A DNA stretch of 33,872 bases, from assembly GCA_947629165.1 (NCBI GenBank), contig CANRCR010000014.1, positions 1-33,872 of the forward strand. Direction: 5' to 3'. This DNA comes from an uncultured Bacilli bacterium (GTDB taxonomy: Bacteria > Bacillota_I > Bacilli_A > RF39 > UBA660). The position numbers were made by a program, and so were the translations under genes. The notes below the pieces were generated by a model. It saw only the letters and a list, made by a program, of their open reading frames with translations, made no database searches and had not been told where the DNA came from. The stretch's first letter is position 1. Each line of letters opens with the position of its first letter. Shown here piece by piece: positions 1 to 33,872 of this stretch.

Positions 1-27
1 ATAGAAGGCAGTTGGCCGACTAAAAAA

Positions 28-68
28 GGCTCCATGTGGAGCCAGCCAGTAATATGCCCTTATAGGGC
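28..68 (+). other. Two short hairpins at the window edge
   Basis: Two perfect inverted repeats lie in a row: GGCTCC/GGAGCC with a 4-base loop (28-43) and GCCCT/AGGGC with a 3-base loop (56-68). Neither is followed by a T-run, so neither is a good intrinsic terminator. They lie upstream of the candidate -10 box of the Mg2+ ATPase gene, so they may be the 3' part of a structured RNA or leader that begins outside the window. I cannot assign a family. Confidence 0.35.
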
Positions 69-102
69 TACATAAAATTATAAACACATTGTAAAAGATA
101 CG

Positions 103-111
103 TGCTATAAT
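103..111 (+). promoter_or_regulatory. Extended -10 promoter for the Mg2+ ATPase
   Basis: TGC followed by a perfect TATAAT at 106-111 forms an extended -10 element. No good -35 box lies 17 bases upstream, which is acceptable for extended -10 promoters. It sits about 36 bases before the start codon. Confidence 0.5.
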
Positions 112-146
112 CGATATAGAAAAATCAAGTTAAGCTGGTGATAAAT

Positions 147-2720
147 ATGCAGAACAACTTATACGAAGAATATAAAAAAGTTTCTAAGTTACCAAAAGAA
201 GAATTATTTCAAAAATACAAAACCTCAGAAAATGGGAAAAAAGAGCATGAGGTAAAAAAGATACAAGAAACAAATGGATTAAATATATACATTAAGGAAG
301 AAAAACATGGAGCTATCTATTTCTTTCTAATTTCATTAAAAGATCCCTTTATTTTAATCTTGTTTTTTCTAGCGATTATTAACTATATGATGGCAGATCA
401 TCTAGGTTCTATCATAATTGTCTTAATTGGTTTAATTAGTGCATTAATTAGGTTTTTTCAAGACTATTCAGAATATAAATTTAATCAAAAACTAAAATCA
501 AAAATATATTCTACTGCCAATGTAATTAGAAATTCCAAAGAAATAAATATCAAAACAGAACAAATTGTAATAGGTGATATTGTTACTCTAAACGCCGGAT
601 CTATTATTCCAGCAGATATGATTTTGATAGAAGCAAAAGATTTATTTATTAATGAATCTGTTTTTACAGGAGAATCAGTTCCTGTAGAAAAATATGTCAC
701 TTCTAATAAGGAAGAAAATATATTTGATATTGATAACATCTGTTTAATGGAATCCTCTGTCATTTCAGGATATGGAAAAGGAATAGTTATAAAAACAGGA
801 ACTGAGACCTATATTGGAACAATGGGAAAGGAATTAAGTAAAAAACATCAAGATACGAACTTTGATATCGGTATGAAAAATATTACTAAATTATTGTTAT
901 ATTATATGATTGGTACTGTATTTTTTATATTGATTGTAGATGGATTAATGAAAGGAAATTATCAGTCAGCAATTCTTTTTGCTCTATCGGTAGCAGTTGG
1001 GATTACTCCTTCTATGTTACCAATGATAGTAAATGTAAACATTGCAAAAGGAAGTAAAACGTTGGCTCAAAAAAAGACATTAGTAAAGAGAATGGAGGCT
1101 ATTCAAAATCTAGGATCTATGGATGTTTTGTGTACGGATAAAACGGGAACACTAACAGAAAATCAAATTGTATTGCAAAAGTATATCAATGTAATGGGAG
1201 AAGAAGATAAAACAATTTTAAAATATGTATATTTGAATAGTTATTTCTCAACGGGTATGAAAAATATTATTGATAAAGCAGTAATTGCTTATGCAAAAGA
1301 GAATAATGTTGAAAGTTTAAAAGATGATTTTACAAAAATAGATGAAATACCTTTCGATTATGCAAGAAAACTACAATCTGTTGTCGTAAAAAAAGGTCGA
1401 GATTATCGAATGTTTACAAAAGGTGCATTAGAAGAAATTTTAAAAATATGTACCAAAATAAACTATAAAGGAACAGAGAAAGTAATTACGGATGATTTAA
1501 AACAAAAGGTAATAAAGAAAGCCGAAGAATTAGAAAAGAATGGTATGCAAGTAATTGCTTTAGCAGAGAAAAAAACATACTCAGGTGAAAACATTTTTAA
1601 TACAGATGATGAAAAAGATATGATTTTTTTAGGCTTTGTAGGATTTTTAGCCCCTGCAAAGAAAGATGTAAAAGCCATTCTTACAAAATTAAAAAATCAT
1701 GGTGTGGAAATAAAAATTTTAACAGGAGATAATATAAATGCCACAACCGCTATCTGTAAAGAAGTTGGACTAGAAATAAAAAATATAATGTTAGGATCGG
1801 ATATTGATAAATACTCGGATGAAGAATTAGCTTTTATGGTAGAAAAAACCAATGTATATGCTAGATTAAACCCCCTTCAAAAAGAAAAAGTTGTAAAAAT
1901 ATTAAGAAAAAATTCACACGTAGTTGGTTTTATAGGAGATGGAGTAAACGATGCACCATCCCTTCATACTGCCGATGTAGGTATTTCTGTAGATGAAGCA
2001 ACAGATATTGCCAAAGAAGCAAGTGATATTATTCTTTTGAAAAAAAGTTTAGGGGTAATATATGATGGAATCATAGAAGGAAGAAAAGTATATGGAAATA
2101 TTATTAAATATATGAAAATGGCCTTATCAGGTGACTTTGGAGATGTATTTTCCATTATGATTGCCTCAATATTTTTACCATTTTTGCCATTGTTACCAAT
2201 TCAAATGTTATTTCAAGATTTTATTTATGATTTTTCACAAATTGGAATCCCATATGATAATGTAGATGAAGAATTTCTAAAGGAACCAAAAAAATGGAAT
2301 ACCAAAGGTATCTCTCGATTTATGATTGTCATGGGATTAACATCTTCTGTTATTGATACATTAGCTTTCATTATCTTTTGGTTTGTTTTAGGATATAATT
2401 CATTGAATCAACAAGCCTATTTTCAAACAGCATGGTTTGTGCTATGTCTATTAACAGAACTATTAGTAATTCATAATGTTAGGACAAGTAAAAGACCATT
2501 CATAGATTCGAAAGCATCGTCAATTTTAACAACCCTAACGCTCGTATCAGCAATATTGACAATCATAACACCTATCTTATTTGTTTCTATACCAACATTT
2601 GGATTTGCCATTTTACCAATAAAATTTTATATATGGGCACTAATTTTAATTACAATTTACGTGTTATTAGTAACCATCGTTAAAAAATTATATATAAAAA
2701 GATACAAAGAATGGTTATAA
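147..2720 (+). CDS. mgtA: Magnesium-translocating P-type ATPase (MgtA/MgtB family)
   Basis: Membrane P3-type ATPase of 857 residues, near family length, expected to import Mg2+ using ATP. Visible motifs are TGES in the actuator domain, the phosphorylation motif DKTGTLT (Asp331), TGD, and GDGVNDAP in the hinge. The segment LPIQMLFQDFIYDFSQIGIPYDNVD is cut here to its key parts: a Q-D-F-Y-D-S-Q pattern followed by IPYDNVD, characteristic of MgtA rather than Ca2+ or K+ pumps. About ten membrane helices are expected: two pairs before the catalytic loop and six after it. An upstream GTG at 138 is in frame, but GGTGAT at 137-142 looks like the ribosome site for ATG 147. The gene stands alone with its own promoter and terminator. 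No complete Mg2+ riboswitch is visible. Confidence 0.9.
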   Translation: MQNNLYEEYKKVSKLPKEELFQKYKTSENGKKEHEVKKIQETNGLNIYIKEEKHGAIYFFLISLKDPFILILFFLAIINYMMADHLGSIIIVLIGLISALIRFFQDYSEYKFNQKLKSKIYSTANVIRNSKEINIKTEQIVIGDIVTLNAGSIIPADMILIEAKDLFINESVFTGESVPVEKYVTSNKEENIFDIDNICLMESSVISGYGKGIVIKTGTETYIGTMGKELSKKHQDTNFDIGMKNITKLLLYYMIGTVFFILIVDGLMKGNYQSAILFALSVAVGITPSMLPMIVNVNIAKGSKTLAQKKTLVKRMEAIQNLGSMDVLCTDKTGTLTENQIVLQKYINVMGEEDKTILKYVYLNSYFSTGMKNIIDKAVIAYAKENNVESLKDDFTKIDEIPFDYARKLQSVVVKKGRDYRMFTKGALEEILKICTKINYKGTEKVITDDLKQKVIKKAEELEKNGMQVIALAEKKTYSGENIFNTDDEKDMIFLGFVGFLAPAKKDVKAILTKLKNHGVEIKILTGDNINATTAICKEVGLEIKNIMLGSDIDKYSDEELAFMVEKTNVYARLNPLQKEKVVKILRKNSHVVGFIGDGVNDAPSLHTADVGISVDEATDIAKEASDIILLKKSLGVIYDGIIEGRKVYGNIIKYMKMALSGDFGDVFSIMIASIFLPFLPLLPIQMLFQDFIYDFSQIGIPYDNVDEEFLKEPKKWNTKGISRFMIVMGLTSSVIDTLAFIIFWFVLGYNSLNQQAYFQTAWFVLCLLTELLVIHNVRTSKRPFIDSKASSILTTLTLVSAILTIITPILFVSIPTFGFAILPIKFYIWALILITIYVLLVTIVKKLYIKRYKEWL

Positions 2721-2767
2721 TAAAATAGGAAGATACGAAAACGAATTAGAAAGTTAAAAAAGTTGAT

Positions 2768-2798
2768 AAACAGACCATTTATATGGTTTGTTTTTTTT
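2768..2798 (+). terminator. Intrinsic terminator after the Mg2+ ATPase gene
   Basis: An 11-bp stem with one G-T pair (AAACAGACCAT with ATGGTTTGTTT, loop TTAT) runs into a T-tract. Confidence 0.85.
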
Positions 2799-2868
2799 GA
2801 TGCTATTTTGGTTTTAATAGATATTTTTGAATCAAAAAATATAGGCCACCAGTATTGAAGAATAGACT

Positions 2869-2894
2869 AAAAAAGCCTTCCTTACGAAGACTTT
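2869..2894 (-). terminator. Minus-strand terminator of the permease gene
   Basis: On the minus strand AAAAAGTCTTC pairs with GAAGGCTTTTTT around a 5-base loop, with one T-G pair. The stem overlaps the last codons and stop of the permease gene, and the T-run follows. Confidence 0.8.
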
Positions 2895-3670
2895 TTTTCA
2901 ATCCAATTGATTACATAGTACATAAGATACGATACAATGCCTAAGATAACGACCGAAGTAATGACTAAATTGATATTAAATACTTGTGAACCATACATAA
3001 TAAGATAACCTAATCCTTGTTTGGATACTAATAGTTCTCCCATGATGACCCCGATTAAAGACATACTAATATTAATCTTTAAAGCATTGATAATATTTAT
3101 TCGATTTCCAGGTAATACAAGTTTAAAAAAGATCTGTCTTTTACTGGCATGAAAACTCCGTAACAGTTTAATATAATCAGAATCCGTCTCGACAAAACCA
3201 TTATAGATATTGATAACCGTAATGAGTGCCGAAATCATTAAAGCCATGAAAATGATCGAATGGACACTTGCTCCTACCCAAATGATAATAAGCGGTCCTA
3301 AGGCTACTTTTGGTAATGAATTTAAGACGGTGAGATAAGGATCGAACACTTTTGCAAGAAATGGGAACCACCATAGCAAAGTAGCAATAATTAAACCAAT
3401 TCCTCCAGCAATCAAGAAACTGAGTAAAGTTTCATATACTGTTACCCAAATATGATTCCATAATTGATTCGTCTCGGCTAAATGAAATGCTGTTTGAAGA
3501 ACATCGAGGGGAGAAGAAAAGAGAAAAGTATTAATAAAGTGGAAATAGGCAAGTAGTTGCCAAATAATTAAAAATAAGACAATCAAGATAACTTGAGTAA
3601 AAATAATACCTCTTTTTCTTCTTTTTTCCTTCTTGAGAAAGTCGAGATGTTCTTTACTATAAGTGGACAT
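2882..3670 (-). CDS. ABC importer permease, NitT/TauT/SsuC/ThiX type
   Basis: Integral membrane subunit of 262 residues, the usual length for binding-protein-dependent permeases of the nitrate/taurine/thiamine-precursor group. The N-terminus is cytosolic and basic, TM1 is near residues 21-42, and about six helices are expected. The central segment LNSLPKVALGPLIIIWVG is the typical EAA-loop region that docks on the ATPase. Its start overlaps the end of the ATPase 3' fragment by 14 bases, so the operon order was binding protein, ATPase, permease. The inserted element now separates it from the operon promoter at 13111-13139. It could only be transcribed by read-through from the recombinase gene or from an unseen promoter. 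The substrate is unknown; related systems carry thiamine or pyrimidine precursors, sulfonates or nitrate. Confidence 0.85.
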   Translation of the reverse strand: MSTYSKEHLDFLKKEKRRKRGIIFTQVILIVLFLIIWQLLAYFHFINTFLFSSPLDVLQTAFHLAETNQLWNHIWVTVYETLLSFLIAGGIGLIIATLLWWFPFLAKVFDPYLTVLNSLPKVALGPLIIIWVGASVHSIIFMALMISALITVINIYNGFVETDSDYIKLLRSFHASKRQIFFKLVLPGNRINIINALKINISMSLIGVIMGELLVSKQGLGYLIMYGSQVFNINLVITSVVILGIVSYLMYYVINWIEKKSS

Positions 3671-3998
3671 CTAAATCCCTCCAAATCTGATCGTAATAAA
3701 CACTAAATTCAGGACATTTTCGATTGTGAATTGGAGTCGATTTATCTTTCATGGTAATTGTGTATTCCTTTTTCACCTGTGAAGGACGTTTACTTAGTAC
3801 GATAATTCGATCGGCCATGGATATTGCTTCTCCCAAATCGTGGGTTACCATGATGGCAGTTTTTCCTTCTTTTTTAATAATTTGATAAACATCGTCCGAT
3901 AAGGCAAGACGGGTCTGGTAATCCAAAGCAGAAAAAGCTTCGTCTAATAAAAGAATATCAGGATCTATAGCGAGTGTTCGGATAAGCGCAACTCCTTG
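3657..3998 (-). pseudogene. ABC importer ATPase, 3' fragment (split by the inserted element)
   Basis: Minus-strand reading from the element boundary gives GVALIRTLAIDPDILLLDEA, the tail of the ABC signature helix followed by Walker B (ILLLDEA). Then come the D-loop (SALD) and the switch histidine (VTHD), down to the stop. There is no Walker A and no proper start. A TTG or nearby codon could give about 89 residues, but not a working ATPase. The missing N-terminal half lies at 11671-12093. Joining them at the shared core gives one uninterrupted protein of about 249 residues, normal for SsuB/TauB-type ATPases. The gene was intact until the insertion. Excision would restore it. Confidence 0.92.
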
Positions 3999-4014
3999 AC
4001 AATACTATAGACAC
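3989..4014. repeat. Left attachment site (att core plus attP half-arm)
   Basis: The core CAACTCCTTGAC (3989-4000) differs at one base from the right core at 11676-11687. The element side (to 4014) read on the minus strand begins GTGTCTATAG, which matches the right arm GTGTCTTTAG in 9 of 10 bases. The side below 3989 is ATPase coding sequence. Confidence 0.75.
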
Positions 4015-5588
4015 GAATTAAAATTCCATTCGATTTGAACTGCTCTTGTCTGATGAATAGAATCAATTTTTCCAATATATATTTTAGAGATAAAGGTATC
4101 GACAATAACGTGATCTAATGTTTTAATCGAAGGAACGGAAAGATCTTTTTTAAATTTATTTTCTTTCTTTTGATAATCGGTAATGGTTTGTAATATACTT
4201 TTTAACTCCTCTTTAGTTCGTACTTCAACCGAATCGTAGATAGATGATAAAGAACGAAATTGTTCGAGCGTAATAGTTTCTTGCATACGATCTTCATATA
4301 AGTTTTTTAAATAGATTTGATTTTTCTCTAATGTCTGTTGTAATTTTTCTTTTTGCTTTTCTAAAAGTACTATTTTCTTTTGAAAAAAAGGAAGTTTTCT
4401 TTGTTGAACTAAAGTATTCCATGCTTCGATATCGAAATAATCTTTAATTTTTTTTTGAATTTCTTCTAAAATAATCTTTTCTAATTGATCATAACGAATA
4501 GAAGATTTATTGATACATATATCATAACCATTCTGATTACTAGAACATACGAGATAAGAATGAAGTGAAGAATCTTTCTTACGCATGGAATGATGACATT
4601 CAAGACAAAAAACTTTTCCTGAAAAAAGATGCACCTTTCCTGTCTTTTTAATAGACCTCGTCCGTTCTTTTTGAAGTGCTTGCACTTTTTTAAAAGTAAT
4701 TTCATCGATAATTGCTTCATGTGTATGTAAAACTTTAATCCATTCCTTTTTATCTTTTCTTTTAATTTTATGATTTTTATAACTTAAAGTAGTTCTTTTT
4801 CCTTGAATAAGATTACCGATATATAACTCATTTGAAAGAATGGTTTTAATGGCATTAGAAGACCATTTAATAGCTGTTCTAGGACGATTACTTTGGATAT
4901 TTAACTTCGAACCTTGTTGATATTTGTAAAGGGATGGAGAAGGTACGTGATGTTCATTTAAATAATTGGCAATTCCTGTATAACCGAGACCCGATAGATA
5001 TAAATGAAATATTTTTTGAACCATTTTGGAAGCGATAGGATCAACTACTAATTGATTGTTATTGGTACTAGATACAAGATAACCGTATGATGCAAAAGGA
5101 GAAATAAATTCTCCCTGTTTCATTTTGGCTTGAAAAGCACTTCGTATATTGTTAGATACATCCTCTAAATACCATTCATTTACTAATCCATTAATTTGTC
5201 TTGCTTTCTTATTTCCACGATTTTCTGTGTCTGCGTGATCAGCAAGACTAATAAAACGAACATTCCATTCGATAAATTTGTTGTGAAGATATTTTTCAAT
5301 TATTTCCATATCTCTTGAAAAACGAGATTGACTTTTGCACAGTACAACATCGATTTTTCCTTGAGAACAATCTTTAATTAATCGTTCAAATTGAGGGCGA
5401 TAAGTACCTGCCCCCGATAAATCTTCGTCACAGTATTCGTCATACAAAACAAATTCGGGATGTCTACTAATTTCTTCGAGGAGTAGATGCCTTTGATTCT
5501 TAATAGATTCACTATCTTCCCATGTTTGCAATTTATCGTGATCTTCATTGGATAATCGTAAATAAATACCGACATTTAATTGTTTCAT
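4005..5588 (-). CDS. Large serine recombinase (site-specific integrase)
   Basis: DNA integrase of 527 residues, expected to cut and rejoin att sites through a 5'-phosphoserine intermediate. The resolvase catalytic domain covers about residues 4-150. It has GIYLRLS with the likely nucleophile Ser13 and the arginine-rich catalytic strand QSRFSRD. A Recombinase domain follows (about 165-290), then a zinc ribbon with Cys pairs CLEC and CSSN...C (about 325-360), then a coiled coil (about 395-470) of the kind that controls integration against excision. The size and domain order match TnpX/TndX-type and phage large serine integrases. A ribosome site GAAGGGATG precedes ATG 5588, and a 34-codon ORF ends 12 bases upstream in the same operon. 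The gene appears complete. No separate directionality factor is recognisable. Confidence 0.93.
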   Translation of the reverse strand: MKQLNVGIYLRLSNEDHDKLQTWEDSESIKNQRHLLLEEISRHPEFVLYDEYCDEDLSGAGTYRPQFERLIKDCSQGKIDVVLCKSQSRFSRDMEIIEKYLHNKFIEWNVRFISLADHADTENRGNKKARQINGLVNEWYLEDVSNNIRSAFQAKMKQGEFISPFASYGYLVSSTNNNQLVVDPIASKMVQKIFHLYLSGLGYTGIANYLNEHHVPSPSLYKYQQGSKLNIQSNRPRTAIKWSSNAIKTILSNELYIGNLIQGKRTTLSYKNHKIKRKDKKEWIKVLHTHEAIIDEITFKKVQALQKERTRSIKKTGKVHLFSGKVFCLECHHSMRKKDSSLHSYLVCSSNQNGYDICINKSSIRYDQLEKIILEEIQKKIKDYFDIEAWNTLVQQRKLPFFQKKIVLLEKQKEKLQQTLEKNQIYLKNLYEDRMQETITLEQFRSLSSIYDSVEVRTKEELKSILQTITDYQKKENKFKKDLSVPSIKTLDHVIVDTFISKIYIGKIDSIHQTRAVQIEWNFNSCL

Positions 5589-5600
5589 AACATCCCTTCT

Positions 5601-5705
5601 TTATAGATTAAATTCCATAATATGATATAGCTTCGTAGTAATTATTTTTTTGAGGTTCGAAGAAGAAAGAGAAGAATCAATTATTTCAGAAATTAAATAA
5701 CGCAT
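5601..5705 (-). CDS. 34-residue small ORF ahead of the recombinase
   Basis: A short frame starts MRYLISEIID, followed by a serine-rich stretch, and ends in MEFNL. It has a strong ribosome site (AAAGGAGA, 7 bases before ATG 5705). It stops 12 bases before the recombinase start, so the two are very likely co-transcribed. The peptide has no signal sequence or membrane helix and no family I recognise. Its position suits a leader peptide, a translational coupler or a small recombination-direction factor; none of these is proven. The good ribosome site is the main reason to list it. Confidence 0.5.
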   Translation of the reverse strand: MRYLISEIIDSSLSSSNLKKIITTKLYHIMEFNL

Positions 5706-5820
5706 TTTTAATCTCCTTTCTATTTTTGTTATTCGATAAATTTTATGATAAAAAGGTTTCAAAATATGATTTTTGGTTTTTTGGAATGTACACTAAAATA
5801 TGTAAATGAACCATAAATCC

Positions 5821-5849
5821 TTGACGGGGGGGGTAATTTTCTGTAAAAT
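5821..5849 (+). promoter_or_regulatory. Fibre operon promoter with a G8 tract in its spacer
   Basis: A -35 box TTGACG (5821-5826) and a -10 box TAAAAT (5844-5849) are separated by exactly 17 bases. The run of eight G (5826-5833) overlaps the last base of the -35 box and fills the first part of the spacer. The start of transcription would fall near 5856, giving a leader of about 18 bases. A homopolymer in this position can gain or lose bases and so change promoter strength. As written, the spacing is optimal (ON). Confidence 0.75.
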
Positions 5850-5873
5850 GATATGTAAGATAGGGTGGAGTAG

Positions 5874-6485
5874 ATGCAGGAAAATAAAGAGAAAAAGAAG
5901 ATAGGGATTGGAACTGTAGTAAAAGGAATCGTGCTAACAATAACCCTTTTAATCTTTATTGTGGCTGGAACAATCTTAATCGAAGCAAATATGAATCCAG
6001 ATAAAATACCGGATATATTTGGATATAAACCGATGATTGTTTTGTCAGGGTCGATGGAAAGTTCTATTTATGCAGGTGATTTAGCATTTGTTAAAGAAGT
6101 AGACACTACCTCTTTAAAAGAAAACGACATTATTGCCTTTCGAAATGAAACCAATACGGTTACTACGCACCGTATTGTAGAAATTGTATATGAAGATGGC
6201 AAACAGTATTTTAGAACCAAAGGTGATAACAACAATGCCAATGATATTAATTTGGTAGAAATGGATAAAGTCGAAGGAATTTATACGGGTAGAATTCCTA
6301 AGTTAGGAAATTTTCTAATCTTTTTACAACAACCTATTGGACTAGCCGTTGTCTTACTAATTATATTAGTAATTGGTTTAGGATGTTTATATTTTATGAA
6401 TCGTAAAGAAAGTAAAAAAGAACGAGAAGAATTTGAAGAATATAAGCGAATGAAAGAACAACAAGGAAAAAATCAAGAAGAATAA
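5874..6485 (+). CDS. ER-type (SipW-like) signal peptidase I, first copy
   Basis: Membrane protease of 203 residues that should remove signal peptides from the operon's exported subunits. TM1 is near residues 14-36. The catalytic Ser is in LSGSMESS and the catalytic His in TTHRIVE, replacing the lysine of ordinary bacterial enzymes; this Ser-His arrangement defines the SipW/archaeal/ER class. KGDNN supplies the conserved Asp. TM2 (about 157-177) precedes a highly charged cytosolic tail (RKESKKEREEFEEY...). A second, shorter enzyme of the same type lies at 9222-9725. It is the first gene of the operon, directly after the phase-variation candidate promoter, with ribosome site GGGTGGAG. Confidence 0.9.
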   Translation: MQENKEKKKIGIGTVVKGIVLTITLLIFIVAGTILIEANMNPDKIPDIFGYKPMIVLSGSMESSIYAGDLAFVKEVDTTSLKENDIIAFRNETNTVTTHRIVEIVYEDGKQYFRTKGDNNNANDINLVEMDKVEGIYTGRIPKLGNFLIFLQQPIGLAVVLLIILVIGLGCLYFMNRKESKKEREEFEEYKRMKEQQGKNQEE

Positions 6486-6491
6486 ATAAGG

Positions 6492-6521
6492 TTATATTTA
6501 GCAGAGTAATGCTTTATATAA
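6492..6521 (+). promoter_or_regulatory. Hairpin before the major subunit gene
   Basis: TTATATTTAGCA pairs with TGCTTTATATAA (two mismatched bases in the middle, 6-base loop). No T-run follows, so it is not a terminator. It may mark an mRNA processing or stabilising site. Confidence 0.4.
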
Positions 6522-6562
6522 AATAGAAAATGTTTGAAAAACAATAAGAAGGAGGTGAATTG

Positions 6563-7189
6563 ATGAATAATAAAACAGTTAAGACTTTAATGGTAGTAGC
6601 AATGTTGTTTACTCTTTCACTATATTTTATTGGTGGAACGTATGCACGATATATTGGTGAATATACTGGAAATGCGACTGCTTCTGTAGCAAAATGGAAA
6701 GTGCAATTAAATGGTAAAAGTGCTGAAGAAACCAGTATGGATTTAACGTTTACACCGACCAAAAGTGAATATGTAGTCGATGGAAAAATCGCCCCTGGAT
6801 CATCTTCGACAGCAGAAGTTAAACTTGATTTAGATGGAACAGAAGTTGCAGTAGACGTAATTGCTGAAGTAACCGAATCAACTTTACAAGAAAAACTAAC
6901 GGAATTAGGATTAACAAGCTCTGAAATAAAATTTAAATCAGAATTTGTTGGAGGAGGACAAGCATCTTCAAGTGAGGGAAACGGATCAAAAGAGAATCCA
7001 TACGTTGTAAAATTACCAAGCAATCAAGCATTTAGCACGGAGGATACGATTACTATAAAACTTACACTTGAATGGGGTAACGACGAAGCACATAATAGCG
7101 AAGATACCAAAGCTGGTAAAAATGCAGAGACTTTAGGTGAAATAAGTGTTCCAGTTAAGTTAACAGTTAGACAACATATTGATGAATAA
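6563..7189 (+). CDS. TasA/camelysin-like exported subunit, probable main fibre protein
   Basis: Exported protein of 208 residues. The N-terminus is basic, then hydrophobic (about 8-26), ending GGTYARYIGEYTG; the [A/S][R/K]Y motif just after the hydrophobic core is shared by the SipW-type proteins of this operon. The rest is a predicted beta-rich domain with VVDGKIAPGSSS (about residues 70-81), a motif repeated in the 7281-8114 product, as expected of TasA/CalY-type domains. No sortase motif is present. The ribosome site AAGGAGGTG is the best in the operon and sets ATG 6563 rather than TTG 6560. The gene is flanked by mRNA hairpins on both sides. These points suggest the most abundant subunit, which is inference. 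Confidence 0.75.
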   Translation: MNNKTVKTLMVVAMLFTLSLYFIGGTYARYIGEYTGNATASVAKWKVQLNGKSAEETSMDLTFTPTKSEYVVDGKIAPGSSSTAEVKLDLDGTEVAVDVIAEVTESTLQEKLTELGLTSSEIKFKSEFVGGGQASSSEGNGSKENPYVVKLPSNQAFSTEDTITIKLTLEWGNDEAHNSEDTKAGKNAETLGEISVPVKLTVRQHIDE

Positions 7190-7201
7190 AAAACGGGAAG
7201 T

Positions 7202-7259
7202 GTTAAAACTCCCCTTTAAGCGTATAAAAGAGGGTATATGTTTAAAAGGGTGTTTTAAC
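7202..7259 (+). promoter_or_regulatory. Long intercistronic hairpin after the main subunit gene
   Basis: GTTAAAACTCCCCTTTAA (7202-7219) and TTAAAAGGGTGTTTTAAC (7242-7259) can pair over about 18 bp with two mismatches, around a 22-base loop. No T-run follows. It could protect the upstream message from 3' decay, attenuate transcription or set the ratio of subunits. Confidence 0.6.
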
Positions 7260-7280
7260 GGATAAAAAGGAAGTGATACG

Positions 7281-8114
7281 ATGGAAAATGAAAAAGAAAC
7301 CACACGAGAAAAAAAAGAAAAGAAAACCATACTACTATTTTTAATATTAGTTGCTTTAATTATTATTATATTTCTATTGATAAGATGTATGGGGGTAATT
7401 GACCACCGGACACTTATTCCAACCGGAAATGTGGATGTTTTTGATATTATTTTTGGAAATGATAAATGTGATACCAATTGTAATTGTAACTGCAATTGTC
7501 CAACCTGCCCAACGTGTCCTACCAATCCAAGTGAAGAACCAGGAAGTATCCCAAGCAATCCTTCAACAGGAGGAACAATAACAGAAAATCCTAGTACGGG
7601 AGGACCTTCTACAGGTGAAGAAAATAAACCAACTCCAAGTCCTACACCGAGTCCTTCACCACCACCGACACCACCGGAAGAACAAGAAGATTTCTTAGTT
7701 TACGATAAAGATAAAATGTACTCGAAAGATACACCATTAAATATCTTCACCCAGACATCTTATTATGTAGCCGATGGAAAAATTGCTCCAGCAAGTGAAA
7801 ATTCATATCAATTTGTAATTCGAAATAATAATGATTTTAACGTGCAATACAGTTTGACACTCAAAGAGACGAACGAGCATAATATCAAGATGCGTTATCG
7901 TCTCAAAGTAGATGGAGAATATATTGCCGGAAGCGAAAATGAATATGTAACTTTTGATCAATTGAATCAAACAAATATTGAACTAGCCAGTCGTAATCAT
8001 AAGGTTTATACACTCGACTGGAAATGGGTAGAAAGTGATAACGATACAGAAGTGGGATCAAATATTGAGGCAAATTATCAATTAGCCTTAGAAATAACAG
8101 CTTCTGCAGAATAA
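7281..8114 (+). CDS. Membrane-anchored protein with Cys-rich segment, Pro-rich stalk and TasA-like domain
   Basis: A 277-residue protein with a cytosolic charged start (KKEKK), one uncleaved membrane helix (about 17-34) and an outside C-terminus. Seven cysteines lie at residues 63-79 in a CNCNCNCPTCPTC pattern. A Ser/Thr/Pro-rich stalk follows (about 81-137), then a beta-rich domain (about 140-277) containing VADGKIAPAS, the same motif as in the main subunit. The layout suggests a cell-surface base or anchor that holds the fibre across the peptidoglycan, with the cysteines for disulfides or metal binding. Both roles are inferred. It lacks the [A/S][R/K]Y signal motif of its neighbours, so it is probably not cleaved by the SipW-like enzymes. 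The ribosome site is AAGGAAGTGAT. Confidence 0.65.
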   Translation: MENEKETTREKKEKKTILLFLILVALIIIIFLLIRCMGVIDHRTLIPTGNVDVFDIIFGNDKCDTNCNCNCNCPTCPTCPTNPSEEPGSIPSNPSTGGTITENPSTGGPSTGEENKPTPSPTPSPSPPPTPPEEQEDFLVYDKDKMYSKDTPLNIFTQTSYYVADGKIAPASENSYQFVIRNNNDFNVQYSLTLKETNEHNIKMRYRLKVDGEYIAGSENEYVTFDQLNQTNIELASRNHKVYTLDWKWVESDNDTEVGSNIEANYQLALEITASAE

Positions 8115-8130
8115 AGGGGTTGTTAATAAA

Positions 8131-8700
8131 ATGCCCAAATTAAAATTAAAGAAAAAATATCGTAATTTCTTATTGGTATATGTCGTCATGAGTGCTTTAA
8201 TGTTTACAAATTATACCTTTTCGAGATACATCGTAAGTACCGATCGAGAAGGGATTATGCAAGTGGCTAAATTTAATGTAAAAGTAAACAATATAGACGT
8301 TGTAGTAGGAGAAGCTTTTGATTTAACATTAAACCCAACTACGACGACGACCGATAATAAAATGGCACCGGATTCCGAAGGCTATTTTGAAATAGAAATA
8401 GATCCAACTGCTACCGAAGTTAGTTTGGAATATCAATTTGTCTTTGATTTAAGTGCCTTAGATGAAGATGTGAAATTAACCGATGTGAAAGTAAATGATC
8501 AAGTAGTAACTTCTTCCGTTACCGATAATACGGTGACAGGAGATTTATTACTTCCGAGCACGGGTAAAGGATTTACCGAACAAGATAAAATAAATATAAA
8601 AGTAGGATGGACTTGGCAAGAAGCCGAGGATACCATCAATCCAGAAATTACGAGTGACCATATTAAAGTATCTGCAACCATAAGACAAAAAATAGATTAA
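8131..8700 (+). CDS. TasA-like exported subunit, probable minor fibre protein
   Basis: A 189-residue exported protein. The start is strongly basic (KLKLKKKYR), followed by a hydrophobic stretch (about 12-29) ending TFSRYIVSTD, the SipW-type motif. The remaining part is acidic, Thr- and Val-rich and predicted to be beta strands. It contains DNKMAPDSEG, a variant of the DGKIAP[G/A]S motif of the two genes before it. There is no sortase motif, no lipobox and no cysteine-rich part. The gene lies 16 bases after the previous one with ribosome site AAGGGG. By position it may be a minor, adaptor or nucleation subunit; this is inference. Confidence 0.65.
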   Translation: MPKLKLKKKYRNFLLVYVVMSALMFTNYTFSRYIVSTDREGIMQVAKFNVKVNNIDVVVGEAFDLTLNPTTTTTDNKMAPDSEGYFEIEIDPTATEVSLEYQFVFDLSALDEDVKLTDVKVNDQVVTSSVTDNTVTGDLLLPSTGKGFTEQDKINIKVGWTWQEAEDTINPEITSDHIKVSATIRQKID

Positions 8701-8716
8701 AACGAAAGGAGATATT

Positions 8717-9220
8717 ATGAACAAGAACACGAAAATATTTGTATTCGTTTCTTTTGTTAGTATTTTATTTCTTTATACGTTCAACTACACCTCTAGCCGT
8801 TATTTAGGACAAGTGGATGCCGATAAAAATGTAGTTGCAGTTCCCATACTGGATTTAAGTAATAATGGAACTTCTTATGAATTGAAAAATATTTTACCAG
8901 GGTATGAAGAAACAAAAGAATTTGAAGTTTCAAATACCATCGATGCACAAGTAAATGAAATCCTATTAAGTTATTACTTTCAAGTTACTATCGATTCTGA
9001 AATTCCCTTAAATGTAAAATTATATAATGAACAAGGAGAAGAAATACCTATAAATGAAGGAAAAACAGAAGAAGAACAGATGGAAGAAGGAATCGAAGTA
9101 ACAAAAAAATATAAAATAACGATTTCTTGGGATAAAAGTAAAAACAGTTATGAGTATGCAGGATTACCTGCTTCTGTAAAAGTAGATTTAATTGCTACGC
9201 AAGTAGTAGAAGGATCTTAG
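8717..9220 (+). CDS. SipW-type exported protein, small accessory subunit
   Basis: A 167-residue protein with a hydrophobic N-terminal segment (about 7-23) ending TSSRYLGQVDAD, again the SipW-type motif. The remainder is predicted to be beta-rich, with NNGTSYELKNILPGYEETKEF near residues 49-70 in two adjoining strands. It is a more distant relative of the other subunits and lacks the DGKIAP motif. The stop is one base before the start of the second signal peptidase, so the two genes are translationally coupled. The ribosome site is AAAGGAGA. The role is unknown beyond likely fibre assembly or capping. Confidence 0.6.
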   Translation: MNKNTKIFVFVSFVSILFLYTFNYTSSRYLGQVDADKNVVAVPILDLSNNGTSYELKNILPGYEETKEFEVSNTIDAQVNEILLSYYFQVTIDSEIPLNVKLYNEQGEEIPINEGKTEEEQMEEGIEVTKKYKITISWDKSKNSYEYAGLPASVKVDLIATQVVEGS

Positions 9221-9221
9221 A

Positions 9222-9725
9222 ATGAAACTCATAAAAAAAATAGCTAAGATATTGTTTTGGATAATTTTAGTATTTACGACGCTTTATAGTACTTTTATTA
9301 TTATTCAAAAACTATTTTGGAAAGATAAAACGCCAACTTTTATGGGATATAAGAATTTTATTGTTTTAACAGGGAGTATGAATCCAACCATAAACGAAGG
9401 GGATATTGTTATTGTAAAAGCGGAAGCGGATATTCAAAAAGGGGATATTATTGCTTTTAAAGCACAAAACTCAATTGTTACTCATCGCGTTGTCGAAATA
9501 AAAAAAGAAGCAGATAAAGATTTTTATATTACAAAAGGAGATGCTAATTCGAGTACCGATATCGAATTGATAAGTAAAGAAGATATCGAAGGAAAATATT
9601 GTTTTAAAATTCCTATTTTAGGAAATATAATTTTATTTTTCCAAAAACCGATTGGAGCAGTAGTTTTATTTTTAATATTAGGGACACTTTTATTATTAAG
9701 TTTAAAACCAGAAAAAAATAATTAA
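9222..9725 (+). CDS. ER-type (SipW-like) signal peptidase I, second copy
   Basis: A 167-residue membrane protease. TM1 is near residues 9-29. The catalytic Ser lies in LTGSMNPT, the catalytic His in VTHRVVE, and KGDANSSTD supplies the conserved acid. TM2 is near residues 143-163. It lacks the long charged tail of the 5874-6485 copy. The spacing and surroundings of the Ser, His and Asp motifs match, so the two enzymes are paralogues. It lies between the accessory subunit and the large adhesin-like gene, which suggests it may serve one of those rather than the main subunit. That division of labour is a guess. Confidence 0.9.
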   Translation: MKLIKKIAKILFWIILVFTTLYSTFIIIQKLFWKDKTPTFMGYKNFIVLTGSMNPTINEGDIVIVKAEADIQKGDIIAFKAQNSIVTHRVVEIKKEADKDFYITKGDANSSTDIELISKEDIEGKYCFKIPILGNIILFFQKPIGAVVLFLILGTLLLLSLKPEKNN

Positions 9726-9743
9726 GAGAAGGAAGTGATGAAT

Positions 9744-11633
9744 TTGAAAAAGAAACAATCAATTATATTTTTGATAGTCGTTTTAGCTACAATTGCTTTG
9801 GCAGTAACTTGTGGCAAAACCTATGCGAAATATATTTTAACGAAACATTTTGATACAGCATTTTCATCCTATCCTTTCTATTTTGAAGTAGAAGACATAA
9901 CGAGCAAGCGAATTAAGGCCGATATGGCCGAACCAGATCAAGTTGTCAGTTTGAATATAAAAAACTACCTTGAAGATCAAGTGAATGCCTTTGATACCAA
10001 ATATATAATTTCGTTAGAAGAAAATGAAATGTTTACCTTAGATCATCCAATAGAAGGAACAATTAGTGCTTCGGAAAAAGGAAAAACAGTAACTTTAAAT
10101 TTAAAGTTAAAGCAAGATTTTACACAAACAGGTGGAAGTATTACTTTTGTGATCAATACAACAGAACCATATACAAAAGAGATTAAAGTAGTAGTACCTG
10201 TAAATAGATTAGGCGATTATGTGACGGAACTTGCTAATGATAAAACTTGCACTTTTGGGAACGAAGAGCTCCCGCTTGTTGTAACTGATTTCCAATGTGA
10301 TATGGAAGGATATAAAGATACTATACCACCTTATCACAAATATTTAGTAGGAACTGATAAATGTCTTGATTTTAATTATGTTTGGTATTCAGGTTATATG
10401 TGGAGAATAACAGAAATATTAAATGATGGATCGGTGAAAATGATTACCGAAAATGTTGTGTCGGCTGTAAATTTTGGTGAAACTGGATTCTTTGATAACT
10501 CATATATAAAACAATGGTTAAATGAAGATTTTTTAGATACTTTAAATAATTATGACGATATATTGGTAACAGATGCTACTTGGGATATATCACATTGGTA
10601 TTCTTGGTGCTATGTTGCTCCGCCTCATCAAATAAAAGCCCCCGTTGGTTTATTAAATTCTTACGAATTTAACAAGACTGCCAGTTATGGTAAAGATAGT
10701 TTTTTAAATCTTGGACATAATTGGTGGTTCTCATCACCTATTGATTCCGAAAGCGATAGTTCTACAGCTGCTGCTGGAATGAGCATATATGGAGCATTGA
10801 CAGGATGGAAAGTGCCAAGTACCGCTTATGGAGTTCGACCTGTGGTAGTTTTAAAAGCCGATGTTAAATTTAGTGGTGAAGGAACAAAAGAGCAACCCTT
10901 TGTTTTATTAGACGATATAGAAAAGGCTCAATCTGGGGATCTAATAAATACAAGAACTCCAGGAGAACTTGTTGAAATTAATAATATGTTATATCGGATA
11001 GTAAATATTCATGACCAAAATGGCCAAACTGTAACTAAATTAAAAAGTGCTAATTATGTCACAGATGAAAAGGGTGTTTTTTTGACCAAACCATTTGGTG
11101 ATATGATAATGAAAACTTATAAAGAGATTGTTGATTCAGGAAAAGAAGAATATTGGGGAGCATATTTAAATGGATCATGGCTTGAACAACAAGATATAAA
11201 AAAATATTTAGTTCAAGATACATATTATGTAGCACCTGCTCAAGTTAAACCTGAAGATGGAAGTAATATTGGTAGTTATAAAAATACTATATGTAAAGAC
11301 ATAAATACAACTGAAACGACTAAAGCTTGTGAAAAGACAGATAAGACTTGGACAGGATATGTTGGACTTCCGATTGTTGGTGAATTATTTGCTTATCCAT
11401 TAGGGGGAAGTGATACAGTTGATCATCTGACTGCTACAATGACTCCATATGGTAATGATAGCTACCCAATGATTGGAGCATTTGTGCCAGGCTCTCAAGG
11501 TATAGATCAATACACTCATGATTCGCTTTTTGCAGTAAAGCCATGTATTACTTTAAAAGAAGAAGTCATTATAACAGGTGGAGATGGGAAAACACCTGAG
11601 ACCGCATTCAAAATTGCTTTACCAGGAGAATAA
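9744..11633 (+). CDS. Large SipW-type surface protein with two DUF6273-like domains, probable fibre tip or adhesin
   Basis: Exported protein of 629 residues. The signal is hydrophobic (about 6-23) and ends KTYAKYIL. A beta-rich TasA-like region follows (about 30-170). Two related domains then end in matching segments: VRPVVVLKADVKFSGEGTKEQPF near residue 370 and VKPCITLKEEVIITGGDGKTPETAF at the C-terminus. These are shown only as key stretches: [V]-[RK]-P, then LK, then a G-rich turn. The first domain carries WYSGYMWRI and YIKQWLNEDFL, like DUF6273 domains of surface proteins in gut Bacillota. The start is TTG 9744, because AAGGAAGTGAT is correctly spaced from it and too close to ATG 9738. 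It is the last and largest gene before the terminator. A tip adhesin role is inferred. Confidence 0.65.
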   Translation: MKKKQSIIFLIVVLATIALAVTCGKTYAKYILTKHFDTAFSSYPFYFEVEDITSKRIKADMAEPDQVVSLNIKNYLEDQVNAFDTKYIISLEENEMFTLDHPIEGTISASEKGKTVTLNLKLKQDFTQTGGSITFVINTTEPYTKEIKVVVPVNRLGDYVTELANDKTCTFGNEELPLVVTDFQCDMEGYKDTIPPYHKYLVGTDKCLDFNYVWYSGYMWRITEILNDGSVKMITENVVSAVNFGETGFFDNSYIKQWLNEDFLDTLNNYDDILVTDATWDISHWYSWCYVAPPHQIKAPVGLLNSYEFNKTASYGKDSFLNLGHNWWFSSPIDSESDSSTAAAGMSIYGALTGWKVPSTAYGVRPVVVLKADVKFSGEGTKEQPFVLLDDIEKAQSGDLINTRTPGELVEINNMLYRIVNIHDQNGQTVTKLKSANYVTDEKGVFLTKPFGDMIMKTYKEIVDSGKEEYWGAYLNGSWLEQQDIKKYLVQDTYYVAPAQVKPEDGSNIGSYKNTICKDINTTETTKACEKTDKTWTGYVGLPIVGELFAYPLGGSDTVDHLTATMTPYGNDSYPMIGAFVPGSQGIDQYTHDSLFAVKPCITLKEEVIITGGDGKTPETAFKIALPGE

Positions 11634-11655
11634 AAAGCCATAATTGGCTTTTTTT
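11632..11655. terminator. Bidirectional terminator at the right end of the element
   Basis: AAAAAGCCA pairs with TGGCTTTTT around TAAT, with T-runs in both reading directions. It ends the fibre operon on the plus strand. On the minus strand it ends the message of the binding protein and truncated ATPase, and so cuts off the permease gene. Confidence 0.85.
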
Positions 11656-11687
11656 GTGTCTTTAGGAGATTCAACCAACTCTTTGAC
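11656..11687. repeat. Right attachment site (attP half-arm plus att core)
   Basis: GTGTCTTTAGGAGATTCAAC runs into the core CAACTCTTTGAC (11676-11687). The core matches the left core in 11 of 12 bases, and the arm mirrors the left arm. Bases beyond 11687 are ATPase coding sequence. Confidence 0.75.
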
Positions 11688-12093
11688 GCATACCTCCGGA
11701 TAGAGCACTTGGATACTTATGAATAAAATCTTTTAAACCGTAGGTTTCAAGAAGATTAAGAACTCTCTTTTTCGTTTCTTCGTTTAGATTGTGATTTACT
11801 TCGAGTCCTAAATAACAGTTTTCGAGAATGGTACGCCAAGGAAAGAGTGAATCTTTTTGTAACATATAACCAATTTTTAAATGATCTTTTCCAAACTGAA
11901 TCGTTCCAGAAGAAGCGGTATCAAGTCCAGTTAAAATAGATAACAAAGTCGATTTACCACATCCCGAAGGACCGACAATGGCAACGAATTCTTTGTCTTT
12001 TACTTCGAGATTGATATCTTTAATAGCCGTGATTTCATCGGTTTTATCATGATAGTTTTTAGTCAAATGTTGAATGGTTAAAATAGGTTTCAT
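11671..12093 (-). pseudogene. ABC importer ATPase, 5' fragment (split by the inserted element)
   Basis: N-terminal 139 residues of a SsuB/TauB-type ATPase: Walker A GPSGCGKST (41-49), Q-loop YMLQKDSLFPW and the ABC signature SGGMRQRV. The element then supplies a Gly codon and a TGA stop. Walker B, D-loop and switch His are on the other fragment at 3657-3998. The product would bind but not hydrolyse ATP. The start ATG overlaps the binding protein stop by four bases (ATGA), showing translational coupling in the original operon. The frame up to the junction is undamaged, which suggests a recent or reversible insertion. Confidence 0.92.
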
Positions 12094-13082
12094 GCATTCA
12101 CTTGATACATTAATTTTTCAAATGGAACTTTTTCTTTCAATTCGTTGGATGCTATCATGATATCTTGTAAATGATCGAAGGATTCTTTCGTAAAAGTAGT
12201 AGTGGTTGGCCAACTGTCTGCTTCCCGGTAACGTTTTACAGCATCGATTAAATCTTCCTTAGAAGTATCTGGAAAGAAATCGATGATGGCACTAGCTATT
12301 TCGATATCGGTATGACTGTGAACGTAGTCGAGTCCTTTTTGAATTGCTCTTTCAAATTTTTGAATCGTTTCGGGATGAGCTTCAATATAACTGATACGAG
12401 CACTGTAAGAAGTGTAAGGAACGACACCTCCTAAATTACCAATCGATGCTACCACATGACCATATCCCTGTTGTTCAATTTGTAAAGCGTTCGGTTCAAA
12501 CAAAGTGACAAAGTCGCCTTGACCACCGATGAAAGCACCACTCATTGCTGCAAAAGCAACCGAGGTATCAATATTCACATCATTTTTAGGGTCGATACCA
12601 TTTTGACGTAGTGCCCATTCAAAAGTCATTTCAGGCATGCCGCCTTGGCGTCCTCCAATAATCGTTTTTCCTTTGAGATCATCGAGTGTAAATGATTCGT
12701 AGGCCTCTCTTGATACAAGAAAAGTACCATCGCGTTGGGTAAGTTGTGCAAACGTTTTAAGATAATCTTCTTCGCCACCATTGTAGACATAAATAGTCGC
12801 TTCACTTCCACAAAATCCGATATCGACATCGCCCGATAATACACTGGCAGTAACTTTATCGGCTCCAGAAGCAAGGGTAAGCTCTACATCTAATCCTTCT
12901 TCCTCAAAGTAATTTTGACTAAAAGCCACATATTGAGGGGCATAGAAAATCGTATGAGCTACTTCAGCTAAACGAACTTTTTCTAAAGATGTCGTCTTAT
13001 CTTTATTTAAATCAAGAAAAAACAAGGATGCAAGAACGATTAAAAGAAAAAGAGCGACAAGTCCAATTAAAGTCTTTTTCAA
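12090..13082 (-). CDS. ABC importer substrate-binding protein, NMT1/ThiY-like
   Basis: Extracytoplasmic binding protein of 330 residues. The N-terminal hydrophobic segment (about 4-24) has no lipobox cysteine, so it is probably held by an uncleaved membrane anchor. The motif FYAPQYVAFSQNYFEEEGLDVEL and the later DVDIGFCGSEA and GGRQGGMPEM are typical of NMT1/THI5-like periplasmic-binding folds, which include thiamine or pyrimidine precursor binders and the Bacillus YtlA type. The start is TTG, set by GGAGG seven bases upstream. It heads the importer operon that the element interrupts. It can still be made, but no complete transporter can be built from this locus. The ligand is not identifiable here. 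Confidence 0.85.
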   Translation of the reverse strand: MKKTLIGLVALFLLIVLASLFFLDLNKDKTTSLEKVRLAEVAHTIFYAPQYVAFSQNYFEEEGLDVELTLASGADKVTASVLSGDVDIGFCGSEATIYVYNGGEEDYLKTFAQLTQRDGTFLVSREAYESFTLDDLKGKTIIGGRQGGMPEMTFEWALRQNGIDPKNDVNIDTSVAFAAMSGAFIGGQGDFVTLFEPNALQIEQQGYGHVVASIGNLGGVVPYTSYSARISYIEAHPETIQKFERAIQKGLDYVHSHTDIEIASAIIDFFPDTSKEDLIDAVKRYREADSWPTTTTFTKESFDHLQDIMIASNELKEKVPFEKLMYQVNA

Positions 13083-13110
13083 ACTAATTCCTCCTTTTTC
13101 GTTACAATGT

Positions 13111-13139
13111 ATTATATGAAGATAAATAAATTAGGTCAC
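13111..13139 (-). promoter_or_regulatory. Promoter of the importer operon
   Basis: On the minus strand GTGACC (13134-13139) and TATAAT (13111-13116) are 17 bases apart, about 30 bases before the TTG start. Confidence 0.6.
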
Positions 13140-13171
13140 AGAAAGAATGGATAGAAGAAAATAAAAAAACA

Positions 13172-13186
13172 TGCTATACTTATAAT
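13172..13186 (+). promoter_or_regulatory. Promoter of the amidase gene
   Basis: TGCTATACT (13172-13180) is an extended -10 element, with a second TATAAT directly after it (13181-13186). Because the ATG at 13185 falls inside this box, the downstream ATG at 13212 is preferred as start. Confidence 0.5.
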
Positions 13187-13211
13187 GAAATTTAATGATG
13201 GAGAAGTGCGT

Positions 13212-14360
13212 ATGAAAAAGAAGCAAAGAAAAAGACGGCGACTTATTTTTCTTTTAGTAGGAGTAATCCTTTTAGTATTTTTAATTATGCAACTGCTACC
13301 AAAAGAAAATAAAGAAGAATCGGCACCGGTTAATTCAAATTGGGAAGAAGATTTACGCTCGACAACAAACTATGTCGAAGAAATGACTTGGGAAGAAAAT
13401 GGAATAGAAGTGAAGGGAATTTTTCCAAAAGATGAAACGGGAAAGTTAAAGATTTGTTCTACGACCAAGAAAAAGTGTCAAGAGGTAGAAACGAATCACG
13501 CCAAGAAGAATGAATTTGTAGGGACCTTTGATTTAGCATCTTTACCGAACGATTACTACGAACTTTATATAGCTGAAGAGAAATTAACAGATACGAGACC
13601 GACGGTCGATCGAATAAACCGGGCGCATATTAAAGATAAATTAGTAACCATGGATTATTCCAACGATCGAATCAAAGTGAAAATAGAAGATTTCAAATAC
13701 GAATATGATATTTTAATTGATCCAGGTCACGGAGGAGATGATATTGGTTCCTTTAATGACTATACGGATGAAAAAAAGTTAAACTTAGAACAGGCGCTTT
13801 ATGAAAAGAAACGGTATGAAGAACATGGACTAACAGTGAAATTGATTCGGGAAGACCAAAGTTACGGTATTATGATGGGGGATAGTTCGTGGACTAAAGC
13901 ACGCCAACGTGGTTATGCGATGGGTTATTACGGTGTTGTTTCAAGAGCCTCTTACAGCAATCATCATAATAGTTCCCTAGCCAAAAGTTATTCCGGATGG
14001 GAAATTATTGTTCCCGGAGAATACGAAGATTTAACCAATGAAAAAAAAGTTTCCAAACTTTGGGAAGAACATTATAAAGTAAGAGATAGTCATTTACGTT
14101 TCTATGCCCGAAATGACGATGGAGAACTTTTCTCAAGAGCAAACGATGAAATATATCATTTTACAGATTACTATGCAGTTATTCGTATTCCGTATCAATT
14201 ATTTCATACTAAAAACACCTTGTACGAAGGATGTTATTTAAGTAATACGCTCGATTATGACTGGTATTATAATAAAGGAAATTGGAAGACCTTGAGCGAA
14301 GATAAAATTAAAACTTACGTCGAATATTTAGGAAAGACGTATATACCACCGAAAAGTTAG
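13212..14360 (+). CDS. Membrane-anchored N-acetylmuramoyl-L-alanine amidase (Amidase_3)
   Basis: A cell-wall hydrolase of 382 residues that should cleave the amide bond between muramic acid and the peptide stem. The start is very basic (KKKQRKRRR), with a membrane helix at about 11-28 and the catalytic part outside. Zinc ligands typical of Amidase_3 are visible: His173 in DPGHGG, a Glu in LNLEQ, and a His in SNHHNSS. The C-terminal Glu in YEGCYLSN is the likely catalytic residue. A linker domain (about 40-165) lies between anchor and catalytic domain. I choose ATG 13212, with GGAGAAG before it, over ATG 13185, which sits in the -10 box. It forms a single-gene unit with its own terminator. Confidence 0.82.
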   Translation: MKKKQRKRRRLIFLLVGVILLVFLIMQLLPKENKEESAPVNSNWEEDLRSTTNYVEEMTWEENGIEVKGIFPKDETGKLKICSTTKKKCQEVETNHAKKNEFVGTFDLASLPNDYYELYIAEEKLTDTRPTVDRINRAHIKDKLVTMDYSNDRIKVKIEDFKYEYDILIDPGHGGDDIGSFNDYTDEKKLNLEQALYEKKRYEEHGLTVKLIREDQSYGIMMGDSSWTKARQRGYAMGYYGVVSRASYSNHHNSSLAKSYSGWEIIVPGEYEDLTNEKKVSKLWEEHYKVRDSHLRFYARNDDGELFSRANDEIYHFTDYYAVIRIPYQLFHTKNTLYEGCYLSNTLDYDWYYNKGNWKTLSEDKIKTYVEYLGKTYIPPKS

Positions 14361-14384
14361 AAAATGCTAACTTTTCTTTTTTTT
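14352..14384 (+). terminator. Terminator after the amidase gene
   Basis: AAAAGTTAG pairs with CTAACTTTT around a 6-base loop and a T-rich run follows. The stem contains the stop codon. Confidence 0.85.
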
Positions 14385-14441
14385 CGACAAATTAAGACAA
14401 GAAATCAAGTTAAACTAAAAACAAGATTGAGGTGATAAGAA

Positions 14442-14741
14442 TTGGAAGAACAACTTCATTGGTCCGAATTGTTAAAACGAAAGATGATGCGTTTAACGGA
14501 ATTAGAATTGATGATTGAATCGGGAAGTTCCGAGTACGAGCGACCGTATCGTCAACTCGAAAAAGAAATCGAAGCCATCCCGGTACAACAAATTAATGAA
14601 GCATCTTACCTGTTGAGCGTAATGTTTCAAAAACGAAAAGACAAAATGTCTGAAATCGAGAAAGAAGTCTACGAACGTTCCATTATTCGTTTAAAATTAA
14701 TGCAAAATAGAGATTCACTGCGCACAAAGAATCTATTATAA
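14442..14741 (+). CDS. Small unknown cytosolic protein, 99 residues
   Basis: A charged, mostly helical protein with no signal peptide, membrane segment or cysteine. It looks like two helical segments (about 1-50 and 55-95), rich in Glu, Lys and Arg, with LERKMMRLTELEL-like heptads near the start, so coiled-coil dimerisation is possible. The start is TTG 14442, with GAGGTGAT at the right distance. It stands alone between two terminators. I do not recognise the family. Confidence 0.6.
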   Translation: MEEQLHWSELLKRKMMRLTELELMIESGSSEYERPYRQLEKEIEAIPVQQINEASYLLSVMFQKRKDKMSEIEKEVYERSIIRLKLMQNRDSLRTKNLL

Positions 14742-14742
14742 G

Positions 14743-14773
14743 AAAAGAACTATTCAAGATGGTTCTTTTTTTT
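14743..14773 (+). terminator. Terminator before helD
   Basis: AAAAGAAC pairs with GTTCTTTT across an 11-base loop and runs into a T-tract. Confidence 0.75.
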
Positions 14774-14803
14774 ATAAAAATAATCTTAATATAGAAAAAG
14801 TTA

Positions 14804-14812
14804 TGTTATAAT
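14804..14812 (+). promoter_or_regulatory. Extended -10 promoter of helD
   Basis: TGT followed by TATAAT (14807-14812), about 28 bases before the start codon. No clear -35 box. Confidence 0.55.
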
Positions 14813-14840
14813 AGTGAAGACAGTTTGGTAGGAGGTGTAT

Positions 14841-16934
14841 ATGAATAAGGAATTACAAATAGAACAAGATCATTTAAAAAACGTTATAGAACAATATCAA
14901 ATTATTCTAAAAAAAGAAGAGTTAAGGAAAGAGACACTCCCGAGCATTTATAAGGGAGATGAATTGTTATTAACAACTTTGATGGCTAAGACAATACATC
15001 GTATTTACATCATGGAAAATAATCTAGATAAACCTTACTTTGCCCGTATCGATTTTAAAGAAAAAAAGACAGATGAATTAAATAAATGCTATATTGGTAA
15101 AGTAGGCGAGTTTGATGAAGATAACCGGATAATAACCATCGATTGGCGTGCTCCGATTGCTTCCCTTTACTACGATGGGAATATCGGATCCGCTTCTTAT
15201 CTTTCACCGAGTGGAATGATTGAAGGAGAATTGTTAATAAAAAGACAATTTGAAATTGAAAAAGGGAAGCTGATTAGTTATCAAGATGTGGATACCGTCT
15301 CAAGTGACGAATTATTAAAACCCTACTTAGGAGTGTCGGTAGATAATCGATTAAAAAATATTGTTTCATCGATTCAAAAAGAACAAAATGATATTATCCG
15401 TATGCCGGTCGAAGAAGACCTGATTGTACAAGGAGTGGCAGGAAGTGGAAAAACCACCGTAGCACTCCATCGCATTGCTTATCTGGTTTACAATAATCGA
15501 AATATAATTGATCCAAATCAATATATGGTGATTGGCCCTAACAAATTTTTCTTAAATTATATATCCAATGTATTACCAGATTTAGATGTTACCGATGTAA
15601 CACAATGGACTTTTGAAGAATGTGTTCGTTACTGGATCAAAGAAAAATTCATCTTACAAAGCGATGAAGAAGTAGCCACCTCTTCGGAATTAAAAAAAAT
15701 AAAGACGACGATGACTTATAAGAAAGCACTTGATCAGTACTTAAAAGAAGTAAAAGAAAATATAATTCCAATCGAGGACTTTATAATTAAAGGATATAAG
15801 ATAATTCCTAAAAAAGTAATGCAGTCCATTTATGAAGAAATTGATCAAAAAACTTATTTTAATATAGAGAGTATAATTAATCGAATGAAAATTCGAATGA
15901 TAAAATATATAAATGATCATCGCGAAGAAATCTTAATGAATATTGAGAATCAATTACTTAATCAGTTCACTAAAACAAATGACAAAGAAGAACAAAAGAA
16001 AATGATTCAAGATAAAGAATTTGTGAAAAAAGAAATAAGTAAGAAAACGATAACGTTTATTAACAACTATTTTATTCCTTGTAAAATAAAAATTTTAACA
16101 CTATACCAAACCTTTGTTGAAAAAATGGATCAATATTTGCTACTAGATGAGTCCCAAAAGAAGGAACAAACCCTTACCTTGGCAAATCTTAACCGAAAAA
16201 AAGTAGGCTTTGAAGATTTAGCAGGAATTCTTTATATCGCTTATCATTGGTATGACATGAGTGAATACAAAAGATATCGCTATACAGTCATAGATGAAGC
16301 GCAAGATTGGGGAGAATTTCATTTTTATGTCATAAAAAAATTACTTCCAAAAAGTCACTTTAGTATCTTTGGAGATTTAGCACAGTCGATCTATGGAAAT
16401 CGAAGTATTGATAATTGGGATCAAGTAAAAGATATTTATCATGATGCGAACCAGATGTATTTACTCAAGAGTTATCGTACCACGATAGAAATTATGGAAG
16501 AAGCAAACAAGATTTTAAAATTTATTGGAATGAATACAGCTACTCCTGTGATACGTCATGGAGATAAAGTAGTATATCAACAAGAACAAAACAGGATAGA
16601 ACAAATCAAAGAAAAAATCAAAGAATATCAACAACAAGGACACGATTCAATTGCAATTATTACTCGTACTAAAGAAGCAGCCAAAGATTTGGCAAAAGTT
16701 TTAAAAGTTCCTTTGATTACGGACGACAGTCTTTCGTATGAAGGAGGAGTAAGCGTTCTTTCGAGTCATCTTGCCAAAGGACTCGAGTTTGATGCCGTTA
16801 TCTTAGTGGACATTTCGGAAGAAAACTATGCACCTCAAAATCCACTCGATATGAAATTGTTGTATGTGGCCATGACACGTGCTTTGCATCATTTGTTTAT
16901 ACTCTATAAAGAGGATATTTTCGCTTCTTTATAA
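14841..16934 (+). CDS. helD: HelD-type RNA polymerase-recycling ATPase/helicase
   Basis: A UvrD/Rep-superfamily ATPase of 697 residues that in Bacillota removes stalled or post-termination RNA polymerase from DNA. The N-terminal coiled coil (about 1-50), which enters the polymerase secondary channel in known HelD, is followed by the characteristic DWRAPIASLYYDG segment. Then come Walker A GVAGSGKTTVALHR and, after a helical insertion, VIDEAQDWGEF (Walker B), GDLAQSIYG and the C-terminal helicase motif MTRALHHL. ATG 14841 is preferred over GTG 14835 because TAGGAGGTG gives the right spacing only to 14841. It is monocistronic. Confidence 0.9.
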   Translation: MNKELQIEQDHLKNVIEQYQIILKKEELRKETLPSIYKGDELLLTTLMAKTIHRIYIMENNLDKPYFARIDFKEKKTDELNKCYIGKVGEFDEDNRIITIDWRAPIASLYYDGNIGSASYLSPSGMIEGELLIKRQFEIEKGKLISYQDVDTVSSDELLKPYLGVSVDNRLKNIVSSIQKEQNDIIRMPVEEDLIVQGVAGSGKTTVALHRIAYLVYNNRNIIDPNQYMVIGPNKFFLNYISNVLPDLDVTDVTQWTFEECVRYWIKEKFILQSDEEVATSSELKKIKTTMTYKKALDQYLKEVKENIIPIEDFIIKGYKIIPKKVMQSIYEEIDQKTYFNIESIINRMKIRMIKYINDHREEILMNIENQLLNQFTKTNDKEEQKKMIQDKEFVKKEISKKTITFINNYFIPCKIKILTLYQTFVEKMDQYLLLDESQKKEQTLTLANLNRKKVGFEDLAGILYIAYHWYDMSEYKRYRYTVIDEAQDWGEFHFYVIKKLLPKSHFSIFGDLAQSIYGNRSIDNWDQVKDIYHDANQMYLLKSYRTTIEIMEEANKILKFIGMNTATPVIRHGDKVVYQQEQNRIEQIKEKIKEYQQQGHDSIAIITRTKEAAKDLAKVLKVPLITDDSLSYEGGVSVLSSHLAKGLEFDAVILVDISEENYAPQNPLDMKLLYVAMTRALHHLFILYKEDIFASL

Positions 16935-16957
16935 TCGGTCTTTATTGCGAGGACTTG

Positions 16958-16986
16958 TTGTTTTTCATTTAATCCAGGTATATAAT
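16958..16986 (+). promoter_or_regulatory. Promoter of the leader RNA and gene at 17073
   Basis: TTGTTT (16958-16963) and a perfect TATAAT (16981-16986) at 17-base spacing. Transcription would start near 16993, giving a leader of about 80 bases. Confidence 0.6.
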
Positions 16987-16999
16987 TATTTTGATATAT

Positions 17000-17064
17000 G
17001 CGAAAGAACTTACAAAAGATAATCTCAGTCCTTTCGCCTATGAATCTTTAAAAATGAAAGGACT
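17000..17064 (+). promoter_or_regulatory. Candidate cis-regulatory leader with two mutually exclusive hairpins
   Basis: Hairpin 1 pairs GCGAAAG (17000-17006) with CTTTCGC (17031-17037), extended by ACT/AGT. Hairpin 2 pairs AGTCCTTTC (17027-17035) with GAAAGGACT (17056-17064), 9 bp perfect. Both use 17027-17035, so only one can form at a time. Hairpin 2 covers AAAGGA, the likely ribosome site of the gene starting at 17073. The ligand or trigger is unknown, and no known riboswitch class is recognised. Confidence 0.5.
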
Positions 17065-17072
17065 TATCTAAA

Positions 17073-17546
17073 ATGTTAAAAATGATTATTGTTCATGGAC
17101 CTAATCCGATGGATGGTGTCGACATGGAAGGAAAATGTACCTTTCTTACAGTCGAAAAAGAAGAACAACATATTGTAACGTTAATTGGTTTTTTAAAAGA
17201 TCACTATAAAAATGATCCGAACTTACAACAATTAAAATATACCCATCCCATTCAAACCGCGAGTTATGTATTTACACGTTTAGGAGATGCGGTTTTTCTA
17301 GATACTTCGAAACCGAACCGAAAGCAAGGAACTTTTATGATGCCGGAATCAATGACTGAAAAACAAACCCAAGCCTTTTTATCCTTAAAAAATACGCTTC
17401 ACGATTACCAAGATTTAAGAATCGATTACGATATCATCTACGATCAAGGATTCTTTGATGCCAAAACATTACAAGGACAAGGACTAGAGGCTACTAAAGT
17501 ACTTGCTACTTATGTCGAAAAAAGAGCCAAAAACAATCAAAAATAA
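17073..17546 (+). CDS. Unknown cytosolic protein, 157 residues, behind a structured leader
   Basis: A soluble mixed alpha/beta protein with no signal, membrane helix or obvious catalytic motif. Notable stretches are IIVHGPNPMDGVD at the start and FMMPESMTEKQTQAFLSLKN in the middle, a helix cap followed by a helix. I do not recognise the family. The start ATG 17073 has AAAGGA about 10 bases upstream; a second ATG at 17082 is possible. The stop lies within a strong terminator, so the gene is monocistronic. Its translation may be controlled by the alternative hairpins of its leader. Confidence 0.65.
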   Translation: MLKMIIVHGPNPMDGVDMEGKCTFLTVEKEEQHIVTLIGFLKDHYKNDPNLQQLKYTHPIQTASYVFTRLGDAVFLDTSKPNRKQGTFMMPESMTEKQTQAFLSLKNTLHDYQDLRIDYDIIYDQGFFDAKTLQGQGLEATKVLATYVEKRAKNNQK

Positions 17547-17571
17547 CGATTTTAAAATCGTTATTTTTTTT
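17541..17571 (+). terminator. Terminator before pcrA
   Basis: AATAACGATTTT and AAAATCGTTATT form a perfect inverted repeat that runs into eight T. Confidence 0.9.
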
Positions 17572-17580
17572 GAAAAGTCC

Positions 17581-17610
17581 TTGGGCTCGAAGATGTTTCT
17601 ATTGTATAAT
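17581..17610 (+). promoter_or_regulatory. Promoter of the pcrA-ligA gene group
   Basis: TTGGGC (17581-17586) and TATAAT (17605-17610) with an 18-base spacer, 33 bases before ATG 17644. It probably drives the closely spaced genes from pcrA to ligA. Confidence 0.6.
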
Positions 17611-17643
17611 AGAAAAGAGATAAGAAAAAAAGTAGGTAATCAC

Positions 17644-19749
17644 ATGAATTTAGAAACATTGAACAAAGAACAAAAAGAAGCCGTTCAAACGACGGAAGGA
17701 GCCCTTTTAATACTAGCGGGAGCAGGAAGTGGAAAGACCCGAGTTTTAACGACCCGAATTGCATATTTAATCGAAGAAAAAAAAGTTAGTCCGTATGCGA
17801 TTTTAGCAATTACCTTTACGAACAAAGCGGCCAAAGAAATGAAAGAAAGAGTTTCATCGCTCGTTGGAACAGTAGCAAGTAATGTACAAATATCGACGTT
17901 TCATGCTTTTGGCTTACGTATTATCAGGGAAAACTATGAAGTGCTTGGATACGATAAAAACTTTGTTATTTTAGATAGTGAAGATTCCTTGACGGTAATC
18001 AAACGGATATTAAAAGAGATGAATGTCGATCCTAAAATCTATAATCCGACAGCTATTAAGAATAAGATCAGTGGTTGTAAAAATGAATTGATCACACCTA
18101 TCGGATACGAACGTTTTGCGACGAGTGAATTTGAAAAAATTGTTTTAGAAGTATATAAACGTTATCAAAAAACGTTGAAAAATAATAACTCGATGGACTT
18201 TGATGATCTTTTAGTATTACCTATTGAACTATTCCGAAGTCATAACGAAATATTAGAACGATATCAAGAACGTTTCCGGTACGTATTAATTGACGAGTAT
18301 CAAGATACGAACGAATCACAGTACATTTTAACGAAAATGATTGCCCATCGTTATCAAAATATTTGTGTCGTAGGAGATCCCGATCAAAGTATCTATTCGT
18401 GGCGAGGAGCAAACTATCGTAATATCTTAAACTTTGAAAAAGACTATAAAAATGCCAAGACGATTTTATTAGAACAAAATTATCGCTCGACGAAAACAAT
18501 TTTGGATGCAGCGAACGCCGTTATTAAAAATAATCAAGGAAGAAAAGAGAAGAATCTTTGGAGTAGTAAAGGAGAAGGAGAAAAGATCGGATACTACCGG
18601 GCCTATGACGAACGCGATGAAGCCTTCTATATCATTCGGGAAATAAAACAACTTTTAGCCAAAGGCGTAAAAGAGAATTCGATTGCCGTACTTTATCGAA
18701 CCAATGCGCAATCTCATATCTTTGAAGAAGAATTTTTAAAAGCGAATCTTCCTTTTAAGATTGTAGGAAGTATCGGTTTCTATAGCAGGAAAGAAATTAA
18801 AGATTTACTAGCATACTTACGACTTATTCATAACGAAAAAGATAATGTGAGTCTCATGCGTATTATCAATGTTCCAAAACGTGGAATCGGTTTAAAATCT
18901 CTTCAAAACTTAATTGAAAAGGCCGATAAAGAAGGAACGAGTATGTACGAAGCGATTACGACTGGAAAAGAACTCGCCTTTAAAAATACGATTGAAGACT
19001 TAAAACGAGTAAGTGAAGAGATAACGTTAACCGAATTAGTGGATAAAGTGTTAGAAACGACCGGTTATCGTCAAGAGTTAGAAAGTGAAAAATCATTAGA
19101 AGCCGATATCCGTTTAGAGAACTTGGAAGAGTTTAAATCGATTACTAGATCATTTGAAGAAACGTACGGAGTAATTTCGCTCGAAGATTTCTTGTTAGAA
19201 ACCAGTTTAGTAAGTGATGTCGAAGACTATAAAAACGATAATGACCGAATTAGTTTAATGACCGTTCATTCCGTAAAAGGACTTGAATTTGATTACGTCT
19301 TTGTCGCTGGACTAGAAGAAGGAATTTTCCCACATATCAATTCGTTAATGGATAATGGGGGATTAGAAGAGGAACGTCGTCTTTGTTATGTTGCCATCAC
19401 TCGTGCCAAGGAAAAATTATACTTATTAAATGCGCGAAAACGAATGCTCTTTGGAAAAGATCAAGTGAATCCCCAAAGTCGCTTTTTAAGAGAAATTGAT
19501 TCAGAATTAATAGAAACGAACGAAAAAGAAGAAAAAGAAGTCAAAGTAGACAAAAAAGAGATGCTTCACGACGAAGAAGTAAACTACGAAGTAGGAGAAT
19601 ATGTATATCACGATGTCTTTGGTATGGGAAGAGTCGTAGAAGTAACGAATTCACTCGTCAGTATTGCTTTTAAAATGCCCCATGGAATCAAAAAATTGAT
19701 GAAGAATCATAAGAGTATCAAAAAAGTAAAGGAGTCTCAAAATGAGTAG
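17644..19749 (+). CDS. pcrA: ATP-dependent DNA helicase PcrA (UvrD family)
   Basis: A 3'-5' helicase of 701 residues for excision repair, plasmid rolling-circle replication and removal of RecA filaments. Motifs appear in order: Q-motif LNKEQKEAV, Walker A LAGAGSGKT, motif Ia TFTNKAAKEM, Walker B LIDEYQDTN, GDPDQSIYSWRGA, EQNYRST, SLMTVHSVKGLEFDYVFV, and ITRAKEKLYL. The C-terminal Tudor-like domain (YEVGEYVYHDVFGMGRVVEV...) is the part that contacts RNA polymerase in known PcrA. The frame is open back to 17503, but ATG 17644 with AGTAGGT fits the family N-terminus. The 130-residue gene after it overlaps by eight bases, and ligA lies further downstream, the usual pcrA-ligA neighbourhood. Confidence 0.95.
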   Translation: MNLETLNKEQKEAVQTTEGALLILAGAGSGKTRVLTTRIAYLIEEKKVSPYAILAITFTNKAAKEMKERVSSLVGTVASNVQISTFHAFGLRIIRENYEVLGYDKNFVILDSEDSLTVIKRILKEMNVDPKIYNPTAIKNKISGCKNELITPIGYERFATSEFEKIVLEVYKRYQKTLKNNNSMDFDDLLVLPIELFRSHNEILERYQERFRYVLIDEYQDTNESQYILTKMIAHRYQNICVVGDPDQSIYSWRGANYRNILNFEKDYKNAKTILLEQNYRSTKTILDAANAVIKNNQGRKEKNLWSSKGEGEKIGYYRAYDERDEAFYIIREIKQLLAKGVKENSIAVLYRTNAQSHIFEEEFLKANLPFKIVGSIGFYSRKEIKDLLAYLRLIHNEKDNVSLMRIINVPKRGIGLKSLQNLIEKADKEGTSMYEAITTGKELAFKNTIEDLKRVSEEITLTELVDKVLETTGYRQELESEKSLEADIRLENLEEFKSITRSFEETYGVISLEDFLLETSLVSDVEDYKNDNDRISLMTVHSVKGLEFDYVFVAGLEEGIFPHINSLMDNGGLEEERRLCYVAITRAKEKLYLLNARKRMLFGKDQVNPQSRFLREIDSELIETNEKEEKEVKVDKKEMLHDEEVNYEVGEYVYHDVFGMGRVVEVTNSLVSIAFKMPHGIKKLMKNHKSIKKVKESQNE

Positions 19750-20134
19750 ACAAGATAGAACTATCTTTATTGCTAGAAAAGGAAATAAAATTAATGGGGT
19801 TGGAATAGTACGAGGGGAAAAAGGATGGATGCCTTTCGAATTAGAGGAAAATGTACTGAAAGGAATCTATGCTTTTCCCAATGTAATTACCCGATTACAA
19901 CAAGGAGATCTATTACAAATTTATAAAGATCAAGAGGAGTTTATTCATTTAGAAATTGGTGCCAAATGTTATGAGGGACCCTATGCCGAAACAGAATATT
20001 TAGAAATTCATGGAGCGGTCGAAGAAGATTCCATTACCGAAGGATTATTTCAACTAAATTCTATTTTAGGACAACCGAATAATAAGTATTGTAAGAAAAA
20101 GTATCGTCCGTACGGACAGGTACATTATGAATAA
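19742..20134 (+). CDS. Unknown protein, 130 residues, coupled to pcrA
   Basis: A small soluble protein, probably beta-rich, without signal peptide or membrane helix. It has a basic start (SRQDRTIFIARKGNK) and an acidic middle (KCYEGPYAETEYLEI). Its start overlaps the pcrA stop by eight bases, with ribosome site AAGGAG inside pcrA, so it is translationally coupled. The next gene starts 13 bases after its stop. The two cysteines and C-terminal KKKYRPYGQ do not point to a known family. Its place between pcrA and ligA makes a link to DNA repair possible, without direct evidence. Confidence 0.65.
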   Translation: MSRQDRTIFIARKGNKINGVGIVRGEKGWMPFELEENVLKGIYAFPNVITRLQQGDLLQIYKDQEEFIHLEIGAKCYEGPYAETEYLEIHGAVEEDSITEGLFQLNSILGQPNNKYCKKKYRPYGQVHYE

Positions 20135-20147
20135 AGGAGAAAATAAA

Positions 20148-21071
20148 ATGAAAGATAAGACGTTACTGATTATGGCGGCAGGGATGGGAAGCCGTTTTGG
20201 AGGACTTAAACAAATTGAACCCATGGGACCGAATGGAGAATTCTTAATCGATTATTCGATTTATGATGCCATCCGTTGTGGATTTACCAAAGTTGTATTT
20301 ATCATAAAGAAAGAAATCGAAGAAGTCTTTAAAGAGACCATTGGAAAAAGAGTAGAAGATAAGATTAAAGTAGAGTACGTATTTCAAACGTTAGAAGATA
20401 TTCCAGAAGGATATACTTTACCGAGCGACCGGACCAAACCATTAGGTACATCGCAAGCTATTCTAGCAGCCCGGGATGTTATTCATGAACCATTTGCGGT
20501 CATTAATGCCGACGACTTCTACGATTACGACGGATTCCGTGTAGTATCTTCTTTCCTCGATCAAGAAGATCCGAATGCTATGGTGTATGCGACTGTTGGA
20601 TATCAAGTAAAAAACACCCTTACCGAACATGGAAGTGTGAAACGGGGCGTGTGTGAAGAACAGGATGGTTATTTAACGACGATGGTGGAAAGTGTTATTG
20701 AGCGCGATGAAAATGGAACTATTACAGCTTCTCCTTTAAGTGGAGCACCTTCCTTTACCATGCAAGAAGATCAGTATGTATCGATGAATCTCTTCGGATT
20801 CTTTCCTTCGATTTTTAATTATTTAATGGAACAGTTTCCAACCTTTTTAGAAGAAAACAAAGATAATTTAGATAAATGTGAATTCTTAATATCCGAAAGT
20901 CTTCATCAGATGATCGAAGAGAAAAAAGCCAAAGTAAAAGTATTACCGACGGTAGCCGTTTGGCAAGGAGTAACTTACAAAGAAGATAAAGAAGCGGTTG
21001 TGAAAGCACTTCAAAAAATGTGTGACGAAAATAAATATCCACAGTCGTTGTGGAAAAAAGAAAATGAATAA
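20148..21071 (+). CDS. Sugar-nucleotide-type nucleotidyltransferase
   Basis: A 307-residue enzyme with a GT-A nucleotidyltransferase fold. The N-terminal signature MAAGMGSRFGGLKQIEPMGPNGE binds nucleoside triphosphate and sugar phosphate (key residues: AAG-GSR, K). FAVINADDFYDYDG supplies the metal-binding acidic pair. LGTSQAILAARDVI is the usual substrate-loop region. Enzymes of this family join a sugar or polyol phosphate to a nucleotide for wall or capsule precursors, but substrate cannot be told from sequence alone. AAAGGAGA sets ATG 20148; the in-frame ATG 20127 lies inside the end of the previous gene. ligA follows after 25 bases. Confidence 0.8.
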   Translation: MKDKTLLIMAAGMGSRFGGLKQIEPMGPNGEFLIDYSIYDAIRCGFTKVVFIIKKEIEEVFKETIGKRVEDKIKVEYVFQTLEDIPEGYTLPSDRTKPLGTSQAILAARDVIHEPFAVINADDFYDYDGFRVVSSFLDQEDPNAMVYATVGYQVKNTLTEHGSVKRGVCEEQDGYLTTMVESVIERDENGTITASPLSGAPSFTMQEDQYVSMNLFGFFPSIFNYLMEQFPTFLEENKDNLDKCEFLISESLHQMIEEKKAKVKVLPTVAVWQGVTYKEDKEAVVKALQKMCDENKYPQSLWKKENE

Positions 21072-21084
21072 AAACAAGAAATAG

Positions 21085-23082
<1,998 letters not shown>

Positions 23083-23092
23083 TTAAAAATGT

Positions 23093-23119
23093 AAAATTCG
23101 TGTTAATCACGAATTTTTT
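23093..23119 (+). terminator. Terminator after ligA
   Basis: AAAATTCGTG pairs with CACGAATTTT around TTAAT, followed by T. Confidence 0.85.
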
Positions 23120-23155
23120 CGTGTACAATAACTTTTCTTAAAATGTAAAACCACT

Positions 23156-23161
23156 TATAAT
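23156..23161 (+). promoter_or_regulatory. -10 box for the 23182-25032 gene pair
   Basis: A perfect TATAAT lies 20 bases before the start codon. The -35 region is weak. Confidence 0.4.
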
Positions 23162-23181
23162 AAAAATTGAGGTGAAATGGC

Positions 23182-23736
23182 ATGAAAAAAATACATTGTA
23201 TCTGTTTTCTATTAGTACTTCTTGCCATATTCATGGTCGCAGGAGGAGGAACCGTTGCTTTTATCGAAGCTTACGATCAAGATATTGAAGATCAAAAAAA
23301 TATAGCAGTAAGTGTCAGTAAAGAATACCTATCTTTTAACGATAAAACTATCGAGTTTTCAGAACAACTCGAACAATTTGAAAATGTATTTGGAAAATAC
23401 TTTGAAGATATGAAACAAAATAAAGAAATAACGCTAGACACTTTAATTGAAATGGAAAATATTTTAAAAGAAGTCAATGAAAATACTCCGGTTTTAAAAA
23501 AGACTTGTGGTATGACTCAAATCAGTGATAAAGAAATTTTAAAACAATGTTTAGTTTTTCAAAAAAATTATGAGATGATGATTAATACCTTTGTAAAAAT
23601 GGTAAACAGTTATAACGAAGCCGTAGAAGATTATAACCGATGGAGTACTGTCGATCAATTAGAGACATACACTTCTTTAATTGCTACCGATTATATTGAC
23701 TTTGATCAAGATGGAACCTTTTTAGGGGCAAACTAG
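23182..23736 (+). CDS. Membrane-anchored helical protein of unknown function, 184 residues
   Basis: The N-terminus is a membrane anchor or uncleaved signal (about 4-28, CICFLLVLLAIFMVAGGGTVAF). The outside part is almost wholly helical with coiled-coil character (about 35-160). It has two cysteines, CGMTQ and KQCLVFQ, about 17 residues apart, that could form a disulfide. No enzyme motif is visible. Nine bases separate it from the phosphodiester glycosidase gene, so the two form an operon and may work together at the cell surface. The ribosome site is GAGGTG. Confidence 0.65.
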   Translation: MKKIHCICFLLVLLAIFMVAGGGTVAFIEAYDQDIEDQKNIAVSVSKEYLSFNDKTIEFSEQLEQFENVFGKYFEDMKQNKEITLDTLIEMENILKEVNENTPVLKKTCGMTQISDKEILKQCLVFQKNYEMMINTFVKMVNSYNEAVEDYNRWSTVDQLETYTSLIATDYIDFDQDGTFLGAN

Positions 23737-23745
23737 GAGGATTCC

Positions 23746-25032
23746 ATGGAAAAAAAGAATAATAAAAAGGATAAAAAGGGGATGGACAAACGTCGATTAA
23801 AGTTTGCCAAATATGGATTTATTTTGACTACTTTACTTTTATCGACCTTGATTCCCTTATTTATGATGGGATGGAATAAGTCGACCATTGTATCCCTTTA
23901 TGTGGTGGTACCCTTATTGGTAATTGCCATCATTATCGAAGGAATTTGTGCATGGTATTTATTTCCGGAAGTCGCTTGGAAAGAAAAAAAATTATCTACT
24001 TCAAAAATAATTGTTATCAGTCTTTTAGCTGGTTATTTTTTATTAATGTGTGGAGTTACGTTTTTACTTTATGGCTCAAAAGAGACGAAAGAGTTTATTA
24101 TTAACAAAGCCCTTGCTTCTATGAATTATCAACAGATTGCTACTTTTTTCTACGATTCTAAAACGATTAATGAAGTGGCCAGTGTCTTACAATTAGAACA
24201 AGAAGATGTTACTCTCTACGAAGAATTAATTTCGTTTGATGATGTTAAACTAAATCAACCGAGTTATGCCAATGCCTACGAAGAAGCGGTCCTATCTAAT
24301 GAAAATAATGCCCCCTATAAAATAATTACCGTCGAAGGGGAACTCGAAGGAACGGACATTCATTATAAAGGATATTTAGCCGTAGTCTACGATCCATCGA
24401 AAGTAAAATTAGCCACGAGTAGTGGAATGGGAATGGACGAAAATGCGTATGGGGAAATTGTTCCGGTAATGGCGAATCGTGAAAATGCAATTTTAGCCAT
24501 GAATGCCGGTGGATTCTATGATCCCGATTGGCGAAGTAATGGCGGTATTCCGCATGGACCAGTTATTAAAAATGGTGTATTGTTAACAAATTATACACAG
24601 TACCCAGCCAATGGTGGAATTATTGGTTTTAATAACGAAAACAAATTAGTTTTAAAAAGAATGTCTGGAGAACAAGCTGTTCAAGAAGGAATTCGGGATG
24701 CAGTCGATTGGGGACCTTATTTGATTATCAATGGTATTAATCAAATTCCTTACCGGACTTCGACCTGGGCTTTAGCGCGTACAGCCATCGGACAAAGAAA
24801 AGATGGAATTGTCTTAATGCTTGTTATCGATGGCTTACAAGAGCATAGTAGGGGTGCTACGTTCTATGATTTAGCACAAATTATGGAACGTTATGGAGCC
24901 TATAATGCGGCCAATTTAGATGGCGGAACCTCTACAACCTTGTGGGCAAACGGAGACTTCGTCAACATTCCATTTAATGGAGAACAAAGAACGATTCGTC
25001 GTCTTCCAAACGCTTGGATTGTCGTACAGTAA
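23746..25032 (+). CDS. Membrane-bound phosphodiester glycosidase (NAGPA/DUF2233 domain)
   Basis: A 428-residue membrane protein. Three helices at the start (about 20-42, 48-70, 82-106) anchor it, and a helical linker follows. The NAGPA-type domain fills about residues 190-428. The catalytic-domain signatures are present: MNAGGFYDPDW, ARTAIGQRKDG, LVIDG and NLDGGTSTTLW. The family removes sugars joined through a phosphodiester bond, such as GlcNAc-1-phosphate residues in wall or capsule polymers, so a role in exopolysaccharide or wall-polymer trimming is likely. The ribosome site TAGGAGG overlaps the stop region of the gene before it. Confidence 0.85.
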   Translation: MEKKNNKKDKKGMDKRRLKFAKYGFILTTLLLSTLIPLFMMGWNKSTIVSLYVVVPLLVIAIIIEGICAWYLFPEVAWKEKKLSTSKIIVISLLAGYFLLMCGVTFLLYGSKETKEFIINKALASMNYQQIATFFYDSKTINEVASVLQLEQEDVTLYEELISFDDVKLNQPSYANAYEEAVLSNENNAPYKIITVEGELEGTDIHYKGYLAVVYDPSKVKLATSSGMGMDENAYGEIVPVMANRENAILAMNAGGFYDPDWRSNGGIPHGPVIKNGVLLTNYTQYPANGGIIGFNNENKLVLKRMSGEQAVQEGIRDAVDWGPYLIINGINQIPYRTSTWALARTAIGQRKDGIVLMLVIDGLQEHSRGATFYDLAQIMERYGAYNAANLDGGTSTTLWANGDFVNIPFNGEQRTIRRLPNAWIVVQ

Positions 25033-25056
25033 GTATGAACATCTAAGCGTTTTTTT
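25008..25056 (+). terminator. Terminator overlapping the glycosidase gene end
   Basis: AAACGCTTGGA (25008-25018) pairs with TCTAAGCGTTT (25042-25052) over 11 bp with one G-T pair and a 23-base loop, followed by seven T. Confidence 0.6.
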
Positions 25057-25089
25057 GTATAAACAAAGACTTATTAATAGTTAAGATTA

Positions 25090-25131
25090 CCGAAAAATGC
25101 CGAAAAATGACAAGTTAAGGAAATTTTTTCC
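25090..25131. repeat. Tandem 10-mer repeat and palindrome before the secreted-protein gene
   Basis: CCGAAAAATG occurs twice in direct succession (25090-25109), and GGAAATTTTTTCC follows at 25119-25131. They sit about 70-110 bases before the gene at 25203, suggesting operator sites. The regulator is unknown. Confidence 0.4.
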
Positions 25132-25202
25132 ATTTTATAGTATTTGTGATATATAAAAAGTTAATAAAAGGAAATGAAAGGTGTTTGTAGGAGGAAATAA
25201 AA

Positions 25203-25742
25203 ATGAATAAAAAAAATAAATTTTTAATTTTCTTTTTAATGATTACTTGCTTTGTAGTATTAGGAACAACTACGGTAAGTGCTCGAAATTTACCAACTGT
25301 TCAACCGAGAGCTATTCGTTACGATTTTAACACTGGTAATATGCCAGCTTTAATCGGAAATTATAGAGAAGTTCAATATCCATACTCTGATGATGGAACT
25401 ATATTTACAAAATTTAAATATATTCGAGTTCGCATTGAATCAGGATCGTATGGTAGTTTCACTGTAACTGCAATTGGCAGTTCGGCAGGAGAAGTAACAA
25501 CGATTTCTCCGGAAGTGAATGTGAATACAAATAGTTATATTATCGACTTCAAAGCAAAAAATGCACCAACTAGAGAAGATGCAGATGCAACGGTTATATG
25601 TACTCAACCTGCTGCATATCCGGGTGGCCTTGTATCGGATGATTATTGTATTGCAAACCCATCAGCTACTTATGGAATCAATATTCATAATTACTCTTTT
25701 GGTGCATCACAAGCCGTTGGAGCTTTTAGCTTCGAAAATTAA
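25203..25742 (+). CDS. Secreted protein of unknown function, 179 residues
   Basis: A classic Sec signal peptide: basic start NKKNK, hydrophobic core (about 7-22), cleavage after VSA near residue 27. The mature part of about 150 residues is predicted to be mostly beta strands, with Ser, Gly, Tyr and Asn plentiful. It has two cysteines (VICTQP and DDYCIAN, about 17 residues apart). It contains no sortase motif, membrane helix, leader-type GG site or enzymatic motif I know. The ribosome site GTAGGAGG is strong, suggesting high output. It is followed by two ABC exporter cassettes; whether these protect from or export it is unknown. It resembles neither lactococcin 972 nor a known lantibiotic precursor. 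Confidence 0.65.
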   Translation: MNKKNKFLIFFLMITCFVVLGTTTVSARNLPTVQPRAIRYDFNTGNMPALIGNYREVQYPYSDDGTIFTKFKYIRVRIESGSYGSFTVTAIGSSAGEVTTISPEVNVNTNSYIIDFKAKNAPTREDADATVICTQPAAYPGGLVSDDYCIANPSATYGINIHNYSFGASQAVGAFSFEN

Positions 25743-25779
25743 TTAATAAATATCATCTTTCATTCCTTTTATTAATTAA
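25739..25779. repeat. AT-only inverted repeat after the secreted-protein gene
   Basis: TTAATTAATAAA and TTTATTAATTAA form perfect 12-base arms 17 bases apart. No T-run follows, so it is a weak terminator at best. It could be an operator or an mRNA end structure. Confidence 0.45.
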
Positions 25780-25844
25780 TAAAACTTTTGTTTACAAGTA
25801 GTAATAATAAAAACAACAAAAAAGTTTATTTTTAGTTTACATAT

Positions 25845-25853
25845 TGCTATAAT
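25845..25853 (+). promoter_or_regulatory. Extended -10 promoter of the first ABC exporter cassette
   Basis: TGC plus a perfect TATAAT (25848-25853), 50 bases before the start codon at 25903. Confidence 0.5.
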
Positions 25854-25902
25854 AAAATTAACAAAATGTATACATGTTAAAGAATAAAATAGAGGTAATC
25901 GT

Positions 25903-27387
25903 ATGAAAAGTAGAAAAACTATATTTCTGTTTGAATGGAAGAAAAATCATACCACACTTTTTTTAGTACTTGCTTTATTCATTCTTTTTATAGGATGTCT
26001 TTTCTTTGGATGGCTTTCAAACAGCCTAGCTATAAATAATCGATGGACGGAACCAAATATTATCTTTAATCAAGTAGACTATGCGTCTTCATATGAAATC
26101 GCTTTACAAAACTATGAACAAGATGCAAGCATCGATAATTATTTGAATTTAAAAAAAGTAGAAGTTTTAAAAGAGATGCAAAATAAGTATCGTGCGAGTG
26201 CAAAGAATTATACGAAAAGAAACTATATCGGTTTAGGAGAAATTTATTCTAAATGGTTAAACTTATTACAAGATGAAGTTACGGAAGCGAAAAAATACTA
26301 TTATGAAACAGGTATCTTAAAAGAAGATATAACAATCGAAAGTGAAGAAAAAGATTTAATTGAAAAAGTATTTTTAGGGGATGATCGAGACTATCTTTAT
26401 TATCAAAAGAAAATGCTAGAACAAAAATTATCTGACTTACAAGAAATGGCTACCACGGATTTAACAGAAGAAGAAAAAGAAAAAAACGAACAATATAATC
26501 AGTATTATATGGAAAATATAGAATTGATTACGTTTTTAGAAGATAAAGAAACGATTGAAGAATGGGAAATTAATTTAATTGATTTAATATTAGTGAAAGA
26601 TCTTCCTATATTTGATAAAAACACCATTTTAAGTGAAGCACGTTTTAATATTGATGCTACTTTAAAACAGGAGTATAAAACTTATGATAATTATGTTGCG
26701 CAAATAAAAAAAGGCATCGAAGAAAAAAGATTAGAAAGAGAAGTTCAAGTTTATCAATTGAAAAATGGTATTCCACCGACCGATAGTACCAAAGGAAATA
26801 ATACCAATGATAAAATTGAAGGAATTATAATAGATTACATTCCTTGGGGAATGGCACTTACTTTTTTTGTTTTCTTAGCTTTCTTTGGATGGAATTTAGT
26901 TACCGAACATAATAAAGGACAAGATCGTATGGTGCTCACTAGACAATATTCTTATTCCACGATTTTACAATCAAAAATGCTTTATTATGCTTGTATCTTT
27001 TTAATTCTATGTTTTTACTTTCTCATTTTCTATATGATTGCGAGTATGATTTATCATGTTGATTTAGAAACACTTTATGTAGTTACCAAGGGAAATAGTA
27101 TAATTACTTATACCTATTTTAACTACTTATTAGAAAATGTTGTAAGACTAGGAATGTATTATTGTGTCTTAATCGAAGGATTTGTAAGTATGTCCATTTT
27201 AACAAAATCACTTGCCTTATCTTTTATTGGAAGTGCTTTACTCTTTGGAATAGGATCGCTTCTTCCAATTTATCTAGTGCAAAATGTTTATCTTGGAAAC
27301 GAAGTATTTGTATCTATTGGGGTTTCTATTTTAATAATAATTCTTTTACAATTAGGAAATACAATACTTTATAAAAAGAAATGGTAG
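25903..27387 (+). CDS. ABC-2-type exporter permease with large outside domain, 494 residues
   Basis: The first helix (about 15-38) is followed by a long hydrophilic, largely helical, Glu/Lys-rich domain (about 45-305) that should lie outside the cell. Five more helices form a C-terminal bundle (about 308-490). This matches the ABC-2/BcrB-like permease class with an extracytoplasmic insert between TM1 and TM2. The downstream ATPase starts 12 bases after its stop, followed by a second permease with the same layout, so a heterodimeric exporter is likely. The ribosome site is AGAGGTAAT. The substrate is unknown; relatives act on peptide antibiotics or lipids. Confidence 0.75.
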   Translation: MKSRKTIFLFEWKKNHTTLFLVLALFILFIGCLFFGWLSNSLAINNRWTEPNIIFNQVDYASSYEIALQNYEQDASIDNYLNLKKVEVLKEMQNKYRASAKNYTKRNYIGLGEIYSKWLNLLQDEVTEAKKYYYETGILKEDITIESEEKDLIEKVFLGDDRDYLYYQKKMLEQKLSDLQEMATTDLTEEEKEKNEQYNQYYMENIELITFLEDKETIEEWEINLIDLILVKDLPIFDKNTILSEARFNIDATLKQEYKTYDNYVAQIKKGIEEKRLEREVQVYQLKNGIPPTDSTKGNNTNDKIEGIIIDYIPWGMALTFFVFLAFFGWNLVTEHNKGQDRMVLTRQYSYSTILQSKMLYYACIFLILCFYFLIFYMIASMIYHVDLETLYVVTKGNSIITYTYFNYLLENVVRLGMYYCVLIEGFVSMSILTKSLALSFIGSALLFGIGSLLPIYLVQNVYLGNEVFVSIGVSILIIILLQLGNTILYKKKW

Positions 27388-27399
27388 GAGAAGATGCAT

Positions 27400-28122
27400 A
27401 TGACCATATTAGAAGTAAAATATGTTTATAAAAAATTAGGAAAAAATGAAGTCCTAAAAGGAGTAGACTTTACGATGAACGATGGTGAAATTGTAGGGTT
27501 AGTAGGAGAGAATGGTGCAGGTAAAACAACGCTTTTTCGAATCATAACAGGACTACTAGAACCGGATCAAGGGAACGTCTTTATAAACGGAGACAAAGTT
27601 TCTAAAAAAGATCGTAAAGTTTTTAATAAAATTGGTTGTTTAATTGAAAATGCTACCATTTATCCTTCGATGACTGGACTAGATCATGTAAAATGGATGT
27701 GTAAATTATGTGATTGTCCTTTTGACGATTATGTCAAAGACTTAATTGTCAAATTGAAATTACAGGATAAGATGAAAGATAAAGTAAAGACGTATTCTTT
27801 AGGAATGAAAGAACGACTAGGGATTATTATGGCTTTAGTCAATAAACCAACTTTTGTTTTATTAGATGAGCCGACAAATGGACTAGATCCAACTGGTATT
27901 TATGAGATAAGAGAATTCTTAATTGAGATGTGTCATAAAAATGGAATGAGTTTACTAGTGTCAAGTCATATATTAGCCGAAATGGAAAAACTTTGTGATC
28001 GTGTTTTATTGTTACAAGATGGAGAAATCAAAAAAGAACTTACGAAAGATGCTTTAAATAATCCACAAGAGTTAGAAAAAGAGTTCTTAGAGAGTGTAAG
28101 AAATGATAAAGGAAACGTTTAA
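27400..28122 (+). CDS. ABC exporter ATPase, bacitracin-resistance (BcrA) type
   Basis: An ATPase of 240 residues. Walker A GENGAGKTT lies at 36-44, the signature is YSLGMKERLG, Walker B is FVLLDEPTNGLD, and the switch His is in VSSHIL. The YSLGMK[EQ]RLG signature is typical of the BcrA/NatA group that works with ABC-2 permeases. ATG 27400 is preferred to ATG 27394, which is only three bases from the ribosome site GGAG. It overlaps the second permease gene by 20 bases, showing tight coupling. Confidence 0.88.
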   Translation: MTILEVKYVYKKLGKNEVLKGVDFTMNDGEIVGLVGENGAGKTTLFRIITGLLEPDQGNVFINGDKVSKKDRKVFNKIGCLIENATIYPSMTGLDHVKWMCKLCDCPFDDYVKDLIVKLKLQDKMKDKVKTYSLGMKERLGIIMALVNKPTFVLLDEPTNGLDPTGIYEIREFLIEMCHKNGMSLLVSSHILAEMEKLCDRVLLLQDGEIKKELTKDALNNPQELEKEFLESVRNDKGNV

Positions 28123-29644
28123 AGTATTTAAAATTACGTTAGGACAAATCAAAAAGAGTAGGTGGATACTGGCTACCATCGGTTGTATCCTACTTTCTTT
28201 CTTTTTGGTTTTTTCAGTATGGGATAGTAAAGAGAAAGCTAAAGAACTTTTATTTGAAGATCCGGATTTAATCTATGAACAATATGAATTAGTAAAAAAT
28301 GAAAAAGATAATCCAGATCCAGTCATTCAAGAAAAACTAATTTCAAGTAGACAGCAAGTAGTCGAATTAGAAACTGCTCAAAAATACCAGATCATTTATG
28401 AAAAAGATGAAAGAGTTCCTACTTTAAAAAATTATGCAGAACTTAAAATAGAACAGGAAGATGCTACTTCGGAAGAAGAAAAAGAAAATCTTGAAGTACA
28501 ATTAGAAGAATTAGAAAAAATACTTGCTTCTTCACTCCAAGAACGTACTATGCAAAAAATCGAAATGCACCAACAAAAATTACAAGATATTGAAAATCAA
28601 CTTAAAGAGGAAGGTTATGATGTCAATCATCTTCCGCTTGCTCTCGATTATGAAAAAAATAAGGAAGAACTTTTAATAAAGTATTACCATGGTTTCTTAG
28701 ATGAGAAGATGGATTTATATCATCCAAAATATGCCACGATAGAGCGCATTATCGATTTAACTAATAAGAATAGTGTTGCGTATAAGACGGAAGAAGAATT
28801 TAATAAGGATGAGAGTCTATATACTAAATATAATAGTTACGAAGATTATTATCGTGAATGGTCGGATGAACGTGGAAGATATGGTGCCGAACTATCTTAT
28901 TTAGATTATTATTATGAAGATATTTATACCCAACCTTCCAAAGTGGAATGGAGTCAAAATCAAACGTATACCGTACATGATGGTTATTTTACTATTTTTG
29001 AATATGGTATGATTGTAACGATTATTTTCCTTTTTTCAATGACGACACTTTTTTACAAAGATTATGATTATAATACGATTCTTCAATACCGCGTACACGT
29101 TTCAGAAAAAGCTTATATAAGAGGACGCTTTTTCGCAATTTTATTTTTACTTTTCTTCTTTTTAAGTATCGGTTATTTCTTAATTCCATTAATTTCGTAT
29201 TTAATTTATCCATATCCGGCTCCATATGTTGGAAACTTATTATTTTTTACAAATCAATGTAGTCTTTCACAATTCGGACCGCCTTGTACGATTGGCTATA
29301 ATTGGTTTATGTATGCTTTACCAATCTTTGTATTACAAATGTTACTTGCTTATCTATTCCTTTCAATTATCAATATTATTTCTATGATGAAACCCCCACG
29401 GAGTATTCTATATTTTGTGATGGCTATATTTACGTTTATCAGTTTCTTTTCGGCGAATATCTATACGAGTACAACGAATTCTTTCTTAAAATATTTACCT
29501 ACGACGTACTTTAATTTTTATGAGTTATTAAAGATGAATCGAATCTTTTTCCCACCCGATATATGGCCTTATTGTATAGAATTAATGGTTATTATTATGA
29601 TTTTAAATATCATCCAACGAAAAATATTACAAAAAGTAAATTGA
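28103..29644 (+). CDS. ABC-2-type exporter permease, second subunit, 513 residues
   Basis: Same layout as the 25903-27387 product: one helix (about 18-38), a long helical outside domain rich in Glu, Gln and Lys (about 45-295), then several helices (about 300-510). The outside domain has its own sequence, so the pair probably form a heterodimer. The start lies 20 bases inside the ATPase gene. The segment LFFTNQCSLSQFGPPCTIGY holds two cysteines in an outer loop. It is the last gene of the first exporter cassette. No terminator is visible between it and the next cassette, so read-through is possible. Confidence 0.72.
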   Translation: MIKETFKVFKITLGQIKKSRWILATIGCILLSFFLVFSVWDSKEKAKELLFEDPDLIYEQYELVKNEKDNPDPVIQEKLISSRQQVVELETAQKYQIIYEKDERVPTLKNYAELKIEQEDATSEEEKENLEVQLEELEKILASSLQERTMQKIEMHQQKLQDIENQLKEEGYDVNHLPLALDYEKNKEELLIKYYHGFLDEKMDLYHPKYATIERIIDLTNKNSVAYKTEEEFNKDESLYTKYNSYEDYYREWSDERGRYGAELSYLDYYYEDIYTQPSKVEWSQNQTYTVHDGYFTIFEYGMIVTIIFLFSMTTLFYKDYDYNTILQYRVHVSEKAYIRGRFFAILFLLFFFLSIGYFLIPLISYLIYPYPAPYVGNLLFFTNQCSLSQFGPPCTIGYNWFMYALPIFVLQMLLAYLFLSIINIISMMKPPRSILYFVMAIFTFISFFSANIYTSTTNSFLKYLPTTYFNFYELLKMNRIFFPPDIWPYCIELMVIIMILNIIQRKILQKVN

Positions 29645-29658
29645 TTTTTATAAATTCA

Positions 29659-29667
29659 TGGTAGAAT
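29659..29667 (+). promoter_or_regulatory. Possible extended -10 of the second exporter cassette
   Basis: TGGTAGAAT, an extended -10-like box about 35 bases before the start at 29702. The -35 region is poor. Confidence 0.35.
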
Positions 29668-29701
29668 AGAAGATAAAAAGTAAAGGAGTAAGGACGGACT
29701 C

Positions 29702-31006
29702 ATGAAATTAAAAGATTTAATGAAAGTATCTTTTCGCAGTGCTCGAAGATCCAAGAGTTCCATTTTAATCATGCTTTTAGTGATGATTACTTCTATTGCT
29801 TGTCTCTTCTCACTTTCTTATGAACATGCTTTTAATACGTATTGGGATACTTATATCAATAAAAATCCAGAATTAAGAATTCGAATGGTAGAATATTATA
29901 AGATGCTTGATCCTCGAATTGTAAAAGGGGATAGTACTTTAGACCCAAAAGAAAAATTAAAAATGATTGACGAAACAACAAAGGAAGCGAAGCAAATAAT
30001 AGCTACCAATAAACATATTATAGCGATTAATCAAGAAATTGCCTTTTATTCGAATATTCCAGAATTAGAGACTGAAAATTTAAGTGGAGATTTTGAATTC
30101 ATATCCGTTCCTTTGAAAAATGACATTCCTTTAATTGCGGGAGAAAATTTAGATGCCTATAATGAAAAAGATAAGGTAATGATTTGCCCCAATTCAATTT
30201 ATTTAGATCCAAAAGACCGAAGTCAAAGTGTAAACATAGAAAAATCACAGGTTAATTTTGAATCATACCTAGGAAAAACTTTGAAGATAAAGGTAGCATA
30301 TAGTGATGAATTGGAAGAATATAAAGTTATTGGCTTATTTGATACTATAGATACCTATTCCATTGGAGATCGTTGCTACATGAGTCAGGAAAATATCCAA
30401 TACTTAAATGAGAAAAGTAATAATGCAAATCCCGATTATGAAAGTTATATCGATAGTTGGCATAATAATGTAAATTACATAGGAGATAATTTTTATATTA
30501 CTTTGGACAATATGAAAAATTTAAATGAAGTACAATCCTTTTTACAGGAACACAATATGTATTCCAACGAATGGATTGGAATGAATACCATGACTGTAGA
30601 ACAAACGATGGATACTTGTTCCAAAATTTCTTTCGGATGTTTAATATTATCGATTATCGTAGTAGGAATCAATCTACTTCAAAATATAGAGAAACGAAAG
30701 AAAGAATTTTATTTATACCACACGTTAGGATATACCCAAAAAGATATCATTAAAATAATCTTTATGGAGAATTCCATTTTAATATTAATAGGTTTTATCC
30801 TCGCTATTGGAATTACGCAAATAGGGTTAACGATTTATAAAAACACGACTTTAGCAGGAATAAAAAGATTATATCTTATGAATCCACAAGTCGATATCGT
30901 TAGTATTTTAATTAGTTTTTTAGTTTCTTTGATTATTCCTATTTTAATAACCATTTTTCTTCTTATTTTAACTAGAAAAACAAATTTAAATAAAATAAAA
31001 GAATAA
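29702..31006 (+). CDS. FtsX/MacB-type ABC permease, first paralogue
   Basis: A 434-residue permease with four helices: TM1 about 19-40, then a large outside domain (about 42-300), TM2 about 303-325, TM3 about 352-376 and TM4 about 398-428. The FtsX-fold C-terminus is plain, with GYTQKDIIKIIFMENSILI as the coupling region (key residues: DI-K, ENS). It is clearly a duplicate of the 31727-33037 product: the first 90 residues and the last 135 are nearly alike, while the middle differs. The ATPase at 31053 starts 46 bases after its stop. Type VII ABC systems of this kind move lipopeptides or antimicrobial peptides or give resistance to them. Confidence 0.8.
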   Translation: MKLKDLMKVSFRSARRSKSSILIMLLVMITSIACLFSLSYEHAFNTYWDTYINKNPELRIRMVEYYKMLDPRIVKGDSTLDPKEKLKMIDETTKEAKQIIATNKHIIAINQEIAFYSNIPELETENLSGDFEFISVPLKNDIPLIAGENLDAYNEKDKVMICPNSIYLDPKDRSQSVNIEKSQVNFESYLGKTLKIKVAYSDELEEYKVIGLFDTIDTYSIGDRCYMSQENIQYLNEKSNNANPDYESYIDSWHNNVNYIGDNFYITLDNMKNLNEVQSFLQEHNMYSNEWIGMNTMTVEQTMDTCSKISFGCLILSIIVVGINLLQNIEKRKKEFYLYHTLGYTQKDIIKIIFMENSILILIGFILAIGITQIGLTIYKNTTLAGIKRLYLMNPQVDIVSILISFLVSLIIPILITIFLLILTRKTNLNKIKE

Positions 31007-31052
31007 AAAAGTACCCAGAAAATATTTATAAAAGCAATAAGGAGACGACTAT

Positions 31053-31727
31053 ATGAAGACACTTGTACTTAAAGAAATAGAAAAGAATTATGAAACAAAA
31101 GAAAAAAGTATTCAAGTCCTAAAAGGAGTAAGTTATACTTTTGAAAAAGGGAAGATTTATAGCATTATAGGACATTCTGGATCAGGGAAGTCCACTTTAC
31201 TAAATATCATGGGAACACTTTTATCATACGATAAGGGAGAATTGTGGATTGATGGAAAAGAAATAAAAGAAATGACAGAAAATGAAAAAGCACAATTCCG
31301 AAACCGAAAGATCGGATTTGTTTTTCAATCATACTTACTAAATGGACAGTTAACGGCATTAGAAAATGTAATGGTTCCAATGTATATAAATAAAGAAATT
31401 GAAACAAAAGATAGAAAAACCATTGCCACCGAATTATTAAAAAAAGTAAAAATGGAAAAAAGACTTACGCATTATCCAAAAGCACTATCGGGTGGGGAAC
31501 AACAAAGAGTAGCAATTGCAAGAGCTCTAGCTAATAATCCAGACATCATTTTAGCAGATGAACCAACTGGAAATTTAGATAAAAAGAATGAAGAAATGAT
31601 TTTAGAAATATTTAAAGAACTAAAAAAAGAGGGGAAATGTGTTATCATTGTAAGCCATAGTGATAATATTAAAAAGTATACCGATGTAACGCTTGAATTG
31701 GATGATGGAGAATTAGAGGTGGTTTAA
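31053..31727 (+). CDS. MacB/LolD-type ABC ATPase
   Basis: An ATPase of 224 residues, typical of the LolD/MacB/BceA group. Walker A is GHSGSGKST (40-48), the Q-loop VFQSYLL, the signature LSGGEQQRVAIARAL, Walker B IILADEPTGNLD, and the switch His VSHSD. It lies between the two FtsX-type permease paralogues, so it should energise a heterodimer of them. The stop shares one base with the start of the next gene (TAATG). The ribosome site is AAGGAGACG. Confidence 0.92.
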   Translation: MKTLVLKEIEKNYETKEKSIQVLKGVSYTFEKGKIYSIIGHSGSGKSTLLNIMGTLLSYDKGELWIDGKEIKEMTENEKAQFRNRKIGFVFQSYLLNGQLTALENVMVPMYINKEIETKDRKTIATELLKKVKMEKRLTHYPKALSGGEQQRVAIARALANNPDIILADEPTGNLDKKNEEMILEIFKELKKEGKCVIIVSHSDNIKKYTDVTLELDDGELEVV

Positions 31728-33037
31728 TGAAATTAAAAGATATAATCAAAATATCTTTTCAAAGCGCCCGAAGATCCAAAAGTTCCACTTTAATTACTAT
31801 TTTAATATTGGTTACTTCCGTTGCTTGTCTCTTTTCACTTTCTTATGAGCATTCTTTTAATGCCTATTGGGATACTTATATCAACAAAAATCCAGAATTA
31901 AGAATAAGATTTGTACATTATGATAAACTACTTGATCCTAGAATTATTAAAGGAGATAGCACTTTGGACCCTACAGAAAAACTAAAGATGATTGAAGAGA
32001 CAACCAATAAAGCAAAAGAAATATTATCTACCAATAAACACATTTTAGGAACAACCCAAACGATTATGTCATACATGGAGATATTAGATTTTGAAGAAAA
32101 TGGAGAAAATATTTCAATGGATATTGTAGGAGTACCTCTAAAGAATAATATTCCATTAATTGCAGGAGAGAATCTAGATGCGTATACCGAGAAAGATAAA
32201 GTAATGATTTGCCCTAATCTCATCTATACGAATTCTAATAATACAGTCGGCGAAGATCGAGTTAAAGAATTTCAAAAAAATATTGAATCATTTTTAGGAA
32301 AAACAATAAAATCTAAAAATTCAAATGTAGTAGATCTAGAAGAATACAAGATCATTGGACTATATGACACCATTTCAAATTATTCTATTGGAAATATTTG
32401 CTATACAAGTTATGCTAATATTGAATACTTAAACAACAAAGCTAATGAAGCCATACCTGATACTGAAGAAAATGCGAATCATTATTATAGTTCTGTAGAC
32501 TATACAGGTGATAGTTTATATATGATGCTTGATGATATGAAGAATTATGATGAAGTAGAAAAATTTTTACGGGATAATAATTTATCTTCCAGTGAATGGA
32601 TTTGGACAAATCCAGAAACAGTAGAGCAAACGATGGATACTTGTTCTAAAATTTCGATAGGATGTTTAATATTGTCTATTATCGTAATAGGAATTAATTT
32701 ACTTCAAAATTTAGATCGTCGAAAGAAAGAATTTTATTTATATCACACGTTAGGATATACCAAAAAAGATATCATTAAAATGTTCTTTATGGAGAACTCT
32801 ATTTTAGTATTGATTGGTTTTGTCCTCGCCATTGGAGTTACACAAATCGGCTTAATGATTTATAAAAATCAAGTATTATCAACTAAATCAAGATTATATT
32901 TAATGAATCCTCAAGTGGACATCGTTAGTATTTTAATTAGTTTTTTAGTTTCTTTGGTTGTTCTTATCTTAATAACTGTTATTTTATTATTTATAAACCA
33001 TGAGAAAAAAGATAAAACAGTGGAGAAAAAAATATGA
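31727..33037 (+). CDS. FtsX/MacB-type ABC permease, second paralogue
   Basis: A 436-residue permease, same topology as the 29702-31006 product. Both ends are close to it (for example SYEH-FN-YWDTYINKNPELRIR near residues 40-60 and the GYTKKDIIKM helix pair). The outside region (about 100-290) is more divergent. The identity pattern points to a tandem duplication with later change in the substrate-facing part. The start overlaps the ATPase stop by one base, and its own stop overlaps the next gene by four (ATGA). This translational coupling implies one complex. Confidence 0.82.
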   Translation: MKLKDIIKISFQSARRSKSSTLITILILVTSVACLFSLSYEHSFNAYWDTYINKNPELRIRFVHYDKLLDPRIIKGDSTLDPTEKLKMIEETTNKAKEILSTNKHILGTTQTIMSYMEILDFEENGENISMDIVGVPLKNNIPLIAGENLDAYTEKDKVMICPNLIYTNSNNTVGEDRVKEFQKNIESFLGKTIKSKNSNVVDLEEYKIIGLYDTISNYSIGNICYTSYANIEYLNNKANEAIPDTEENANHYYSSVDYTGDSLYMMLDDMKNYDEVEKFLRDNNLSSSEWIWTNPETVEQTMDTCSKISIGCLILSIIVIGINLLQNLDRRKKEFYLYHTLGYTKKDIIKMFFMENSILVLIGFVLAIGVTQIGLMIYKNQVLSTKSRLYLMNPQVDIVSILISFLVSLVVLILITVILLFINHEKKDKTVEKKI

Positions 33038-33780
33038 AAACATTAATCTATACTTTTTTTCGAGAGAAGAAACGATTCTTTATGTCTTTAAGCGTCTTTA
33101 TCATATTATCGTTGATGTTAACTTATGCCCTCGAAAATTATCAATTTCAATTAAGTAAAATGGAAGCGATACAAAATAAAGAAGAGTACCGAACGATTAA
33201 AGTATTTTTAGAAAAAGAAGCAGATTTAGAACAAGTTCAAGACCATGCCCATGTTGTTAAAATTGAAAAAGAAGGAACCTTTTCTGGTTTTATAAATTAT
33301 ACGGTCTATATCGATGAAGAAAAGAACCGGGAAGCTGTAGTAAATGATTTAAAAGCACAAGGATTCGAAGCGTCCATAAAAGAAAATGGTGGACCAGAAC
33401 TCGATTCTTATAAACAGTTAACTTTGTTTTATCAAGTATTCTGTTTTGTTTTAGTAGCAATGGTAGTCATCATCTTGTTTTTGGAAATAAAACTGCTACT
33501 ATTATGGGAACAAAAAGATAATGCGTTACTTAAGATTGTAGGGTACCGAACGAAAACGATTACAGGGATTACGTTAACTAAATTATTGGTTCTTCTTACT
33601 GTTTCGAATGTTGTTGCCCTAGTTTTATTTTTATTAGGAAATGGAGTGATGAAAATACCTTTAAACAAAGAATTATTAGGAGTACCTTTTGCTATTGTAA
33701 TTCTTATTTTACTTATTCAAATACCTTGGTTGTGGAGAAAAATAAATAAAATTGATATTACGGATGCGATCGAAGACTAA
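33034..33780 (+). CDS. Small FtsX-like membrane protein, accessory to the exporter
   Basis: A 248-residue protein with one N-terminal helix (about 15-33), a small outside alpha/beta domain (about 35-125), and three C-terminal helices (about 132-157, 180-203, 215-235). The layout is that of a short FtsX-type permease or of bacteriocin-associated membrane proteins of the DUF1430 kind. The C-terminus reads KIDITDAIED, matching the usual end of FtsX permeases. It is coupled to the preceding gene by a four-base overlap. A third, smaller subunit of the exporter is the best guess. Confidence 0.65.
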   Translation: MKTLIYTFFREKKRFFMSLSVFIILSLMLTYALENYQFQLSKMEAIQNKEEYRTIKVFLEKEADLEQVQDHAHVVKIEKEGTFSGFINYTVYIDEEKNREAVVNDLKAQGFEASIKENGGPELDSYKQLTLFYQVFCFVLVAMVVIILFLEIKLLLLWEQKDNALLKIVGYRTKTITGITLTKLLVLLTVSNVVALVLFLLGNGVMKIPLNKELLGVPFAIVILILLIQIPWLWRKINKIDITDAIED

Positions 33781-33804
33781 AAAGAGGAAAACCTCTTTTT
33801 CTTT
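33779..33804 (+). terminator. Terminator of the exporter operon
   Basis: AAAAAGAGG pairs with CCTCTTTTT around AAAA, followed by a T-rich run. Beyond it, up to the window end, I see no gene. Confidence 0.88.
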
Positions 33805-33872
33805 ATTGTAATTTCAACCGCACCATTTTTAATTATATTTTAATTCTATATCATAAGCACATTTATAGTCAA

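Follow-up and report, generated by a model that had tools for sequence, protein, structure and literature searches.

A poly-G tract in the promoter spacer of a putative fibre operon on a mobile element: a probable slippage switch in an uncultured Bacilli bacterium

Does the run of eight G that separates the promoter boxes at positions 5821-5849 act as a switch for the seven-gene operon that follows it? The run lies in a contig of 33,872 nucleotides (the window) from an uncultured Bacilli bacterium. Promoters that switch by slippage are known chiefly from pathogens. An initial annotation of the window had proposed a phase-variable promoter at this site, and our comparisons support that reading: a paralogous and an orthologous promoter with nine G, tract lengths of 7-10 in congeners, exported proteins as targets and an inverton at the same place in relatives. 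We consider it very probable that slippage in the G8 run makes this sigma-A promoter phase-variable and so switches a putative surface-fibre operon of seven genes.

The promoter layout can be read directly from the sequence as TTGACGGGGGGGG TAATTTTCTG TAAAAT. The initial annotation had described TTGACG, eight G starting in its last base, a spacer of 17 nt and TAAAAT at 5821-5849, and each of these elements is exact. The promoter and its immediate surroundings consist of the following features:

5821-5826, + strand: −35 hexamer TTGACG, matching the consensus in 5 of 6 positions; TTGAC is invariant in five aligned promoters
5826-5833, + strand: G8 tract, the proposed slippage site, seen in the sequence; G9 in the paralogue in the same genome and in the orthologue in congener G002
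5844-5849, + strand: −10 hexamer TAAAAT, with a 17-nt spacer from the −35 hexamer
5862-5870, + strand: likely ribosome-binding site AGGGTGGAG, proposed from the sequence

The −35 hexamer ends with the first G of the tract, the spacer covers 5827-5843, and exactly 10 nt lie between the end of the tract and the −10 box. The start codon of a SipW-type signal peptidase gene follows at 5874, 24 nt 3′ of the −10 box. Like promoters of the porA and tp0126 type, the site holds a homopolymeric G tract inside the −35/−10 spacer. It does not have the build of an inverton, that is, flanking inverted repeats together with a site-specific invertase: no inverted repeats flanking the promoter were found in the window, and the locus is without a tyrosine recombinase. 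A search of 2700-13300 against Rfam gave no matches.

The initial annotation had called a G8 run rare in so AT-rich a genome. The window contains one G8 run against 0.22 expected, and 18 of 100 shuffled sequences contain at least one, so the count by itself is not significant. The unusual feature is the position directly after TTGAC, as TTGACG followed by six further G never occurs in the shuffles. It is this absence, and not the G8 alone, that speaks against a chance origin of the motif. Throughout the 1.086-Mb assembly of the genome of the window (G000) there are just three runs of at least seven G: the G8 in the window, a G9 on contig C7 in the promoter of a second SipW operon, and a G8 in a coding sequence. 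The last of these (contig C3, ~67522-67529, L037) lies near codon 17 of a gene for a von Willebrand-like surface protein and is a possible translational contingency locus.

The operon downstream of the promoter encodes two SipW-type signal peptidases and five proteins predicted to be exported:

5874-6485, + strand: first operon gene, for a SipW/archaeal-type signal peptidase I; TIGR02228 at 101.8 bits, above cut-off
6563-7189, + strand: exported subunit 1, with an N-terminal hydrophobic segment and a conserved GGTYARY motif
7281-8114, + strand: exported proline-rich protein, syntenic in G002, G026 and G111
8131-8700, + strand: exported subunit, syntenic in G002 and G026
8717-9220, + strand: exported subunit, weakly camelysin/TasA-like; PF12389 at E=0.007, below cut-off, and TasA (5of1/8aur) at E ~0.2
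9222-9725, + strand: second SipW/archaeal-type signal peptidase; TIGR02228 at 122.5 bits, above cut-off
9735-11633, + strand: final operon gene, for a large exported protein; a weak DUF6273 match, below cut-off, and N-terminal homologues in C7, G002 and G026

The product of the first gene also matches the SipW equivalog model (E=3e-35), below the cut-off of that model. Subunit 1 shows 42-45% identity in three relatives (alignment A2); its predicted AlphaFold structure, of low confidence at a pLDDT of 62, does not confirm a TasA-like fold, and a fold search of the PDB gives the TasA fibre as a weak match. The exported proteins are probably TasA/camelysin-like, with similarities below cut-off. 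It is from this sub-threshold similarity that a fibre nature of the subunits is proposed. Export of the products is predicted, their exposure on the surface is presumed here, and they may form fibres.

The same promoter design recurs elsewhere in this genome and in its congeners (G001-G004). On C7 (within 17510-17591) the promoter reads TTGAC-G9-TACTTTTTTA-TACAAT, with a spacer of 18 nt, and lies ~24 nt before a gene resembling 8717-9220, which is followed by a SipW-type peptidase gene and then by a gene for a large protein. The window and C7 promoters are 73% identical over 81 nt. Congener G002 has a complete seven-gene operon in the same order at another chromosomal place, adjoining an LCP-type gene; its first six genes are 41-69% identical to those of the window, and the match of the last one is confined to the N-terminal part. 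The promoter of this operon is TTGAC-G9-TCGAATTTTG-TAGAAT. The distance from the tract to the −10 box is 10 nt in the window, C7 and G002 alike, which implies that a G8 tract gives a 17-nt spacer and a G9 tract an 18-nt spacer. A constant length of eight G among relatives, which the initial annotation had named as grounds for refuting the switch, is therefore not what is observed.

An unbiased search for runs of at least seven G in the four congeners, tallied together with G000, shows how closely such tracts are tied to promoters: 83 of the 88 runs in G000-G003 start 0-2 nt after TTGAC, and all but one of these 83 are followed 15-20 nt further on by a TATAAT-like box. Genomes G001-G003 contain 16-40 such tract promoters each, whereas G004 (73% complete) contains none, which counts against the proposed switch. 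The tracts consist of seven (one case), eight, nine (the majority) or ten G, with near-identical flanks in paralogous copies. The genes downstream encode secreted or membrane-anchored proteins, many with the sequence GVSFAFFTYSRQGTTTNTISTG. An N-terminal hydrophobic segment, indicative of export or membrane insertion, follows 38 of 39 tested tract promoters, compared to 57 of 98 in the background.

In the wider family, TTGAC followed by at least six G occurs in 13 of 290 genomes, 11 of which have promoter-like sites of at least eight G. Genome G209 has 21 copies with near-constant flanks, those read having 9-11 G, and G302 has five copies with 9-12 G, again with near-constant flanks. Tract length differs between homologous or paralogous copies: G8 against G9 for the window, 7-10 in the congeners and 9-12 in G209 and G302. 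Differences in G count between near-identical paralogous promoters are the footprint expected of slipped-strand switching and support this interpretation. Two further family matches (L061 and L062) were discarded because their G runs lie in a ribosome-binding site beside the start codon. G008, G107, G121 and G085 have further sets of repeated poly-G sites, in which another constant box precedes the tract, for example TAAATC-G8-TACTTTTAATAAGATATAA in more than 20 copies in G008. A pattern scan of GTDB genomes gave, among the matches listed, sites in Clostridia, Bacilli, Spirochaetes, Kiritimatiellota and Mesoplasma; of these listed matches, those in low-GC genomes are often 5′ of lipoprotein or secreted-protein genes, and those in high-GC genomes include many chance occurrences. 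Promoter-like sites of the form TTGAC-G13 to G17-TANNNT are found in Mesoplasma photuris (L179) and in Spirochaetes (L102, L126, L189), several of them preceding lipoprotein or secreted-protein genes. Viral contigs were considered as a source of same-strain copies, and the only match to the upstream flank was a chance match to unrelated sequence. In the open literature, for which journal coverage was partial, we found no description of comparable poly-G promoters from these bacteria.

The fibre operon and its switch are cargo of a 7.69-kb large-serine-recombinase element that splits an ABC-ATPase gene, a setting absent from the initial annotation. The element extends over ~3989-11676 and contains a divergent large serine recombinase gene and the fibre operon. 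Its boundaries are marked by the following features:

3657-3998, − strand: C-terminal half of the ABC ATPase gene, resuming with VALIRTLAIDPD at 3989-4000
3989-4000: left att core CAACTCCTTGAC, from junction comparison
4005-5588, − strand: gene for a large serine recombinase (domains Resolvase, Recombinase and Zn-ribbon), transcribed away from the operon
11671-12093, − strand: N-terminal half of the ABC-transporter ATPase gene, ending with LSGGMRQRV at 11676-11687
11676-11687: right att core CAACTCTTTGAC, from junction comparison

Both junctions share a 12-nt core, CAACTC(C/T)TTGAC, and the ABC ATPase gene is unsplit in congeners G001 and G002, which represent the empty site. A recombinase at the end of the segment, a split target gene, a short att repeat and an empty site in relatives together identify an integrative element. 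The nearest named model for the recombinase is XisF (E=4e-29, below cut-off). By analogy with intervening elements of the skin and fdxN type, excision would restore the ABC ATPase gene. Some 40 of 386 family genomes contain a relative of the recombinase, at 55-76% identity. Most of the 30 loci examined have ABC-ATPase fragments nearby, usually broken at the same codons, 137-140. By these insertions the site-specific element is widespread in the family, and the fibre operon is one of its cargoes. Minimal elements of ~2.8-3.5 kb in G074 and G112 (L305, L310) carry little beyond the serine recombinase and occupy the same ABC-ATPase codons. The element in G010 appears from its translations to have relaxase- and replication-type genes.

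Two relatives, G026 and G111, have a different structure in the same place. In both, a syntenic SipW operon again has the serine recombinase as its neighbour (76% identity in G026, 60% in G111), and there is no G tract between the two. A segment of ~1.38 kb takes the place of the tract. It has its own tyrosine recombinase gene together with inverted repeats that match perfectly (24 and 21 bp), the combination that defines an inverton:

L082, 1341-2716, and L266/L289 (G026, G111): invertible segments, in opposite orientations

The two segments are 74% identical end to end and oppositely oriented relative to the operon, which is comparative evidence for inversion. One end of the segment has a promoter-like TATAAT/TACAAT, which in G111 faces the operon and in G026 faces the other way. 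The presence of an invertible segment on the same operon is an independent argument that the operon is phase-variable.

How the window promoter would switch can be outlined from its spacing. Slipped-strand mispairing would alter the number of G and thereby the −35/−10 distance, as in porA and tp0126. In Treponema pallidum tp0126 the poly-G lies between −35 and −10, and the promoter is most active at 17 nt (PMC7864442). Under this rule the window promoter, with eight G and an optimal spacing of 17 nt, is probably ON in the assembled sequence, and the C7 and G002 copies would be weaker. Tracts of seven G (16 nt) and nine G (18 nt) would give weaker promoters and longer tracts would be OFF, leaving the population mixed for fibre display as a result of tract switching. 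Promoter activity, slippage in living cells and the ON and OFF lengths are what we infer from the sequence.

The poly-G could instead be built into a promoter class as a constant structural component, for example as a regulator site or as A-form DNA that tunes the spacer, in which case a constant length would be selected and there would be no on/off switching. One class, TTGACNT-G9-TAGTTTTATAAT, fits this idea in that exactly nine G are present in 29 of 35 copies in G001 and 17 of 22 in G003. Nine G at a 16-nt spacing in most copies of a class could mean a favoured fixed length. Some G002 classes moreover retain non-optimal spacers: the large class TTGACT-G9-N11-TATAAT has 19-20 nt, beyond the textbook range. 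Either a different spacing rule applies to these promoters or most copies are OFF; shortening of poly-G DNA in the A-form is another possible explanation. A fixed tract is nevertheless hard to reconcile with the variation in length, both in the congeners and elsewhere, on otherwise near-identical copies. Long G runs are also intrinsically unstable, the targets are exported proteins, and relatives control the same operon by an invertible switch. We therefore consider a fixed tract unlikely.

We give far less weight to two other explanations. Transcription of the operon might start from a promoter that lies farther 5′ or within the recombinase region, with the G-tract match being accidental. Promoter-like matches to sigma-70 are indeed no more common in the wider region than in shuffles (32 compared to 33.8), but 5821-5849 is the sole + strand match (10/12) in the intergenic region 5589-5873, the paralogous and orthologous operons have the same design about as far from their start, and TTGACG with six further G is missing from the shuffles, so that a start elsewhere is highly improbable. 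It is just as improbable that inversion or excision by a recombinase is the switch at the window locus and the G run incidental. A recombinase does adjoin the promoter, G026 and G111 have their invertible segment at this very place, and excision of the element could change expression. Against this, inverted repeats are lacking around the window promoter, the att sites of this serine recombinase family lie in the ABC ATPase gene and not at the promoter, and the tract promoters of C7 and G002 exist without a serine recombinase.

With slippage in the G8 tract as the preferred reading for the window, we also favour, with less assurance, a wider picture. It combines a mobile fibre element carrying interchangeable switches between serine recombinase and operon (poly-G in one lineage, a tyrosine-recombinase inverton in two others) with a regulon in the congeners, where each genome would use 16-40 poly-G spacer promoters to control exported, fibre-like proteins. 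What is newest in this picture is the exchange between kinds of switch on a single operon; the slippage mechanism itself is of a known kind. The switch gains interest from its spread through the genus, from being carried on a mobile fibre element and from its replacement by an inverton in relatives. The design recurs across a family of uncultured Bacilli with reduced genomes, at up to ~40 loci per genome and almost always for exported proteins, and a genome-wide phase-variable surface regulon thereby becomes predictable from assembled metagenomes. If the same operon is truly under two unrelated switch types, random on/off display of fibres would itself be under selection.

The locus can be compared to several known systems. 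The tapA-sipW-tasA and sipW-calY operons of Bacillus share with it a SipW-type peptidase and small exported proteins, whereas the window has two such peptidases and five other exported proteins whose camelysin/TasA similarity is below cut-off. To our knowledge, these Bacillus fibre operons are controlled by regulators and are not known to switch by slippage. Invertons of gut bacteria likewise place a phase switch before surface structures, and in G026 and G111 one precedes this very operon, but the window locus is without their inverted repeats and tyrosine recombinase and would switch by slippage. In Bordetella fim, a C stretch lies between the activator sites and −10. In Neisseria opc, a C tract overlaps the −35, as outlined in PMC7864442. 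Homopolymer length modulates transcription of a surface structure in both, and neither has a pure spacer tract as in the window. The analogy to opc drawn in the initial annotation is therefore looser than that to porA, which fits exactly. In porA of Neisseria meningitidis, as outlined in the same source, a poly-G lies between −10 and −35 and the spacing sets promoter strength (PMC7864442). A G tract in the −35/−10 spacer of a surface-protein promoter is common to porA and the window; the phylum and the product differ, the window tract starts with the final −35 base, and its operon encodes SipW-type peptidases and exported proteins and is carried on an integrative element. In T. pallidum, tp0126 resembles the window in its spacer tract, for which 17 nt is optimal; poly-G tracts, also of the tpr genes, stand at many loci of the genome and vary in vivo, those of tprL between 7 and 11 G (PMC7864442). 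The T. pallidum products are outer-membrane proteins of a spirochaete, and in tprL the transcription start lies just after the tract, a geometry other than that of the window.
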